Assembly (NCBI GenBank): GCA_032139905.1
Contig: JAQJDB010000007.1
Location: forward strand, 868,001-932,000
DNA: 64,000 nt
Source: Nitrospira sp. MA-1
GTDB lineage: Bacteria > Nitrospirota > Nitrospiria > Nitrospirales > UBA8639
Reading direction: 5' to 3'
A program made the translations under genes and the position numbers. The notes under the pieces are model-generated. The model did not search any database. It saw only the letters and a program-made list of their open reading frames with translations, and was not told where the DNA came from. Shown here in pieces: positions 1 to 64,000 of the stretch. Every line of letters begins with the position of its first letter. The stretch's first letter is position 1.

Positions 1-1
1 G

Positions 2-169
2 CTGCGGGTTCTTACGGGATCTGCCGAATATGGTGCTCCGTGTATTCAAGAGAGCTTCGACCTTGAGAAATTGTTTCCCCAATCAATGTTGGTAGGAGGC
101 GGTGAGGGTGAAGGAGGCCAATCGATAGAACCTGATGCCGCCGGAAGGCCATCAGGTCCCATTAAATAA
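2..169 (+). CDS. possible 3' end of an unidentified gene (partial)
   Basis: One rightward frame is open from the left window edge to a TAA at 167-169, giving 55 residues. The last half is rich in Gly, Glu and Pro and looks disordered; no motif is recognisable. It would converge with, and overlap by 8 bp, the DCC-family gene on the other strand. It could be the tail of a real gene entering from the left or a chance open frame. Confidence 0.28.
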   Translation: MRVLTGSAEYGAPCIQESFDLEKLFPQSMLVGGGEGEGGQSIEPDAAGRPSGPIK

Positions 170-650
170 ATCTGGTCCGTTCGTTTGGAGTAGGTACGCG
201 GCACGAGTTGGATCTTCCCATCCATTGATAGCGGTGCCGGGCGATGAAACTGTATACCATATCGCGAAGTGGCCGGGGGATGATGATGAAGCCATACAGC
301 CAAGGCCAAGCCCCAGGTAGGCAGCGAAGAATTTTGAGAGCTGCAGTGGATTTTGTGAAGACCTTCCCGTGTTCCAGCAGTAAAAAGGTTTCATAATCCT
401 CGGTCGAAAGATGAAGGTAAGTGAGAATGTCCTGCGCCGGTTGGGATTGAAGCGTTCCGAATTTAAATAATCCTCGGGAATCCCGCTCGAGGACAAAATT
501 GACAAACGCATTGCAAAAATTACACACCCCATCAAAGACAATCACTTTCTCGTGCTTGCCCCAGTCATGTGATGGTAAGGAAGATCCCTGTTTCACGTAA
601 CATGCCCTTTTTCTCTGATCGATCTTTTGTCTGTATTGGTCGTTCGGCAA
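162..650 (-). CDS. DCC-family thiol-disulfide oxidoreductase-like protein (DUF393)
   Basis: Small cytosolic protein of the DCC (DUF393) family. Its hallmark is visible at about residues 40-46: VFDGVCNFCN, i.e. DGxCxxC, the CxxC of a thioredoxin-like fold. The remainder (FKFGTLQS, a C-terminal RHRY segment) fits the family and the length of up to 162 residues is usual. The longest frame starts at a TTG (648-650), with a purine-rich AAGGGAAG about 8 nt upstream, so the true start is uncertain. It lies 62 bp downstream of an HTTM membrane protein on the same strand; HTTM and DCC genes are often neighbours, and a joint membrane redox or modification role is inferred. Substrate unknown. Confidence 0.75.
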   Translation of the reverse strand: MPNDQYRQKIDQRKRACYVKQGSSLPSHDWGKHEKVIVFDGVCNFCNAFVNFVLERDSRGLFKFGTLQSQPAQDILTYLHLSTEDYETFLLLEHGKVFTKSTAALKILRCLPGAWPWLYGFIIIPRPLRDMVYSFIARHRYQWMGRSNSCRVPTPNERTRFI

Positions 651-712
651 TCAATAACTTCCCTTCCATTATAATACATGAGAGCCATACGGGTTTTCTA
701 AGGCGGTAGCGC

Positions 713-1672
713 CTAACCAGCCATGGAAGGTCGACGTTTGAAAAGTCGCCACGCATGGATTTGGAGCCATTGATGGATAGGAACAAGATCGAAAAAAATG
801 AGATAGACAAACGGGATTAACAAAAAATTGACATCCATAAGGATAAAGGAGGAAATGTGGAAAATAATGACGCCGGACAGAAAGAAGGCCCGCAGCTTGA
901 CTGATTTGATGAAGAGGATCAATGGGAACCCGAGTTCGAACGCGAGCACCAGATGGGAGAAAATTTGAATCAGATCCGGGCGTTGGGCCAGCTCGAAGCT
1001 TAAGCTATTTTTGACAAGTTCCCCTTCGCCTGTCATGCCCCATCGGACAGAGCGTTTGATCAGCACCTCCTGGATTCGGCCTTCGCCGGAAAACCATTCC
1101 CATCCGCTGACCCGCACTTTGGCAATGACACTCCAAAAATAAAACAGAGCGACATAGAGTTGCATCATTTTAATGGGCCAACTGGCCTCCCATTCCTGGA
1201 GAGGAGGGTGTGTGCCATGGAGTGAGTCACGAGAATGGACTTCTCCGCACCTGGAAAGCAGAAATAGAAAAAGCATTTGCATCGGAATGATATAACGATG
1301 ATGAACGTCGCCGCTAAAGCTGTCTCTCACCCCCTTTAAGTAAAAAATACAGAGGATAACGATTAAAATTGATGTCCGGGTCCATTTCCCCATGATCATA
1401 CTGACCGTGGCGCTCATGAGGAGTGCATAGACGATAAATGACAGGGCAGGGATATGGTATTGAATCCCAAGCAGATGAAAATACCAAATGGGGTCCAGGA
1501 AATAATTTCTGGAGCCGATGGGGTTGAGAGTCAGGACCGTGGCGAATTGATAGGTGTGGAAAAACAGTAAACCGCACCCAATATACATCCGCAACAGACC
1601 AAGGCTTTCTCCAGAAAATCCTCTAAAGAAAAATTGATTCCAGCCACGGCTGATGAGGTTACAGAATGCCAT
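713..1672 (-). CDS. HTTM-domain membrane protein (vitamin K-dependent carboxylase-like)
   Basis: Polytopic inner-membrane protein of about 319 residues with roughly seven or eight hydrophobic segments. It matches the HTTM (horizontally transferred transmembrane) architecture shared with the membrane part of vitamin K-dependent gamma-carboxylase: an N-terminal helix with GLLRMYIGCGLLFFH, an internal WSVIAKVRVSGWEWFSGEG segment and a C-terminal hydrophobic block. The start at 1672 (MAFCNLIS) leaves a 14-bp overlap with the upstream gene; a start 27 bp further upstream (1699) is possible. The DCC-family gene follows. Whether it carboxylates anything is unknown; the family is mostly uncharacterised in bacteria. 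Confidence 0.7.
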   Translation of the reverse strand: MAFCNLISRGWNQFFFRGFSGESLGLLRMYIGCGLLFFHTYQFATVLTLNPIGSRNYFLDPIWYFHLLGIQYHIPALSFIVYALLMSATVSMIMGKWTRTSILIVILCIFYLKGVRDSFSGDVHHRYIIPMQMLFLFLLSRCGEVHSRDSLHGTHPPLQEWEASWPIKMMQLYVALFYFWSVIAKVRVSGWEWFSGEGRIQEVLIKRSVRWGMTGEGELVKNSLSFELAQRPDLIQIFSHLVLAFELGFPLILFIKSVKLRAFFLSGVIIFHISSFILMDVNFLLIPFVYLIFFDLVPIHQWLQIHAWRLFKRRPSMAG

Positions 1673-2255
1673 GTTCCCACCTTGGCAGCCATTCGTCATG
1701 CCATTCGATCAAGGCTTCTCGCGTGTCAATTTGAACGGTGGTAAGGTCTTGCCGTAGTAAATCTTTCTTCCGGTACACACGCTTTTGATGGTCGGCCTCT
1801 ATTCGAATGATAAATTTAGGGTCGGACGGTTCATGTCCTAATGTTTTGTTGAGAGTCCAAAACATTCGCCATTCCCAATCAACTTCAAACCGGGGCTCAT
1901 CTTCCTCTAACCCGCGGACCCATTGGTTAATCGTCCCCAATTCAATATTTCCCTGTTTATGTTTGGGGGGGGCGGTGCCAAACATTCTTGAATAATATAG
2001 TCGTCGAAAATTGGGTTTGGGAATATTGAGATCCTTATAGGATACGTAGCCGGTTGATCCGTCCCGAGAAGTAACTTTGAGGCCTTTTCGATATTTGTCT
2101 TTGTCCCATACCTTGACTGATATGGTTTCGCGGGGCTCGTACACGCTATACATGGGAACCCAGGTTAATGGAAAATAATCGATCCGAAATATGACTGCCC
2201 CCCATATGGTGATCAAGTACACAACAAGAATAAGGGTAATGGTCCGCTTGCTCAT
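1659..2255 (-). CDS. hypothetical single-pass membrane protein upstream of HTTM gene
   Basis: About 198 residues with one N-terminal transmembrane segment (ITLILVVYLITIWGAVIF) and a mostly hydrophilic, Trp/Tyr-rich remainder, so probably a membrane-anchored periplasmic protein. Start chosen at 2255 (MSKRTITL) because AAGGAAAG lies just upstream; the frame extends another 26 codons without a better site. The 3' end overlaps the HTTM gene, so the two and the DCC gene look like one leftward operon. I do not recognise the family; recurrence beside HTTM genes elsewhere would suggest an accessory subunit. Confidence 0.6.
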   Translation of the reverse strand: MSKRTITLILVVYLITIWGAVIFRIDYFPLTWVPMYSVYEPRETISVKVWDKDKYRKGLKVTSRDGSTGYVSYKDLNIPKPNFRRLYYSRMFGTAPPKHKQGNIELGTINQWVRGLEEDEPRFEVDWEWRMFWTLNKTLGHEPSDPKFIIRIEADHQKRVYRKKDLLRQDLTTVQIDTREALIEWHDEWLPRWEHGIL

Positions 2256-2751
2256 GCAAACTTTCCTTGCGGGTTGTTGACCGGGGAATTCATGTGGGTC
2301 TGTCCCCTTGAGGTGAAGGTACAAATGATACAAGTGACGGGAAAGCCCATTATCTTATGATAAGTGGGAGAACTCAATAGTGAGAAGGTTGCGAGAAAAA
2401 TGTTGTTCCTTCGATTCATGAATTGGGCGGAAAAGGCAGTCGATTCGTTGGCGATTTCATATTAAATTTAGAGTGAATGAAGGAGATGCTTCAATTTTTG
2501 AAGATTTGGACATGTACCTTGGTTGACTTGTGCCGTTGGCCTTTTCTATGTTAAAGACCTGAACGTCACAGGAAGATGGTGCGTCCTCAGTGATCTGCTC
2601 TAGTTGTTCCTGTCGGAATGTTTCCTCTAGTTTAAGTAGTGCTTCCCATTAAGTTGGCAGATGGTCCGAAGTTGTGGATTCAAGTGGGGCTTTGCCTCCA
2701 GAACTTCCACATGTGAGTTTAAATCGCAGAGTTGGTAAGGAGTGAGAGTCA
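2256..2751. other. divergent intergenic region
   Basis: About 500 bp between divergently transcribed genes. It should carry promoters for the leftward HTTM operon and for the rightward 203-residue gene. A short imperfect hairpin (CCCATTATC, loop TTAT, GATAAGTGGG) lies near 2346-2368. No open frame with a convincing start and no repeat shared with the rest of the window was seen. Confidence 0.5.
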
Positions 2752-3363
2752 ATGACGGTAGGTGTGTTCATTGATCGTCTCGAAGAATTTCGACAGGGAG
2801 TTCTCCGGTATAGGGCAATGTCCTGGGAGCATCAAGGGCTATCCCACAACGGCTCAGATGGGATGGACTCATCACAGTCAAATGCCTTACGGGATGTCCT
2901 ATGTCAGCAGTTTGCTTTCATCGATGAGTCTGTGGGGGCTTTTAGCAGAGGTCGCTACCGCATTCATTTAGATTCCAGGAGCCGAGAGGATATTTATGCT
3001 CATGGGTTGTCTGGTGAATGTCAGGCAGAGGATCTTGACCTTATCCTGAGTGATCTTGAGCACATGCTGGCTGAGTTACACAAACGGCCTCGTCATTACC
3101 TTCTGGCATCACAGCAAGAATGGCCGGACAGTTCGAGCACCGATTCTGAGCCTTCCTTCGGCTCGTTAGGGCACCTCGGTTCTTCTCCATCTCCTGCATC
3201 ATCTGAAACGCTGCACGCTGCGTTAAATACGGTGGCATACGTCATTCATCGGCAAATTGATCGACTCGAAGACCGGGAGGAGCTTTTGGCGCATGTGCAA
3301 GCCATTCGCGATCATCCTAAAATCACTCACCTCCTGTCCTTCTCCCCTTCCCATCAACTCTAA
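2752..3363 (+). CDS. hypothetical cytosolic protein, 203 aa
   Basis: Soluble acidic protein without signal peptide or membrane segment. It starts at an ATG with a good AAGGAGTG site. The N-terminal 110 residues look alpha-helical (DRLEEFRQGVLRYRAM; EDLDLILSDLEHMLAELHKR); a Ser/Pro-rich linker covers about 125-150, and a second helical part ends LEDREELLAHVQAIRDHPKI. I recognise no family. It stands alone between the divergent HTTM operon and the carrier gene. Confidence 0.55.
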   Translation: MTVGVFIDRLEEFRQGVLRYRAMSWEHQGLSHNGSDGMDSSQSNALRDVLCQQFAFIDESVGAFSRGRYRIHLDSRSREDIYAHGLSGECQAEDLDLILSDLEHMLAELHKRPRHYLLASQQEWPDSSSTDSEPSFGSLGHLGSSPSPASSETLHAALNTVAYVIHRQIDRLEDREELLAHVQAIRDHPKITHLLSFSPSHQL

Positions 3364-3537
3364 CCGTTGGTTTTTTTGAATCCTGGGGACTTCACCTCCC
3401 AATCATTGCAACCTCTGCGGTTCCTCTCCATTTTAAGTCCCATTTCCTTAGGTGCGAAATCTGAAGTCCCTAAGGAACGCATTCGTCCTAATGTACCCAT
3501 CCATGCCCCTCAGTTATAGTGTCCAATACGAATCTCA

Positions 3538-4842
3538 ATGGCGGAATTTTTAAAACATTTTCTTCATCGGTTCATTAGCCGGGTGGTACCGGTTGAACGC
3601 GAGGAACTCCCTGCGCTCATCTGGTCCTTTGTCTATTTTTTTTGTGTGTTGGCGGCTTACTACATCCTGCGGCCGGTTCGCGATGAAATGGGAGTGCTCT
3701 CCGGAGCCCATAATTTGCCGTGGTTGTTTTCAGTTGTGTTTGTCACGATGTTAGCCGTGATTCCCGTATTTGGGTGGGTCGCGGGACATTTCACCATTCG
3801 TCGTTTATTGCCCACGGTGTATGCCTTTTTTATCCTCAATCTTTTGATATTTTTTGTGGCTTTGCAGAGTGGAATCGGGTTGCAATCCTTTGGGCCGATT
3901 TTTTTTGTGTGGTTGAGTGTGTTTAATTTATTCGTTGTGTCGGTGTTTTGGAGTTTTATGGCCGATGTGTTTCCCACTGGCGCCGCCCGTCGCCTCTTTG
4001 GCTGTATTTCCGCAGGAGGTAGCCTTGGTGCCATGACGGGCCCGTTTATCACGGCAATGGCGGTAAAAGGAGTTGGAGTTTCGGGATTATTATTGGTGTC
4101 AGCGGTGTTTTTATTGATTGCGGTAGGATGCATGTTGGCATTGCTGAAATGGTATCACTCTCATCATGGAGTTGATCTGGGCAACCGACATCTTTCTTCG
4201 ATCAAGAACCCTGAGGCCATTTCGCCCGGTTTGTGGATAGGGGTCTTGCGCATTGTTCGCTCGCCCTATTTAAAGGGCATTGCCCTCTATCTCATGTGCT
4301 ATTCCATTCTATCGACATTTTTGTATTCGCAGCAAACCATATTAATTCCTCAAGTCATGCCAAGTTCCGAAGATCGTATGCAATTGTTCGCATCCGTCGA
4401 TCTAGGGATTAATGTCCTAGCGTTCACCCTCCAGTTTTTCGCAACGGGATGGTTGTTGACACGGTTTGGTGTCGTGATCATGTTGGCCGTAATGCCCATG
4501 GTATCATTCGTTGGATTTGGGGTGTTTGGGTTGGTCACAGTCCTGCCGGTCTTGATTGGGTTTGGTGTCCTGCGGCGGGCAGGGGAATTTTCCATCACCA
4601 AGCCGACACGAGAAACTCTTTTTACTGTCGTTCCCAGAGAGGAAAAATACCAGGCGAAAAACGTGATTGATACGGTCGTCCATCGCGGAGCCGATATGAC
4701 CGGGACAGGGATTGTCTCAATTTTCCATGGCTGGGGGATGAGCTTGTCGGCCATGGCATTTGCCGCACTGCCCATCGCGGGCCTTTGGGTCGCCATTGGT
4801 ATATGGCTTGGACGACGACACGAAGCGATTCGTCGACAATGA
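3538..4842 (+). CDS. NTP/NDP exchange transporter-like MFS protein
   Basis: Membrane carrier of 434 residues with about 11-12 hydrophobic helices. The N-terminal part (YFFCVLAAYYILRPVRDEMG) is the signature of the bacterial branch of the ATP:ADP antiporter (AAA/Tlc) superfamily, found in many free-living bacteria with no nucleotide parasitism. Further family-like features are FPTGAARRLFGCISAGGSLG and TRETLFTVVPREEKYQAKNVIDT. Whether it carries nucleotides or another anion in this organism cannot be read from sequence. The adjacent gene encodes a gamma-glutamylcyclotransferase-like protein. Confidence 0.75.
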   Translation: MAEFLKHFLHRFISRVVPVEREELPALIWSFVYFFCVLAAYYILRPVRDEMGVLSGAHNLPWLFSVVFVTMLAVIPVFGWVAGHFTIRRLLPTVYAFFILNLLIFFVALQSGIGLQSFGPIFFVWLSVFNLFVVSVFWSFMADVFPTGAARRLFGCISAGGSLGAMTGPFITAMAVKGVGVSGLLLVSAVFLLIAVGCMLALLKWYHSHHGVDLGNRHLSSIKNPEAISPGLWIGVLRIVRSPYLKGIALYLMCYSILSTFLYSQQTILIPQVMPSSEDRMQLFASVDLGINVLAFTLQFFATGWLLTRFGVVIMLAVMPMVSFVGFGVFGLVTVLPVLIGFGVLRRAGEFSITKPTRETLFTVVPREEKYQAKNVIDTVVHRGADMTGTGIVSIFHGWGMSLSAMAFAALPIAGLWVAIGIWLGRRHEAIRRQ

Positions 4843-4931
4843 GGATTGTCATTGAGTTTGATGTTTCCCTGCGAGAAAGACCACCTCTTTTTACGATCGG
4901 CCATCAGAGATAAACTCATTGGAGTCATGCG

Positions 4932-5429
4932 ATGAGTGATGCCTTGTTTACCTATGGGACGTTACAATTTCCTGAGGTGATGGAAGCGGTGACCGGCCTG
5001 GCGTTGCCTTGGGCGAAGGCGGAAGCGCGGGGGTTTGCGCAGTTTCGTTTTACGGACCGTATTTATCCGGGATTGGTTGCCCGGGAAGGGGCGCTGACTC
5101 AGGGTCGTGTCTATACCAATCTAAGTCACCAAACCTGGGAGCACTTGGATCGATTTGAAGACCCGATCTATCGGAGGGAATTAGTTGAGGTCTATCGGTC
5201 AGATGGCCATACAATACGGGCTTATGCCTATGTCTTACCCGTCGCCCAGCAACATCTGCTTTCTTCAGAACAGTGGCAAATGGATTGGTTCAGCAGTGTC
5301 CACTTGGATGGATATGTGAGTCGTTGTCGCCTGTTTTATGAAGCGATGACATCCGAGGGCCTACAGGAAAATCGCAAGCAAACATTATGGAAACTAACAG
5401 ACCCTCCGCAGAACTCTCAAGCATGCTGA
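4932..5429 (+). CDS. gamma-glutamylcyclotransferase (AIG2-like) family protein
   Basis: 165 residues. It begins with ALFTYGTLQFPEVM, the YGTL substrate-loop signature of the GGCT/AIG2-like fold, and has a central DRFEDPIYRREL that supplies the conserved acidic residue region. Such proteins cyclise gamma-glutamyl groups or remove them from modified amines; the exact substrate here is unknown. The stop overlaps the next start in ATGCTGA, so the following small membrane protein may be translationally coupled. Confidence 0.72.
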   Translation: MSDALFTYGTLQFPEVMEAVTGLALPWAKAEARGFAQFRFTDRIYPGLVAREGALTQGRVYTNLSHQTWEHLDRFEDPIYRRELVEVYRSDGHTIRAYAYVLPVAQQHLLSSEQWQMDWFSSVHLDGYVSRCRLFYEAMTSEGLQENRKQTLWKLTDPPQNSQAC

Positions 5430-5836
5430 AGCCTTCCAAGAGCCCGGTCTTACTGGTGATGCTTGTCACGTTGATCATTTTTGGTGGGGCCCTGGTCTAT
5501 TTCACGATGGAGTATCTCTCCCAGGTGACTAAGCCGGAACTCTCATCCATCGATGCGGCGGGGCATCAAATTGGGATGTGGCTTCTGGTTGGGACCATGC
5601 TGGCGGGCATGCCGGCGGTGGGAATGGGGGCGTATGTTATGTACATCGGATCAAGAATTCATGTGACGCAGCAGTGGCCTCCAGCAGGGATGGGATTCCT
5701 GGCCAAACGGCCGATCATGTTAGGGGAGCGGGCCATGCTTGTCGGATGGAGTGTGCTGGGGCTTGGGTTTGTTCTCGTGGTGTGTGGATTAATGTTGCCG
5801 GTGGTGGGCTGGAAATTCGGGAACCTTGTTCAATAG
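5423..5836 (+). CDS. small two-helix membrane protein
   Basis: About 137 residues with three hydrophobic stretches (PVLLVMLVTLIIFGGALVYF; MWLLVGTMLAGMPAVGMGAY; LVGWSVLGLGFVLVVCGLML), so an integral membrane protein. Start placed at 5423, where ATG overlaps the previous stop by 7 bp; an ATG at 5387 in the same frame would give a larger overlap, and neither has a strong ribosome site. No family recognised. It lies 51 bp before the symporter gene and may belong to the same transcript. Confidence 0.55.
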   Translation: MLKPSKSPVLLVMLVTLIIFGGALVYFTMEYLSQVTKPELSSIDAAGHQIGMWLLVGTMLAGMPAVGMGAYVMYIGSRIHVTQQWPPAGMGFLAKRPIMLGERAMLVGWSVLGLGFVLVVCGLMLPVVGWKFGNLVQ

Positions 5837-5887
5837 CCCGAATTCCTCATTCTTGATAGAACCCTCTCTCAGGATGAGCCGAAAATT

Positions 5888-7804
5888 ATGACTGGATGGG
5901 ATTGGGCAATTCTTGCAGGTTTTATTCTCTATGCCCTGCAAGCGGGGTTTCGAGAACGGGCGGTTGCATCCCAAAATCTAGAAGAATACTTTCTTGCGGG
6001 GCGCAGTCTTTCCGGTTGGAAAGCGGGCTTAAGTATGGCGGCTACGCAATTTGCCGCCGACACGCCATTGCTCGTCACCGGGTTGGTGGCTACGGCCGGT
6101 ATTTTCGCGCTGTGGCGTTTGTGGATTTTTGCCTTGGCCTTTCTCCTGATGGGGTTTCTCTTGGCTCCCAGTTGGCGTCGGGTCGGGGTGCTCACCGATG
6201 CCGAGCTGACGGAAGTGCGGTATGGACATGGGGCGGCATCCGCGCTTCGGGGTATCAAAGCCATTTATTTCGGCACCATCGTCAATTGTACGGTGTTGGC
6301 CATGGTGCTGTTGGCGGCCACTCGCCTCGCGGAACCCTTCCTTCTCTGGGACCAGTGGCTTCCCTCCGGTCTGTTTGACGTGTTGGTTTCCATTGTGAAA
6401 TGGGGGGGTGTTCCCTTTACCGTAGGCGGGTTGGAGGCGGACAATGTGTGGGTGCGTTCCGCCAATAACCTTTTATCGATCGGGGCTATTGTATCTGTGA
6501 CGGTGTTGTATTCCACCACCGGTGGTCTACGGAGTGTGGTTGCCACCGATATAGTGCAATTGGGAATCGGGATCGTTGCCAGCGGTGTATTTGCCTGGGT
6601 GGTGGTGGAACACGTGGGTGGCTTGGCGTCCTTAACTCAACACATTCAAAATCAATTTTCGTCTGGGTATCCCCTGAGCGGGAATGAAATTCTGGCTTTT
6701 ACCCCCTTCGGTGCCAGGGATGCGACCATGCTGGTGTTGTTGGTCTATGGATTTCAATGGCTCTTGCAAATGAACGCAGATGGGACAGGGTATTTGGCTC
6801 AACGATCCATGGCTTGCCGCAGCGATCACGATGCGCGGGTCGCTGCCGTGGTGTTTACCGTGGCTCAAGTACTTCTTCGGAGTTTGATCTGGTTGCCTTT
6901 GGCTTTGGGATTGCTTGTGGTGTTTCCGCCATCTCTGGAAATCATCGGCCCCCAATTCATTGCGGATCGTGAATTTACCTTCGTGCAAGGCATTCATGAA
7001 TTGTTACCACCCGGAATTAAAGGGTTGATGGTCGTCGGGATGTTGGCGGCCTTGGCCTCTACGGTCGATACGCATTTGAATTGGGGAGCGTCCTTTTGGA
7101 CTAATGATATTTATCGTCGGTTTATTTGTGAGGGTTGGCTCAAGCGCGCACCTTCGCAACGTGCATTGGTCTGGGTCGCACGTGGGAGTAATCTGCTGAT
7201 TCTCTTGATTGCGCTTTGCATTCTTCCGTGGCTGTCATCTATTCAAACTGCCTGGCAAATCAGTTTGTTGCTTGGGGCGGGAATGGGCGTGGTGTTGGTG
7301 CTTCGGTGGATCTGGTGGCGTATCACGGCCTGGGGTGAATTAGCCTGTATTGCCGCCTCTGTTCTTATCGCGCCCCTGTTATTGTGGGCTCTTCCTGGCC
7401 AGCAAGAGGAAATGCGGTTGTTGATTATGGGTATAGGAGCGGGTGTGATTGGGGTAACCGTGTCCTGGTTGACTGGGCCGGAAGATTTCGATCGCCTGGA
7501 GAACTTTTATCGACGCGCGCATCCTCCAGGATTTTGGGGGCCAATCGAACGTCGGGTTCAGTTTGAGCAGCAAGATGGGGTCCGGCGATTTTGGCGAGCC
7601 ATACTGGCGATGGGGCTCACAGCTTTGTCCATTTTTTGTTTGCTCACCGGTATCGGGACATGGCTGGTTGGAAGTCCTGCCCCTGAATGGATGCCCTGGC
7701 GAGAAGCCTGGATTGCCGGACTTTTGGTGGTCGGGACCCTCTTAGTTCCCATTTGGATTATCGTTGGATTTCGTCACCCTGAACCTGCGACGTCTGCGAA
7801 ATAG
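5888..7804 (+). CDS. sodium:solute symporter family transporter
   Basis: Large membrane transporter of 638 residues with about 13-14 transmembrane helices. SSS-family features are visible: an N-terminal NLEEYFLAGRSLSGWKAGLSM, an internal YSTTGGLRSVVATDIVQLGI and ALASTVDTHLNWGASFWTND near residue 400. It would couple sodium (or proton) entry to uptake of an organic solute; substrate cannot be told. The length exceeds a minimal SSS core (about 500), with extra C-terminal helices. Confidence 0.85.
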   Translation: MTGWDWAILAGFILYALQAGFRERAVASQNLEEYFLAGRSLSGWKAGLSMAATQFAADTPLLVTGLVATAGIFALWRLWIFALAFLLMGFLLAPSWRRVGVLTDAELTEVRYGHGAASALRGIKAIYFGTIVNCTVLAMVLLAATRLAEPFLLWDQWLPSGLFDVLVSIVKWGGVPFTVGGLEADNVWVRSANNLLSIGAIVSVTVLYSTTGGLRSVVATDIVQLGIGIVASGVFAWVVVEHVGGLASLTQHIQNQFSSGYPLSGNEILAFTPFGARDATMLVLLVYGFQWLLQMNADGTGYLAQRSMACRSDHDARVAAVVFTVAQVLLRSLIWLPLALGLLVVFPPSLEIIGPQFIADREFTFVQGIHELLPPGIKGLMVVGMLAALASTVDTHLNWGASFWTNDIYRRFICEGWLKRAPSQRALVWVARGSNLLILLIALCILPWLSSIQTAWQISLLLGAGMGVVLVLRWIWWRITAWGELACIAASVLIAPLLLWALPGQQEEMRLLIMGIGAGVIGVTVSWLTGPEDFDRLENFYRRAHPPGFWGPIERRVQFEQQDGVRRFWRAILAMGLTALSIFCLLTGIGTWLVGSPAPEWMPWREAWIAGLLVVGTLLVPIWIIVGFRHPEPATSAK

Positions 7805-7997
7805 AAATCGATGAATGACGACTCCACAGGTCTGGCTTCGAAAGACATGAATTAAGGATCTAGTTGTCCTTGCGAAATTCAATTCAAGGTCAACAGCGTT
7901 TTCGAATGTTCAGCGATGTCGGGTGAGGTGGTTGGACGGCTTGACTGTTCCGGGGGAAATAGGAGGAAGGCCTCAGGCTGAACCAAGCGTAGAAGGA

Positions 7998-8177
7998 TTA
8001 CAGAGAATCGTCAAAGAGGGTTTGAGCATCGGCCCACACCATCCCTTCCGGAAGGCCCTTTAACCAATCGCCGGTTTCATTAGCCGGCCGGTAGGAATAC
8101 TCTCGGCCGGATTTTTTGAGAATGACTTCTTCCCCATTTACCCACGTTTGAATAGTATCCATTTCATCTATCCACAT
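7998..8177 (-). CDS. small hypothetical protein, 59 aa
   Basis: Short acidic protein (MWIDEMDTIQTW...). The ATG at 8177 is preceded by a strong GGGAGGTGG site; an in-frame GTG two codons upstream is less likely. There is no signal peptide or cysteine motif, and the family is unrecognised. The clear ribosome site is the main support for it being real. Confidence 0.5.
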   Translation of the reverse strand: MWIDEMDTIQTWVNGEEVILKKSGREYSYRPANETGDWLKGLPEGMVWADAQTLFDDSL

Positions 8178-8458
8178 GACCACCTCCCGGATTATTGTTT
8201 GTGATCTGCCAGATTAAGCGGGCGAAGAGGGGTGTTCCATTCCTCAAAAGGCGTATCAAAAGTTTCTACATGGTTCCTGTGTTTGCAGGTGAATAACGAC
8301 ACCCATCTGGACGGGATCTCCAGCTATGGCGAATGATTTCATGCAACTGACAGCCCGAAGGAAGAAATGTTGTGGTTGGGGTGAAGGTAAAAATTTTACC
8401 CTTTTACCATGGGAACTTCTTAAGTCCTTGTGAAAAAGGATTCCGGACGTCTTTTTAA

Positions 8459-8764
8459 TTATTGGACATTTGAAGGTTGGGAGGGAGTCTGGGTTTTCGG
8501 GTCTGAGGGATTGGAAGACATGGGGGGCTCAATAATGGTCCCTCTAAGCAGGTCTGGAGGATTGGTTTTCTGTCGTTGTTCAATGGTTTGGGTCACACAG
8601 AACTGTAATTGCGTGAGTTCCATTTCGTTGAGGGAGTTTGGATCTTCTGAAAATTCATGCGCTAATTTCTGACACTTCGGTCCCATGTTTTCATCACCCT
8701 GGGCAAGTGCTAATCCGGAGAAAAGAATCAACCAGAAGACTGTTAAAAGGATTCCCGCTTTCAT
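8459..8764 (-). CDS. small secreted hypothetical protein
   Basis: 101 residues starting MKAGILLTVFWLILFSGLALAQG, a clear Sec signal peptide with an ALA-type cleavage site. The mature part has two cysteines (KCQKLA; LQFCVTQ) that could form a disulfide, and a Pro/Ser-rich tail. Start chosen at 8764 because AGGAGGAAC lies directly upstream; the frame extends further without a ribosome site. Periplasmic; function unknown. Confidence 0.6.
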   Translation of the reverse strand: MKAGILLTVFWLILFSGLALAQGDENMGPKCQKLAHEFSEDPNSLNEMELTQLQFCVTQTIEQRQKTNPPDLLRGTIIEPPMSSNPSDPKTQTPSQPSNVQ

Positions 8765-8890
8765 GCTGTTCCTCCTGTGTGAATGCTTTTCTTCTACTAT
8801 TCCCATGCTACTGAGTTTTCAAGTACAAGGTAGCGTGATGATGAAAAATTATGTGTAAAAGGCTTGGATAAAATGAAAAATTAAGAAAGA

Positions 8891-8977
8891 TGGTGCCGAA
8901 GGCGGGATTTGAACCCGCACACCCCGGAGGGCGCTAGACCCTGAATCTAGTGCGTCTGCCAGTTCCGCCACTTCGGC
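8891..8977 (-). tRNA. tRNA-Leu (anticodon CAG)
   Basis: Read on the minus strand, the gene begins GCCGAAGTGGCGGAA, has an anticodon arm CTAGA-TTCAGGG-TCTAG (anticodon CAG, leucine), a long class II variable arm, a TGCGGGTTCAAATCCCGC T-arm and an acceptor end CTTCGGC-A. CCA is encoded at 8891-8893. All stems pair. Confidence 0.96.
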
Positions 8978-9122
8978 ACGTGAGTGCGATTATCATCTTT
9001 TAGAGAAATGCGGTCAAGTTATCGTTGTTCTGTTGTTGCAGTTTTTTTGTAACCATCCTACCGGAGCCATTCTTCCAGCATGACATATTAGCTTTACAGA
9101 CATGAGGGAATTTTCCGTGAAG

Positions 9123-10634
9123 TTACCCCACGGTGGTGGGTTGAGGCGAAGGGCCCAAAAGGGTTTCCAAAAAGGCTTGTGGCCAGCGGTAAGGAGCAGA
9201 TGGCGTTCCAGGTTCTCCTGGTAACAGGTCAGAGGTGTCGCCACTGAGAATGATTCGCTCACGAATGGTCCCGGTGGCAGCAAGTAAGAGAGGCGCGGGG
9301 ATGCGTGGGGCATCATCGATGATCAATAAGTCATAGGGAACTTTTCGAAAGAGTGGGTCGATGAGGATTCGGCCCGGAGTGCAGGTTAAGATACGTTTGT
9401 TTTGTGCGAAGGCTTGTCGGTTCGTCCCTTCTCCAGCGGACAACATTTCCCGAATTTTTTTGGTGCCGCCCAATCGTTTGATTTCTTCCTTTAATTCATC
9501 GTATTCCGGTCGCAGGTCTTTGGGAACGGTGGCTTCGGGAATCAATTCTTTTATTCGTCTTTGAGCTACTTCGACTTCTTTCATGAGGTCAAGAATTTTG
9601 CCTCGGTAAATCACCCGGTATTCGGCCAACGTGTCGATGTTCTTACCCGCCACCTGCATACCCATCCGTTTCCAAATGGGAAGCGCCTCATAGTCGCCCA
9701 GAATCTTGTCGATATTTTTGACTTTCCCTTGCCAGTCACTGAGTTGTGTGAGTAATCGCCATTCCAGTAATTTTACTTCGTTCAGATCTTTTTGCTTGTC
9801 GCGTTTGTAAGCCAGAATTGGAGTCAGTTCTCTGAACCGGTCATATTTTTTTCGTAACGAGATTTTTTTAGCGTTGGCCTTGGAAAAAAAATAGGACATC
9901 TGTGCTTCAAAGCCAAATTCCTGAAGAAGCATTCCTGCCGCATCTTTCATCAGGGGTAATTCATAGCGGCAGAGCAAACTTCGGTAAGGCAGTGCCGCCA
10001 TTTTTAAAGCGTGGGCTACTGCACCTGTTAATTCATCGACTGTGTGATGATCCGGAGCGACCAAGAGGATCCGCTTGTTTTTGCGGATTTGGTCAACGAT
10101 TAATGTCGTCAGCTTTATCCATCGTGTTTGTCGCGTCTCTCCCCAGATAGTTGTCAGCACGGTGGTTGGGATGCTGTCTCTTGCTGCCGTTTGATTGGAG
10201 AGGGGGGCAGGGTCCAGCCAGGGTACTAACCGTTCGGCAGGTCCGAGTGTAAAGGAGTCAGGCTTGCTGGCCATGTCGGATAAGCGTGCGGCCCCGGTTT
10301 CGAGAAATCCCGAAGTGTCGGGAATCAGGGTGCAATGGTGGAGGGTTTGGCCAACGTAATCGAAGGTCTGGAGTAGAAGTGAACCATTTTGCCATCCCAG
10401 GAGATAGCCTTCAGTGGGTTCCATGTCATTGCCGGGTAACAATGTCACTGGGATGTCTGGCAAGAATCTGGGCTTGGGGAGAACATCACAGCTATAGAGG
10501 TGAAGAGATCCCACGGTGCGAAGATGTCGGGCTTCGGAAATTGCCAGAGGCGAGTCTAACCCCAGGCTCATGGCGACTTCCCGTTCGTGGTTAAGTTGGG
10601 ATGTGGATAGAGTGAGAAGATCGTAGAGTTTCAT
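9123..10634 (-). CDS. degenerate superfamily I helicase-like protein
   Basis: 503 residues, soluble. The second half of the N-terminal region resembles the first RecA domain of UPF1/DNA2-type SF1 helicases: ILLVAPDHHTVDEL fits motif Ia, TCTPGRILID the following segment, LLIIDDAPRI motif II and RIILSGD motif III. The expected Walker A is replaced by IWGETRQTRWIK, with no GKT/GKS, motif II is DDAP rather than DExx, and the protein ends before any second RecA domain. A helical, Lys/Glu-rich insertion (about 270-400) separates Ia and II, as the 1B/stalk does in the family. It probably neither binds ATP conventionally nor unwinds DNA. Its start lies 5 bp after the upstream stop. Role unknown. Confidence 0.55.
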   Translation of the reverse strand: MKLYDLLTLSTSQLNHEREVAMSLGLDSPLAISEARHLRTVGSLHLYSCDVLPKPRFLPDIPVTLLPGNDMEPTEGYLLGWQNGSLLLQTFDYVGQTLHHCTLIPDTSGFLETGAARLSDMASKPDSFTLGPAERLVPWLDPAPLSNQTAARDSIPTTVLTTIWGETRQTRWIKLTTLIVDQIRKNKRILLVAPDHHTVDELTGAVAHALKMAALPYRSLLCRYELPLMKDAAGMLLQEFGFEAQMSYFFSKANAKKISLRKKYDRFRELTPILAYKRDKQKDLNEVKLLEWRLLTQLSDWQGKVKNIDKILGDYEALPIWKRMGMQVAGKNIDTLAEYRVIYRGKILDLMKEVEVAQRRIKELIPEATVPKDLRPEYDELKEEIKRLGGTKKIREMLSAGEGTNRQAFAQNKRILTCTPGRILIDPLFRKVPYDLLIIDDAPRIPAPLLLAATGTIRERIILSGDTSDLLPGEPGTPSAPYRWPQAFLETLLGPSPQPTTVG

Positions 10635-10639
10635 GAGAA

Positions 10640-11149
10640 TTAATGATTGAGTGCGGCAAGTTCCAAAAGATCCTTGATACAGAGGGCGAGACAACCTAAT
10701 CCTCCGGTGAGAGGTGTTCGATCACCCTCGCAGTCCCGATTATGTGCACATTCAAACAGGGCGGGCAGCTTCGGATCAAGAGGGAGGTTTTCAAGTAAAT
10801 AGAGTATGAGTGCTCCGGAGTTATCGGTCGAGAGGACGGCGACGCGTTGCCGTTGATCATCTTCAAAAATCACCGCTTGGGGGTTCGGAGCGACAAAGGG
10901 TCTTGCGACAGAGAGTCCGGTAAGTGGAATGGTTTGGATAATGAGTGAGTCAGGCGGGGTAAGCGGACGATTGGAAAAGCGAAGATTGAGGTCCGAGAAT
11001 GGTTGGAGTGCCGGTCCTTCTCCTTCCTTGAGCCCTTCCTTGGCAATGGTTAACCCAGGATGGGCTATAAGGCTTATGACCAATAGGGCGAAAGAAAGGA
11101 GATGGAAAAAACTGTTGATGTTTAACCGACGTGGGTTAAAGCAATTCAT
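10640..11149 (-). CDS. secreted hypothetical protein
   Basis: 169 residues with an N-terminal signal segment (FFHLLSFALLVISLIAHPGLTIAK) and four cysteines near the C-terminus (FECAHNRDCEGD; LGCLALCIKDL) that could form disulfides. Otherwise unrecognised. It is directly followed by the helicase-like gene (5-bp gap), so the two are probably co-transcribed and translationally coupled, an odd pairing of an exported with a cytosolic protein. Confidence 0.55.
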   Translation of the reverse strand: MNCFNPRRLNINSFFHLLSFALLVISLIAHPGLTIAKEGLKEGEGPALQPFSDLNLRFSNRPLTPPDSLIIQTIPLTGLSVARPFVAPNPQAVIFEDDQRQRVAVLSTDNSGALILYLLENLPLDPKLPALFECAHNRDCEGDRTPLTGGLGCLALCIKDLLELAALNH

Positions 11150-11489
11150 AATCTTACGTTTTCCGAGGCACGGAACACGGCAGATTGAAGGAGAATCTGA
11201 TCGTTAACCATAGTCATATGGAGTCCATGGATTCTAGGTCTAAATCTATTTTATTGAATTAAAGCTTAAGTGTTAACATGTAATAAGTCTCCGCGAGCAT
11301 AGCATATTTTCAACTGAGAAGTTCCAACATATCCATGGAAATGTCCGGGCACCATGAACAAGGGTGGATGCGAGCCATCAATATGAAGAAGAAGCTCAGT
11401 CTAATGATTTATTCAGCAATTACATTGACTTTTTCTGCCCCCAGTCTTAAGATGCTCCCCTTATTCGCTAGGCTAAGGAGACGTGTGTT
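11150..11489. other. divergent intergenic region upstream of rplI
   Basis: About 340 bp, AT-rich in its middle (11240-11300). It should hold promoters for the leftward pair and for rplI-glyA. The rplI ribosome site (CTAAGGAGACG) ends it. I see no clear -35/-10 pair and no gene. Confidence 0.4.
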
Positions 11490-11999
11490 ATGAAGGTTAT
11501 TTTGCAAGAAAATGTTGAAGGATTGGGGTATTTGGGAGACGTGTTGACGGTAGCAAAAGGGTATGCACGAAATTATTTACTCCCGAGGAAAAAAGCTGTC
11601 GTGGCTGAAGAGCGACAGGTTAAACTGTTGCAGCACGTCAAACGGCAGATCGACCAAAAGGCCAAAAAAGAACTGGAGTCTTTAGGCGAGTCAGGGAAGA
11701 ATTTGTCAAAAATATCCCTGACGTTTGAAGTGCAAACAGGAAAAGACGACAAGCTGTTCGGATCTGTGACATCTAAGGATGTGGCCGAACGATTGGCTGC
11801 TCAGGGTGTGGAAGTGGACAGAAGGAAAATTCACTTGCCACAGCCTTTAAAGGAGTTGGGGACCTTTTCGGTTGCCATCAAGCTTCATAGGGATGTGGTA
11901 CCGAAAATTAATGTGACGCTTGTGAAAAAAGATGCAGAAGAAACTGTTCCTGAAGGAGAGACAGCCCAAGATCCCGCCGATGAAGCGGGCACTGAGTAA
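11490..11999 (+). CDS. rplI: 50S ribosomal protein bL9
   Basis: 169 residues. The N-terminal MKVILQENVEGLGYLGDVLTV and AKGYARNYLLPRKKAV are diagnostic for bL9. A long connecting helix follows, then the C-terminal rRNA-binding domain (KLFGSVTSKDVAERL). A short acidic C-terminal tail extends beyond the usual ~150 residues. It binds 23S rRNA near the L1 stalk. It has a good AAGGAGACG site and is followed 3 bp later by glyA. Confidence 0.96.
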   Translation: MKVILQENVEGLGYLGDVLTVAKGYARNYLLPRKKAVVAEERQVKLLQHVKRQIDQKAKKELESLGESGKNLSKISLTFEVQTGKDDKLFGSVTSKDVAERLAAQGVEVDRRKIHLPQPLKELGTFSVAIKLHRDVVPKINVTLVKKDAEETVPEGETAQDPADEAGTE

Positions 12000-12002
12000 G
12001 CG

Positions 12003-13265
12003 ATGAGACATTCTGTCGGCACACTTAAAGCGATCCGTGACACCGATTATGAGGTGTATGCGGCTATCCGGGCTGAAGAAAAAAGACAGCGTGAAAACCT
12101 GGTTCTTATCGCTTCAGAAAATTATGCGAGTCCGGCGGTCTTGGGTGCCCAGGGTTGTCTGATGACCAATAAGTACGCGGAGGGTTATTCCGGCAGGCGA
12201 TATTACGGCGGATGCCAACATGTGGACACGGTCGAGGATTTGGCCATTGCGAGAGCCAAGGAAATTTTTGGATGTGAGCATGTGAATGTTCAGCCCCATT
12301 CCGGGTCCCAAGCCAATATGGCTGCTTATCTTTCAGTCTTAAAACCAGGAGACACGATTCTGGGAATGGATCTGGCCCATGGGGGACATCTCACTCATGG
12401 GAGCCGTGTGAGTTTTTCAGGAAAGCTGTTTCAGGCGTTTTCTTATGGCGTAGATCGGGAAACTGAGGAAATTAATTATGATGTAGTCGAGCAGCAGGCT
12501 CAGGAAGTCCGCCCACGTATGATTGTGGTGGGCGCCAGTGCGTATTCAAAAATTATAGACTTCCCTCGCTTTCAGGCGATAGCGAAATCAATTGGAGCCT
12601 ATCTCCTTGTTGATATTGCCCATATTGCGGGTTTGATTGCGGTCGGATTGCATCCTAGTCCGGTACCCTATGCCGACTTTGTCACCACGACGACCCATAA
12701 AACATTGCGTGGTCCACGTTCCGGCATGATTATGTGCAAGGAAGAACATGGCAAAGCCGTCGATAAAATGGTGTTCCCCGGTACGCAGGGTGGCCCCCTC
12801 ATGCATGTCATTGCAGCCAAAGCGGTCGCTTTTAAAGAAGCCCTTTCTCCTGGGTTTAAAACTTATCAGCAACAAGTGCTGGCGAATGCCAGGGAACTGG
12901 CTGAGGGTTTTTTGAAGCGGGGATATCGGGTCGTATCTGGTGGGACGGAAAATCATTTGTTTCTCTTGAATCTGACTCCCAAAGGCGTGACAGGGAAAGA
13001 GGCGGAAGCCGCATTAAATGCCTCTGGAATTGTCGTCAATAAAAATGCTGTACCGTTTGATGAAAAACCACCGGCTGTGGCAAGTGGCATTCGAATTGGC
13101 ACTCCGACGGTTTCGACTCGTGGCATGCAGAAACCCGAGATGGAGCAGATTCTCTCCTTGATGGATGAGGTCATCCAGCATTCCCAAGAAGCGTCCGTTC
13201 ATAAACGGATTCTGCGTGATGTCAAGGACCTGTGCTCAAGATTTCCGATTTTTCATCCATACTAA
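12003..13265 (+). CDS. glyA: serine hydroxymethyltransferase
   Basis: PLP enzyme interconverting serine plus tetrahydrofolate with glycine plus methylene-tetrahydrofolate. The 420-residue length is typical. Visible signatures are [16 protein letters not shown] near the N-terminus, [15 protein letters not shown], the PLP-lysine motif [16 protein letters not shown] and FPGTQGGPL. The start follows the rplI stop by 3 bp with no independent strong ribosome site, suggesting translational coupling. Confidence 0.97.
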
Positions 13266-13310
13266 CCTTCCTCCACTGCCTTCCATCCTTAAGGTAAGGG
13301 CTGCTCATTC

Positions 13311-13775
13311 GTGAAATGTCCTTTTTGCGATCAATTAGAAGATAAGGTCATTGATTCGCGCACCGCACGTGAAGGAGAAGTGATCAGGCGCCGTCGCGAA
13401 TGTCTGGGTTGTAAGCGGCGATTCACCACCTACGAACGAATCGAAGAAAACCTTCCCATGGTGGTCAAAAAAGACAATCGGCGAGAGCCGTTTGACCGGG
13501 CGAAAATTTTAGCAGGCCTAAAAAAGGCCTGCGAAAAACGGCCGGTCAGTATTGGAGCGTTGGGTGCGGCTGTTGATCGGATTGAAAAACGCATTCAGGA
13601 CCTTGGAGAAACGGAAGTCCCAAGCCGAACCGTTGGAGAGGAAGTGATGCGGGCCTTAAAAGAATTGGATCCTGTTGCGTATGTTCGGTTTGCCTCAGTG
13701 TACCGTGAATTTAAAGACATTGATCAATTTATGGATACCATTAGGGCTCTAACACAAGACACCAGGTTATCTTGA
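13311..13775 (+). CDS. nrdR: transcriptional regulator NrdR
   Basis: 154-residue repressor of ribonucleotide reductase genes. It has an N-terminal zinc ribbon (MKCPFCDQ ... [13 protein letters not shown]; four Cys) followed by an ATP-cone ([26 protein letters not shown]). It starts at GTG with AAGGTAAGGG upstream. The glyA-nrdR order is common in bacteria. Confidence 0.96.
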
Positions 13776-13901
13776 GGCGTTTTCATTGTCTGTGGCCGAT
13801 TGTGAGTCCCCCCGTTTCGTCCGAGTCATAACGCGACAAGGGTAGGAATCTTCTCTTAAGAATGATCTTCAACCTGTTCCCGATCATGAAAGTGAGTACC
13901 T

Positions 13902-15038
13902 ATGCCATCCCCCAAATCCTCTCCTCGTTCCGCACGTATCACCAAAAGTAGCCCAGGGCGATCAAAGTCAAAAGTGACATCCAGCCGGGTGGCGATTATT
14001 GGTGGGGGGCATGGTGGGACTGCGCTTATGGAAATTTTTGCGGAAGATCCTTTGGTCACGGTGGTAGGGTTGAGTGAAATTCGTCCACACACCATGGGTG
14101 TCCGTCTCGCCAAAAAAATCGGAATACCTGTCCTTCGCCGCTATCAAGACTTGCTCAAGATCAAAGATGTGGATCTGGTGATTGACGTGACGGGCGATCC
14201 CGATGTGGAGAAGACCTTGCTCGAGTCACATGCCCCTCACCTAGCAATGGTGGGTGGTGCAAGTGCCAAGTTCATGTGGCAATTGATTGAAGCGCGCATC
14301 CGGGCTTCTGCCGAAATTGAAAATACCCTCACCCGGTATCAATCCCTTTTTCGTTTGTATGTCAAGGAGGAAGCGGAAGGGGCTGTGGATGAGGAGCGCA
14401 CCCGGATTGCCTGTGAGATTCATGACGGACTGGTGCAAACTCTAGTGGGAGTAAGCCTGAAGATGGAGCGTGTCCGTGAACTGGTGGCGGAGGATCCTCC
14501 CAAGTGTTTGACAATGCTCAATCAGACCACCGTGCAATTGAAGCATGCCATTCAGGAAGCCAGGGAGGTGGTCTATAATCTTCGGCCGGGGCAGTATGAT
14601 CATTTGGCCTTTATTCCCGCATTGTCAAATTATCTGAAGGCCTATGAAAGGGAGCATCGGATACGGACGGAGTTTGAAGGGAGTGGGAATGAATCCCAAC
14701 TTGATCCGAAAGCAAAAGTCTTTGTCTTTCGCATGGTCCAGGAAGCCTTAAGCAATGTGGCCAAGCATGCCGGAGCCACGAAGGTGATTGTGAAAGTAGA
14801 GCTCAAGAAAGATGTCTTGAAAGCGCTCGTCTCCGATAATGGGCAGGGCTTTGACGTCAAGGCGGAAGGACAGAATCCTGAAAAGTGGGATCATTTCGGA
14901 GTGAGAAGTATGATGGAGCGTGCACGAATGTTAGGCGGAAACGTGCAGTGGGTGTCGAAACCCGGCGCCGGCACGAAGGTGGAAATTTTCATTCCTCTGG
15001 TATTAAAGGAAAAGGTGCCTTATGCCAAAAACAACTAA
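13902..15038 (+). CDS. Rossmann-domain/DegS-type histidine kinase fusion
   Basis: 378-residue cytosolic kinase without membrane helices. Residues about 28-120 form a Rossmann-like domain: VAIIGGGHGGTALMEIF (GxGxxG-type loop at 34-39), then LVIDVTGDPDVEKTL, reminiscent of NAD(P)- or nucleotide-binding dehydrogenase N-termini. A linker leads to a HisKA_3 dimerisation domain (RIACEIHDGLVQTL, phospho-acceptor His174) and a HATPase_c domain (EALSNVAKHAG; DNGQGFDV; GVRSMMERARMLGG). It overlaps the NarL-type regulator by 17 bp, so they are an operonic pair. A dinucleotide or redox signal is inferred from the fold only. Confidence 0.8.
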   Translation: MPSPKSSPRSARITKSSPGRSKSKVTSSRVAIIGGGHGGTALMEIFAEDPLVTVVGLSEIRPHTMGVRLAKKIGIPVLRRYQDLLKIKDVDLVIDVTGDPDVEKTLLESHAPHLAMVGGASAKFMWQLIEARIRASAEIENTLTRYQSLFRLYVKEEAEGAVDEERTRIACEIHDGLVQTLVGVSLKMERVRELVAEDPPKCLTMLNQTTVQLKHAIQEAREVVYNLRPGQYDHLAFIPALSNYLKAYEREHRIRTEFEGSGNESQLDPKAKVFVFRMVQEALSNVAKHAGATKVIVKVELKKDVLKALVSDNGQGFDVKAEGQNPEKWDHFGVRSMMERARMLGGNVQWVSKPGAGTKVEIFIPLVLKEKVPYAKNN

Positions 15039-15699
15039 AGTCCTCATCGTTGATGATCATCGTGTGGTGCGTGAAGGGTTATGTGCGATTCTGGAAACTA
15101 AGGACGACATTCAGGTTGTGGGTGAAGCGAAAGATGGCGGAGAGGCCGTCGAACAAACCAGACTGCTCATGCCGGATGTGATTCTCATGGATGTCAGTAT
15201 GCCCGGGATGACCGGGGTGGAAGCCACGCGTATTATTAAACGGGAATTTCCTCACATCGGGGTGGTAGCCCTCACGATGTACGAAGAACAGCAATATATT
15301 TTTGATCTCGTGCGAGCCGGGGCCACAGGGTATTTACTCAAAGATAGCGATTCGGCGCAAATCGTGGCGGCCATTCGGACCATTGCGCGTGGAGAGTCTC
15401 TCATTCATCCCTCGGTCGCCAGTAAGATTCTTGTCGAGTTTTCTTTGCTGTCAGAAGGCAAGGGGAAGAAGCGTGGAATTCTTGAGCATGATCTCACGGA
15501 TCGTGAGATTACCGTGTTGCAATTAGTGGCGGATGGTAAAACGAATAAGGAAATTGCCAACGTCCTGGATCTTAGTGAAAAAACGGTAAAAAATCATGTT
15601 CGCAATATCTTCCATAAACTCCATGTGTTTGATCGAACCCAAGCAGCCATCCTGGCCATTCGCAAAGGGATCATCGAACTCGAGCCTCGGAAAATATAA
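15022..15699 (+). CDS. NarL/FixJ-family response regulator
   Basis: 225 residues. The receiver domain has [15 protein letters not shown] and the phospho-acceptor Asp in [15 protein letters not shown]; the C-terminal LuxR-type HTH contains [22 protein letters not shown] and [15 protein letters not shown]. It overlaps the kinase start-stop and is its probable partner. Targets unknown. Confidence 0.9.
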
Positions 15700-15838
15700 G
15701 TATCTTGAGCATGGGTGCATGTCTGTCGCGCCTTCCCATAGCGAGTGGATTGCGGTTTCTGGTTATTACCTTGCCCGCCTATTTTCGTCAGTGCTAACAT
15801 GACGCTAGTAGTGAGTTTATTAAGGAGGAGTGAACACA

Positions 15839-16123
15839 ATGGCGAATGTGACCTTGTTGGTGTCCAAGTCCTGCGCAGCCTGTCCCAGCGCGAAGTCGCT
15901 CTGGAAAGGTATGAAGGTCAAATATAGCTTTAGTTACCGGGAAATTGAAATTTCATCGGAAGCCGGCCTGGAACTGGCGGAACGACATTCCATTCGTGCG
16001 ACGCCCGCGACGCTGATTAATGGCAGATTGATTTTTATCGGTGTTCCGCCGCGGGAGAGTGCTGAAAAAGCATTGCAGGCGAAGGCCAAACCAAAGCCTA
16101 AAAAGGATGAGGCGGATGATTAA
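15839..16123 (+). CDS. small thioredoxin/glutaredoxin-like protein
   Basis: About 94 residues with a glutaredoxin/thioredoxin-like fold: VTLLVSKSCAACPSAKSLW (CxxC near residue 12), EIEISSEAGLELAERHSIRATPATLING with the cis-Pro motif, and a Lys/Pro-rich charged tail. Start at the ATG 15839, directly behind AAGGAGGAG; an in-frame GTG at 15830 overlaps that site. Likely a cytosolic disulfide or selenium/arsenic-type reductant; exact role unknown. A tiny zinc-ribbon gene follows after 67 bp. Confidence 0.75.
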   Translation: MANVTLLVSKSCAACPSAKSLWKGMKVKYSFSYREIEISSEAGLELAERHSIRATPATLINGRLIFIGVPPRESAEKALQAKAKPKPKKDEADD

Positions 16124-16190
16124 CCTTATGGCTTCATTCTCACGATAGGTTCCCCTGCCCGATACGTATGGGGAATAAGGGAGGTATCTC

Positions 16191-16367
16191 ATGCACGATC
16201 AAGATGAAGATGAACCAGAATTAGATATTGAATTGCCAGTTTTTCCTGTGGTTTCTTCCGGTCCTCCTCCGGAATGTTCTTTCTGTGGTGATCCCATGTC
16301 CCTGATTGACGGGGATTGGAGTTGCCCTGATTGTAATGGCGAACTGATAGGACCGGAAACCGGCTAA
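16191..16367 (+). CDS. 58-aa acidic zinc-ribbon protein
   Basis: Short reading frame ATG 16191 to TAA 16365-16367 with an excellent AAGGGAGGT site 7 nt upstream. The product starts MHDQDEDEPELDIELP (very acidic) and carries two knuckles, CSFCG and CPDCNG, spaced as in a rubredoxin-like zinc ribbon. Probably a protein-protein or nucleic-acid adaptor. It may be co-transcribed with the thioredoxin-like gene. The clear ribosome site and four-cysteine spacing argue against a chance frame. Confidence 0.65.
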   Translation: MHDQDEDEPELDIELPVFPVVSSGPPPECSFCGDPMSLIDGDWSCPDCNGELIGPETG

Positions 16368-16421
16368 TAAGCTGCAGGATCGGTCTCATAGCTTTCCATC
16401 CGATCGAACATAGTAGTCCGG

Positions 16422-19400
16422 ATGTTTACCCTCGTCAGTGGCCCATTCTCTCCTCACCTCGAATCAGCTCTTGTCGAAACGGTCCAGCAGATCAAGTCTG
16501 CCGATTCCCGTGCGCCGATAGCCATTCTTGTGCCTTCTGAATCAATACGAAGCAGGCTCAAGTGGCTATTATGCGCGGAGCATTCTTGTGCGCTTTTTGA
16601 TCTGCATATTCTGACATTCCATCAGTTCGCCCTCCACCTTCACGCGGAGCGAGCGGCATTGAGTTCGCCGGAGGCAGGGGGTTCCTCGTTTGAACTCGTC
16701 GGCGATTTTTTCTATGAATATCTTCTAGCGGAGCTTTTGGGAAAGGGTGGGCACACTGTCGGACCCTTTGCGGATCTCGCAGCCTCTTCGGGACTCAGGC
16801 AGGCCGTATGGCGAAGCCTGCGGGATTTACTGGAAGCGCAAGTGGAACCGAGTGTGGCCCTTCGTGCCGTGGAGGAAGGACTGTTCGATGAGGTCGCGGT
16901 CAATCGCTTACGGGGATTATTGGGATTTCAGGAGGCTCTCGGACTTTTGAGCCGGCAGTTAGGGGTGGGATTGCCTGAAGATCTGGCTAATTCAGTGATC
17001 CCCTGGGTGGCAAACTCACCGTTTCTCGCCAGACTTTCGACGGTCATCTACTACGGTTTTTACGACATCACCCAAGTGCAACTTTCGTTCTTAGAAGAAG
17101 TGGCTCGTACCACCGGTTCCGTAAAGGTATTCTTTCCCCTGACTGATCATCCTGCCTATCAGTTTGCTCAACGATTCGTCGATCGACATCTGCTAAAAGC
17201 TGGAGTGGTGCACTATCCTCTTCAGGTGAGCCACGAACCATTCGGTTCCGTGAATCAGGCCGTATCTTCTCCGTCAATCGAGGTGGTGAATGTGATTGGG
17301 GGACAAGGGGAACTGGTTTTTACCTGCAAAGCCATTCTGCATGCGGTTGAAACGACAGGGCATACGTTTCGTGAGATTGGGGTGGTGGCCAGAACTCTCG
17401 ATCCGTATGGGCCGTTTCTGCATCGAGTGTTTGAGGAGCATCGAATCCCATTTTGCACCACAGCGACCCTACCCCTGTTGGAAGAACCGGTTGCCAAGGT
17501 GTGGTGGCAGCTTGCCGGCCTGAGGGAGGAACAGTATCCGTGGCAGGCACTGCTGGATGTCGTGGCATCTCCATATTATCGCCGACTGTCGGTCAACGGC
17601 AGTTTTCCTCATGAACAAAAACAAATCTGGAGCCAGGCTATTCGTCATTGGCGTCTTGTGCGAGGCCTGGAAGATTGGGAACGTCTTGCCGTCGTCGTGA
17701 ACGATCCGGAGGCGATTGGGGATTGGCAGCGTAAGATTGGAGTTCCGCTGGAGGAGGCAGTTGCCGCATTACAAGAGTGCGCTGACGTCGTGGGCCGCCT
17801 CATAGCCGATTGCCAGGCTCTTCCGGAATCCGGCTCCATTGGCGAATTGACTCTTGCATTTGAATCACTCGTGAACACGCATCTTTCCTTGCTTCAAGAA
17901 GAGATCTCTTTCCAATTGGAAGAGCGAGATCAGGCTCATCTGACAAGTCTTGCACAAGGATTTGATCAGGTCATGGTGCAGTTAAAACAACTGGATCGGG
18001 TCGGCACACAAGTCACGTGGGGGGCATGGGTGGAAGTGTTTCGAGGAGCCCTGGAGGAGACGAGAAGGCTTCTACCTGGACAAAGCCCTCTCGGGGTACA
18101 GGTGTTCGATGCCATGGCGGCGCGAGGGCATGCCTTTAGAACCGTGTTTATTCTCGGAATGAATGATCAGGTTTTTCCCCGTGTGGTTCGGGAGGATGCA
18201 TTTTTACGTGACCGTGATCGAAGAGTGTTGGCGGAAAGTCTAGGCTATAAAATTGATGAAAAAATGCATGGGTTTGATGAAGAGGCTTTGTTGTTTGCCT
18301 TGCTTCGACATTCTGCTCGTGACCGGGTGTATCTCGTCTATCAACGTGCTGACCACAAAGGGCGTCCCCTGTTGCCGTCTTCTCTCCTAGCAGAATTGAT
18401 GAGAGATGGACCGGGCTGTTCTGAGTCGGAGATCAGCGTGCCGTTGCGTGTGGCCGAGCGCGGGAGGATTCCCTACTTTTCTCCCGGTGAAGAGACCGGA
18501 CAGGAAGCCCGCCTGCGACATCTGCTTCAGGGCCGCGCGATTCAAACCGATTCCTTGGAACCATCGTTCTGGTGGAAGGTGCTTCGCCAAGGACTCAAGG
18601 CCGTGTCTGCTCTTGAAAGGACTTCCTCGGGTGGAGGCTCATTTGATGGGATCCTGTCTGTCGAGGGGGATCATTGGCAGGATCTTTTGTCTCGGGGATT
18701 ATCACCGACAGCCTTGGAACGGTACGCCCAATGTCCCGGCCGGTATTGGATGGAGCATGTTCTGCGCACCAGGAATGTTCGAGAGCCGCTTTCGCGGGAC
18801 ATCCCAGGTCGGGTTTGGGGGGAGTTGGGGCATGCCATACTCCGCCATGTTTACCAATATCTCATCGATCATGGGTGGCCGGGCTCTCCCATAGAGCCTG
18901 TCGATCTTTCTTCGTTGATTGCCTCGACCATTGAACAGGTATCCGATGAGTATGCGAAGCACTATGGAAAAGGGTATATGGTCCTGTGGGAGAGAATGAA
19001 AACGCTATTAGGTCCAGTGGTGTTCACGATGATCGAACATGATCAACAGGAGTATGCCGATCAGGCGATGGCTCCAGTGGATTTTGAAGTAGGCGCCGAG
19101 GGGGAAATTTCAAGCGAGATGCCGGAAAGCTCGTCCTTGCTGAAGATTCATGGACGAGTGGATCGCGTGGACCAGCAGGCAGATGGCTTCAGGACTCGTA
19201 TTGTGGATTATAAGTTTTCGGGTGGCTTGACAACACGGACTGACAACCCCGATCTTGTTGCCGAGGCTCTGCAGGGTCGACGGCTACAACCTCCTTTATA
19301 TTCGTTGATGTCTTCCTTGAGCTTAACTGGCCATTCTGGAGTGAATGCGAAAGACACCGTGTTGCCGCATTCCGCAGTTCATTCTGTCGAATTCCGGTTT

Positions 19401-19676
19401 ATCCGTCCATTACATTCTGAATCTCTGACCTTCTCCTCGTTTCCCGGTTCAATCTGGGATACGCCGATTGGTGACCAATTGTTGGGGACCATTCGTCGTT
19501 GGATCCAGAGCATACGCGCCGGACAGTTCTTTATTTTACCTGGTTCCTACTGTCGTGACTGTTCATGGTCTGTGGCCTGTCGGTTCCAGCATCATCCTTC
19601 GTGGGTGAGGGCTTACGGTATTCCACTGGCGAAAGAATTTCGAAAGGGACGAAAGCAACGCGTCACCCATGGATAA
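16422..19676 (+). CDS. addB: AddB-like subunit of a RecBCD/AddAB-type helicase-nuclease
   Basis: 1084 residues. The N-terminal region aligns with an inactive helicase half: no GKT-type Walker A is seen in VSGPFSPHLES. FRTVFILGMNDQVFP and the region after it match AddB-type proteins. The C-terminal PD-(D/E)XK nuclease domain carries GRVDRVDQQ, RIVDYKFSGG (D...DYK) and LQPPLYSL. Four cysteines in the AddB iron-sulfur arrangement are present: one in ERYAQCPGRYWMEHVL and three in YCRDCSWSVACRF. With addA it would process double-strand breaks for RecA. addA lies 2.5 kb downstream, separated by scarred DNA containing a decayed copy of this gene's 3' end. Confidence 0.85.
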   Translation: MFTLVSGPFSPHLESALVETVQQIKSADSRAPIAILVPSESIRSRLKWLLCAEHSCALFDLHILTFHQFALHLHAERAALSSPEAGGSSFELVGDFFYEYLLAELLGKGGHTVGPFADLAASSGLRQAVWRSLRDLLEAQVEPSVALRAVEEGLFDEVAVNRLRGLLGFQEALGLLSRQLGVGLPEDLANSVIPWVANSPFLARLSTVIYYGFYDITQVQLSFLEEVARTTGSVKVFFPLTDHPAYQFAQRFVDRHLLKAGVVHYPLQVSHEPFGSVNQAVSSPSIEVVNVIGGQGELVFTCKAILHAVETTGHTFREIGVVARTLDPYGPFLHRVFEEHRIPFCTTATLPLLEEPVAKVWWQLAGLREEQYPWQALLDVVASPYYRRLSVNGSFPHEQKQIWSQAIRHWRLVRGLEDWERLAVVVNDPEAIGDWQRKIGVPLEEAVAALQECADVVGRLIADCQALPESGSIGELTLAFESLVNTHLSLLQEEISFQLEERDQAHLTSLAQGFDQVMVQLKQLDRVGTQVTWGAWVEVFRGALEETRRLLPGQSPLGVQVFDAMAARGHAFRTVFILGMNDQVFPRVVREDAFLRDRDRRVLAESLGYKIDEKMHGFDEEALLFALLRHSARDRVYLVYQRADHKGRPLLPSSLLAELMRDGPGCSESEISVPLRVAERGRIPYFSPGEETGQEARLRHLLQGRAIQTDSLEPSFWWKVLRQGLKAVSALERTSSGGGSFDGILSVEGDHWQDLLSRGLSPTALERYAQCPGRYWMEHVLRTRNVREPLSRDIPGRVWGELGHAILRHVYQYLIDHGWPGSPIEPVDLSSLIASTIEQVSDEYAKHYGKGYMVLWERMKTLLGPVVFTMIEHDQQEYADQAMAPVDFEVGAEGEISSEMPESSSLLKIHGRVDRVDQQADGFRTRIVDYKFSGGLTTRTDNPDLVAEALQGRRLQPPLYSLMSSLSLTGHSGVNAKDTVLPHSAVHSVEFRFIRPLHSESLTFSSFPGSIWDTPIGDQLLGTIRRWIQSIRAGQFFILPGSYCRDCSWSVACRFQHHPSWVRAYGIPLAKEFRKGRKQRVTHG

Positions 19677-19689
19677 ACTCGAACTTCTT

Positions 19690-19985
19690 TCCGATGCCAC
19701 TGCGCAAGTCACCTCGGCTCCGGTAATGCCAGGATTTGGTGGAGGCGCAATTTCCGGCGGCGGGGGTGGTGGATTTTAACCTGGTTATTGAGGTGTTCTC
19801 GTAATCTGAAAAGAGAGCCTGAAAGGGGAGCGGATATGGGAAGGAGGGGGTGCCCGTTTATAGCCCCGGATAATCATGAACAAGCCGACTGCAAACATCG
19901 GGACACAGAGTAACTGCCCCATGGTGATCCACTGGAAGATAAGCCTTAAATGACTATCCGGTTCACAGAAAAACTCGACAAAAAA
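19690..19985. pseudogene. decayed copy of TPR-lipoprotein 3' end plus lgt 3' end
   Basis: The DNA just after addB matches the junction at 26050-26350. Positions 19690-19779 repeat the end of the TPR lipoprotein gene, including SAPVMPGFGGGA, a Gly run and TAA. Positions 19850-19985 repeat, imperfectly, the final part of lgt in the same relative orientation (for example CCCATGGTGATCCACTGGAA against CCCATGGTGACCCATTGGAA). The hairpin between the two genes in the functional copy is degraded here. Neither fragment can encode a product. The arrangement points to an old segmental duplication. Confidence 0.8.
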
Positions 19986-20215
19986 ACGAGAGCCGTGACA
20001 GGCTCATATTCGTCCTGTCCTTCAGCCAAAGAATCCAAAACCATCGGGCGAGTAGGAATAGGAATGTTAAAAGGCATTTTTCACTGGACCGGAAAGTAGC
20101 CAAGACTTGGTTGGGAATCCATCCCCCCGGACTGTGCGGGCTGAAAGCCGTGAGTTGCCCCTTCGGCAGACGCCGAAGGGGCCAATTTTTCATGAATCAG
20201 CCTTCCCATTATTTC
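19983..20215 (-). repeat. copy A of a ~220-bp repeat (IS91-like terminal segment)
   Basis: Diverged direct repeat of 21187-21400. Shared blocks include AGGAATAGGAA, CTGAAAGCCGTGAG and a TTTTT(C/T)ATGAATCAG end. Read leftward, both copies can be conceptually translated to similar peptides (LTAF..HS, FR.S.K, KFLFL or TFLFL), but no start or ribosome site supports a gene. Copy B adjoins the end of an IS91-like transposase remnant, so the repeat is probably that element's terminal sequence. Confidence 0.6.
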
Positions 20216-20323
20216 CACTCCAACCAGGCAATCCCGTTCTGTTTGCTTACCGAGATTTGGTGGATGCGGAATGGGGTCGATGTGAACCGCGTCCGCCAAT
20301 TGAATCGGTTTCTCACCAGAGCC

Positions 20324-20836
20324 CTATGGCCCGGCGGTGTACGTCAAAGGACACGAAATATTGCAACCTCCTATCCCCGTGTAAATCCCCCCAAATTGGC
20401 CGATTATTGGTCCGCCTTGGCTACTATACAGGGCCAAACTGACTCCGCCCGCGCCGAACCCTCCGCATTTTAAATTGGCCCATACTTGCTTCCCGAAATA
20501 ATTACTGGGATCTTCATAGAACTGCCCCGCGCCCGCCCATGTCCCTGTCGTCCATGCGGTCCAGTCCCCGCCTGTAAGATGGGCTCCTGCCGTCCACCAA
20601 GGATGTGGGGCACCTCCAGTCCAGTCAGTGGTAAAGGCATACTTCCCGAACCCCGATGAAATCGCTCCTGCCCAAACACTAGGCCATTGTGACGGATCAT
20701 TGAGCGAGCCGTCATTTTTTTGGGCTTCTAACAATTCGGCGTGAGTCTTCGTAACCTTTGCTAATCTTGCGGCGGTGTCCCGTGCCTCTTCGGCTTTCAT
20801 TGTGAGCAGATTCTGTTCGCTTTCGCTCTTTGACAT
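20324..20836 (-). CDS. Trp/Gly-rich hypothetical protein between IS91-like repeats
   Basis: 170 residues, apparently intact, with GGAGG about 9 nt before the ATG at 20836. The first ~45 residues are a charged helix (MKAEEARDTAARLAKVTKTH). The remainder is rich in Trp and Gly (WWTAGAHLTGGDWTAWTTG; GGVSLALYSSQGGPIIGQFG), as in a compact beta-barrel, with three cysteines near the end. There is no signal peptide. I do not recognise the family; a distant resemblance to small beta-barrel proteins such as Rhodococcus Vap is only an impression. It sits between the two copies of the IS91-like repeat, as cargo would. Confidence 0.5.
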   Translation of the reverse strand: MSKSESEQNLLTMKAEEARDTAARLAKVTKTHAELLEAQKNDGSLNDPSQWPSVWAGAISSGFGKYAFTTDWTGGAPHPWWTAGAHLTGGDWTAWTTGTWAGAGQFYEDPSNYFGKQVWANLKCGGFGAGGVSLALYSSQGGPIIGQFGGIYTGIGGCNISCPLTYTAGP

Positions 20837-21186
20837 AACATGGCCTCCATGCCTGATAAGTGGATAGGGAAACTAAATTCCCTTTTTTGCTAGAGTGATC
20901 GGAATTACGATAAACCGCGAATAATGTCAAGGACAGAAAAAATGTGCCAAAGAGAGCGCCAATAATGTACCAGTTAAGTTAATAAAAAAAGGGATTGAGG
21001 CTCAGGTTTTGCGCACCTAGTTTTTTATTTCTTGGGGTTAATTAACCGTTGAGGCCTGGCAATGCTGCAAAGACATAGCGGGTGTGAATCTCGTCCAGGT
21101 AATCGCTAGCCACGAGCCTGGTATCGAGCCTTGCAGGCATATGGGTAACGAGGTGCTTGATGTGTAGGCACGAAAGGAAGCTAGGC
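20837..21186. other. AT-rich spacer with short direct repeats
   Basis: About 350 bp upstream of the Trp/Gly-rich gene. Two similar blocks (GCGAATAATGT then CAAGGACAG; GCCAATAATGT then ACCAGTTAAG) lie at about 20916-20985, resembling the multiple terminal repeats of an insertion sequence end, but no transposase adjoins them. No gene is seen. Confidence 0.35.
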
Positions 21187-21400
21187 GCAAAGGTAACAGG
21201 TGAAGCTGACGCTGAATGATAAAGTCCCGAAATAACCGCATTGGATAGGGCCGAGGAATAGGAACTTTGAAAGGTCTTTTTGACTGAACCGGAATGTACC
21301 AAAAACCTCGTTGAGGAATCGATCCGCGAGGCTGTGCTGTCTGAAAGCCGTGAGGTGACCATTCGAGAGAACCGGAGGGCCCATTTTTTATGAATCAGGA
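21187..21400 (-). repeat. copy B of the ~220-bp repeat, next to IS91-like transposase remnant
   Basis: Diverged match to 19983-20215 in the same orientation. It begins, on the minus strand, about 70 bp after the recognisable end of the IS91-like transposase remnant. This is where IS91-family elements carry their replication origin end. Confidence 0.6.
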
Positions 21401-21469
21401 CTGGTCTGTTGCGCACTTGGGACGTGAGGGCTGGGGAACTGGACCAAGGCAGAACGTCGGCTTCGGCGT

Positions 21470-21665
21470 TGAACCGGAATCCAGGATGGGATGAGGCTGT
21501 CAGGAAGAATTCGTCAAGACCGGCTGATGCCGTAGGCGCACGCGTGGGCAAACCGAGGTGCCGAAAATGTTGACGATCATGGCGGGTCGTCAATGGCCGC
21601 GAGGATGGTCAAGGGGCTGCCGCAATGCGGACAGGTGGTGCGGTCGATCGCGAAGACACCGTCAC
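21470..21665 (-). pseudogene. IS91-family transposase, C-terminal remnant
   Basis: On the minus strand one frame reads GVFAIDRTTCPHCGSPLTIL then AAIDDPP and a stop; after a frameshift it continues RHDRQHFRHLGLPTRAPTAS and DEFFLTAS. The CPxCG...L.ILA.I.DPP and HLGLPTRAP blocks are the characteristic C-terminal end of IS91-family Y2/HUH transposases. Everything upstream (relaxase core, zinc-binding N-terminus) is missing, so the element is dead. Confidence 0.72.
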
Positions 21666-21749
21666 CTCAGGGCACTGGGTGTTTCGTGCCAATCCCTTTA
21701 TTGCGAGAGGGTATCCTGCATGGTACGATCCCCCCTCCACCCAGTGATG

Positions 21750-22203
21750 AATCATTCTCGTGTTCGTCTCGTCGATTATAAAGTTTCAATGCGTCGGTCT
21801 TTTCGAGCAGATGAATGGGATTTGGTAACCAACACGCTCCAAGGTCGCCAGTTGCAGCCTCCCTTATATTCGTTCTTGACCTCACTGAATCTTGAGCGTG
21901 GCACTGCGGATGTGGGGTAATCACCTCTGTTATCCGGTCGTCGGACTTCTGTTATCTGCCCCCCATGCAAGAGGCGTCTGCCTCATTCCCAGGAGCCAAT
22001 TGGGAAACCGCGACTGGTGAACAATTGAGGCGCACCCTTCAGGGTGGGGTGCAAAGGATTCGTGCCGGGAATTTTTCTTCTTACCTGGTACCTATTGTCG
22101 CAGCTGTCAAGATTCCATGGCCTGTCGTTCCCAGCCTCATCCGTCTTGGTCACGCGCCTCTGGGCTTCCGCTAGCAAGATCCTTTCGACGGATCCGCAAA
22201 TAG
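21750..22203 (+). pseudogene. decayed second copy of the addB 3' end
   Basis: Conceptual translation gives RVRLVDYKVS and TLQGRQLQPPLYSFLTSL, then a stop. In another frame SFPGANWETATGEQLRRTL and IRAGNF follow; after one more frame change comes FFLPGTYCRSCQDSMACRSQ, down to a TAG at 22201-22203. These match, in order, the nuclease D-Y-K motif, the LQPPLYS block and the three-cysteine iron-sulfur cluster of AddB at 19200-19676. The region has at least two frame breaks and an in-frame stop. It lies directly upstream of addA, where an intact addB end would be expected. Confidence 0.85.
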
Positions 22204-22213
22204 AAGGCCTCCA

Positions 22214-25200
22214 ATGACTAATCCCTCTCCCTTATTTGATGCCGATGCGCGCCTCACGGCGGAAACGACGTTTGATCGCAATGTGGTCGTGCTGGCCGGA
22301 GCCGGGACAGGTAAAACAACATTGTTGGTCAATCGCCTGATTCATGCGCTTCTGAGGGAGCCCCACCCATTACGCTTGACCGACATGTTGGCTCTGACCT
22401 TTACGAATAAAGCCGCCAATGAAATGAAAGCGCGGCTCCGCGATCGGTTGCATGGGTTGCTGGCTGATTGTGAGGCGGAAGCCGGAAGTGCGGAGTTAGG
22501 TGGTACAGGCCTGGAGGAATTCAAACAACGCTATCATGTCTCCACGGCACATGTGAGGGGAAAAATTCAAGTCGCCTTGAGTGATTTGGAAAAATCTCAA
22601 ATCGCCACACTTCATAGTTTTGCCGCTCATATCCTTCGCCTGTATCCCTTAGAGGCCCGGGTCGATCCTCATTTCCAAGAGGATGACGGGACTCAATTTC
22701 TTCAGATATTTCAAGATGTGTGGGATGCCTGGTTGGAACAGGAATTAGGTGCCAAAGGTTCCGCGCACGCCCAGTGGCGGGACTTGCTCAATCACATGGG
22801 GCTTAAGGAGATTCGATCCTTTGCCTTTTCGCTCTGTCAGGATCAGATCTCTATTCCTGAGTTGGAACGGCAAATGGATGCTGAAGGATCCCCTGCGGCC
22901 TTTCGGATGTGGCTAGAGACTAAACATCATCAGGTCCGATCATTGCTCACGCAATATGATCGAGCCAAACCTCGAAAAATTGAGAAGCTCCTCTCTCTCG
23001 CTGAACGCGTGTTGGATTGGGTGGGGCAGGGGAGGTCACCAACGGACTTCCCCTTGTCTGATGCGGAGAAAGTTTTGCTTGGTTCTCCAATTGGCAAGGC
23101 ACCGGGAGAGTGGAATGCGTCGGATTTTCAAGATGCCAGGCGAGCGATTCAAGGCGCGCAACAGATGCTGCAAGTCAATGAAGCCCTATTGAGTAGAGTC
23201 ATTCATCTGCTTGGGCCGTTTGCGGCACGGGTCCGGCAGGGTTTTTCAGATAAGGGCTGGATTCGTTTTGATGGGCTCTTGATCCGGGTCAGGGATCTCC
23301 TGCGCGATCATCCCATGGTCCGTGAACAGTTGAAGGGAACCTATGCAGCCATTATGGTCGATGAGTTTCAGGATACTGATCCGGTTCAATATGAAATTTT
23401 GCTCTATTTAGGTGAGCGTCCCCATGCGTGTGGGCAGTTTTGGCGGGATATTCAGCTTATGCCGGGAAAGCTGTTTATTGTGGGCGATCCCAAACAATCG
23501 ATCTATGCCTTTCGGCGAGCTGATATCGAGGCATTCGATCAGGTCGTGGAGAAAGTGACGGATGATGGAGGGATCGTCTGTACGCTTCTAACCAATTTTC
23601 GTAGTGATGGGTCCATTCTTGAAGCCGTCAATGCGGTGTTTGACCGGTTGTTCATTCCCCAAGCCAATGTGCAACCCCCCAATGTCCCTCTGGCGGTTGG
23701 ACGGATGCGAGAGGCCGGTTCCGGCTCGACAGGAGTGGAGATCTGTGTAATGGCTAACCTTCAAGAGGAGGACGAATGGGATGCAGATCGGGCCACCAGG
23801 GTGGAAGCCGAATGGCTGGCCGGATGGATTGAAGAGCAATTGGTGCCGGGAAGACAGTGGATCATGGAAAAGGGAGTGAGAACCTCATTGCGCCCAGGGC
23901 ATATCGCGGTGTTGTTAAGGAAATTTACCAATGCGCAAGTGTATCTTGAAGCGCTGCAGCGCCACAACATTCCTTGCATAACCGATGGTGAGCGGCATTT
24001 TTACAAGCGTCAGGAAGTGATTGATGTGGTGAACGTGCTTCGCGTCCTGGATGACCCCACCGATGCCCTGGCCCTTGTGGGTATCCTTCGTTCTTCGTTA
24101 GGAGGGCTGACGGATCAAGAGATTATGGATGTGATGAAACTTGGACCCTTGGATGTCCGGCAGGCTCATAAAATGAATGAATGGGCGAATTCAAAGCAGT
24201 CAGTCATTCAGGGCCTTTTCCAACGGCTGGCCTGGCTTCATATCCAGGCAAATCGACTTCCTATTCCGGAATTGCTTGATCACCTGTTTCTGCAACTCCC
24301 TCTCGTGGAATTAGCTGCGGCTTCGAGTCATGGGGAGCAGGCGGTGGTAAATGTCTGGAAACTTCGTGACCTCATGAGTGAACAGGCCGCATTACCTCAG
24401 GTATCTTTTTCTGTCTGGGTAGAACGCCTGGTTGAGGCCCTTATGACCCATCCTCCGGAACCTGAGGCCCCCTTGGCCGAAGAGACCTTAGACGCAGTAC
24501 GTGTCTTAACGATTCATAAGGCCAAAGGACTCGAATTCCCTGTGGTGATATTGCCCGGATTACATCAAAGGGCGACGGGACCTGATCGTGGGGCACATAT
24601 TTCATATGACTGGATTAGCGGCTTGTATGGCTGTACGTTGCCACCTGTGTGGAATAGGGGCCAGATTCCGCTGTGGGAAAAGCAACGGATTCGAGAAGCC
24701 GCTGAACAGCGGCGCGTGCTGTATGTGGGAATGACCAGAGCCCGAGAGCGATTAATCTTATCAGGTGGCATACTTGCGAAGCGGGGTGGGGAGAGCCTGT
24801 TGGGTCTTATTCAGGAGATTGCTGAAGGAGAGTTTGGCGATACAGAACTGAGGGTGGCGCGTGTGGGAGAGGTTTCCATTCCACACACCGTCGTGACACC
24901 CGCTGTATTGCAATATTTGAAGCCTTCACAGGCACATTCTGATGCTGAAAGTAGCAGTGAGGTGGTACTCTCGACAGCACAGTGGGATGCCCGTGAAATG
25001 AGGTGGCAGCAGGCCAATCATGCGGAGGCCTACGTCAATCCCTCTATGCTGCATCAGGCGAGATCTCTTCAGGACCAGGGAGAGAGAGGGGAAATTTCCC
25101 GTGGGACCAGTCAGCGTTTCGGAACGTTAATGCATCAGCTTCTTCAACGATGGGATTTTCAAATTGAGCCGGGGATGGTTCGGACTGCTCTTGTCGCTTT

Positions 25201-25678
25201 TGGTGAGCGGCAGCTCTCGGGCGAGCTGGGGAAAGACAAGGATGAGGTGATCAGAGAACTGGAAACGCTTTTTGATCAATTGGTCGCATCACCGGTATAT
25301 TTGGAATTGCAGCAGTCGAACATCCTGGGTCGGGAGGTTCCCTTTGCGGTGCCATGGCCTGTTGGGCAACAGGAGCCTTCCCTGCCACGGACCTGCGTGA
25401 TGGAGGGCGTGATGGATGTAATCTATGAAATCAATGGAGACGTGTGGGTTGGCGATTATAAAACGGATCACGTATCCTCCCGCACTGTGGCGCAGCGAGC
25501 GGAGGCCTACCGGGAACAAGCCTATGCCTATGCCCGGGCGGCAAGCCAATGCTTGGGTCCTGTGGTCAAAGGGTGTAAACTCTTTTTTATTCGTCTCGGT
25601 GAAGTGGTCACCGTAGATCTGGGAGTCGATGAAAATATGTACCAAAATAAACAACAGGTGATAAGGAGGGAGCGATGA
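22214..25678 (+). CDS. addA: AddA-like helicase-nuclease subunit (UvrD/Rep family)
   Basis: 1154-residue SF1A helicase with C-terminal nuclease. Visible motifs: Walker A VVVLAGAGTGKTTLLV (about residues 25-40), TFTNKAANEMKARL, AIMVDEFQDTDPVQYEIL (Walker B), VGDPKQSIYAFRRADI, LLTNFRSDGSIL, VLTIHKAKGLEFPVVILPG and YVGMTRARERLIL. The C-terminal PD-(D/E)XK nuclease has MEGVMDVIYEI and VWVGDYKTDHV. It should load with AddB to resect breaks. The stop overlaps the start of the next gene in ATGA. Confidence 0.92.
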   Translation: MTNPSPLFDADARLTAETTFDRNVVVLAGAGTGKTTLLVNRLIHALLREPHPLRLTDMLALTFTNKAANEMKARLRDRLHGLLADCEAEAGSAELGGTGLEEFKQRYHVSTAHVRGKIQVALSDLEKSQIATLHSFAAHILRLYPLEARVDPHFQEDDGTQFLQIFQDVWDAWLEQELGAKGSAHAQWRDLLNHMGLKEIRSFAFSLCQDQISIPELERQMDAEGSPAAFRMWLETKHHQVRSLLTQYDRAKPRKIEKLLSLAERVLDWVGQGRSPTDFPLSDAEKVLLGSPIGKAPGEWNASDFQDARRAIQGAQQMLQVNEALLSRVIHLLGPFAARVRQGFSDKGWIRFDGLLIRVRDLLRDHPMVREQLKGTYAAIMVDEFQDTDPVQYEILLYLGERPHACGQFWRDIQLMPGKLFIVGDPKQSIYAFRRADIEAFDQVVEKVTDDGGIVCTLLTNFRSDGSILEAVNAVFDRLFIPQANVQPPNVPLAVGRMREAGSGSTGVEICVMANLQEEDEWDADRATRVEAEWLAGWIEEQLVPGRQWIMEKGVRTSLRPGHIAVLLRKFTNAQVYLEALQRHNIPCITDGERHFYKRQEVIDVVNVLRVLDDPTDALALVGILRSSLGGLTDQEIMDVMKLGPLDVRQAHKMNEWANSKQSVIQGLFQRLAWLHIQANRLPIPELLDHLFLQLPLVELAAASSHGEQAVVNVWKLRDLMSEQAALPQVSFSVWVERLVEALMTHPPEPEAPLAEETLDAVRVLTIHKAKGLEFPVVILPGLHQRATGPDRGAHISYDWISGLYGCTLPPVWNRGQIPLWEKQRIREAAEQRRVLYVGMTRARERLILSGGILAKRGGESLLGLIQEIAEGEFGDTELRVARVGEVSIPHTVVTPAVLQYLKPSQAHSDAESSSEVVLSTAQWDAREMRWQQANHAEAYVNPSMLHQARSLQDQGERGEISRGTSQRFGTLMHQLLQRWDFQIEPGMVRTALVAFGERQLSGELGKDKDEVIRELETLFDQLVASPVYLELQQSNILGREVPFAVPWPVGQQEPSLPRTCVMEGVMDVIYEINGDVWVGDYKTDHVSSRTVAQRAEAYREQAYAYARAASQCLGPVVKGCKLFFIRLGEVVTVDLGVDENMYQNKQQVIRRER

Positions 25679-26142
25679 GGAATTGGAGGATGAAGATGTA
25701 CATTGGGGTCTGTTTCATCATGATGGCGGCAGGAGGGTGCGCGTCTGACAAACCAGTGCCGTTGACAGCCTTGGCCCCTCCCCCGAATGTAGATGCCCAA
25801 GTGTTGCAGTACATGACCGAAGGCAAGCGTTTTTTTGAGGAAGGCCAGTGGGAATCGGCACGACAACAATTTCGGTTGGCCGTTCAGCAACAGGCCGATC
25901 TGGCCGAAGCGCACTATAATCTAGGTTTGTCCATGGACAAAATGGGCGATCAAGCGGGAGCAAAAAAGCATTTCATTGAGGCTGCCAACCTTGCTCCCGG
26001 CAATAAGGTGATTTGGAATTCTCCGCCCCTTCGGCGGTATGGCAATGTTCCCGATGCCCCTGCGCAAGCCACCTCGGCCCCGGTGATGCCAGGGTTCGGT
26101 GGAGGTGCAAGTCCCGGAGGAGGAGGCGGTGGTGGGTTTTAA
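25675..26142 (+). CDS. TPR-containing lipoprotein with glycine-rich tail
   Basis: 155 residues. The signal peptide with lipobox MMAAGGC (Cys near residue 22) predicts a lipoprotein. The middle has tetratricopeptide-like helices (MTEGKRFFEEGQWESARQQF; AEAHYNLGLSMDKMGDQAGA). The tail is GFGGGASPGGGGGGGF. It starts within the addA stop (ATGA), so it is translationally coupled to addA despite an envelope location. lgt, the enzyme that lipidates such proteins, is the convergent neighbour. Role unknown. Confidence 0.72.
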   Translation: MRNWRMKMYIGVCFIMMAAGGCASDKPVPLTALAPPPNVDAQVLQYMTEGKRFFEEGQWESARQQFRLAVQQQADLAEAHYNLGLSMDKMGDQAGAKKHFIEAANLAPGNKVIWNSPPLRRYGNVPDAPAQATSAPVMPGFGGGASPGGGGGGGF

Positions 26143-26166
26143 CCTCCTTATGGGGGTTTTCTCGGA
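26138..26166 (+). terminator. likely intrinsic terminator after the TPR lipoprotein gene
   Basis: AACCTCC-TTAT-GGGGGTT forms a short stem (one G.T pair) directly behind the TAA and is followed by TTTTC. It separates the convergent lgt gene. The corresponding hairpin in the duplicated remnant near 19780 is decayed. Confidence 0.55.
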
Positions 26167-26211
26167 ATCTGAAAAGAACGCGTGAAGGGAGAGAGGAAAT
26201 GGGAAGGAGGG

Positions 26212-27030
26212 TTATGCCCGTTTGTAGCCTCGGACAATCATGAACACGCCGACCGCAACCATCGGGATACAGAGTATCTGCCCCATGGTGACCCATTGGA
26301 AAATGAATCCTAAATGACTATCTGGCTCACGGAAAAATTCCACAAAAAATCGGGCAACTCCATATCCGCAGATGAAGGTCCAAAACATGGTTCCCGGTGG
26401 GGTTGGCCAGCGATTGAGGATCGTTAATATGACAAAGAGTGTCACGCCTTCCAGGCCTGCCTCATAGAGTTGCGATGGGTGTCGGCATTCCGGGCCGCCA
26501 TGGGGAAATACCATGCACCATTCGACGTCGGTCGACCGCCCGAATAATTCTCCATTGATAAAATTCCCCATCCGTCCAAACCCCAACCCGATTGGAGCCG
26601 CTCCTGCTGCCAGGTCGGCGATGGGCCAAACAGGAAACCCACGGGTTTTGCAAAAGATCCAGATAGCGATACAGGTCCCGATCAGCCCGCCATGAAATGA
26701 CATTCCCCCTTCCCATACCGCAAAAATTTTGAGGGGATGGTCAAGATAAAATGGAAAGTTATAAAAGAGCACATATCCCAAGCGCCCACCGAGAAAGACA
26801 CCAAAGGCGGCATAGACAATTAGGTCGGATAATTGTTGTGGTGGGAGAGAGACATTCCTTGTGGCAGCTCTGGACTTGATGAGCCAATAGGCCCCTGCCA
26901 ACCCCAGGAGGTACATGAGGCCATACCATCGAAGTGCCAGGGGGCCCATTCGAAAAAAGACCGGATCAATGTCCGGGTATGGGAGTCGAGCAAGGTCAGC
27001 TAAAAGCATGACAGGGTCGAAGGCCATCAT
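26212..27030 (-). CDS. lgt: prolipoprotein diacylglyceryl transferase
   Basis: 272-residue inner-membrane enzyme that transfers diacylglycerol to the lipobox cysteine of prolipoproteins. About seven hydrophobic segments. Family motifs: ALRWYGLMYLLG, GGMSFHGGLIG, GFGRMGNFINGELFGR and HPSQLYEA. Conserved His and Arg residues of these motifs are present. Its 3' end was duplicated in the scar between addB and addA. Confidence 0.95.
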   Translation of the reverse strand: MMAFDPVMLLADLARLPYPDIDPVFFRMGPLALRWYGLMYLLGLAGAYWLIKSRAATRNVSLPPQQLSDLIVYAAFGVFLGGRLGYVLFYNFPFYLDHPLKIFAVWEGGMSFHGGLIGTCIAIWIFCKTRGFPVWPIADLAAGAAPIGLGFGRMGNFINGELFGRSTDVEWCMVFPHGGPECRHPSQLYEAGLEGVTLFVILTILNRWPTPPGTMFWTFICGYGVARFFVEFFREPDSHLGFIFQWVTMGQILCIPMVAVGVFMIVRGYKRA

Positions 27031-27375
27031 GCGTTAACATGCCTTATCTCACGACAGAGGTACCCGAAAGAAGTGAGTGCTCTAAATAAAGAAGAATCCG
27101 CAATTGGTCGCCAAATGGAAAGATGGCGTGCGGCATTCTTCACCCTGGGCGAGCCGGTTGGTAGAACATCGTTCTTCTTGGAAATTGGCAAGATAACTAT
27201 CGGCAAGGGTTTGTGGAGCAGATTAGGGTTGCCTTACACTAACAGACTAACAGGAGAAGGGTCTGGTCAGTTGTTCTGAAGACCTCACCACATCTACCTA
27301 CCATAAAATGCAGATGAAAGAAAAGCATGTTAGTTGTAACCGGAAGTCTTTATCTTGACGAGAGGCATAGACGTC
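27031..27375. other. divergent intergenic region between lgt and a sigma-54 activator gene
   Basis: About 345 bp. A 68-codon rightward frame (27073-27279) lacks a ribosome site and family features and is not called. Promoters for lgt and for the activator should lie here; I find no convincing -24/-12 element. Confidence 0.4.
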
Positions 27376-28755
27376 ATGGATGAAATTGGATCATCGTCCC
27401 GTTCAAATGGTGCAGAAATCATTCTGGATTGCATAAGTGACGGGGTGATAACGATTGACCTGCAGAAACGGGTGACCTTTTTGAACCGGGCGATGCAGAA
27501 AATGCTGGGGTACAAAGTCGATGCAGCGGGGACACTCTTAGCCTGTGATGTGCTGATCCAAAGCAATATTTGCTCGACCAAGGAATGTGTCCTAGAGCGG
27601 GCGCTTCAGGGAGAGCGGGTGTCGAATTTTGAAGCAGTGGTTCGTCGACGTGATGGCGTACATATTCCGGTGAGTATCAATACCGACTTTTTATTGGATA
27701 AGGAAGGAAAGCTGATCGGGTTAATCGAAGTCATCAGAGATATCTCGCTGTTTCGTGAGTTAAGCGCCAAGGTAGAAGAGGTCTCGCAGCTCAAGCATCG
27801 GCTGGGAGAGCAGACCAAACTGGATAATATGGTTGGTAGGTGTCCTCGTATGCAGGACATTATGGCGAAATTGCCCATCGTTGCCGCTTCGAAATCCTCG
27901 GTCCTTATCACTGGAGAAAGCGGAACGGGCAAGGAGTTAATTGCTTGTGCATTACATGCCCATAGCCCGAGAAAACATGCCCCCTTCGTAGTGGTGAATT
28001 GCTCAAGTCTATCTGAGGGAATTCTGGAGAGTGAAATATTCGGTCATGTCAAAGGGGCGTTTACCAATGCCTATTTTGATAAACCGGGCCGATTTGAAAT
28101 TGCCAATGGCGGGACGATCTTCCTTGATGAAATCGGGGAGATGAGTGTTGCCACCCAAGTGAAGTTGTTGGGCGTTCTTGAACGGGGACAGTTTGAACGA
28201 GTTGGATCCAATGACACGGTCACAGTGGATGTGAGGGTGGTGGCGGCCACGAATCGGAATCTGGAAGAAGCTGTTCAGCAAGGACGATTTCGGGAAGATT
28301 TGTATTTTCGTATACGGGTGATTCCCATGGAGCTGCCTCCACTGCGCGAGCGAACGGGAGATATTCCCCTACTCGTGAATCACCTTCTCGAAAAATTTAA
28401 CCGTGAAATGGGCAAGCATGTCATCAGTTTGTCTCCGCAATGCTTAACGGCTCTCAGTCAGTACCCCTTTCCCGGCAATATCAGGGAACTTCAAAATATG
28501 ATTGAGCATGCCTTTGTGTGCTGTGAAGAGGATACGATTCAATTTGAGCATCTTCCAGCCGACCTCCATCGGTATTGTTGGGAACATCGGGAATGGACCG
28601 ATTCCGAAACACTGGAAGCCTTGGAGCGACAAGCCATTTGCCGGGCGTTGGAAAAGTCAGGTTGGCGGTTGAAAGAAGCTTCTCAGCAGTTAGGCATTGG
28701 TCGATCGACCTTGTGGCGGAAGGTCAAACAATTTGGAATAACTCAGGTCATTTAG
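27376..28755 (+). CDS. sigma-54-dependent activator with cysteine-containing PAS domain
   Basis: About 459 residues. An N-terminal PAS domain (about 12-125) holds three cysteines in [19 protein letters not shown]+ domain follows with Walker A GESGTGKE (about 180-187), Walker [12 protein letters not shown] and [11 protein letters not shown]; the C-terminal Fis-type HTH is [20 protein letters not shown]. The sigma-54 contact loop reads GAFTNA (about 227-232) instead of GAFTGA. Start set at the ATG 27376 with GAGG upstream; a TTG at 27355 in frame would add seven residues. No promoter target is adjacent except the small zinc-ribbon gene downstream. Signal unknown; the Cys cluster suggests a redox, metal or thiol ligand. 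Confidence 0.85.
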
Positions 28756-29020
28756 GAGTGTTTCATTGTGGACTTGGTTGTTACCTAGTTGTGCCATTCG
28801 TATTTAAGTGTTATATTTTCAATGTCTTATACATTGATGATTCGCACAATTTAGTTTTATTGGTTTCATTTTGAAACATCGAGGAAAGCGGGAAATATAG
28901 AAAGTCTTTATTAATTAAGTGCTTGTGGGGAATATATTACGGCATATGGATTGCTTTTCTAATTAACTCAGATACGCATTGATATTATTATTCTTTTTTC
29001 AGTGAGAAGGAGTGCTTCAA
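28756..29020. other. AT-rich intergenic region
   Basis: About 265 bp, strongly AT-rich, upstream of the zinc-ribbon gene. Ends with GAGAAGGAG, the ribosome site of that gene. No gene or recognisable regulatory element. Confidence 0.35.
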
Positions 29021-29224
29021 ATGGATTGTCCACGTTGTCAGGGAATAATGATTCAAGATAAGTTTGGTGATGTGGCTGATGAATCCGGCGCCATGTATTT
29101 TTCGGGTTGGCGGTGTATTACCTGTGGTGAAATCCTGGATCCCGTGATTTCTGAAAATCGTCGGCATCATCATGAACCCCTCATCGGGCGATCGCGTAAA
29201 AAGTTTGCCACGCAGCTAGGGTAG
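29021..29224 (+). CDS. small zinc-ribbon protein
   Basis: 67 residues starting MDCPRCQGIM, with a second knuckle CITCGEILD near residue 34, hence a CxxC...CxxC zinc ribbon, then a His/Arg-rich basic tail (RRHHHEP). ATG at 29021 is nine bases after AGAAGGAG; an in-frame GTG at 29012 is less likely. Followed by an intrinsic terminator. Similar short ribbons are frequent in Nitrospirota-like genomes; role unknown. Confidence 0.65.
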   Translation: MDCPRCQGIMIQDKFGDVADESGAMYFSGWRCITCGEILDPVISENRRHHHEPLIGRSRKKFATQLG

Positions 29225-29289
29225 GTGTTTCTGCCCTTCGTATTTCTGTTCGTACCCTCCTATTGTCATTGTGTGTCTGTTGAGAAAGG

Positions 29290-29330
29290 CCCGAAACTCT
29301 CTTCCTTGAGGGTTTCGGGTTCTCTTTGAT
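29290..29330 (+). terminator. intrinsic terminator
   Basis: CCCGAAACTCTC-TTCCTT-GAGGGTTTCGGG forms a stem of about 12 pairs with one G.T pair, followed by TTCTCTTTGATTC. It closes the zinc-ribbon transcript before mrp. Confidence 0.75.
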
Positions 29331-29422
29331 TCATGTTCTAATGTTGAGTGAGCTAAAAGATCGAAAAAAGCCTCGCACATGGGAAATTTTTATGAGTGTC
29401 TGTGAAATAAGGAGAATGTCGA

Positions 29423-30319
29423 ATGGCTGCTGAACAAAACCCGGCTGGTCCCGCGACCCCACCCAATCAACCTGAAGGAAATCCATTGCCGGGCGTGAAA
29501 CACATCATCGCGGTGAGCAGTGGCAAGGGCGGCGTGGGCAAATCCACGGTCACGGTGAATTTGGCGGTCGCGCTGAAGCAGCAGGGCTACGCGGTAGGGT
29601 TAATGGATGCGGATATTTATGGACCGAATATCCCTATGATGATCGGCGTGACGAAAGAGCCGGGGAAGGAAGGGGAGAAAATTCTGCCTGCCGAGGGGCA
29701 GGGTGTCAAAGTCATTTCCATGGGATTTTTTGTTCCGGAAGACACGCCTGTGGTGTGGCGGGGACCCATGGTCCATTCGGCAATCCAGCAATTTTTCCGT
29801 GATGTGGTATGGGGGGAACTTGATTATTTACTGATCGATTTGCCCCCTGGTACGGGAGATGTGCCGTTGACCTTGTCACAATTAGTGCCGTTGACCGGAG
29901 CCATTACTGTGACCACTCCTCAAGAAGTGGCTCTTCAGGATGTGAGAAAAGGCATGACGATGTTCAAAAAAGTTAATGTCCCGTTGCTCGGCGTGATTGA
30001 AAATATGAGTTATTTTGTGTGTGGGCATTGTCACGAACGGACAGAAATTTTTTCGACAGGAGGAGGCGAGCGCGCTGCTCAAAAATTTGAGATTCCATTT
30101 TTGGGACGGATTCCGATTGATCCGGCCATTCGGGAGGGAGGAGACAAAGGCACCCCGATTGTGAGCAATGATCCCTCGTCCCCTCAAGCTCAGGCGTTTC
30201 TTCAGATTGCAAAATCCCTTACAGCCAATATCGACAATGCGGAAAAAGGAAACGGCGATGCTGCGCCCTCCTTATCCAGTTTACTCAAAAAAATTACAGA
30301 TCCCTTGAAGAAATCTTAA
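29423..30319 (+). CDS. mrp: Mrp/NBP35-family iron-sulfur carrier ATPase
   Basis: 298 residues. P-loop with deviant Walker A IAVSSGKGGVGKSTVTVNLA (about 29-48), then GLMDADIYGPNIPMM and YLLIDLPPGTGDVPLTL. The C-terminal CGHCHE provides the CxxC that binds a shared [4Fe-4S] cluster at the dimer interface. The Pro-rich N-terminal 25 residues are a flexible extension rather than the MIP18 domain seen in some Mrp proteins. Carries Fe-S clusters to apo-proteins; the Rieske gene follows after 32 bp, a plausible client or partner. Confidence 0.92.
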   Translation: MAAEQNPAGPATPPNQPEGNPLPGVKHIIAVSSGKGGVGKSTVTVNLAVALKQQGYAVGLMDADIYGPNIPMMIGVTKEPGKEGEKILPAEGQGVKVISMGFFVPEDTPVVWRGPMVHSAIQQFFRDVVWGELDYLLIDLPPGTGDVPLTLSQLVPLTGAITVTTPQEVALQDVRKGMTMFKKVNVPLLGVIENMSYFVCGHCHERTEIFSTGGGERAAQKFEIPFLGRIPIDPAIREGGDKGTPIVSNDPSSPQAQAFLQIAKSLTANIDNAEKGNGDAAPSLSSLLKKITDPLKKS

Positions 30320-30351
30320 GTGGACAGGCTCTTTGGCATTGAGGAGGACCT

Positions 30352-30660
30352 ATGTCGGAGTTAGTGCGTATCGCGAAAATAGAGGAAGTTGAAGAGGGAA
30401 AAGGTATGGTGGTGGAGGCCGGTGAAAAATGTTTGGCCGTCTTTAAAGTGGATGGAGCCTTTCATGTCATCGATAACACGTGTCTGCATAGAGGCGGTCC
30501 TTTAGGCGAGGGCGATGTCGAAGGGGAGACGGTGACCTGTCCCTGGCATGGGTGGGAGTACAATGTGAAAACCGGCCATTGTGTTAATAATCCCTCCAGT
30601 CATGTGAGAACCTACCCGACCGTCGTCGAAAATGGAGAAGTCAAAGTAGATCTGTCCTAG
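30352..30660 (+). CDS. Rieske [2Fe-2S] ferredoxin-like protein
   Basis: 102 residues with both cluster motifs: CLHRGG (CxH) and CPWHGWEYN (CxxH), spaced as in NirD-type and dioxygenase-type Rieske ferredoxins. No signal or membrane helix, so a soluble cytosolic electron carrier. Good GAGGAGG site. Likely co-transcribed with mrp. The redox partner is unknown; nitrite reductase small subunit or oxygenase ferredoxin are alternatives. Confidence 0.88.
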   Translation: MSELVRIAKIEEVEEGKGMVVEAGEKCLAVFKVDGAFHVIDNTCLHRGGPLGEGDVEGETVTCPWHGWEYNVKTGHCVNNPSSHVRTYPTVVENGEVKVDLS

Positions 30661-31310
30661 GCGTAGAAAAGGCCAACTTATAATGGTACCGTGGCCATGA
30701 GCAGCTATCCCACATCTCAATTGGCGGGAGAGGTGCAGGTCATAAAAGGCCTCACCCGACCACATCTCCGTCATGTATCGCCTTTCCCTCATAAGTCATT
30801 AGGATTTTTTCTCATGCCTTCCTGTCTAAGTCAGATCCAATCAGACAGCTAAACCGTATGCCCGGTTTTGGGCATAGCCTCGCACTTCTTCCCCTTCCCC
30901 TTATTAAATTTGGGTTTATTAGGATTTTCCGTGGGTCACGCCCATTTTCGTGCTCTTCTTTCGATTGCCATTGGCTTGAAATTCCTCTCCTTTGTAAGAA
31001 GAGGTCGGGGAGGTAGAGTCCGTGGGTTATCGGGCGAACACCGCTGGATAAAACCAATGAAGGCTCCGCAAAGGCTACCTCCCCTCCGTCTTTGATCCTC
31101 TTCGGAACAAAACCTCACAAAGGAGGGGGACCCAGGAACGATCAACTTGAATATTTATCCATAGGAATGTCGGAATGTTTCTAAATGTTAGAGCGCATAT
31201 TTCACCTCCGGCGTCATGATTTTTGGATTACGATCAATCAGGCATAGCATCCCTTTTGGGTTCTTGATAACATTGAGGCATTATACTGGATCGGGTTCAT
31301 TCAGACCTCT
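30661..31310. other. 650-bp gene-free region with imperfect inverted repeat
   Basis: No supportable gene. Two blocks of a CTCCTTTGT..GAGG..GGGGAGGTAG type occur in opposite orientation at about 30983-31015 and 31068-31133, making an imperfect inverted repeat of the kind left by small intergenic repeat elements. The upstream importer gene starts at 31311 with no strong ribosome site. Confidence 0.4.
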
Positions 31311-33443
31311 ATGCTTGTCAAACGTCTTTTGCTGTTCATCCCGCTGACCCTGGTCATTTTTCTGGTTCAATCCTATTTTTGGGTTCCTACCTACGAAAAC
31401 CAGGCGGCCGGCAATCCCGATCGACTCGTGACCTACATTGAAGCGTCCATCGGGGATGCCAAAATTCTCAATCCTATCTTGAATGCGGATTCAGCTAGTT
31501 CCAATATTGTGAGCCACGTGTTTGAAGGGCTGCTGGATTTAGATGAAGACTTGAAGCTTCGGAGCCGATTAGCCACCGATTGGCAGATTACGGAGCGAGC
31601 CTATGTCCTGGTCAACCCGCATCACCGTTTTCCGGATGGGACTGAAGTGACAGGGGACGGGCTCTTTCAGAAGATTCATCAGGCTTGGAAGAATGGAACC
31701 ATTGAGGGGCTACAGGATAGGGTGCAATCCATTGAATTATTACCCTCGGCCCAACGATCAGAATCTATTTCACTCCTTCTGCCCGATGCGGAAGGCAAAC
31801 CCCAACTCAAAGACATTTCCGTGAGCATTGAGGTACCGGAACGAGTGGCGTTGACGCTCTCGGAGGTGGACCAGGATTTATTCACCCGTTTACAGCCGGT
31901 TCTCGGTGAGCGGTACTTTGAGCACTTTCCTTATGACGAACTGGTTCATCCTCAAGAGCTGGTTCCAAAGGAGTTGGAGGAACCCCTGCGGGCCAAATTT
32001 CCGGATATTCTTCCCGTGGGCGAACACAATCCCACGATCCTGTTTCATCTTCGTCAGGACGTGAAATTCCATGATGGGCATGTGTTTGATGCGGGAGATG
32101 TGAAGTTTACGTATGAAGCCATCATGAATCCCAAAAATTTGTCACCCCGGACTCCGGACTTTGAGCCGATTAAAACGGTGGAAGTCGTGGATCCCTATAC
32201 GGTCAGAATTATTTACAAGCGCCTCTATTCCCCTGCCATCAATGCGTGGATGATGGGGATTCTTCCCGAGCATCTTCTCAATGCTGAAGCCTTAAACAGG
32301 GAGAAACAGGAGCGAGGATTGTCGGAGGAGGCGCAAAAGGCTTTCGGGATTCGAGAGAGTCAGTTTAATCGGCAACCTATCGGCAGCGGAAGCTTTCAGT
32401 TTGTCGAATGGCAGGGAGATGAATTTATTCATCTTCGACGGTATGAGGACTATTGGGAGGGACCCGCACAATATCAGGATTATTATATGCGCATTATTCC
32501 TGAACTGTTCACCCAGGAAGTGGAATTCCGGACGGGTGCGATAGATTTTTATGGCGCGCAGCCCCATCAGGTCGACCGTTATAAAAACGATCCGACCTAT
32601 CAATGGTTTAGCAGTCTGGGATTTGCCTACAACTATATCGGCTACAACAACCGAAAACCCTTATTTGCCGATCCGATGATCAGGACAGCCTTGGGAATGG
32701 CGATTAATGTTGATGAGATCATCACCTATCTTGTGTATGGAGAAGGTGAACGGACGACCGGACCCTATCCCCGAAATACCGAATGGTATGATCAGTCCAT
32801 TCAACCGCTTCCTTACGATCCACAAGGAGCACGTGCGATTTTTGAAAAGGCCGGATGGATCATGAATCGGGATGGCTGGCTCGAAAAGGATGGAAAAATT
32901 TTTGAGTTTACATTGATTACGAATAATGGAAATCCCATCAGAAAAAATTTGATGACCATTGCGCAAAATGCCTGGAAAAAAATCGGCGTCAAAGTGAACA
33001 CGCAGGTCTTCGAATGGGCCGTGTTTTTGAACGATTTTGTGAATACTGGAGACTTTGATGCGGTCGTTCTAGGCTGGAGCATGACCATTGACCCCGATCT
33101 CTATCAGATTTGGCATTCCAGCCAGGCAGGGCCACAACAATTGAATTTTGTAGGGTACAAGAACCCACGAGCTGACGAACTCATTGTCCGAATCCGCCAG
33201 GAATACAATAGAGATCGACAAGAGGAATTGACGCATGAGCTACATCGGTTGATTCATAAGGATCAGCCCTATACCTTCCTCTACGCGCCCTTAAGCACCA
33301 GGGTGTTGGATAAGAAAATTGTGCTGGTCGAGGAAGGGCCGGATGGGAAAGAACAGTTCAAGAAAATTTATCCCACCAAAAGCGGGGACATCACGTTTTA
33401 TTTCAAAAAATGGCGAAAATTGGAGTTGACGCCGGACTTTTAA
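31311..33443 (+). CDS. extended family 5 extracellular solute-binding protein
   Basis: 710 residues, an SBP_bac_5 (Dpp/Opp/Nik-type) binding protein anchored by an N-terminal hydrophobic segment (LLLFIPLTLVIFLVQSYFWV). Typical parts: EASIGDAKILNPIL, VSHVFEGLLDLDE, VKFHDGHVFDAGDVKFTYEAI, QPIGSGSFQFVEW, FNYIGYNN-like repeat YNYIGYNNRKPLFADPMIR, and FDAVVLGWSMTIDPD. It is about 170 residues longer than usual because of an insertion at about 95-235 that contains a degenerate second copy of the FxDGxxVTxxDxxF motif (HHRFPDGTEVTGDGLFQKIH). First gene of a five-gene importer operon. Ligand probably a peptide; not certain. Confidence 0.88.
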   Translation: MLVKRLLLFIPLTLVIFLVQSYFWVPTYENQAAGNPDRLVTYIEASIGDAKILNPILNADSASSNIVSHVFEGLLDLDEDLKLRSRLATDWQITERAYVLVNPHHRFPDGTEVTGDGLFQKIHQAWKNGTIEGLQDRVQSIELLPSAQRSESISLLLPDAEGKPQLKDISVSIEVPERVALTLSEVDQDLFTRLQPVLGERYFEHFPYDELVHPQELVPKELEEPLRAKFPDILPVGEHNPTILFHLRQDVKFHDGHVFDAGDVKFTYEAIMNPKNLSPRTPDFEPIKTVEVVDPYTVRIIYKRLYSPAINAWMMGILPEHLLNAEALNREKQERGLSEEAQKAFGIRESQFNRQPIGSGSFQFVEWQGDEFIHLRRYEDYWEGPAQYQDYYMRIIPELFTQEVEFRTGAIDFYGAQPHQVDRYKNDPTYQWFSSLGFAYNYIGYNNRKPLFADPMIRTALGMAINVDEIITYLVYGEGERTTGPYPRNTEWYDQSIQPLPYDPQGARAIFEKAGWIMNRDGWLEKDGKIFEFTLITNNGNPIRKNLMTIAQNAWKKIGVKVNTQVFEWAVFLNDFVNTGDFDAVVLGWSMTIDPDLYQIWHSSQAGPQQLNFVGYKNPRADELIVRIRQEYNRDRQEELTHELHRLIHKDQPYTFLYAPLSTRVLDKKIVLVEEGPDGKEQFKKIYPTKSGDITFYFKKWRKLELTPDF

Positions 33444-33480
33444 GTCATACGATAGGCTCTCAGGTTACAACAGATCTACC

Positions 33481-34443
33481 ATGTGGAATTTTATTGTTCG
33501 CAATGTGACGCAACGGCTGATTCTGCTGGTCATTGTGTCTTTTTTGGCCCATTCCTTTATTCATCTGGCTCCAGGGGAACCCAGTGAAGTGGATCCGATG
33601 AATCCCCGGATGAAACCGGAAGATATCGCCAAAATTCGCGCGGCCTTCCACTTAGATGATCCGCTCTATGTGCAATATGCGTATTGGATAAGGGACTTGG
33701 CTTCCGGGGAACTCAAGTCTTTCAAGGATAGCCAGCCGGTCCTTCCTAAAATTTGGGATCGATTTCTGAATTCTTTGCCCTTATTTATTCTAGCCACGAT
33801 TCTGGTGTGGACGTGGGCTTTTCCTGCCGGGATTTATGGGGCGGTATTTCGAGGCGGGCTGTATGACCGGCTGACCGTATTTTCGTCGTATGCGCTCATT
33901 TCGGTTCCCGGGTTTTTCCTGTCATTTTTAGCCATTTTGTGGGTGGTGGGATGGTTGGGGGTTCCGGTGATCAGCATCAAGACTTTCGGAATGGAGCATG
34001 CCCAGCCCGCCTATCAGATGATGGATCGTATCTGGCATTTGGTCATTCCATCCGTCATGACGGCAATCGGGGGGATCGCGGTGCTGTCTCGCTATGTTCG
34101 CTCTCAGATGTTAGAGGTGTTGAGCCAGGATTATGTCCGGACCGCCAGGGCGAAAGGTCTTCAGGAGGATACCGTGATTTATGGCCATGCGTTGGGGAAT
34201 GCGCTACTGCCGTTTGTGACCATGTTCGGTCTTCTGCTCCCCGGGTTGATTGGCGGGTCCGTGATCTTTGAGCAGATTTTTGCCTGGCCGGGGTTGGGAC
34301 GGCTAGCCTATGAAGCCATTCTTTCAAGAGATTTTCCGATCATCATGACACTCAACTTTATCGCCGCAGTTCTGACCTTATTGGGCACCTTGATTTCGGA
34401 TATTCTGTATGCGGTGGTGGATCCGAGAATCCGCCTGCATTAA
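33481..34443 (+). CDS. ABC peptide transporter permease (DppB-like)
   Basis: 320-residue inner-membrane permease with six hydrophobic segments. The N-terminal FLAHSFIHLAPGEPSEVD matches the DppB-type start. The cytoplasmic EAA loop is VRTARAKGLQEDTVIYGHALGNAL. It pairs with the next permease to form the channel. The gene is 37 bp behind the binding-protein gene. Confidence 0.92.
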   Translation: MWNFIVRNVTQRLILLVIVSFLAHSFIHLAPGEPSEVDPMNPRMKPEDIAKIRAAFHLDDPLYVQYAYWIRDLASGELKSFKDSQPVLPKIWDRFLNSLPLFILATILVWTWAFPAGIYGAVFRGGLYDRLTVFSSYALISVPGFFLSFLAILWVVGWLGVPVISIKTFGMEHAQPAYQMMDRIWHLVIPSVMTAIGGIAVLSRYVRSQMLEVLSQDYVRTARAKGLQEDTVIYGHALGNALLPFVTMFGLLLPGLIGGSVIFEQIFAWPGLGRLAYEAILSRDFPIIMTLNFIAAVLTLLGTLISDILYAVVDPRIRLH

Positions 34444-34471
34444 TCACGAGAACCAGAGTAACGATCCCTTC

Positions 34472-35464
34472 ATGAATCACTCAAAGACCGGCGCTTCACT
34501 TAAATCCAAGGTGGCCTCCCTTGATGCGGAAGGCCTGGCTCCACAGGAAACGCCATGGGAAGAATTCCTCCGCGTATTTACCAAAGACTACCAGGCTCTC
34601 TTCGGTTTTTGGGTCCTCGTGCTTCTCTTGCTGATGGCATTGACCGGGAAAGTCCTGACGGAATGGTGGGTTGTATTCGATCCGGAAGCGGTACGACTGA
34701 CAGATAAATTTCTTCCCCCGCTGTCTGTGCCTTCTCCAGATAGTGTTCCGGAAGATCGGCCGTTTGGCGGGGTCTATCTCATGGGCACGGACGAATTGGG
34801 GCGTGACGTATTCGCCCGGATGTTTCAGGGCTCGTTTGTATCGCTGTCTATCGGGTTTGTGGCAGTCGGAATTTCCTTGGGGATTGGCATCTTGTTGGGC
34901 GGGCTTTCCGGTTTTTACGGGCACGTGAAGTTGTGGTTTATTACCGTCGATACGCTGATCATGCGATTCACCGATGCCATGATGTGTTTCCCGACATTTT
35001 TCCTCATACTGACTGCCGTGGCTCTCCTCCCGCCCAGCATCTACACCATCATGATCATTATTGGGTTGTTTAGTTGGATGGGGACGGCCCGATTTGTCCG
35101 GGCGGAGTTTTTGTCCATCCGTGAGCAGGACTATGTGACCGCAGCTAAAGCATTAGGGATACCCGAGGGGCGGATTATTTTCCGGCATATGGTGCCCAAT
35201 GCTCTGGCGCCGGTGTTTGTGTCAGCCACAATCGGCGTCGCCTCGGCAATTTTAACAGAGTCGGGTTTAAGCTTTCTGGGTTTTGGAGTACCTCCGCCCT
35301 ATGCCACATGGGGCAATATCCTGTCGGATGGCAAAGGGTTTGTGTTCGATGCGCCCTGGTTATTCTTTATTCCCGGCCTGGCGATTTTTTTGGTGGTGCT
35401 GGCCTTTAATCTTGTTGGAGAAGGCCTGCGTGAGGCCTTAAATCCGAAATTGCGAAGCCGGTAA
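34472..35464 (+). CDS. ABC peptide transporter permease (DppC-like)
   Basis: About 330 residues. A cytosolic N-terminal extension precedes the first helix (FGFWVLVLLLLMALTG); then GTDELGRDVFARMFQGSFVSL, the DppC signature, and EAA loop YVTAAKALGIPEGRIIFRHM. Start chosen at 34472 (MNHSKTG), 28 bp after the previous stop; the frame stays open upstream into the previous gene. Confidence 0.9.
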   Translation: MNHSKTGASLKSKVASLDAEGLAPQETPWEEFLRVFTKDYQALFGFWVLVLLLLMALTGKVLTEWWVVFDPEAVRLTDKFLPPLSVPSPDSVPEDRPFGGVYLMGTDELGRDVFARMFQGSFVSLSIGFVAVGISLGIGILLGGLSGFYGHVKLWFITVDTLIMRFTDAMMCFPTFFLILTAVALLPPSIYTIMIIIGLFSWMGTARFVRAEFLSIREQDYVTAAKALGIPEGRIIFRHMVPNALAPVFVSATIGVASAILTESGLSFLGFGVPPPYATWGNILSDGKGFVFDAPWLFFIPGLAIFLVVLAFNLVGEGLREALNPKLRSR

Positions 35465-36451
35465 ATGGAATCCAGCGTACATCCACTCTTACAGGTGTCC
35501 AACCTTCGGACCTCGTTTTTCACGGATAAAGGTGAAATCAAAGCCGTTGACGATGTGAGCTTTTCCATTCGAGGGGGGCAAACGCTGGCCTTGGTGGGAG
35601 AATCCGGCTGTGGGAAGTCCGTGGCAGCCCTGTCGATCATGCGTCTGATCTCTGCTCCTGGTCGTGTGATTGGTGGCACGATTCATTTCAAAGGGCAGAA
35701 TCTGCTGGATCTTCCTGAAAAGGACATGCGCCGGATTCGTGGAAAATCCATTGGCATGGTGTTTCAAGAGCCCATGACCTCGCTGAATCCAGTCATGTCG
35801 ATCGGCGATCAGATCGGTGAAGTCCTGAACATTCACACGAACCTAACGGATCGCGATATTCGAAAAGAAGTGATCAGCTTGCTGGAGAAAGTGCGTATTT
35901 CGGCCCCTGAAAGCCGTATCGATCAATACCCCCATGAAATGTCCGGCGGGATGAAGCAGCGGGTGATGATCGCCATGGCCCTGGCCTGTAAACCTGATCT
36001 GTTGATTGCCGACGAACCGACCACGGCCTTGGATGTGACCATACAAGCGCAAATTCTGGATCTGCTGTCGGCTCTTCAGAAGGATTTGGGTATGGCTATT
36101 TTGCTGATCACACATAACTTGGGCGTGGTCGCGCAATTTGCCCAGGATGTCATTGTCATGTATGCGAGCAAAATTGCCGAACGGGCAACCGTGAAAGAAT
36201 TATTCCGCAATCCCAGCCATCCCTACACGAGCGCGCTCTTAAAATCGCTGCCGCGACCGGGTGAACGTCAGGCCAGATTAGAAGCCATTCCGGGAACCGT
36301 GCCGTCTCCCTTACAGTATCCGCCCGGTTGCCATTTTTCTTCCCGTTGTCCGGAAGTGATGGAGCATTGCCCTCTTCAGCCTCCGCCAACGGTGCAAGTG
36401 GGGGAGTCGCATGAAACCGTGTGTTGGTTATATGAAAAAAAAGAAAAATGA
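35465..36451 (+). CDS. ABC peptide transporter ATP-binding protein (DppD-like)
   Basis: 328-residue ATPase. Walker [10 protein letters not shown]-loop [10 protein letters not shown], signature [15 protein letters not shown], Walker [17 protein letters not shown], and the C-terminal oligopeptide-transporter extension with cysteines in [17 protein letters not shown] and VCW, which in relatives coordinate a cluster. Start codon directly follows the upstream stop. Confidence 0.94.
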
Positions 36452-36523
36452 TGGAAACGAACTGCATGACCATTTCTGTTATAAGAAAATTCTACATCCA
36501 AATTTAAGAATTCGTCGTTACTG

Positions 36524-37510
36524 ATGACTGATTCCACGAAATCCTTACTCCAAGTCACAGGGTTGAAAAAATATTTCCCCGTCCGAAGCGGACTCTTTTC
36601 CCGTGTGTCGGCATGGGTTCAGGCGGTCGACGATGTTACGTTCCACCTGAACCAGGGGGAAACGTTAGGCCTGGTTGGAGAGTCAGGTTGTGGGAAGACC
36701 ACGGTGGGACGAAGTATACTCCGGCTCATGGAGCCGACGGCGGGATCGGTAACCTTCGAGGGAAGGGATGTGTTGGCGCTCTCTTCGAAGGAGTTACGGC
36801 AGACACGTCGCCGGATGCAAATCATTTTTCAGGACCCGTATAGCTCACTCAATCCCCGCATGACTATCGGGGCCATTGTGGCGGAGCCGCTCAAGATTCA
36901 TGAGATTGCCAAAGGCCAGGAACTGCAGGATCAAGTGAATCAGTTGTTTATTCGTGTGGGTTTGAGGCCGGAGCATCAATCACGGTATCCGCATGAATTC
37001 TCAGGCGGCCAACGCCAGCGGGTAGGCATTGCGCGTGCCCTGGCGCTCAATCCAAAATTCATCGTCTGTGATGAAGCGGTGTCAGCCCTGGACGTGTCCA
37101 TTCAAGCGCAAATCCTGAATCTGCTTCGTGACCTCCAGCAGGAATTTGACCTCTCCTATTTGTTCATCACGCATGATCTCAATGTGGTGCAATACCTTGC
37201 CGACCGGATCGCGGTCATGTATGTAGGCAAGTTCGCGGAAGTCGCTCCTGCTGAGGATCTCTTTGCGACCCCCAAGCACCCCTACACGCAGGCATTGCTC
37301 TCTGCCAATCCGGTTCCCGATCCAACAGCCCCACCCAAACGCATTATCCTTCCCGGCGATGTCCCCTCGCCCTTAAATCCTCCCGCCGGATGCCGGTTCC
37401 ATCCCCGCTGTCCAGAAGTGATGGATATCTGCAAAACAGTAGAGCCAAAATTGACGCAAATCGGTCCTCCCGAAAAAGGCCACCAGGTCTGGTGCCACTT
37501 GTATCCCTAG
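36524..37510 (+). CDS. ABC peptide transporter ATP-binding protein (DppF-like)
   Basis: 328-residue second ATPase of the importer. Walker [10 protein letters not shown]-loop [14 protein letters not shown], signature [15 protein letters not shown], Walker [17 protein letters not shown], and C-terminal [18 protein letters not shown]. Separated from DppD by 72 bp; the operon ends here. Confidence 0.94.
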
Positions 37511-37913
37511 GGAAACTCCGGCTCAATAGTCTCCTAGCTACTAAAACTCTCGATGGGTGAAACTTTCCATTTCAACATTCCGACATTGAACGCACACCTC
37601 ATGACTCATTGAAGCCATCCCCACGTTGTCATCCTGAGCCTCCGGCGAAGGATCTGTGCCAAGGTAAAGCTGCCAGAGTTATCGTCTTCGTCATTCCCGA
37701 CATTGGTAATCGGAAATCTATCTTAGCTTCTTTTGGATGACACCTTATCTTTCTCACCACTGCGCAGTTGTTGATAGCGTTGGCAATGCTAAAAATCCAT
37801 ACGACAATTAGGCAGAATTTTGCAGACGGGTTTCGTATACTATGCCGATTAGTATGATTAGAGGCCTGTACATCTGTTAAACGGGAGTGTGATAAGGAGC
37901 GCCGTATTCGCAC
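37511..37913. repeat. intergenic region with two palindromic repeat fragments
   Basis: About 400 bp without a gene. At 37628-37656 lies a TCATCCTGAG..CGAAGGATC block and at 37690-37718 a TCATTCCCGA..ATCGGAAATC block. Each is a short dyad of a type that recurs in intergenic DNA of many bacteria and usually marks dispersed palindromic repeats. Confidence 0.4.
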
Positions 37914-38208
37914 ATGGCAGAAATAAGGTGTACGGAGGAAGCTCAGCGCTGGCTTCACGATCTATTCGATTCCATTGCTGCAGATAATCCAGAAGTAGCC
38001 CTGCCAGTTGTCTGAGGAACTTAGGGAAAAGCACAGGTGCCAACGCGTTCCCCAGATCGGCCACAAGTATCGCATTGAGACAGATGGTGAAAGCAGAATC
38101 TTGTTCCACGGAAATTACGGGATTGCCTACCTTCTAAAGTTTTCCTCCAGCATTGATTTTTTTGGAGTATTTTACGGGGCACTTAATTATAAAAGGTATC
38201 TTTCGTGA
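37914..38208 (+). pseudogene. frameshifted ParE/RelE-type toxin gene
   Basis: From ATG 37914 the frame encodes MAEIRCTEEAQRWLHDLFDS and IAADNPEVALPVV, then a stop. A shifted frame continues VPQIGHKYRIETDGESRIL and HGNYGIAYLL up to TGA 38206-38208. Joined, this has the order and length (about 95 residues) of a ParE/RelE-family toxin, with the characteristic RIL..G.Y.I.Y C-terminal strand. No antitoxin gene is recognisable upstream. Inactivated by at least one frameshift. Confidence 0.78.
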
Positions 38209-38340
38209 TTCAGGGGAATAACGTATTGCTCGACTTCGTTCCTATCAATGCTTCATGCCTCCTCTCCAAGTCAGCGAACGGCAGTTAATTCTAGTCGGCT
38301 TTTCCGAACTCCGACAGCAGGTCTAGTGTTATATGAATTT

Positions 38341-38376
38341 GTGGGGAGATTCTGATGGATCTCCCCACTTTTCTTT
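38341..38376 (+). terminator. strong intrinsic terminator
   Basis: GTGGGGAGAT-TCTGATGG-ATCTCCCCAC, a perfect 10-bp stem, then TTTTCTTT on the plus strand. It stops rightward transcripts from the toxin remnant before the convergent surface-protein gene; on the minus strand it forms a hairpin after that gene's stop but without a T-run. Confidence 0.85.
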
Positions 38377-38385
38377 GCCAATCAC

Positions 38386-40863
38386 CTAATTTGCCGGGCA
38401 GAGCGTGGGAGGAGAAACAGATGGTCTAGATGGTGCACTTTCCCATCTATTAACCGGTACAATGCTCACAAGACACTGAGCATCGACAAGTATATTGAAG
38501 ACATGCCAATACCGAGTTGTCCCTTCACCAGATGGCGGCACATAGACTGTCGATGCACCATCCCGCGTCAATTCGACACGCGCAGGAGAACCAATCATTC
38601 CAGGATTAAATGACCCACTGAAATTATGCACAAGATACTGATAGGTTCCCTTCATTAATCGTGCAATAGTTATTACCTCAGGACCAAACCCAGTCCTATC
38701 GTCGACATCAAGCCTTGCAAATGGAAGAGTCCCAAAGCTCCCTTTGTTAGCGAAATAGACATGATCCCCGTTTGGGGAAAAAATGTGTGAATCGAGATCG
38801 GATGGTTGAGCACCCCACGTCAGCTTTATACTTAATCCGTTCGTTGGCGAGGTCAGAATAAGGCAGGGGGACAACGGAAAGTTTGTACTGCTAGGGCCAA
38901 TAGCTAGCGTACTGCTTAGTCTAGTTCCATCAAGAGCAATAAGAACTGCCGTGCTGTCTCGACGTAAGGGAACCCTAAAAGTACCATCGGCGGCCGTTCT
39001 GACTGATGCTGCACCGGAATAATTGATTCCCAATGTTTGCACAAGTACATTTGGGACGGGCTGATTGGCTGCGTTATGAACACAACCTTCCGCAACGACT
39101 GTTTCAAATATTAGACCCGCATTCCAGTAACTAATTCGCCTCACGGTCCCTTCATAGTAATGATTGGGCGCCAGGCCTTGGAGTTCTGCTGTGCCTTCTT
39201 CAATCCATAATCCAGTGTTTTCGTCGAAGAAGAAGAGCGGAATGGTTGGCGGAAGAGTGGGAGAAAGGGTTCCAACTGGAATGCGAATGGTTGAGGTCAT
39301 CCCGGGTGCGAGGTTGTAACGTGTTCCAGTTGCATCGCGCACATCGATTAGCATCGCGCCAAAGCTTTCAATTGGAACTTGGGATCCGTTTCTTGCAGAC
39401 ACGCCCCTAAAATCACCGGGCATCAAGTTGATATCAAGGGCAGGGTTGATCGGAGTGACCGCCACATTAACAGTGCCAGCGGATGCTCCTCCGGACCTTG
39501 GGACAAGGCCATTGGGCGGAATTGGCACTTGAGCAGTCGAATTCGGGATTGTCACGCTGGCGCCATTTGCGACTGCCATTGACGCAATAACTCCAGTGGG
39601 AAGGAGCCGAACCCCGAGATTGGTCATCTGGCCAGCCGACACGCGAACAACCGGAAAGGCTTCCGCAAAGCCTGTGGCCTCGACATGAACTACAATTCGC
39701 TCTCCTATACCAGCCGCAACGGTAAAACGGCCATCTGCCGCAGACGTGGTATTCCCGGCAGTTGTGCGTATAATGGCGCCGGCTACCACTTCACCATTCG
39801 CGGAGGACGTTACCTGGCCTGACACGGTGCCTGTCTGAATGATCGTCGATGGTACGTCCCCTCGGCCGGAAATTATCCAGTCCGTCGGGGCGCTGCCAGG
39901 GAAACCTACTCTAGCGATGGTCAAGCCGTTCATTACCCACACCGCCATCGTGCCCGAATTGCTATTGCGCCAGATGACATCGACCTGCCCATTTCCCGTC
40001 ACATCGCCTACGCCCACGATTTGCCATGCCAAGGGCACGCCACCTGGAAAGGCGATGTTTCCAATTGTGGTCCCATTCATGAGCCAAAGGGCCGTGGCGC
40101 CGGTACTGGTATTGCGCCATACCAGGTCAGCCCTGCCGTTGCCATCCAAATCACCGACCCCCTGAATGGTCCAGTCTATCGAGGTCGTGCCGGGGAATCC
40201 TGTCCGGGTGATGCTCAAGCCGTTCATCACCCATATCGCCATCGAGCCTGAATTGCTATCGCGCCAGATGACATCGGCCTGTCCATCCCCCGTCACATCG
40301 CCTACGCCCGCAATCTGCCATGCCAAGGGCATGGCACCTGGAAAGGCGATGTTTCCAATTGTGGTCCCATTCATGAGCCAAAGGGCCGTGGCGCCGGTAC
40401 TGGTATTGCGCCATACCAGGTCAGCCCTGCCGTTGCCATCCAAATCACCGACCCCCTGAATGGTCCAGTCTATCGAGGTCGTGCCGGGGAATCCTGTCCG
40501 GGTGATGCTCAAGCCGTTCATTACCCATATCGCCATCGTGCCCGAATTGCTATTGCGCCAGATGACATCGGCCTGTCCATCCCCCGTCACATCGCCTACG
40601 CCCGCGATCTGCCATGCCAAGGGCACGCCACCTGGAAAGGCCGTGGCCTCTATTGTGGTCCCATTCATAAGCCAAAGGCCTGTGGCGCCGGTACTAGTAT
40701 TGCGCCATACCAGGTCAGCTCTGCCATCGCCATTCAGGTCGGTTTCGCCACCTGCTGTATTGGTCCAGCCTAGGTTGAACAGCATACCTAATAGAGAAAC
40801 TAAGCCAGCAATAAAGGCGGAATTTGTGGGTTTAGCCGAAAATTTGATTGCCCGATTGTTCAT
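38386..40863 (-). CDS. secreted FG-GAP/VCBS-like repeat protein
   Basis: 825 residues with an N-terminal hydrophobic signal (AFIAGLVSLLGMLFNLGW). Residues about 40-340 hold FG-GAP-like units with calcium-loop motifs (DLNGDGRADLVWR, DVTGDGQADVIWR, DLDGNGRADLVWR), arranged as 98-residue double units. Next is a carboxypeptidase-regulatory-like domain (VSGQVTSSANGEVVAGAII), then beta-rich segments, and a C-terminal domain like DUF2135 (LTWGAQPSDLDSHIFSP; LDVDDRTGFGPEVITI; YLVHNFSG). Probably an extracellular or surface beta-propeller protein. Ends facing a terminator; flanked by two pseudogenes. Confidence 0.8.
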   Translation of the reverse strand: MNNRAIKFSAKPTNSAFIAGLVSLLGMLFNLGWTNTAGGETDLNGDGRADLVWRNTSTGATGLWLMNGTTIEATAFPGGVPLAWQIAGVGDVTGDGQADVIWRNSNSGTMAIWVMNGLSITRTGFPGTTSIDWTIQGVGDLDGNGRADLVWRNTSTGATALWLMNGTTIGNIAFPGAMPLAWQIAGVGDVTGDGQADVIWRDSNSGSMAIWVMNGLSITRTGFPGTTSIDWTIQGVGDLDGNGRADLVWRNTSTGATALWLMNGTTIGNIAFPGGVPLAWQIVGVGDVTGNGQVDVIWRNSNSGTMAVWVMNGLTIARVGFPGSAPTDWIISGRGDVPSTIIQTGTVSGQVTSSANGEVVAGAIIRTTAGNTTSAADGRFTVAAGIGERIVVHVEATGFAEAFPVVRVSAGQMTNLGVRLLPTGVIASMAVANGASVTIPNSTAQVPIPPNGLVPRSGGASAGTVNVAVTPINPALDINLMPGDFRGVSARNGSQVPIESFGAMLIDVRDATGTRYNLAPGMTSTIRIPVGTLSPTLPPTIPLFFFDENTGLWIEEGTAELQGLAPNHYYEGTVRRISYWNAGLIFETVVAEGCVHNAANQPVPNVLVQTLGINYSGAASVRTAADGTFRVPLRRDSTAVLIALDGTRLSSTLAIGPSSTNFPLSPCLILTSPTNGLSIKLTWGAQPSDLDSHIFSPNGDHVYFANKGSFGTLPFARLDVDDRTGFGPEVITIARLMKGTYQYLVHNFSGSFNPGMIGSPARVELTRDGASTVYVPPSGEGTTRYWHVFNILVDAQCLVSIVPVNRWESAPSRPSVSPPTLCPAN
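39840..40750 (-). repeat. tandem 294-bp coding repeats
   Basis: Within the FG-GAP gene the segment TGCCATGCCAAGGGCA (or its near copy) recurs at 40022, 40316 and 40610, an exact 294-bp period (98 codons). Flanking blocks are almost identical at the DNA level, with a more diverged unit on the left side. Near-identity of nucleotides implies recent expansion or gene conversion. Confidence 0.85.
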
Positions 40864-40934
40864 TTTCGGTCTCCTTTTAGAGTCTGGTGCGGCATAAAGG
40901 GATGTGTGTTTATAGCCCTTTTATGCTGGCGGTC

Positions 40935-40970
40935 AAATAAAAAAAGGGGTGAGAAAAATTTCTCACCCCT
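40935..40970 (-). terminator. intrinsic terminator (minus strand)
   Basis: AGGGGTGAGAAA-loop-TTTCTCACCCCT is a perfect 12-bp stem; on the minus strand it is followed by a run of seven T. It lies downstream of the broken propeller gene at 41100-41527 and upstream of the FG-GAP gene, insulating the latter. Confidence 0.8.
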
Positions 40971-41099
40971 CCCTGGGTTAAACCTCTTCCATGAGATTTA
41001 TTTAAATAATGGCTTTTATGAGTTTATGGAAATCTATTCATAGTGGAACTATATTTTTTGCATGTAATAAAATCAACAAAAATAAATGGTTCTCTGGGG

Positions 41100-41527
41100 T
41101 CAAAACCTTTTGTATTTTTCCTCGCCTAAAACGGAGAAAAGGTTAATGTCCCGTTCACCGTAATCGGTGCAGCTAATTCGTCCACATCCTTCAACACGGT
41201 AACTATCGGTCTCAAATTCTTCCCCTCCCGGAGGCACGCTCACCCGCGTGATGGTTCCGGTTTGACGATCATTCACAAATATGTCGAAGACCTGGTTGGT
41301 GTCTCCCGGAACTAGGTTGTCGGCTAAGGACGCAAAGGCGACCCATCGCCCATTTCCGCTGAGAGAGAACCCTTATCCATACCCTGCCGGCAGGCCGATG
41401 GATCCCTCAACCCATGGGGTGGTTTGGGCCCTCGTTTCCTGCGGAAGCGTCCCCAGCAATAGGATGAGCCCGCAGACAACAGGCAAGATCCATGAGCAAT
41501 TGCCACTCTTGCTTTGGATATGTCCAT
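41100..41527 (-). pseudogene. broken secreted beta-propeller (PD40/TolB-like) gene
   Basis: The minus strand begins ATG (MDISKARVAIA) with GGAGAG upstream, then needs a frame change to read a signal peptide (SWILPVVCGLILLLGTLP), followed by QTTPWVEGSIGLPAGYG, an in-frame TAA, and SLSGNGRWVAFASLADNLVP and NQVFDIFVNDRQTGTITRVS. The S.GRWVAFAS..NLV.GDTN..FDIFV.DR.TG...RVS pattern is one blade of the PD40/TolB-like propellers common in secreted bacterial proteins. The frame ends at 41100 after about one blade, so the gene is frameshifted, stopped and truncated. Confidence 0.72.
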
Positions 41528-42224
41528 TAGCGGCTCTCCTTTTTCGCGTCGCCTGTCAACATGGAGCTGGAAATAAACATAAATGGATTCGTGATTAGCT
41601 TTACCCTGTTCACTAGACCAAAAAAAACGTGATGAACGGGCTACGCCCGCCTACCACGCTCTTTGTGTTTCTGTACCCGCACCATACGACCTCCCGAGTG
41701 GGAACGTCTTAATCCACTGTGCGCGGCCTCCTTGCCGAAGGATGCAATCCCTGTGATGGAGAATCTTTGCTCTTTGCGTGAATAAAATCAACATTAATTT
41801 TCCTCTCCATTGAATTTTTCTAGCCCTCGGGGTATTCCAGAAAATGACTGAGGCTGTGTCTGCTTTTATATAATGATTGTAAGCGTCTAGATGGTGCAGA
41901 AGGTTACAATAAAAGTGTAGGTTGCCCGAGGGAGAGAGCAATCTTTTGATAGTAAGGCTTCATATGAATGTTGGATCGCGTTGAGCCCTGGCTTCTCTTT
42001 CTGGACACAGATCCTTCACCGTGGGTTTAGAATGATAATCTGTTTTAGGGCAGCACCGAGTCATCGCCGATTTTGTCCAATTCCTGAATGGAGAAATCCA
42101 ATTGTTTTGAAAGTATCCCCTTGATTTTCTTTTCGTTGAAATCTCCATAAGTGGATTTATTGAGTGCGTCCCTTCTTTTTATTAGGATGTATTCCGATAT
42201 AATGACAAAAGGGTTGGAATACTT
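41528..42224. other. 700-bp region without a supportable gene
   Basis: Holds a short GAACGGGCTACGCCCGCCTAC palindrome-like block near 41634-41655 of a type common in intergenic DNA, and several open frames without ribosome sites. TATAAT at about 42198 could serve the downstream decarboxylase gene, but no well-spaced -35 is evident. Confidence 0.4.
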
Positions 42225-43877
42225 ATGAGTGATTCCTACACCATTGGCACACTTCTCCTGGACCGTCTGTACAAGCTGGGACTGCATCATATTTTTGGCA
42301 TTCCCGGCGATTATGTGCTGACCCTCTTTAAGCTCATCGAAGAATCGCCTATCCGGCACATCGGAACAACCCGGGAAGATTGTGCTGGCTTTGCAGCGGA
42401 TGCCTATGCGCGCATACATGGGATTGGCGGCGCATGTGTGACCTATTGCGTCGGTGGTCTGAATATGGTTAATGCCGTTGCCTGTGCCTATGCCGAGCGG
42501 TCGCCGGTGGTGTTGATCTCCGGCTCACCCGGCCTGAATGAACGAGTCAATAATCCCTTCCTTCATCACATGGTTCGTGATTTTTCGACCCAACGCGATG
42601 TCTTTGAAAAGGTTACGGTGGCCTCCGTCGTTTTAGATGACCCTCATACGGCTGAACGGGAGATTGACCGGGCCTTAAAGGCGTTAATGCAATTTAAGAG
42701 GCCGATCTATTTGGAGATTCCACGAGACCTCGTGATGACTCCCGTGCAGGTGGCTTCAACGAGTCCACCGAAAGTCACGGCCTGCCAAAGTGACCCGGCC
42801 GCCCTTAAAGAAGCCGTCGCAGAAGTTCGCGGCATTCTGTCAGGTTCCGAGCGACCGATTATTCTGGCCGGCGCCGAAATCCATCGGTTCGGTCTTCAGG
42901 ACCAATTGACCGAACTGGTCGAGCATATGCATGTGCCTATCGCCACGACCTTGCTGGGGAAGTCGGTTATTCGCGAAGACCATCCATTGAATATCGGGGT
43001 GTATGGCGGATTGGTGGGACGGGAAGAAATTCTGGAGTTTGTGGAAAACGCTGACTGTCTGTTGACCCTAGGAACATTGCTCACTGATGTTGAAGACGCC
43101 AAAGCGCATGCCACGCTCCTGGCGACAGGCCGGACTGTTCATGCGACGGCGGACTCCATTGCCATTAAGCATCATAAATATGAAGACGTCCGTTTTGAAG
43201 ATTTTATTCGAGCCCTGGTGGCGTCCCCCTTGCCGTCTTTCCCTGCACGAGCGCTCCCGCCACGCGATAGCGTCCGGTTTGACCCACCTGGTCCGGAAGC
43301 GGCCGTGACCCTTCGCAATGTCTTCGGATATCTGGATGGACTGCTGAATGACAAAACGGTGGTGATTGCAGATGTCGGGGAGTCGCTGTTTGCTGCGGCC
43401 GATCTACGTGTTCGAAAGAGTGCGGAGTTCCTGTCTCCGGCCTATTACACCTCCATGGGATTTAGTGTCCCTGCCGCTCTCGGTGCGGGGTTTGCCGATC
43501 CCGGACTGAGGCCACTTGTCTTAGTTGGTGACGGGGCATTCCAAATGACCGGCACTGAATTGTCCACCTGTATTCGCTATGCGCAGGCTCCAATCGTGGT
43601 GGTGTTGAATAATCGTGGCTATGGGACCGAACGGGAAATTCTTGAAGGGCCGTTTAATGACCTATATGAATGGCAGTACGAGAAGATCTGTGATTTGTTG
43701 GGTGGAGGCGTGGGCCATCGGGTGGGCACGTTTGGGGACTTAGTACAAGCGTTGACCATTGCCGTTGATGATCACAAGCAAGTCCACGTGTTGAATGTGC
43801 TGCTTGATCCTGGTGACCGATCCACCGCCATGAAACGTGTCGCCCAACGATTGGCCAAACGAATGACAGGACACTAG
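42225..43877 (+). CDS. thiamine diphosphate-dependent 2-oxoacid decarboxylase (PDC/IPDC type)
   Basis: 550 residues, three-domain TPP enzyme. The N-terminal Pyr domain has GIPGDYVLTLF and catalytic Glu51 (TTREDCAGFAADAYAR); the HH dyad typical of pyruvate/indolepyruvate decarboxylases is at about 114-115 (PFLHHMVRD). The C-terminal PP domain has the TPP motif VGDGAFQMTGTELS...VVVLNNRGYG. It should decarboxylate a 2-oxoacid to an aldehyde; pyruvate, indolepyruvate or a branched-chain acid cannot be told apart. It stands alone; no dehydrogenase is adjacent. Start ATG has only a weak ribosome site. Confidence 0.85.
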   Translation: MSDSYTIGTLLLDRLYKLGLHHIFGIPGDYVLTLFKLIEESPIRHIGTTREDCAGFAADAYARIHGIGGACVTYCVGGLNMVNAVACAYAERSPVVLISGSPGLNERVNNPFLHHMVRDFSTQRDVFEKVTVASVVLDDPHTAEREIDRALKALMQFKRPIYLEIPRDLVMTPVQVASTSPPKVTACQSDPAALKEAVAEVRGILSGSERPIILAGAEIHRFGLQDQLTELVEHMHVPIATTLLGKSVIREDHPLNIGVYGGLVGREEILEFVENADCLLTLGTLLTDVEDAKAHATLLATGRTVHATADSIAIKHHKYEDVRFEDFIRALVASPLPSFPARALPPRDSVRFDPPGPEAAVTLRNVFGYLDGLLNDKTVVIADVGESLFAAADLRVRKSAEFLSPAYYTSMGFSVPAALGAGFADPGLRPLVLVGDGAFQMTGTELSTCIRYAQAPIVVVLNNRGYGTEREILEGPFNDLYEWQYEKICDLLGGGVGHRVGTFGDLVQALTIAVDDHKQVHVLNVLLDPGDRSTAMKRVAQRLAKRMTGH

Positions 43878-44065
43878 CCTTAATCTTTCCTGGGCTCTGT
43901 GCCCTTATTCCTTATCCCGGCTTGGTTGAACCCCTACCATTTTTCCCTTTCACGATATTCATCAAAACCCCTTGTCCTGATTGGTTGCGGGCCTGATCTA
44001 GGCACCCGTATAATGAACCGGGTTAGGACTAAATTTTTCCTTTCAGCCAGGATAGGACCTTTTAT

Positions 44066-45334
44066 ATGAGTACCGAGACTGTTGAAAAAGATTCCAAAAA
44101 TTACCCGGTTCTCCGGAATTTGCAATATTCCCCGCTAAAGCAGGGGGAGGAGCAATATATTGTGCTGTGGGACCCTTCCGGCCTGTCTTCTGAAAAGCTG
44201 GTGTTACCGCTGAATTTTTTCTATCTGTTTCAGTTTTTTGATGGGGACCATTCTCTGGAACAGGTTGGTGCTGAATATCTTAAAAAGTATGGCGAATTTA
44301 TGATGCCGGATCGTCTCACAAAATTGGTGAGCGACCTGGACGAGAAATTATTCTTGGAAGGTGATCGACTGAAACAGGTTCAGGCGCAAGCCTTTGAGGC
44401 CTATCGAAAACTTGATGCGAGGCCGATGGGGTTTGCCGGGAAACAATATGAGGCCGATCCGGCAAAACTGCGGGCGCAGATCGACGGGTTTTATGCCTCA
44501 AAGGAAGGACCGGAAAAAGGAAAAGCAGAATGTGCCGGTCAGATGATTAGAGGTCTGGTCGCCCCAAATTTTGAATTGAAAGATGCCGGGCCCATCTACG
44601 CATGGGGCTATCAGGAATTACGGGAAGGTCAGGTCCCCGATGTGTTGGTGTTGATCGGTACCTGCCATGCGGGTCTCGAAGGGGGAGTGGCCTTTACGGA
44701 TAAAGATTTTGAAACGCCGTTTGGGACAGTGCCGGTTAATCGAACGATTATCGACTTGATCCGCAAAGAAACCGGTGAGACATTTTTTGTGGAAGATATT
44801 GCCCATCTCCGTGAGCATAGTCTGGAGTTGCAACTGCCGTTTATCAAACATGCGCTTGGTGAAGAGCGGGAAATTTCCATTGTGCCTATTCTTGTGGACT
44901 TTCCTGCGGATACGCTTACGGGCGGGGAGTATCAACAGCTCTTTCACCGCATTGATCAATTTCTCACGATTACCAAACGCGCGATTCAGGCCAGCGGGCA
45001 ACAGGTGTGTGTCATTGGCAGCGCCAATTTAGCGCATATCGGAATTCGCTATGGAGACAAAACGCCCCCCACCGATTTTTCATTTCACCGATGTATGCAG
45101 ATTGATCTTGAAATGTTGAAGAAGGTGGAAGAAGCTGATCCCGAAGGGTTTGCAGAGTTTATCTTGAAAGAGGGGAATCAGCGGCGCATTCTAGGGTTTT
45201 CCGTCATTTTTTCCCTGATGAAACTGCTCAAGCGTGATGGAGAGGATTTCAAAGGGCAGGTGCTACGCTATGATCGGGGGATTACCGATCAGTTTAATTC
45301 CACGGTGACATACGCCAGTATCGCGTTTGTCTAA
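44066..45334 (+). CDS. AmmeMemoRadiSam system protein B (Memo-like), divergent
   Basis: 422 residues. The C-terminal ~270 match the Memo/AmmeMemoRadiSam-B family: VLVLIGTCHAGL, DFETPFGTVPVNRTII, HLREHSLELQLPFI, SANLAHIGIRYGD. An N-terminal ~130-residue helical domain (PLNFFYLFQFFDGDHSLEQV) resembles a PqqD-like fold. Of the three metal ligands known from human MEMO1 (His of PHAG, His of GPSH, Cys near the C-terminus), only the second (GTCH) is kept: the first site reads APNF and the third RRILGF. The AMMECR1 and radical-SAM partners are not in this window. A MITE-like repeat follows within 4 bp of the stop. Confidence 0.8.
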   Translation: MSTETVEKDSKNYPVLRNLQYSPLKQGEEQYIVLWDPSGLSSEKLVLPLNFFYLFQFFDGDHSLEQVGAEYLKKYGEFMMPDRLTKLVSDLDEKLFLEGDRLKQVQAQAFEAYRKLDARPMGFAGKQYEADPAKLRAQIDGFYASKEGPEKGKAECAGQMIRGLVAPNFELKDAGPIYAWGYQELREGQVPDVLVLIGTCHAGLEGGVAFTDKDFETPFGTVPVNRTIIDLIRKETGETFFVEDIAHLREHSLELQLPFIKHALGEEREISIVPILVDFPADTLTGGEYQQLFHRIDQFLTITKRAIQASGQQVCVIGSANLAHIGIRYGDKTPPTDFSFHRCMQIDLEMLKKVEEADPEGFAEFILKEGNQRRILGFSVIFSLMKLLKRDGEDFKGQVLRYDRGITDQFNSTVTYASIAFV

Positions 45335-45337
45335 CGG

Positions 45338-45454
45338 GTCAGTTGAAAAAAGCCGCCAGCGGCGTTCTCCCCATTTTTCCGTGCTCACGTATTACATGTA
45401 CGCTCCGCGCGAAAAATGGCTGTGGCCTTGCTGGACGGACTTTTTTGAACCGAC
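45338..45454. repeat. MITE-like repeat, copy 1
   Basis: 117-bp element with imperfect terminal inverted repeats GTCAGTTGAAAAAAG and CTTTTTTGAACCGAC (2 mismatches in 15). Inside are a GCCGCCAGCGGC palindrome and GTGCTCACGTATTAC. The copy at 55360-55482 is its inverted counterpart. It starts 3 bp after the Memo-like gene's stop and, being largely self-complementary, may serve as a transcription-end hairpin. Confidence 0.75.
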
Positions 45455-45534
45455 CCGAAATCTTCCAGGGGGCCGTATGCCGATGCGACGTTTTGCCCTC
45501 GGAGATCAGTATTATTCAACACTCCGCTTAAGGG

Positions 45535-46068
45535 CTATTCTTCTGCTCTGATCTTCATCCGTATGGGTTCCAGCGGATTGTCCCGGCTATCGCGTGGCAA
45601 GTCGACAATCTGGTCTACCACTTCCATTCCTTTCACCACCCTGCCAAACACCGTATACATGCGATCTAGACTGCTGGTGTCTTCTACGATGATATAGAAC
45701 TGCGATCCGCTATCGGAGATATCACGGGTGGCATCCTGATTTCGTGGGACCTTGGCCATGGCAACTGTTCCACGACGGTGAGGTCGATCACTCGGTTCGG
45801 GCGGAAGGCTAAAACCCGGTCCCCCGGTGCCATGGAGTTCCCGCTCTGGATGCTTGCTTAATGGGTCGCCACCCTGGATCAGGAATTGCGGGACGACCCG
45901 GTGAAAGGTCGTGTCATCATAAAATTTCAGGTTGATGAGATTAAGGAAGCTTTCCACATGTCGAGGCGCGTCATCCATAAAAAAGCGAATTTCAATATCT
46001 CCAAATTTCGTGGAGATTATGGCTTTTGGATTTTTCTTTTTGAATTGTAAGGGAGATGGTGTTGTCAC
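45535..46068 (-). CDS. cyclophilin-type peptidyl-prolyl cis-trans isomerase
   Basis: 177 residues, single cyclophilin domain without signal peptide, so probably cytosolic. Motifs: DIEIRFFMDDAPRHVESFLNL, DDTTFHRVVPQFLIQGGDP (FHR catalytic Arg), GTVAMAK, SDSGSQFYII and YTVFGRVVKGMEVVD. The start is a GTG at 46066-46068 because no ATG precedes the domain. Monocistronic. Confidence 0.93.
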   Translation of the reverse strand: MTTPSPLQFKKKNPKAIISTKFGDIEIRFFMDDAPRHVESFLNLINLKFYDDTTFHRVVPQFLIQGGDPLSKHPERELHGTGGPGFSLPPEPSDRPHRRGTVAMAKVPRNQDATRDISDSGSQFYIIVEDTSSLDRMYTVFGRVVKGMEVVDQIVDLPRDSRDNPLEPIRMKIRAEE

Positions 46069-46199
46069 GACCCCGGCACTTTAGCAAGTGTTTGCAAAGT
46101 TCATCAAGCTTTACCGGCCTTTCAGTGGAGAGTAATTACAAAAATATATGTTGACAAGAGGACGTGGCCATCCACCAGCCCTCACGTGTCGCCGAGTAG

Positions 46200-47453
46200 T
46201 CATACCATTCTGAAAGTTGTTTCGAGCAGATGACAACTTCTACTGAGATCATCATTTTCCAGGAAATTTTTTTGTAGGCTCTGGCATTGCGTTTTCACCT
46301 CAGAAGAGCCGAGCAGGGTCTGGAGATGATGCACGATTTTGGAAGCTTTAAAGTTTCGTTTTCGAATCATCCTACCCACTCCTAATTTTTCCACACGAGC
46401 CGCATTATCAAATTGGTCAAACGCCAGGGGTTGAATCAGTTGCGGGGTTCCTGCCCGTAAGGCTTGGGAGCAGGTGCCGATGCCTCCATGGTGGATGATG
46501 GCAGCCGCATGCGGGAGGAGTTGACTAAGGGGCACATAGGAAAAGTGCGTCACTCCCGTCGGGAGGGAAGGGGGAAGTTGTTCCGGATACCGCGTCAGAA
46601 AAATCGCCGGTTGTCCCAATTTCTGGCTGGCTTCGGCCGCCTCCTTGAAAAAGGCTTGTCCATGTTTATTGGCCGAGCCTGGGGTATAGATCAATGGTTC
46701 CGGGTGTGCATCCAAGAAATTCTGGACGATTCCGGGGAGGACGCTGTCCGGAGCTTCATCATAGAGAGGAAACCCAGTGACATGTGTTCCTGGAGGCCAG
46801 TCAGGCTGAGGAGCGGCAAACCACTCAGGGAAGAGCCCTAAGACCAGATCGGGTGAATGCAGCCAGTCGTGGAAGATCCGCGACACTCTCGGTAAGCCGA
46901 GCTGGCGGCGAAAACGATTCAGCCGAGATTTCACCACAGGATCGATGATTGTGTGATCCAGAATTTTCCACATGTGGTGTTTGAATGCAACGGGCAACCA
47001 ATCCGGAAGTGGCAGGCCGGGAATTTTCGGGGCTTGGTGGGCTGAGTGAAAGACGCCCGGCGAAAAATGGACCGTGGCATGCGGAATATGGTGGGTTTCT
47101 TGAATGAGACGAGCGGCAAATCCCAAGGTGGAACTCACCAACAGGGTGTTTCCTTTGATGACTTTTGACTTGAGGAGACCATAGGTTTCTTCCAGGGCGC
47201 CGGAGACCAGCCGCTTCATGATGAGTCGCCAGCCTTTGTGAGGATGCCATAACGCGGGATTATCGGCCATGGCGTCATAATCCTCGGCCGTTCCCAGGGG
47301 GACAAACTCCACTCCCGCTTTTTGAACAAGCTCTGTGAAATGGGCACTGGTGAAGACCGTGACCGTATGCCCGCGCTGCCGGAGCTGTCGGGCCATACCC
47401 ACCAAGGGCAGCACATCCCCGTAACTCCCCACTGCCAGGATAAGAATAGTCAT
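46200..47453 (-). CDS. UDP-glycosyltransferase-like (GT1, MGT-type) protein
   Basis: About 417 residues. The N-terminal half starts MTILILAVGSYGDVLPLVGMARQLRQRGH, the usual GT1 opening; the C-terminal half has YTPGSANKHGQAF, then FSYVPLSQLLPHAAAIIHHGGIGT, the donor-binding block of GT-B macrolide/sterol-type glycosyltransferases. Start set at the MTILIL methionine (47453); the frame extends 14 codons into the upstream gene. It overlaps none of that gene with this start and probably shares its transcript. Acceptor unknown. Confidence 0.82.
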   Translation of the reverse strand: MTILILAVGSYGDVLPLVGMARQLRQRGHTVTVFTSAHFTELVQKAGVEFVPLGTAEDYDAMADNPALWHPHKGWRLIMKRLVSGALEETYGLLKSKVIKGNTLLVSSTLGFAARLIQETHHIPHATVHFSPGVFHSAHQAPKIPGLPLPDWLPVAFKHHMWKILDHTIIDPVVKSRLNRFRRQLGLPRVSRIFHDWLHSPDLVLGLFPEWFAAPQPDWPPGTHVTGFPLYDEAPDSVLPGIVQNFLDAHPEPLIYTPGSANKHGQAFFKEAAEASQKLGQPAIFLTRYPEQLPPSLPTGVTHFSYVPLSQLLPHAAAIIHHGGIGTCSQALRAGTPQLIQPLAFDQFDNAARVEKLGVGRMIRKRNFKASKIVHHLQTLLGSSEVKTQCQSLQKNFLENDDLSRSCHLLETTFRMV

Positions 47454-47469
47454 TGATGCATACCAGGAG

Positions 47470-47796
47470 TTACCCTTGGAATTCCTCATCTGCAAAGGCG
47501 AGATTATTGGTCTGCCATCGTTTTAACCGGCAAAAGCCCCAAGGCATATAGAGTCCGAAGGTAATGATCGTGAGCACCATGATCAGGAGCCAGGTCCCAA
47601 AAAATCCAATTCCTGTTCCCTGAAAGGCGAGCTGGCGATTACCGATGAAGGTATGTTCCGATATCCACCGCTGTTGAGCGGAATAGGCCCATGGAAAAAA
47701 TAAACCAAAGGTGATTACCGTCACCACCCACGTCCAGACAAATAACCATAAACAACTGAAACCTGTTCCGCGAAAATCAAAACGCTGGTGATTCAT
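47470..47796 (-). CDS. DUF898-like small membrane protein
   Basis: About 108 residues with two hydrophobic hairpins. The repeated pattern FRGTGFSCLWLF...VITFGLFFPWAYSAQQRW and FQGTGIGFFGTW...IITFGLYMPWGFCRLKRW is the DUF898 (YjgN-like) motif in tandem. Start at 47796 with GAGGAAAC six bases upstream; longer starts lack a ribosome site. Lies just upstream of the glycosyltransferase gene. Function unknown. Confidence 0.7.
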   Translation of the reverse strand: MNHQRFDFRGTGFSCLWLFVWTWVVTVITFGLFFPWAYSAQQRWISEHTFIGNRQLAFQGTGIGFFGTWLLIMVLTIITFGLYMPWGFCRLKRWQTNNLAFADEEFQG

Positions 47797-48090
47797 GCGT
47801 TTCCTCATTGAAAAGGTGTAATAGAAGAACTTTCCACAGCGTACCATGGGAGAACTGGTTGGTGAATGACCAAGCTTTTGCTGCGGGCTGGAAGTTGAGA
47901 GGAGACGTTATTCTTTTTGAGAACATAGCAGGGAGTGAAGTTCCCGGACTCGCAAGAGAATTCAGGAATATTCAGAGATTGACCTTCATCCCAGAGTCAT
48001 ACTAGCGTAACACTTATCCCGAAATACTTGGACGGTTCGGGTTGAAGCTGGTGTCTCTTCTACGGTGCATTCAGGGAAAAGGAGGAAATT

Positions 48091-48744
48091 ATGAAAAAAG
48101 TGGCGGTGATTCTTTCAGGTTGTGGGTTTTTAGATGGAGCTGAAATTACGGAAGCCATTAGCACGCTCATTGCCATCGGTCAAAACGGAGCTGAATATGA
48201 GGTCTTTGCACCCAATAAAGAAGTTGAAGAAACGAACCACCTCACTCAAAAGCCCACCGGACAGAAGCGAAATGTGTTGCAAGAGGCCGCCCGCATTGCT
48301 CGTGGCGAGATTCAGTCGTTGGAACAACTCAAAGCAGAGAATTTTGACGCCCTGGCATTTCCGGGAGGTTTCGGAGCCGCGTTGCATCTCTGTGATTTTG
48401 GAAAAAAGGGGAGTGGGGGCCAAATTGATCCACAGGTGGCCAGGATCGTGAAAGAGTTTAGCGACAGTCATAAGCCCATCGCGGCCATTTGTATTGCGCC
48501 GGCCATCATGGCATTGGCGTTGGGGAAAAAAGGCATTAATGTGACCATCGGAGAAGATGCCGGAACCGCATCCGAATTAGAAAAAACCGGTGCCAAACAT
48601 CAGAATTGCGCGGTTGAAAAATATGTCGTAGATCATAGCAATAAAGTTATCACCACGCCCGCCTATATGTATGGCTCAGCCAAGCCTCACCAGATTTTTG
48701 CCGGTGTCAGTGGTGCGATTGCTGAGTTGATTAAGATGGCATGA
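48091..48744 (+). CDS. elbB: ElbB-like DJ-1/PfpI superfamily protein
   Basis: 217 residues, class I glutamine amidotransferase-like fold. It starts KKVAVILSGCGFLDGAEITE, has FDALAFPGGFGAALHLCDF, the nucleophile elbow AAICIAPAIMAL and ITTPAYMYGSA, as in ElbB (isoprenoid biosynthesis glyoxalase-like). Members have been linked to glyoxal handling. AAAAGGAGG site. Its last 69 bp overlap the convergent DUF454 gene. Confidence 0.88.
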   Translation: MKKVAVILSGCGFLDGAEITEAISTLIAIGQNGAEYEVFAPNKEVEETNHLTQKPTGQKRNVLQEAARIARGEIQSLEQLKAENFDALAFPGGFGAALHLCDFGKKGSGGQIDPQVARIVKEFSDSHKPIAAICIAPAIMALALGKKGINVTIGEDAGTASELEKTGAKHQNCAVEKYVVDHSNKVITTPAYMYGSAKPHQIFAGVSGAIAELIKMA

Positions 48745-49113
48745 GGGCTTGGGTCGAGTCCAGATAAACATTAGGACTCCAGTGCCAATGCAGACGAGAA
48801 AGATGGTGAGGAGAATCGAAAAGGGGAAGGCAAGAAGAGAGCACCCGAACAGGGCAATGATGCAAGCCGTGGCCATGAGCTTGGCATTCCGACTGATGCT
48901 GCCTTCTTGTTCCCAATTCTGAATCATTGGGCCCAAGAGGGGTTGTTTGAGTAGCTGTGCATGCAGGCGAGGAGAACTTTTGGAGAAGCACCAAGCGGCA
49001 AGGAGGATAAAGGGAGTCGTGGGCACGAGTGGAACAAATATTCCTAAAAGCCCCAGACCAAGACTGATCCACCCTCCGACCAGCAGCAGAAGTCTTACAG
49101 GCGAGACTGGCAT
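48676..49113 (-). CDS. DUF454 (YbaN-like) membrane protein
   Basis: About 145 residues. The core LLLVGGWISLGLGLLGIFVP, PTTPFILLAAWCFSKSSPRL and LLGPMIQNWEQEGSISRNAK is diagnostic for DUF454 inner-membrane proteins (YbaN). Start chosen at 49113 with AAGG ten bases upstream; the open frame continues 80 codons upstream without family similarity. The 3' end runs 69 bp into the convergent elbB gene, so both C-termini share DNA. Confidence 0.78.
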   Translation of the reverse strand: MPVSPVRLLLLVGGWISLGLGLLGIFVPLVPTTPFILLAAWCFSKSSPRLHAQLLKQPLLGPMIQNWEQEGSISRNAKLMATACIIALFGCSLLAFPFSILLTIFLVCIGTGVLMFIWTRPKPSCHLNQLSNRTTDTGKNLVRLG

Positions 49114-49327
49114 ACGAATGAGCCTTACTGGTGATGAGTGGTTTCTTTCGAGGTTTTCGGATAAAGATGTTTTCGGCCTCAAAACATGAAAAATTAAAGG
49201 GGATAGCTGCCAAAGGAGGGTGAGTGTCTGGCAACAAAGAGGATCAGGGGCATTCACCAAACACCCAGGAGTTCGCCAATTGCAACATGATTTCAAAACG
49301 GTGCGTTTACATCTAAAGGAGGTGAAG

Positions 49328-49687
49328 ATGGGACCGACAAAAGTCATTGCCAAAGCGGGTGCACTCTACGAAGTCAAAACCGACAAACTGGTTCAAGATG
49401 GTCTTCCGACACGAACGGAGCAAGAAAGTTATGCGGCACAGCATTACATTGCTCTGCCCGTTATTGATAAGGCCGGGAAGCAATGGGTGCTTGAGGGGCA
49501 ACCGGTGTTTTGCCTTCACGGAACGCAATATGAAACGGTCGACGATCAAAAAGTTCATTTAGCCCGATGCCCCGATTGCGGGGGAATGGGGATTCGAGAT
49601 GATGAACCGTTAGTGGAATCGGATTGTATCCGATGTGTCCAATGCGGGCATGAATTTGATACCCGGCTGGAAATGATGGAAACCTGA
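49328..49687 (+). CDS. hypothetical protein with C-terminal zinc ribbon
   Basis: 119 residues. ATG at 49328 follows a perfect AAAGGAGGTG site. The N-terminal 80 residues look like a small beta-rich domain (TKVIAKAGALYEVKTDKLVQ). The end carries CPDCGG and CIRCVQCGHEF, enough cysteines for a zinc ribbon. Unrecognised family. Possibly a nucleic acid-binding or assembly protein. Confidence 0.65.
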   Translation: MGPTKVIAKAGALYEVKTDKLVQDGLPTRTEQESYAAQHYIALPVIDKAGKQWVLEGQPVFCLHGTQYETVDDQKVHLARCPDCGGMGIRDDEPLVESDCIRCVQCGHEFDTRLEMMET

Positions 49688-49855
49688 GAGTGTAAAGGCA
49701 TTCCTGTCTTTCCAGACTTGAGCAGCGGCGTTGTTTGGGGGAAAGCGCTCAGGTTGTTGAGGCCGTGTTTTCGATTGTACCCCGGCCGGGCAAAAACTGT
49801 TGGACAGAAAAGTCGAGAATGTGTGGCTTGAAGGTAGGGGCAGGCCCGATTCTTC

Positions 49856-49882
49856 GTGGGAGGCGATGAAGGTGCCTCCCAC
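49856..49882. other. perfect hairpin downstream of nirK
   Basis: GTGGGAGGC-GATGAAGGT-GCCTCCCAC, a 9-bp perfect stem, about 50-75 nt after the nirK stop on the minus strand. No T-run follows in either direction, so it may stabilise the nirK mRNA 3' end or be a Rho-associated end rather than a classical terminator. Confidence 0.5.
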
Positions 49883-49932
49883 AAAGAGATGAGCAATCAG
49901 TTTGAGAGGAAGCCTGACGGTGTCCTCTTCTA

Positions 49933-50904
49933 CTATTTGCTGGTTGTTTCGGCGGCTTTGGGACCTACCGAAGGCATGAGAGGAAGCTTCTCGGCTTCAT
50001 CACTCACTTCAAGAAGAGCAATGGCGCCGGTGAGCGCATCTTTCAGTGAGTGGGTCACTATCGGATAGACGCCTTTTTGTTCTACGACGACATCCAGAAT
50101 GGCACCATCTGCCGCACCGATCACCTGGGTCTGGACCCCTTGCATGCGGTTAGCTGGATTTCCGCTGGCCCATACATCGTCCCAGATTTCCGCAATCGGA
50201 TGAAGTGAAGAGAAATTATTCGGGCCGATGTTGACAAAATAAAACCGTACTCGCTCCCCCGGCTTGGCGGTGAGGAATTCTCCTCCTTTTGTGGCATGAA
50301 CAGGGTCATACTTAAATATCCCCCCGTTGAACACGACATGGTCATTTTTTGCGTCCATCATTGCCTGGACGTCATCAGGATCTTTCGTAAATAACTCTGA
50401 TTGCACCAGCACATATTCCCGGTCAGCCTTTGGCATCGCAGCGGGATCTTTCGGGTCAACAATGACGGCGCCGAACATGCCGCGGGCGATATGTTGGATC
50501 ATTGGAAACGCACCGCAGTGGTAGGCAAAGACTCCTGGCCGTTTAGCCTCCCAAGTATATTCCAGCGACTCGCCAGGGTTCACATCGCGATAATTGGCGA
50601 GGAAATCCGTTTCAGCCGCATGAAAGTCCATGGAATGGGGGCGACTATTATTTTCATGGTTTTTGAGGATGAAATGGACCTGGTCACCTTCGGTCACGCG
50701 TACGACGGGACCTGGAACCTGTCCGTTAAAGGTCCATGCTTTATAGGTGGTGCCTTTGCCGTCAATGACCACTTCCGTTTCCACTGCGGTCAATTCCACT
50801 GTGACTTTCTTGGCCTCGACTTGTGAGACAAAGGTAGAAACACTCCCAGTCATGGCTAAAAGCGCAATGGCCAATCCCATCCGGCCTGAATGTCGATTTT
50901 TCAT
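49933..50904 (-). CDS. nirK: copper-containing nitrite reductase (NO-forming)
   Basis: 323-residue periplasmic two-cupredoxin enzyme reducing nitrite to nitric oxide. Signal segment GLAIALLAMTGSVSTFVSQVEA. All expected copper ligands are visible: type 1 and 2 His plus catalytic Asp in PHSMDFHAA; His, Cys, His, Met in YHCGAFPMIQHIARGM; the catalytic His-x-Ile in SSLHPIAEIWDDVW; and a C-terminal type 2 His in IVTHSLKDALTGAI. It is shorter than denitrifier NirK, as in nitrite oxidisers. AAAGGATT site at the ATG. Divergent from a sigma-54 activator gene, with a -24/-12 promoter in between. In nitrite-oxidising Nitrospira the physiological role of NirK is unsettled. Confidence 0.88.
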   Translation of the reverse strand: MKNRHSGRMGLAIALLAMTGSVSTFVSQVEAKKVTVELTAVETEVVIDGKGTTYKAWTFNGQVPGPVVRVTEGDQVHFILKNHENNSRPHSMDFHAAETDFLANYRDVNPGESLEYTWEAKRPGVFAYHCGAFPMIQHIARGMFGAVIVDPKDPAAMPKADREYVLVQSELFTKDPDDVQAMMDAKNDHVVFNGGIFKYDPVHATKGGEFLTAKPGERVRFYFVNIGPNNFSSLHPIAEIWDDVWASGNPANRMQGVQTQVIGAADGAILDVVVEQKGVYPIVTHSLKDALTGAIALLEVSDEAEKLPLMPSVGPKAAETTSK

Positions 50905-50999
50905 TCTTTAATCCTTTCATACGAACATAAATATGATGATTGAAGATGATGTCTGCCTATCTATGCCCATAGATGCAACACCATATGTATAGTCTTTAT

Positions 51000-51015
51000 A
51001 GCAGATTATGTGCCA
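51000..51015 (-). promoter_or_regulatory. sigma-54 (-24/-12) promoter of nirK
   Basis: Minus strand TGGCACATAATCTGCT against consensus TGGCACRNNNNYTGCW: all invariant bases match, with correct GG-to-GC spacing. Predicted transcription start is near 50989, giving a leader of about 85 nt before the nirK ATG. The divergent gene encodes a sigma-54 activator, which supports function. No sigma-70-like element of comparable quality was seen. Confidence 0.82.
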
Positions 51016-51079
51016 CTCATGAAAAATTCATAAGTTATTGATTTATAAGTTTTTAGTTTGATTAATTTAAATTTTTATT

Positions 51080-51136
51080 CAACAATAATTTGTTGCATAG
51101 CAATATTTTGCTGAACAACAACATAATATTGTTGTT
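51080..51136. promoter_or_regulatory. three inverted repeats, candidate activator-binding sites
   Basis: CAACAA-TAAT-TTGTTG (51080-51095), AGCAA-TATT-TTGCT (51099-51112) and AACAACAA-CATAATA-TTGTTGTT (51114-51136) lie in a row, each a perfect dyad. They are 65-136 bp upstream of the sigma-54 promoter, the usual place for enhancer-type sites. They are 53-109 bp before the activator gene, so autoregulation is also possible. The function is inferred from symmetry and position. Confidence 0.6.
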
Positions 51137-51188
51137 TAATATGATTATTGCTGCGTTATCTTTCAACATTTCAGTAGCCCGGTTATAG

Positions 51189-53054
51189 ATGAAAGAGACC
51201 TACAACCGGATAAGGACCAACGAGTCAATGAACAATGGAAAAGACAATTACATAGCAGAAATGCGGTTTCGGGCCGTTGCCCAGTCGTCTCACGATGCCA
51301 TTATTATCGCGGATCAATCAGGGACCATCCTGTTCTGGAACAAGGGGGCCAAAGACATCTTCGGCTATGACAGTGAGGAGACCGTCGGCCAACCTCTTAC
51401 CATGCTTATGCCAGATCGATACCGGCTGGCGCATCAAGCCGGGCTTGAGCGATACAGCAAGAGGGGGGAGACGCGAATTCTTGGAGAGACTGTGGAACTG
51501 AGTGGTCTGCGCAGAACCGGCGAGGAATTCCCCCTCGAACTCACGCTTTCGGCCTGGGAAGAAGAGCGTCGGCTTTTTTTCAGCGGAATCATTCGAGATA
51601 TCTCTCAGCGAAAAGAAGCCGAAGAAGCCCTTCAGCAATCGGAAGAAAAATATCGTGCCATTTTCAATCAAGCGGTAGAAGGGATCTACCAGGCGACACC
51701 TGCCGGTGTTTTCCTCAATGCCAATGTCGCCCTGAGCTATTTATTGGGATACGACTCCCCCCAAATATTAATGGAAGCCGTCAAAGATATCGGTCGCCAA
51801 CTATATGTGGAGCCAAGAAAACGGGAGGAATTTTGTCGGTTGCTGGAGCATAAGGATGTCATCACGGATTTTGAGTCGCAGGTCTATCGGGCGGACGGGA
51901 CACCAATCTGGATTTCAGAAAATGCCAGGGTAATCCGCAATGCGGAAGGAGCTGTGCAGTGGTACCAAGGATTCCTAGTTGATATTAGCGGACGAAAACA
52001 GGCCGAAGAACTCTTGGAGCGGCAAAACCGGTTGCAAGCAGAAAACCGGTACTTGCAGGAAGAAGTGCTCGAAGCCGGGGCCTTCGGGGATCTCGTGGGA
52101 CAAAGCCCGGCTCTGCACAATGTGATCCGTCAAATAGATCTTGTGGCACCAACGGAGGCCACCGTGTTGATTCTCGGTGAATCCGGAACCGGTAAGGAAT
52201 TGGTTGCCAGGGAAATTCACAAACGGAGTCAACGGAAAGACCAACCGTTAATCCGAGTGAATTGTGCCTCAATTCCTCGGGAGCTGTTTGAAAGTGAATT
52301 TTTCGGCCACGTGAAGGGAGCCTTCACCGGAGCGGTCAAAGATCGGGCCGGGCGATTTGGAGCTGCAGATGGGGGCACCTTGTTCCTCGACGAGGTTGGG
52401 GAGATTCCCTTGGATCTTCAAGGAAAATTCCTGAGGGTCTTGCAGGAGCAACAATATGAACGTGTGGGAGAGGAACGCACCAGACATGTCGATGTCAGAG
52501 TGATTGCCGCGACCAACAAGAATTTAAAACAGGAGGTGGAGACCGGTGGATTCCGGCAGGACCTGTATTTTCGGCTTAATGTCTTCCCTCTTGAAATGAC
52601 TCCCCTCCGCGAACGAAAGGAAGATATTCCGCTCTTAGCCGAGTATCTTCTCGGAGTGACATCCAAAAAGCTACACTGTGTGCAACCAAGACTGACGGAA
52701 GCATTGGTGGGGCAATTACAACGATATAACTGGCCGGGAAATGTTCGAGAGTTACAGAATGTCATTGAACGAGGTCTGATCCTTTCCGGACAGCAGGGAT
52801 TGTCATTCGATATTCCTCAATCGGGAGAAGGGCGATCCTCCTCACAGCACCGGGAGCCCAAGGCTTCGGCCAGAGTCTTGAGCGTGGTGCCCGAACAAGA
52901 AATGCGGCGTCGGGAACGGGACAATACCCTGGCGGCTCTTCAGGAAGCGGATTGGAAGATTTATGGGAAAGGCGGCGCAGCCGAACGACTCGGAATTAAA
53001 CCCACCACACTGGTGGCCCGCATCAAAAAAATGGGGATTGTGAAGGGAGGGTAA
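51189..53054 (+). CDS. two-PAS sigma-54-dependent activator divergent from nirK
   Basis: 621 residues. PAS 1 (about 25-140, [20 protein letters not shown]) and PAS 2 (about 150-270) precede a short coiled linker ([20 protein letters not shown]). The AAA+ domain has Walker A GESGTGKE (330-337), an intact GAFTGA loop (377-382), Walker [12 protein letters not shown] (395-405) and [14 protein letters not shown]. The C-terminal HTH is [20 protein letters not shown], as in FhlA/NorR-like activators. No receiver domain, so it senses its signal directly. The adjacent sigma-54 promoter and dyads make nirK its obvious target. The ligand is not evident; no GAF nitric-oxide-type iron site is seen. Confidence 0.9.
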
Positions 53055-53078
53055 ACGTCTTTGGTGAATAGAAGAAAA

Positions 53079-53115
53079 GAGGTGAGGCATAGTGGTAAAG
53101 CCTCACCCCTATTTC
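53079..53115 (+). terminator. hairpin after the sigma-54 activator gene
   Basis: GGTGAGGC-loop-GCCTCACC, a perfect 8-bp stem, followed by CCTATTTCCTGATTT. A moderate intrinsic terminator or attenuator between the activator and the kinase gene. Confidence 0.6.
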
Positions 53116-53195
53116 CTGATTTGGGTTGATCTCGCTCATTGGTCATACATTCGGAGCGGTCGGAGCACCTGAGAAAAGTATTGCGGAACCAATAC

Positions 53196-54638
53196 ATGAA
53201 TCCTTTCACCCTGTATCTTATGATTGGTGGGGGCGGTATGGCCGCTTTGGTGATGGGCATTTTCCTTCCGGGTGTCTGGCCAGGGTTGCGCTGGTCCCAT
53301 GAGCCCCTCCATTCCACATTGGAAACGGTCGGCGGATTGGCCGCCATTTCCATGGGAATTGTGTTGCTACAAAGGACCACTGAACACACCAATCAGAAGT
53401 TTTATCCCATCGCAGGTGGTTTTCTCGGCATGGGCATTCTTGAAGCCTTTCACGCGCTATCGATACCGGGGAATGGATTTGTCTTGTTGCGGGGCAGTGC
53501 AAGCTTGTTGGGAGGTGTGGGTTTCGGGCTGATGTGGCTCTCTGCAAAGCGAAAACATCATACGACGATTAAATGGATGCCGTGGGTGATGACTGGCGGA
53601 GCCCTTGCCCTCGGCTTATGGACGATTGGATTTCCGCAATATGTACCGGTGATGGTTCGTGAAGGGGCATTCACGCCAGCCGCAGTTGCTCCCAAAAGTT
53701 TTGCGAGCATGTTGTTTTTTGCCGGATCGCTTCGCTTCTTTCTGGATTACCGAAACTCGGGTCGATCGGAAGATTTCCTTTTTGCCTCATTGGCTCTCAT
53801 GTTCGGCCTTGCGGAATTGATGTTTACCTATTCCGTGATCTGGGGCAGTCGATGGTGGTTTTGGCATTTCCTGCGGTTGATGGCGTATTTTTTAGTCCTG
53901 GGGTATGTCGGGCGGGGGTATCTGGCCACCGTCTCTGAGTTACGGACATCATTAATCCAGACCAAACAGGCTGAACAAGCCAGTCGTCGCAGTGAACAAC
54001 AGCTCCGGGCGGTCTTGGAAGACCGGGAACGTATGGCCCGGGATCTTCATGACGGAGTTATTCAATCGACATTTGCGCTAAGGCTGAATCTGGAACGGTG
54101 TCAACGGCTCATTCCACAGAATCCCAAAGAAGCCCTCACCGGGATCAGTGATGTCTTGATGGAACTCAAGTTCGTGATTCAAGGCCTGCGCCGACATATT
54201 AATGGTCTTGAACCGGAATGCCTGAATGGACAGCAATGGGTAGTAGAAATGCGCACGCTTGTGCAGACCGTGGAAAAATCACAGAACCTGCCCTTCCACC
54301 TGCAGATCGATCAGGAGGCGGCTGCCTTGCTCACGCCGGAGGAAGCCACTCATCTTCTGTATGTGGTGAAAGAAGCGATCAGCAACAGTGTGCGGCATTC
54401 ACAGGCCACGTCAGGCACGGTGTCCCTTCACAGGCGGGAGAAGACCGTGTGTCTTGAAGTGACGGACAATGGTCTGGGCTTTGATCTTGGGAATACGTAT
54501 GAGGGGGTTCACGGATTAAAAAATATGGCCGTACGCGCGAAGCGTCTGGGGGCGCATTTTCAGGTGTGGTCGAGACCTCACCGTGGGACTCGAGTCATAT
54601 TTGAGATTGCCAAGAAGGGGAGCCATGCCCGGGCGTAA
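53196..54638 (+). CDS. membrane-bound DegS/NarX-type sensor histidine kinase
   Basis: About 480 residues. The N-terminal ~250 hold seven to eight transmembrane helices; GGFLGMGILEAFHALSIPG resembles the MASE3-type membrane sensor. A short coiled segment (QAEQASRRSEQQLRAVLEDR) leads to HisKA_3 (ERMARDLHDGVIQSTFALRL; His about 285) and HATPase_c (VVKEAISNSVRHSQAT; DNGLGFDLG; GLKNMAVRAKRLGA). Start at ATG 53196; a TTG at 53139 would extend it. It overlaps the response regulator by 14 bp. Confidence 0.85.
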   Translation: MNPFTLYLMIGGGGMAALVMGIFLPGVWPGLRWSHEPLHSTLETVGGLAAISMGIVLLQRTTEHTNQKFYPIAGGFLGMGILEAFHALSIPGNGFVLLRGSASLLGGVGFGLMWLSAKRKHHTTIKWMPWVMTGGALALGLWTIGFPQYVPVMVREGAFTPAAVAPKSFASMLFFAGSLRFFLDYRNSGRSEDFLFASLALMFGLAELMFTYSVIWGSRWWFWHFLRLMAYFLVLGYVGRGYLATVSELRTSLIQTKQAEQASRRSEQQLRAVLEDRERMARDLHDGVIQSTFALRLNLERCQRLIPQNPKEALTGISDVLMELKFVIQGLRRHINGLEPECLNGQQWVVEMRTLVQTVEKSQNLPFHLQIDQEAAALLTPEEATHLLYVVKEAISNSVRHSQATSGTVSLHRREKTVCLEVTDNGLGFDLGNTYEGVHGLKNMAVRAKRLGAHFQVWSRPHRGTRVIFEIAKKGSHARA

Positions 54639-55284
54639 CATACCCACCATCCGTCTCTTACTGGTCGATGATCATGAGGTGCTTCGCCTGGGTCTGAAAA
54701 CGCTCTTTACCGAAACAGAGAACATTCAGGTCGTTGGTGAAGCAGGGACCAGGGCCGCAGCGGTCTCAGAAGCCGACCGACTTCATCCCGATGTGGTGCT
54801 CATGGATGTTCGTCTGCCGGACGGGAGCGGGATCGACGCCTGTCGTGAGATTCGGAATGCCTCTCCTGAAACCCGGGTATTGTTTTTAACGTCCTTTGCC
54901 GACGACCAAGCGGTGATGGCTACTATCATGGCAGGGGCCAAAGGCTTTCTGTTGAAAGAAATCAGCGGAGAAGAATTAGTCCGAGCGGTACAAACAGTCG
55001 CTGAGGGGAAATCCATCCTGGATCCTGCCACCACAGAACGGGTGCTCACCAGGATCCAGCATCTCTCCCTCCCTTCCCCTGACGGTAAAAAAGAGACGTT
55101 GGCTCCTCAGGAAATGAAGGTATTAACACTCGTGGCCGAAGGAAAAACCAATAAGGAAATTGCCGTCGCGCTAGACCTGAGCGATAAAACCGTCGGCCAT
55201 TATCTTGAGAATATTTTCCAGAAATTGCAGGTAACCCGCCGCTCGCAAGCTGCGGCAGAGTTCGTCCGCCGGTTTTCCCCCTAG
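54625..55284 (+). CDS. NarL/FixJ-family response regulator
   Basis: 219 residues from ATG 54625, with AAGGGGAG upstream and inside the end of the kinase gene. Receiver: [56 protein letters not shown] and DKTVGHYLENIFQKL. Partner of the preceding kinase. Targets may include the neighbouring thiol operon or nirK region; this is inference. Confidence 0.9.
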   Translation: MPGRNIPTIRLLLVDDHEVLRLGLKTLFTETENIQVVGEAGTRAAAVSEADRLHPDVVLMDVRLPDGSGIDACREIRNASPETRVLFLTSFADDQAVMATIMAGAKGFLLKEISGEELVRAVQTVAEGKSILDPATTERVLTRIQHLSLPSPDGKKETLAPQEMKVLTLVAEGKTNKEIAVALDLSDKTVGHYLENIFQKLQVTRRSQAAAEFVRRFSP

Positions 55285-55359
55285 GGGCTGTTGGATACTT
55301 CAAATATTTTGCCTGTTCATCAGGATATGAATGACTGAAATTCACACCGGGAAAATTGA

Positions 55360-55482
55360 GGGAGTGTTCAAAAATGTTCGTCCAGCAAGGCTGCAGCCGA
55401 ATGGGCGGGCGGAGCGTACGGAGGAGTACGTGAGCACGGCCAGGCGGCGAAAACGCCGCTGGCGGCATTTTTCAACACTCCC
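55360..55482. repeat. MITE-like repeat, copy 2 (inverted relative to copy 1)
   Basis: 123-bp element with terminal inverted repeats GGGAGTGTTCAAAAATG and CATTTTTCAACACTCCC (1 mismatch in 17). The reverse complement follows copy 1 at 45338-45454 through its length, including GCCGCCAGCGGCGTT and TTGCTGGACG. No coding capacity; termini would suit mobilisation in trans. Confidence 0.8.
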
Positions 55483-55645
55483 CATTAGGGGCATTTACCC
55501 CTATTCGCATACGGGAAGAATAGTCACCCGATTCCTGGTGTTCGCACCTACCGCTTTCATCTCAATTCAGACACAATAGCCTCAGACGATGCAGACTCCC
55601 AAACGGAGCCTGTTCTCATCCACTGTTCAATCAAAGGAGGCCGTC

Positions 55646-56122
55646 ATGCCGAATTTCATTCCTAAGTCATTCCTGATGCTCTCGACGTTGGTGTTTACTT
55701 GTGTATACGGACTTATTCTGAGCCCCGGTTTGGTTCTGGCAGATAAGACAGCGGGCCAGGACAAAGTGAAGGTGTTGTATCACCTGGATAGTAACGACCC
55801 GGCTCTCGCCAAATACACGATGGCCTTGATTAACAAACACATCGAAGCCGAAGGCGGACCGGACAAAATTGATCTGGTGCTGGTTGTGCATGGGCCGGCC
55901 CTGAAGTTATTTGAAAGTGACACGGTCGATCAGGAGTTGAAAGATAAATTGAAGACGGTGATTGACAAAGGGATCAAGGCTGAAATGTGCCAGGTCTCAA
56001 TGAAACTTTATGGGACACCGCTGGAGAAATTAGTCGCGGGGTTCATACCCACCGAACATCCGGTAGCTGTCAAGCGGATTGCCGATCTTCAACGCGCAGG
56101 TTATGTGTATATCAAACCGTAA
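55646..56122 (+). CDS. periplasmic DsrE-family protein
   Basis: 158 residues from ATG 55646 with a strong AAAGGAGG site. Signal peptide (FLMLSTLVFTCVYGLILSPGLVLA). The mature part is a DsrE/YchN-like domain: KVLYHLDSNDPALAKYTMAL, KIDLVLVVHGPALKLF, with a single conserved-position Cys in KAEMCQVSMKLYG. Such domains bind or transfer sulfur. It heads a DsrE-TlpA-CcdA operon. Confidence 0.78.
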   Translation: MPNFIPKSFLMLSTLVFTCVYGLILSPGLVLADKTAGQDKVKVLYHLDSNDPALAKYTMALINKHIEAEGGPDKIDLVLVVHGPALKLFESDTVDQELKDKLKTVIDKGIKAEMCQVSMKLYGTPLEKLVAGFIPTEHPVAVKRIADLQRAGYVYIKP

Positions 56123-56131
56123 GGAGATGAT

Positions 56132-56725
56132 ATGCGGATGAGATTTTGTATCTCGATGAGACAAAAAAATACCGCATCCGGTGGGAGCCTTCCCGGCTCC
56201 CGCCGGGGACGGTGGTTCGGGGCAATCAGAGGCGGGGTGGCCGGATTCATGATGGTCACCCTGAGTCTACTCTTCGGAGTCTTGGCAGCTACCGCCGCTC
56301 CATCCGTGCCGGCTCCCGAATTTCAGCTCAAGGCATTTAATGGTCACACTTACAGCAAGACTTCCTTAAATGGTCGCCCGACCCTTATTGTTTTTTGGGC
56401 GCCATGGTGTCGGTATTGCCAAATGGAATTACCGATACTCGCGAAATTTTATCAAGACAACAAGCCGGATCAGCTTCAGGTCTTGACCATTGCCTTCTCA
56501 GACAGTCTGGCCCATGTGGAAGAATATGTCACATCCAACCCTGATACCTTTGTCTATCCCACGGCCTATGATCAGGGTAACCTGGTGGCGCAGGCTTTCG
56601 GTGTCAATGCCACTCCAACATTTGTGGTGATGGACGCAGATGGGGAAATGATCCTTGCCCACCGTGGTGCAGGGATCAACCGGAATCCTCAGTACCAGGA
56701 TTTTCTGGATAGTTTGAAGAAATAA
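56132..56725 (+). CDS. TlpA-like thioredoxin-fold protein
   Basis: 197 residues; AAGGAG site nine bases after the DsrE stop. A basic N-terminus and a signal or anchor helix (GFMMVTLSLLFGVLAATAA) put the domain in the periplasm. Redoxin core: LIVFWAPWCRYCQMELPIL (CxxC) and NATPTFVVMDADGEM with the cis-Pro. It would be kept reduced by CcdA, encoded next, and may reduce c-type cytochrome apoproteins, copper sites or the DsrE protein. Confidence 0.87.
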   Translation: MRMRFCISMRQKNTASGGSLPGSRRGRWFGAIRGGVAGFMMVTLSLLFGVLAATAAPSVPAPEFQLKAFNGHTYSKTSLNGRPTLIVFWAPWCRYCQMELPILAKFYQDNKPDQLQVLTIAFSDSLAHVEEYVTSNPDTFVYPTAYDQGNLVAQAFGVNATPTFVVMDADGEMILAHRGAGINRNPQYQDFLDSLKK

Positions 56726-56773
56726 AGAGACACCCCTAAGAGGACGATCAGGTTTTTCCCGGACAAACTGCTC

Positions 56774-57529
56774 ATGATGGAATCCGCCACACACATTTCT
56801 CAGATCACCTTGTTGGCAGCATTTGGAGCGGGGCTCTTGTCATTCGTTTCCCCTTGCGTGCTTCCTCTGGTGCCGTCCTACGTCTCATATATCACGGGAC
56901 TTTCCATTGACCAACTCAGAGCGCCCACGGGTCGGCACCAGGTTCGGAAGACAATCATTGTTCATTCCCTGTTATTCATCGGAGGGTTTTCGGTCGTCTT
57001 CATCGCGTTTGGCCTCTCGGCCAGTTTGTTCGGCCAATGGCTGTTCAACTATCAGGACTATCTGCGAAAGATCGGTGGCGGGCTGATTGTCCTGTTTGGT
57101 TTGTATGTGTTGGGGCTGTTCAATTTCGGTTTCTTGTCCCAAGAGAGGCGTCTCCATTTCCAGAGCCGCCCGGTAGGCTATCTGGGTTCCTTTCTCATCG
57201 GGGTCACCTTTGCCGTAGGCTGGACTCCCTGCGTGGGCCCTATACTCGCGTCTATCTTATTGTATGCCGGCACCACGGATACCGCTGCTGATGGACTGGC
57301 CCTCCTCGTGTTCTACTCACTTGGGCTTGGCCTTCCACTGCTTGTCACTGCTGTATGGCTCGATCGGTTCTTAACCCATTTCCGGAAGATCCGAACCTAT
57401 ATTAAGCCGCTCTCCATCATGAGTGGATTGCTGCTGGTGGCAGTTGGCGGGCTCCTCTATACCAATACATTCTTTCTTTTGACGAGCTATTTAGAGCGCT
57501 CGGGTGTTGGATGGTATATCGGTCAATAG
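56774..57529 (+). CDS. ccdA: CcdA-type thiol-disulfide interchange membrane protein
   Basis: 251 residues with six hydrophobic segments. The two family motifs with the redox cysteines are FVSPCVLPLVPSYVSYITG (first helix) and FAVGWTPCVGPILASILL (fourth helix). It moves electrons from cytosolic thioredoxin to periplasmic acceptors such as the TlpA-like protein upstream. Used in cytochrome c maturation and copper-enzyme assembly; fits with the nearby nirK. Confidence 0.92.
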   Translation: MMESATHISQITLLAAFGAGLLSFVSPCVLPLVPSYVSYITGLSIDQLRAPTGRHQVRKTIIVHSLLFIGGFSVVFIAFGLSASLFGQWLFNYQDYLRKIGGGLIVLFGLYVLGLFNFGFLSQERRLHFQSRPVGYLGSFLIGVTFAVGWTPCVGPILASILLYAGTTDTAADGLALLVFYSLGLGLPLLVTAVWLDRFLTHFRKIRTYIKPLSIMSGLLLVAVGGLLYTNTFFLLTSYLERSGVGWYIGQ

Positions 57530-57714
57530 TTCATTCTCGGCCGTCGTCTCCGGTTATCAATTCCTTTCCAGCCAATTTACGTAAACACGTTGCTCGGCCA
57601 CAATAATATCGTTTACCCTTGTGACTGATGTACGCGAGGTCCGGCTATGCGGACAATAGCCGTGGTTCGTTTGAAAAACATTCAAGCATCCATTTAAATA
57701 AGGAGAATGATCGT

Positions 57715-58962
57715 ATGGCGACAATCGCCCCGTTTCGCGCCCTGAGGCCAAAATCTGAATTAGCCAGTCAAGTGGCGGCTCCTCCCTATGATGTAGTTTC
57801 TTTGCAAGAGGCACGCGACTTGGCGAAGGATAATCCCCATTGTTTTCTTCGCATTGGCCGGGCAGAACTTGAGCTTGGGGATGGAGTCGACCCGTATTCC
57901 GCCGAGGTCTATCAACGAGGGGCTGACAATCTCCGAAAGCTCATCAACGATGGCGTCTTGGCCCAAGAAACACAGCCACTGCTAGGGATCTACCGACAAA
58001 AGTGGGGACAGCATGAGCAAACCGGCATTGTGGCCTTGGCGTCCGTCGACGAATATGACCGGGGTATCATCAAAAAGCACGAATATACGCGGCCGGTCAA
58101 GGAAGCCGATCGGGTGCGGATTATCGAAACCCATGAATCCCAATCGGGTCCGGTTCTGCTTTTTTTTCGCCAGACGGCCAAAATTGATCAATGGCTAACA
58201 GGGGTAACAAGTACGAAGCCGGATGTGCATTTTGTCGCTGAGGACAAAATTGAGCATACGGTCTGGAGCGTCCGAGATCCATCCGCCATTCAAGAAGTCA
58301 TCAAGGACTTTCAAGTGCTTCCTGCACTCTATATCGCTGATGGGCATCATCGGTCGGCAGCCGCCAGTCGGGTTCGTGCTTCTCGCGTCCACGACAGCGC
58401 ACTGCCTGCTGGAAAACACGAAGAAGGTTTTTTGGCAGTCATCTTTCCACATGACCAATTACAAATCCTTCCCTACAATCGAGTGGTTCGGGATTTGAAT
58501 GGACTCAACCCCAAAGAATTGCTCGAGAAATTAGCTCCGTACTTTGAATTGCAGGTGACCGCCCGACCAGGGGAGCCACCTGCGGCTGGTTTCGATATGT
58601 ATCTGGAAGGGCAGTGGCATCGGGCTCAACCCAAACAGGATCCTTCGTTATACAGTCAGCAGGACCCGGTTCGTGCGCTAGCCGTTTCAGAATTGACAGA
58701 ACGGGTGTTGGATCCTCTGTTAGGCATCAAAGATCAACGATCCGATCCACGCATAGATTTTGTTGGCGGCATTCGTGGAACCCAACAACTTGCGGCGTTG
58801 GTGGATAGTGGGGACTGGGCTATCGCCTTCTGGTTGTATCCGACTACGGTTGAGGAATTGATGGCGGTGGCAGATGCGGATCGCGTTATGCCCCCCAAAA
58901 GCACCTGGTTTGAACCCAAACTTCGCGATGGCCTGTTCATCCACATGTTACGTGATGAATAG
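57715..58962 (+). CDS. DUF1015-family protein
   Basis: 415 residues from ATG 57715 with AAGGAG upstream. The start MATIAPFRALRP and AAPPYDVVSLQEARDLAKDNPHCFLRI are the DUF1015 hallmarks; further on are YIADGHHRSAAA and a C-terminal PKSTWFEPKLRDGLFIH. The family is widespread, sometimes annotated as SerC-linked or ParB-like kinase-like proteins; the reaction in this organism is not established. Confidence 0.88.
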   Translation: MATIAPFRALRPKSELASQVAAPPYDVVSLQEARDLAKDNPHCFLRIGRAELELGDGVDPYSAEVYQRGADNLRKLINDGVLAQETQPLLGIYRQKWGQHEQTGIVALASVDEYDRGIIKKHEYTRPVKEADRVRIIETHESQSGPVLLFFRQTAKIDQWLTGVTSTKPDVHFVAEDKIEHTVWSVRDPSAIQEVIKDFQVLPALYIADGHHRSAAASRVRASRVHDSALPAGKHEEGFLAVIFPHDQLQILPYNRVVRDLNGLNPKELLEKLAPYFELQVTARPGEPPAAGFDMYLEGQWHRAQPKQDPSLYSQQDPVRALAVSELTERVLDPLLGIKDQRSDPRIDFVGGIRGTQQLAALVDSGDWAIAFWLYPTTVEELMAVADADRVMPPKSTWFEPKLRDGLFIHMLRDE

Positions 58963-59055
58963 TGCACATCCTTCCCATGCAAAAACCATTTCGTCTCAGA
59001 GCAAAATGGAGCGGTAAGGCTATAGAAATTTTTACGTGTTGCTCTTCTTAATGCC

Positions 59056-59520
59056 ATGTCCATTAGCAAGTGGGAAGCAACGACGTTTCAGCATTTGACT
59101 GTCCAACAGTTGTATGACGTATTGCAGTTGCGGGTGGATGTGTTTGTGGTGGAGCAACAATGTGCGTATCGGGAGTTGGATGAGTATGATCGACATCCGG
59201 AGACTAAACATCTTTCTGGCCGCAATAAAAATGGAGAACTGCTTGCCTATGCGCGGATCCTATCCCCCGGTCTGCGTTATCCTGAAGTGAATCTAGGGCG
59301 GTTTGTGGTGAAGGCTGATTTCCGCAAGCAGGGGATTGGGCATCAACTGTTACGGACAGCTTTGCGGGAGATATCCACTTATTGGCCTAAGACTCCTATT
59401 CGAATTTCTGCACAAGAGTATCTGCAAGCGTTCTATGAACAATATGGGTTTTTTCGGGTATCGGACGTGTATCTTGAAGACGGCATCCCTCATGTTGAAA
59501 TGGTGAAAGAATCTTGTTGA
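59056..59520 (+). CDS. ElaA-like GNAT acetyltransferase
   Basis: 154 residues. QLYDVLQLRVDVFVVEQQCA and the acetyl-CoA loop VNLGRFVVKADFRKQGIGHQL (R/QxxGxG/A), followed by AQEYLQAFYEQYGF, match the ElaA subgroup of GNAT N-acetyltransferases. Substrate unknown. Confidence 0.85.
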   Translation: MSISKWEATTFQHLTVQQLYDVLQLRVDVFVVEQQCAYRELDEYDRHPETKHLSGRNKNGELLAYARILSPGLRYPEVNLGRFVVKADFRKQGIGHQLLRTALREISTYWPKTPIRISAQEYLQAFYEQYGFFRVSDVYLEDGIPHVEMVKESC

Positions 59521-60139
59521 ATATTCTGTCTGTTTGTCATATCTAGGGGAACCTGTATCTTTTTTTATGGTTTATAAGGCATTTCAGTGTGGCACCAGAA
59601 TTTTCTTGAGCACTTTCCAGGATGTCCATTTCAACTAGACTATTAGCGACGTTGTTCAAGCGATTAGCGATGTCGCCGGGTTTCGCCCCGGCAGCCGAGG
59701 CCCTTTTGTTTCGGCAAAAGGACCCAAAACCATTTACGCCACCTTCGGTCTAATTGGATTGGGCGGATGCAGGGAAGAGGGCGGGCCAACTCGCCAGGCT
59801 CAGACAAGGCCCGCCAAGAAAAAGAGCATCCCCCCATAGGGCCGAACGGCAGGCGTCGCGGAAACCTGCGGAGTCTACCCTGAGTCATGCCGAAGGGCTC
59901 AAGCAATGCGTGCCTTTTCTCCGGTGTCAGCTGTACTGCTCGGCCACACCACCAGGCCCCGGGAGGCTGCTGAAATGCAGAGGGTTTTCTTTGAGTCGTC
60001 CAACTTACTTCTTAATGCGATGCACATACAAACGTTAGAAGAGCTTCAAGACCTAGATACCTTTTCCGAGGAAAATTATTGATGATTACCACAGATGAGT
60101 TTTGTGGTTGCTGTTTAAATTGATAGCTTGCGCTGGCTA
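59521..60139. repeat. intergenic region with inverted-pair repeat, copy A
   Basis: About 620 bp without a supportable gene. At 59669-59860 lies a sequence that recurs in reverse orientation at 62268-62460: shared blocks CCGGGTTTCG, CTTTTGTTTCGGCAAAAGGA, CCCAAAACCATT and GGGCGG.CCAACTCGC with CAAGG(C/T)CCGCC. Contains its own short palindromes (TTTTGTTTCGGCAAAA). Long open frames across it have no ribosome site and are not called. Confidence 0.6.
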
Positions 60140-61291
60140 ATGAAAATAAATCCCTTAGGCGATCTCTCCCTTGAAACGTTTCTCAAGGATTATTGGCAGA
60201 AGAAGCCGTTGTTGGTTCGGCAGGCCTTGCCGGGGATCAAACCGCCGATTGCGGCTGATGAATTGGCTGGTCTCGCTTGCGAGGAGGAGGTCGAATCGAG
60301 GCTGATTATTCAAGATCCTATGAGTGACCAATGGGAACTGACTCATGGGCCGTTTACCGATGAGACATTTTCCGCTCTGTCAAACACGCATTGGACCTTG
60401 TTGGTCCAGGCTGTGGATCATTGGGTGCCGGCCGCCGCTGACCTTCTTGCGCAATTTTATTTTATTCCCAGTTGGCGGGTTGATGATTTGATGATCAGCT
60501 ATTCCGGCGACAAGGGTGGTGTCGGTCCGCATTATGATAACTATGATGTGTTTTTAGTGCAGGTCAGTGGTCGTCGGCAATGGGAAGTGGGTGGCATCTA
60601 TGATGAAACATCTCCTCGTCGTTCGGATGTTCCGGTCAAGATTTTGTCCGAATGGAAACCGGAGCAACGGTGGATATTGGAGCCCGGCGATCTCCTTTAT
60701 ATACCCCCGCGTGTGGGACATAACGGAATTGCCGTGGGTGAGGATTGCATGACCTGTTCTGTGGGATTTCGCGCGCCGTCTCATCGGGATATCCTGCTTG
60801 ACTATTCCGAGTCGGTGGGAGAAGCGCTGAGCGAAGAGGTTCGCTATGCGGATCCGGATCTGGCTCCTCAAGCCAATCCAGGCCAGATTACTTTCGAGGC
60901 GGTTAAGAAAGTCCAGAAAATCTTTACCCAGTATGTCGAGGATGAGGACAAGCTGGCTCAATGGTTTGGTTGTTATATGACCTCTCCGAAATACCAGGAT
61001 GAAGAGGTGCCGCCGGAGGAACATCGTTTGGAAGATGTTCGTACCCATCTTGCGAAGGGAGGCAAGCTTGTTAAAAATGAAGGCTCACGCTTTGCGTTCC
61101 ATGAACATGGAAAGAATCTTTGGCTATTTGTTGATGGACGTCAGTATACCTGCAGATCGCTCCTGACCGATCTGGTAAAAACCTTGTGCGCCGAACGCAT
61201 GATTAGTTCGGATCAATACGTCTCGTCGGAAGGACATGATTCCTTACTCCTCGATTTGCTGAGCCATGGGAGTCTCTATCTTTCTGACTGA
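60140..61291 (+). CDS. JmjC/cupin ribosomal oxygenase, RoxA (YcfD)-like
   Basis: 383 residues. Fe(II)/2-oxoglutarate-dependent cupin: N-terminal FLKDYWQKKPLLVRQALPG is the RoxA/MINA-type opening; iron ligands His131 and Asp133 in GPHYDNYDVFL and His194 in RVGHNGIAVG; ISYSGDKGGVGPH is family-typical. The C-terminal winged-helix part follows. E. coli YcfD hydroxylates ribosomal protein L16 arginine; the same is inferred here. Start at ATG 60140, since the in-frame TTG at 60128 has no ribosome site. Confidence 0.85.
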   Translation: MKINPLGDLSLETFLKDYWQKKPLLVRQALPGIKPPIAADELAGLACEEEVESRLIIQDPMSDQWELTHGPFTDETFSALSNTHWTLLVQAVDHWVPAAADLLAQFYFIPSWRVDDLMISYSGDKGGVGPHYDNYDVFLVQVSGRRQWEVGGIYDETSPRRSDVPVKILSEWKPEQRWILEPGDLLYIPPRVGHNGIAVGEDCMTCSVGFRAPSHRDILLDYSESVGEALSEEVRYADPDLAPQANPGQITFEAVKKVQKIFTQYVEDEDKLAQWFGCYMTSPKYQDEEVPPEEHRLEDVRTHLAKGGKLVKNEGSRFAFHEHGKNLWLFVDGRQYTCRSLLTDLVKTLCAERMISSDQYVSSEGHDSLLLDLLSHGSLYLSD

Positions 61292-61386
61292 AAAATCCTT
61301 TCCGGCCCCTCCTTGAAAGAGATCATCCCTGTCAGGGCCAAGATATTGATCGATTCCATGGTTGGTCGCCATATTCCTTGAGAAAA

Positions 61387-62139
61387 CTATAGTTGTGTGG
61401 CACCTCCATCCACGGTGAGGTCAATTCCCGTGATATAGGATGAATCATCTGATGCCAGGAACAACGCGGCTTTGGCGACTTCATCTGAGGTACCCATTCG
61501 TTTCATGGGGTTTTGATCACCAAAGCTTGCTTTCATGCCTGGAACTTCTTCTGCAGGAACGCCCACTTTCTCAAAAATAGGTGTATCAATTGGTCCGGGG
61601 GCAAGAGCGTTGACCCGGATTTTTCTCTCAAGAAATTCAGTCGACAAGGTTCTGGCCAGATTCCGAACGGCCGCTTTGGTTGCGCCATAGACACTGGAAT
61701 TGGGAAATCCTTTCTGATCCGCGATGGACGAATTGATAATGATCGACGCTCCTTCATTCAGAAGCGGGGAGGCTTTTTGAATATTGAAGAACAGGCCTTT
61801 GAAATTGACATTGACCATCCTATCGAATGTGGCTTCGTCTACGGTGTCAAATGGGCCAAAGATCGCAATGCCGGCATTGAGGAAGAGAACATCGATCCTT
61901 CCCGCCGTCTTCTGTATCTGTTGATATAAATCCGCGATGTCATTGAGATTCCCGGTATCCGATACGACACCAGTACTTGCTCCTCCAATTTCTTTCACTG
62001 CCGCTTCCACGGCCTCTTTCCTTCTTCCCGTAATGATCACCCTTGCTCCTTCGGCCTGAAATAATTTGGCTGTGGCCAAACCAATACCACTGTTTCCACC
62101 GGTAACGACGGCCGCTTTGTCTTTAAGTTTTTGAGCCAT
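61387..62139 (-). CDS. SDR-family NAD(P)-dependent oxidoreductase
   Basis: About 250 residues. Rossmann motif VVTGGNSGIGLATAKLF, NAG motif LFLNAGIAIFG, catalytic Ser in IIINSSIADQKG and YxxxK in SVYGATKAAVRNLA, and LAPGPIDTPIF; a classical SDR. The position of Arg in IITGRRKEA suggests NADP(H). Start chosen at 62139 with AAAGGAAC upstream. Substrate unknown. Convergent with the RoxA-like gene; both lie between the inverted repeats. Confidence 0.92.
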   Translation of the reverse strand: MAQKLKDKAAVVTGGNSGIGLATAKLFQAEGARVIITGRRKEAVEAAVKEIGGASTGVVSDTGNLNDIADLYQQIQKTAGRIDVLFLNAGIAIFGPFDTVDEATFDRMVNVNFKGLFFNIQKASPLLNEGASIIINSSIADQKGFPNSSVYGATKAAVRNLARTLSTEFLERKIRVNALAPGPIDTPIFEKVGVPAEEVPGMKASFGDQNPMKRMGTSDEVAKAALFLASDDSSYITGIDLTVDGGATQL

Positions 62140-62625
62140 GGGAATGTTCCTTTCAAGGTGTAGGGAAGATTTCAAGACGGGCTATCTTTGTTGCCTGAAA
62201 ATGTATAGTGATTCCAATTACTTTCCAAAGACCTCTTTTTATCCGTGTATCTCCCTCGCCGCTGCGGTGACGCCTGCCGGCTGGCCAAAGGGAGGACGCT
62301 CTCATGAACCGGCGGACCTTGTTTGAGCCCCGCGAGTTGGTCCGCCCTCCCCAAGTTTGCGTCCGTCCCCTCTTATGAGGCCGGACGGGGTGTCAATGGT
62401 TTTGGGTCCTTTTGCCGAAACAAAAGGACCTGGGCTGCCGGGCCGAAACCCGGCAACATTCATGAATTCAAAAAATTCCCGTTGACGAAGTGTGCTTGAG
62501 AATATGGTTAATTTCCTTCGGTATCAGTCGGAAAGAAAGGGAAATGCCTATAGATCTGCATTCTCATCTCTCAATCGAAGCCGAATCGATCAAGAAGACC
62601 GATGTGAGGGCCGTGATAGAGCCTA
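62140..62625. repeat. intergenic region with inverted-pair repeat, copy B
   Basis: The part 62268-62460 is the reverse complement of the repeat at 59669-59860, matching it with scattered mismatches. The rest (62461-62625) shows no gene with a ribosome site. Confidence 0.6.
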
Positions 62626-63636
62626 TCATAGATCGAAGTCATCTTCTTTCCATTGTCTCTTAATGGCTGCGGCCCTTTTCCGCTGTCTGGTAAACGCCCA
62701 AAAGGCCAGGAGGGTGATCGCGAGCCAGACCATTCCGGAACTGGTGGCCACCGGGATCCAGCGACTCCAGAGCGTCTGCCGGCTCCAGAACTGTTCTTCT
62801 GCTTGTCTGAGTGTCATAAAGGTGGTTTGAGCAAAGGCTTCAGAAAAGGGGATGCCTTGTCGAACTTTTGCCAAAATCCGTTTTGGGGTATCCTGGCCTG
62901 TGTGTTCCAGAAGGTCTAAGGTAAAGGCGTAGGCCAGGACATAGGCCCGTCGGACGGAGGCCTCGTCTTTGACGAAGAGGGTGTTGAGATCATTCAGAGA
63001 AATTTTCGTGTCTGAAACCATCGCCCAGACTAATCTGGCTCGATCTTCTAAATCCCACCTTCGTGCGGTCATCATCGCTAATCCTTCATCAAACCACCGG
63101 GGCAGAGGGTGTTCTCCGGCTGCCCGATGGGCCAGGATATGGCCGATTTCATGCAAGAAGACATCATTGAGTGAATTATTCGGGTAAGTCAAACTCCGGT
63201 CGGTGAGGAGCACAATGGTGGAGGCCCCACCCATTGCGTAACCAGACATCCATGCTGGCGCTTCCTGTGCAACGGGCGATCCGTTTGGCGCCAATATGAC
63301 CCGAATCGGTGGTCCGGGGTGTTGGAGCCCCATAAAGTCCATCATGCGCTGAAGAGACTGTGGATTGATGTCTTTCAGTTGGGCAGCTACTGGTTCCAAC
63401 GATTCCGGGGCTTCCATGATGAATTGGGGGGAAGCCGCTCCCATCAGTAGCCTGGGGTTGGCTATCATGACAATGATCGTCAGGAACAGAAGCTGAAGTC
63501 CAAACCTCCTAATGAACCTATGGGACTTGTGCAAACTATGTTGAATGGTATCAACACACAGGGGCTCGACGAGGGGAGTGAGGAAAGCTTGAGAAACTGG
63601 GTGGTTTTCCGATGACCTGGGTTCAAATCTGTGCAT
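62626..63636 (-). CDS. membrane-associated gluzincin (peptidase MA-like)
   Basis: 336 residues. An N-terminal hydrophobic segment (FGLQLLFLTIIVMIANPRLL) and another near the C-terminus (GMVWLAITLLAFWAF) suggest anchoring with the catalytic part outside. HEIGHILAHRAAGEHPLPRWFDEGLAMM supplies HExxH and the third ligand Glu (EGLA), as in peptidase MA-type gluzincins. It overlaps the upstream gene by 14 bp. Substrate unknown. Confidence 0.8.
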   Translation of the reverse strand: MHRFEPRSSENHPVSQAFLTPLVEPLCVDTIQHSLHKSHRFIRRFGLQLLFLTIIVMIANPRLLMGAASPQFIMEAPESLEPVAAQLKDINPQSLQRMMDFMGLQHPGPPIRVILAPNGSPVAQEAPAWMSGYAMGGASTIVLLTDRSLTYPNNSLNDVFLHEIGHILAHRAAGEHPLPRWFDEGLAMMTARRWDLEDRARLVWAMVSDTKISLNDLNTLFVKDEASVRRAYVLAYAFTLDLLEHTGQDTPKRILAKVRQGIPFSEAFAQTTFMTLRQAEEQFWSRQTLWSRWIPVATSSGMVWLAITLLAFWAFTRQRKRAAAIKRQWKEDDFDL

Positions 63637-63952
63637 TCAGATGATCAAGAATGATGCGCGCGTCGGTGATGGGATCCGTGGTCATGGGCAACTGAGTTTG
63701 TTCGGTCACTTTAGTCAGGAGTCGTTGCGCGGCAGCTCTCACAGATACAGGTAAAGTCTTTTCTCCTTGGATCTGACGAAGGTGATGCATGGCATCTCCC
63801 TTCCAGGTCGGAAGATTTCGTTCCTCTGCCCAATGCTGCGAGGCCAGTGCCACGGCTCGTCGTGCGCACACTCTGGCCAAACCATCGTTCCCATCCTGGA
63901 GCCCCATGGCAGCCTTGGTAAGTTCGTATTCGATCTGTTCAGACCGATTCAT
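63623..63952 (-). CDS. small helical hypothetical protein
   Basis: 109 residues, all helical in appearance (EQIEYELTKAAMGLQ; LARVCARRAVALASQHWAEE), with HEPN-like spacing of a helical pair but no RxxxxH motif. Its ATG overlaps an upstream stop (ATGA), and its 3' end overlaps the metallopeptidase gene, so three genes form a tight leftward operon. Function unknown. Confidence 0.55.
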   Translation of the reverse strand: MNRSEQIEYELTKAAMGLQDGNDGLARVCARRAVALASQHWAEERNLPTWKGDAMHHLRQIQGEKTLPVSVRAAAQRLLTKVTEQTQLPMTTDPITDARIILDHLNAQI

Positions 63953-64000
63953 GATTGCTGCTGCGCCGTGCGACCGGCGTAAAGTTCTTTTCTGGTCGCA
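63949..64000 (-). CDS. 3' end of an upstream gene (partial)
   Basis: One minus-strand frame is open from the window edge and ends RKELYAGRTAQQQS with a TGA that overlaps the next start as ATGA. Only 16 residues are visible; the overlap geometry matches the operon spacing of the next two genes, which favours it over chance. Confidence 0.35.
   Translation of the reverse strand, partial: ATRKELYAGRTAQQQS

Follow-up and report, generated by a model that had tools for sequence, protein, structure and literature searches.

Lineage affinities of the addB, TPR and lgt remnants that separate addB from addA in Nitrospira sp. MA-1

An interrupted operon junction

How did addB and addA of Nitrospira sp. 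MA-1, which in relatives overlap at stop and start codon, come to lie 2.5 kb apart, and from where do the gene fragments between them originate? In the window, the whole stretch of 64,000 nucleotides analysed here, the locus reads addB, insert, addA, a TPR gene, lgt on the minus strand and a gene for an NtrC-type regulator. The resident addB (addB1, 16422-19676, plus strand) is intact and encodes a protein of 1084 residues with a PDDEXK_1 domain (PF12705, 1.2e-26). Equally intact are addA (22214-25678, plus strand) with UvrD and PDDEXK_1 domains, the TPR gene (25675-26142, plus strand; TPR_11/TPR_2; 98% amino acid identity to NPIRA06) and lgt (26212-27030, minus strand; PF01790, 3.9e-83). AddB and AddA thus persist as complete proteins and probably still function together, even though the overlap of their genes is gone. 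A promoter scan of the insert yielded 3 hits versus a shuffle mean of 1.7, which is no clear excess, and a new addA promoter is not claimed. A search of the literature on AddAB in Nitrospira found nothing relevant.

The nearest named relatives are the Nitrospirales MAGs NPIRA06 (G003), NPIRA03, UBA8639 and Dino_bin26. At this locus the genus, for which genome-wide comparisons were made by searches, splits into two subclades with only 51-55% protein identity in AddB between them; AddB1 belongs to clade 1, with 91% amino acid identity to NPIRA06 and 73-82% to other members of that clade. The order addB-addA-TPR-lgt, on which an earlier reading made from the sequence alone had based its argument, is kept throughout the genus. 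That reading had also proposed comparing the interval in close relatives. In the nine other clade-1 genomes that carry the addB end and the addA start on one contig, among them the closest, NPIRA06, the addA start lies on the last bases of addB without any insert, and in the clade-2 genomes examined addA likewise lies at the end of addB, save for a few bases. The insert is therefore absent from the relatives with an assembled junction, the exception being a 53-bp trace of its addB end in genome G013. A complete two-copy tandem array was found in none of 21 genomes of the genus, several of which are fragmented at this locus.

Fragments of a second copy of the locus and their lineage affinities

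The sequence-only reading saw in the insert the degraded 3' end of TPR/lgt, then repeats and finally what is left of an addB 3' end, and alignments and tblastn searches bear this out. It took these pieces for what is left when addB-addA-TPR-lgt is duplicated in tandem and the first addA and the body of the second addB are lost. The order of the fragments fits this proposal, as does a stub of addA that directly follows addB1. The stub (19670-19699, plus strand), which was recognized by alignment with the addA starts of the nine clade-1 genomes, comprises the start codon and the first approximately 30 nucleotides of the lost gene, ATGGATAAACTCGAACTTCTTTCCGATGCC, and it overlaps the addB1 stop codon in the same way as addA does in the relatives. 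Its sequence is that of a clade-1 type addA start (compare ATGAATAATCTCGAACGTCTTCCCGATGCC in G004). At 19688-19698 (plus strand) the stub joins the TPR remnant through an 11-bp microhomology, TTYCCGATGCC, which has one further site in the window, at 26048 within the TPR gene, and which four clade-1 genomes also have at the start of addA. The stub is direct evidence of the first addA, the remainder of which was likely removed through a short-repeat deletion.

Downstream of the join lie the 3' end of a second, decayed TPR gene (19688-19779, plus strand; 84% identity to the TPR 3' end from 26048) and the 3' end of a second lgt, corresponding to residues 226-272 (19851-19991, minus strand; tblastn 79%, E 3.7e-21). 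Aligning this region with the downstream copy, a check that the earlier reading had suggested, gave 83.4% identity over 301 nucleotides between 19688-19988 and 26048-26352, running from the 3' end of TPR across the intergenic spacer into that of lgt, with a score of 193 where the best of 200 shuffles reached 16. Is this fragment a copy of the resident genes? Its identity is highest with G013 (89.7%), ahead of the resident copy (83.1%) and NPIRA06 (82.4%), and a tree in which remnant and resident copy are sisters is rejected (p-AU 0.001). The remnant appears nearest to the sister genome G013, although its placement there is weak, and it would have split off no later than NPIRA06 did or would derive from a G013-like lineage. 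A clade of the remnant, the resident copy and NPIRA06 is not rejected (p = 0.084), so that the array could also have been present in the common ancestor of all three genomes and have disappeared from NPIRA06 later, instead of having been imported.

The addB remnant, addB2 (21747-22213, plus strand), departs more clearly from the resident gene. By nucleotide identity, tree and AU tests it derives from a clade-2 addB, of which a frameshifted and decayed 3' end is left; its last approximately 50 nucleotides now serve as the leader of addA. The nuclease and iron-sulfur motifs, which had been said to be legible across frameshifts, can both be read, in different frames: the nuclease motif as HSRVRLVDYK (FRTRIVDYK in the intact addB) and the Fe-S cysteines as YCRSCQDSMACRS (YCRDCSWSVACRF in the intact addB). 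In tblastn searches the intact AddB found three pieces of the remnant with E values from 3.5e-13 to 6.7e-17. At the DNA level the expected alignment with addB1 held only in part, since the two align well solely at 21981-22188 (67% over these best 208 nucleotides) and are 56% identical over 467 nucleotides. In contrast, identity of the remnant to clade-2 addB genes is 66-75%, the tree places it inside clade 2 with support of 98/100, and a clade of addB2 and resident addB is rejected (p-AU 8e-43). On these tests addB2 is excluded as a duplicate of the resident addB, while the depth at which it branches is less fixed, as a grouping of the remnant with the resident gene and all clade-1 sequences is not rejected outright (p = 0.08). 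Moreover, the foreign affinity extends into the present addA. This gene starts with ATGACTAATCCCTCTCCCTTATTT; its nucleotides 1-24 (22214-22237) are of clade-2/G013 type, and it turns to the resident, NPIRA06-like type at GATGCCGATGCGCG, with nucleotide 25 at 22238.

What remains of a plain duplication of the resident block? The fragment order and the 83% identity of the TPR/lgt fragment to the downstream copy are what an old tandem duplication followed by decay would leave. However, the addB remnant is nearer to clade 2 than to the resident gene, the TPR/lgt fragment is not the sister of the resident copy and addA starts with clade-2 type sequence. The tandem arrangement that had been proposed thus fits the order of the pieces and the stub but not their origin as copies of the resident block. 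In its simple form the duplication is already refuted, its rescue would need a later overwriting of addB2 and of the addA start by clade-2 DNA, and we consider it unlikely.

Mobile-element debris in the spacer

The two repeats of the earlier reading, 20054-20200 and 21254-21398, are about 80% alike and can be read, from their matches in other genomes, as remnants of one IS91-family end. The first, without a transposase, is a terminal end (20047-20200, minus strand) that shares 80% identity with 21254-21398 and 72-86% with IS91-type ends of the same and related genomes. The second (21254-21657, minus strand) consists of a terminal end and a frameshifted transposase C-terminus (VFAIDRTTCPHCGSPLTILAAIDDP) and is 69-72% identical in nucleotide sequence to copies in several genomes; tblastn with a related transposase that contains the PF04986 (Y2_Tnp) domain (L030) detected it with an E value of about 1e-10. 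As in IS91-family elements with Y2 transposases, the transposase C-terminus has a CPxCG zinc motif, and a recurrent terminal sequence lies beside the transposase 3' end, as the match of 21254-21657 to copies in several genomes shows; unlike these elements, both copies here are truncated and dead, and only the C-terminal part of the transposase, whose related copy L030 has PF04986, remains. An assignment of the repeats to an RNA family (ctRNA_pGA1, E 0.33) was dropped as a chance match. Further copies of the same IS91-type end are present elsewhere in the genome (L132 on contig C6 and L133 on contig C4), suggesting that the element has spread in this lineage.

In addition, the spacer contains a fragment of group II intron domain D1 (21085-21301, plus strand; Rfam RF02005, 55.5 bits with a gathering threshold of 49), which the sequence-only reading had overlooked and which is the single RF02005 match in the whole genome. 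The match runs into the second IS91 remnant, and the intron sequence proper probably stops at about 21250, at the onset of the IS91 end; that 21254-21398 is itself group II intron sequence is ruled out, because it is contiguous with the IS91 transposase C-terminus in several genomes. There is no Rfam match to intron domains V-VI in 19600-22300, and no reverse transcriptase was found, the long frames of the spacer being limited to one of 170 and a Pfam-negative one of 183 amino acids. The intron piece is a dead fragment. The 170-residue open frame (20324-20836, minus strand) between the IS91 remnants is without clear relatives: it has no match in Pfam, NCBIfam, PDB, plasmids, viral contigs or the genomes of the taxonomic family, and among about 300 genomes of the phylum it gave only two marginal hits of 39 residues. 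Most of 20201-21084 and the 89 bp at 21658-21746 carry no assigned feature.

Could these elements have assembled the insert? The middle of the insert lies between two IS91 ends of like orientation, and one of the remnants lies 90 bp from addB2, as might be expected if the addB2 and TPR/lgt ends had arrived separately, by one-ended rolling-circle transposition of an IS91-family element or by other illegitimate joins, and no tandem state had ever existed. Such piecewise capture is doubtful, though, since independent captures are not expected to preserve the operon register at both junctions: the stub of the first addA sits beside addB1, and the addB2 end adjoins an addA start, the crossover falling at corresponding positions of the homologous addA genes.

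A probable tandem of two alleles, reciprocal loss and possible exchange at the junction

The fragments stand in operon register, addB-addA'-TPR'-lgt'-addB'-addA-TPR-lgt, and the insert is probably the scar of a tandem merodiploid that joined two lineage-different alleles of one locus and then underwent reciprocal loss. The clade-2 affinity of addB2, the clade-2 type of addA nucleotides 1-24 and the proximity of the TPR/lgt remnant to G013 together suggest that the halves met by recombination between lineages. Briefly, the incoming copy of the locus would itself have been mixed, a clade-2 addB being followed by addA-TPR-lgt of clade 1, which is what G013 suggests, and a crossover at the addA 5' end would have recombined it with the resident addB1-addA1-TPR1-lgt1. 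The product would have been addB1-addA(1/foreign)-TPR'-lgt'-X-addB2-addA(foreign/1)-TPR1-lgt1. Deletion between the 11-bp direct repeats would then have removed the first addA and most of TPR', the body of addB2 would have been lost and the spacer would have kept debris of IS91-family elements and of a group II intron, leading to the present state of one intact addB and one intact addA. Tandem merodiploids are known to arise in transformation through alternative pairing of partly repeated DNA (PMC4287498; PMC3784515). As in Streptococcus pneumoniae, imported partly repeated DNA would have created tandem junctions, and two alleles would have coexisted until one was lost (PMC3784515; PMC4287498); in contrast to the pneumococcal merodiploids, which span about 100-900 kb and were observed in the laboratory (PMC4287498), the array considered here is operon-sized and deduced from remnants. 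Compared with other AddAB helicase-nuclease operons, the intact addB and addA with their expected domains are conventional, as is the stop/start overlap in the relatives, whereas in MA-1 2.5 kb of remnants interrupt the overlap, and addA has its leader and first codons from another lineage.

The junction of NPIRA06, although uninterrupted, does not simply preserve the ancestral state. There the last approximately 140 nucleotides of addB and nucleotides 1-24 of addA are a recombination patch of G009/G020 type (L006:13110-13274), with 19 sites versus 3 for G009/G020-type bases in the patch and 66 versus 351 upstream (Fisher p = 5e-12); the patch also has a 3-nt insertion, and on both sides of it the sequence is of the type found in MA-1. 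Furthermore, two NPIRA06 contigs, C42 and C75, share an exact overlap of 141 bp that begins at addA nucleotide 25 (L006:13251-13415, L089:1-141), the point at which addA of MA-1 switches type. This overlap may be a branch of the assembly graph that reflects a second junction variant in that population.

Possible strain variants at this position, together with the different lineage affinities of the pieces, could also point to a chimeric assembly of two co-occurring strains in MA-1. Both outer flanks of the insert nevertheless come from one lineage (94% nucleotide identity to NPIRA06), the fragments have decayed through frameshifts and include debris of mobile elements, and the assembly of 4.76 Mb comprises 7 contigs and is 99.98% complete and 1.15% contaminated. 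A chimera is thus very unlikely.

G013 differs again. In the region L074:304-4275 only 53 bp of the same addB2 end lie in front of its addA, preceded by unrelated DNA with a HAD-like hydrolase and other frames, and its addA start is a clade-2-type hybrid that switches nearer nucleotide 54. This combination indicates that the junction is not unique to MA-1. An addB was not found in the G013 draft, the contigs of which are broken here, the upstream contig ending in a histidine kinase gene. The junction thus has a different history in each of the three sister genomes MA-1, NPIRA06 and G013.

AddB is the Chi-recognising subunit in studied AddAB enzymes. It is conceivable, if speculative, that the junction between addB and addA repeatedly serves as a point of exchange in the genus, at which the subclades swap addB alleles of only about half-identical protein sequence via short-lived two-copy arrays, perhaps because phage inhibitors exert pressure on AddAB or because Chi recognition is under pressure; the three patches fall within the same approximately 150 bp, with breakpoints at addA nucleotides 24-54. 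If the junction is truly such a hotspot, the effects of addB allele swaps are testable in cultured Nitrospira.

The insert of MA-1 is a well-documented evolutionary scar of local evolutionary interest and no new kind of system. It makes an operon allele exchange visible through its leftovers at base-pair resolution, with a two-allele array, reciprocal loss and one breakpoint in the start region, and it cautions that a tandem duplication deduced from gene order needs a phylogeny of the pieces.

A further fragment of lgt was observed in another genome, G012, in which a contig starts with a 160-bp lgt 3' fragment (L126:2-160) that shares 98.75% identity with the intact lgt located 1.5 kb further on (1463-2254), representing either a separate recent partial duplication or an assembly end effect.
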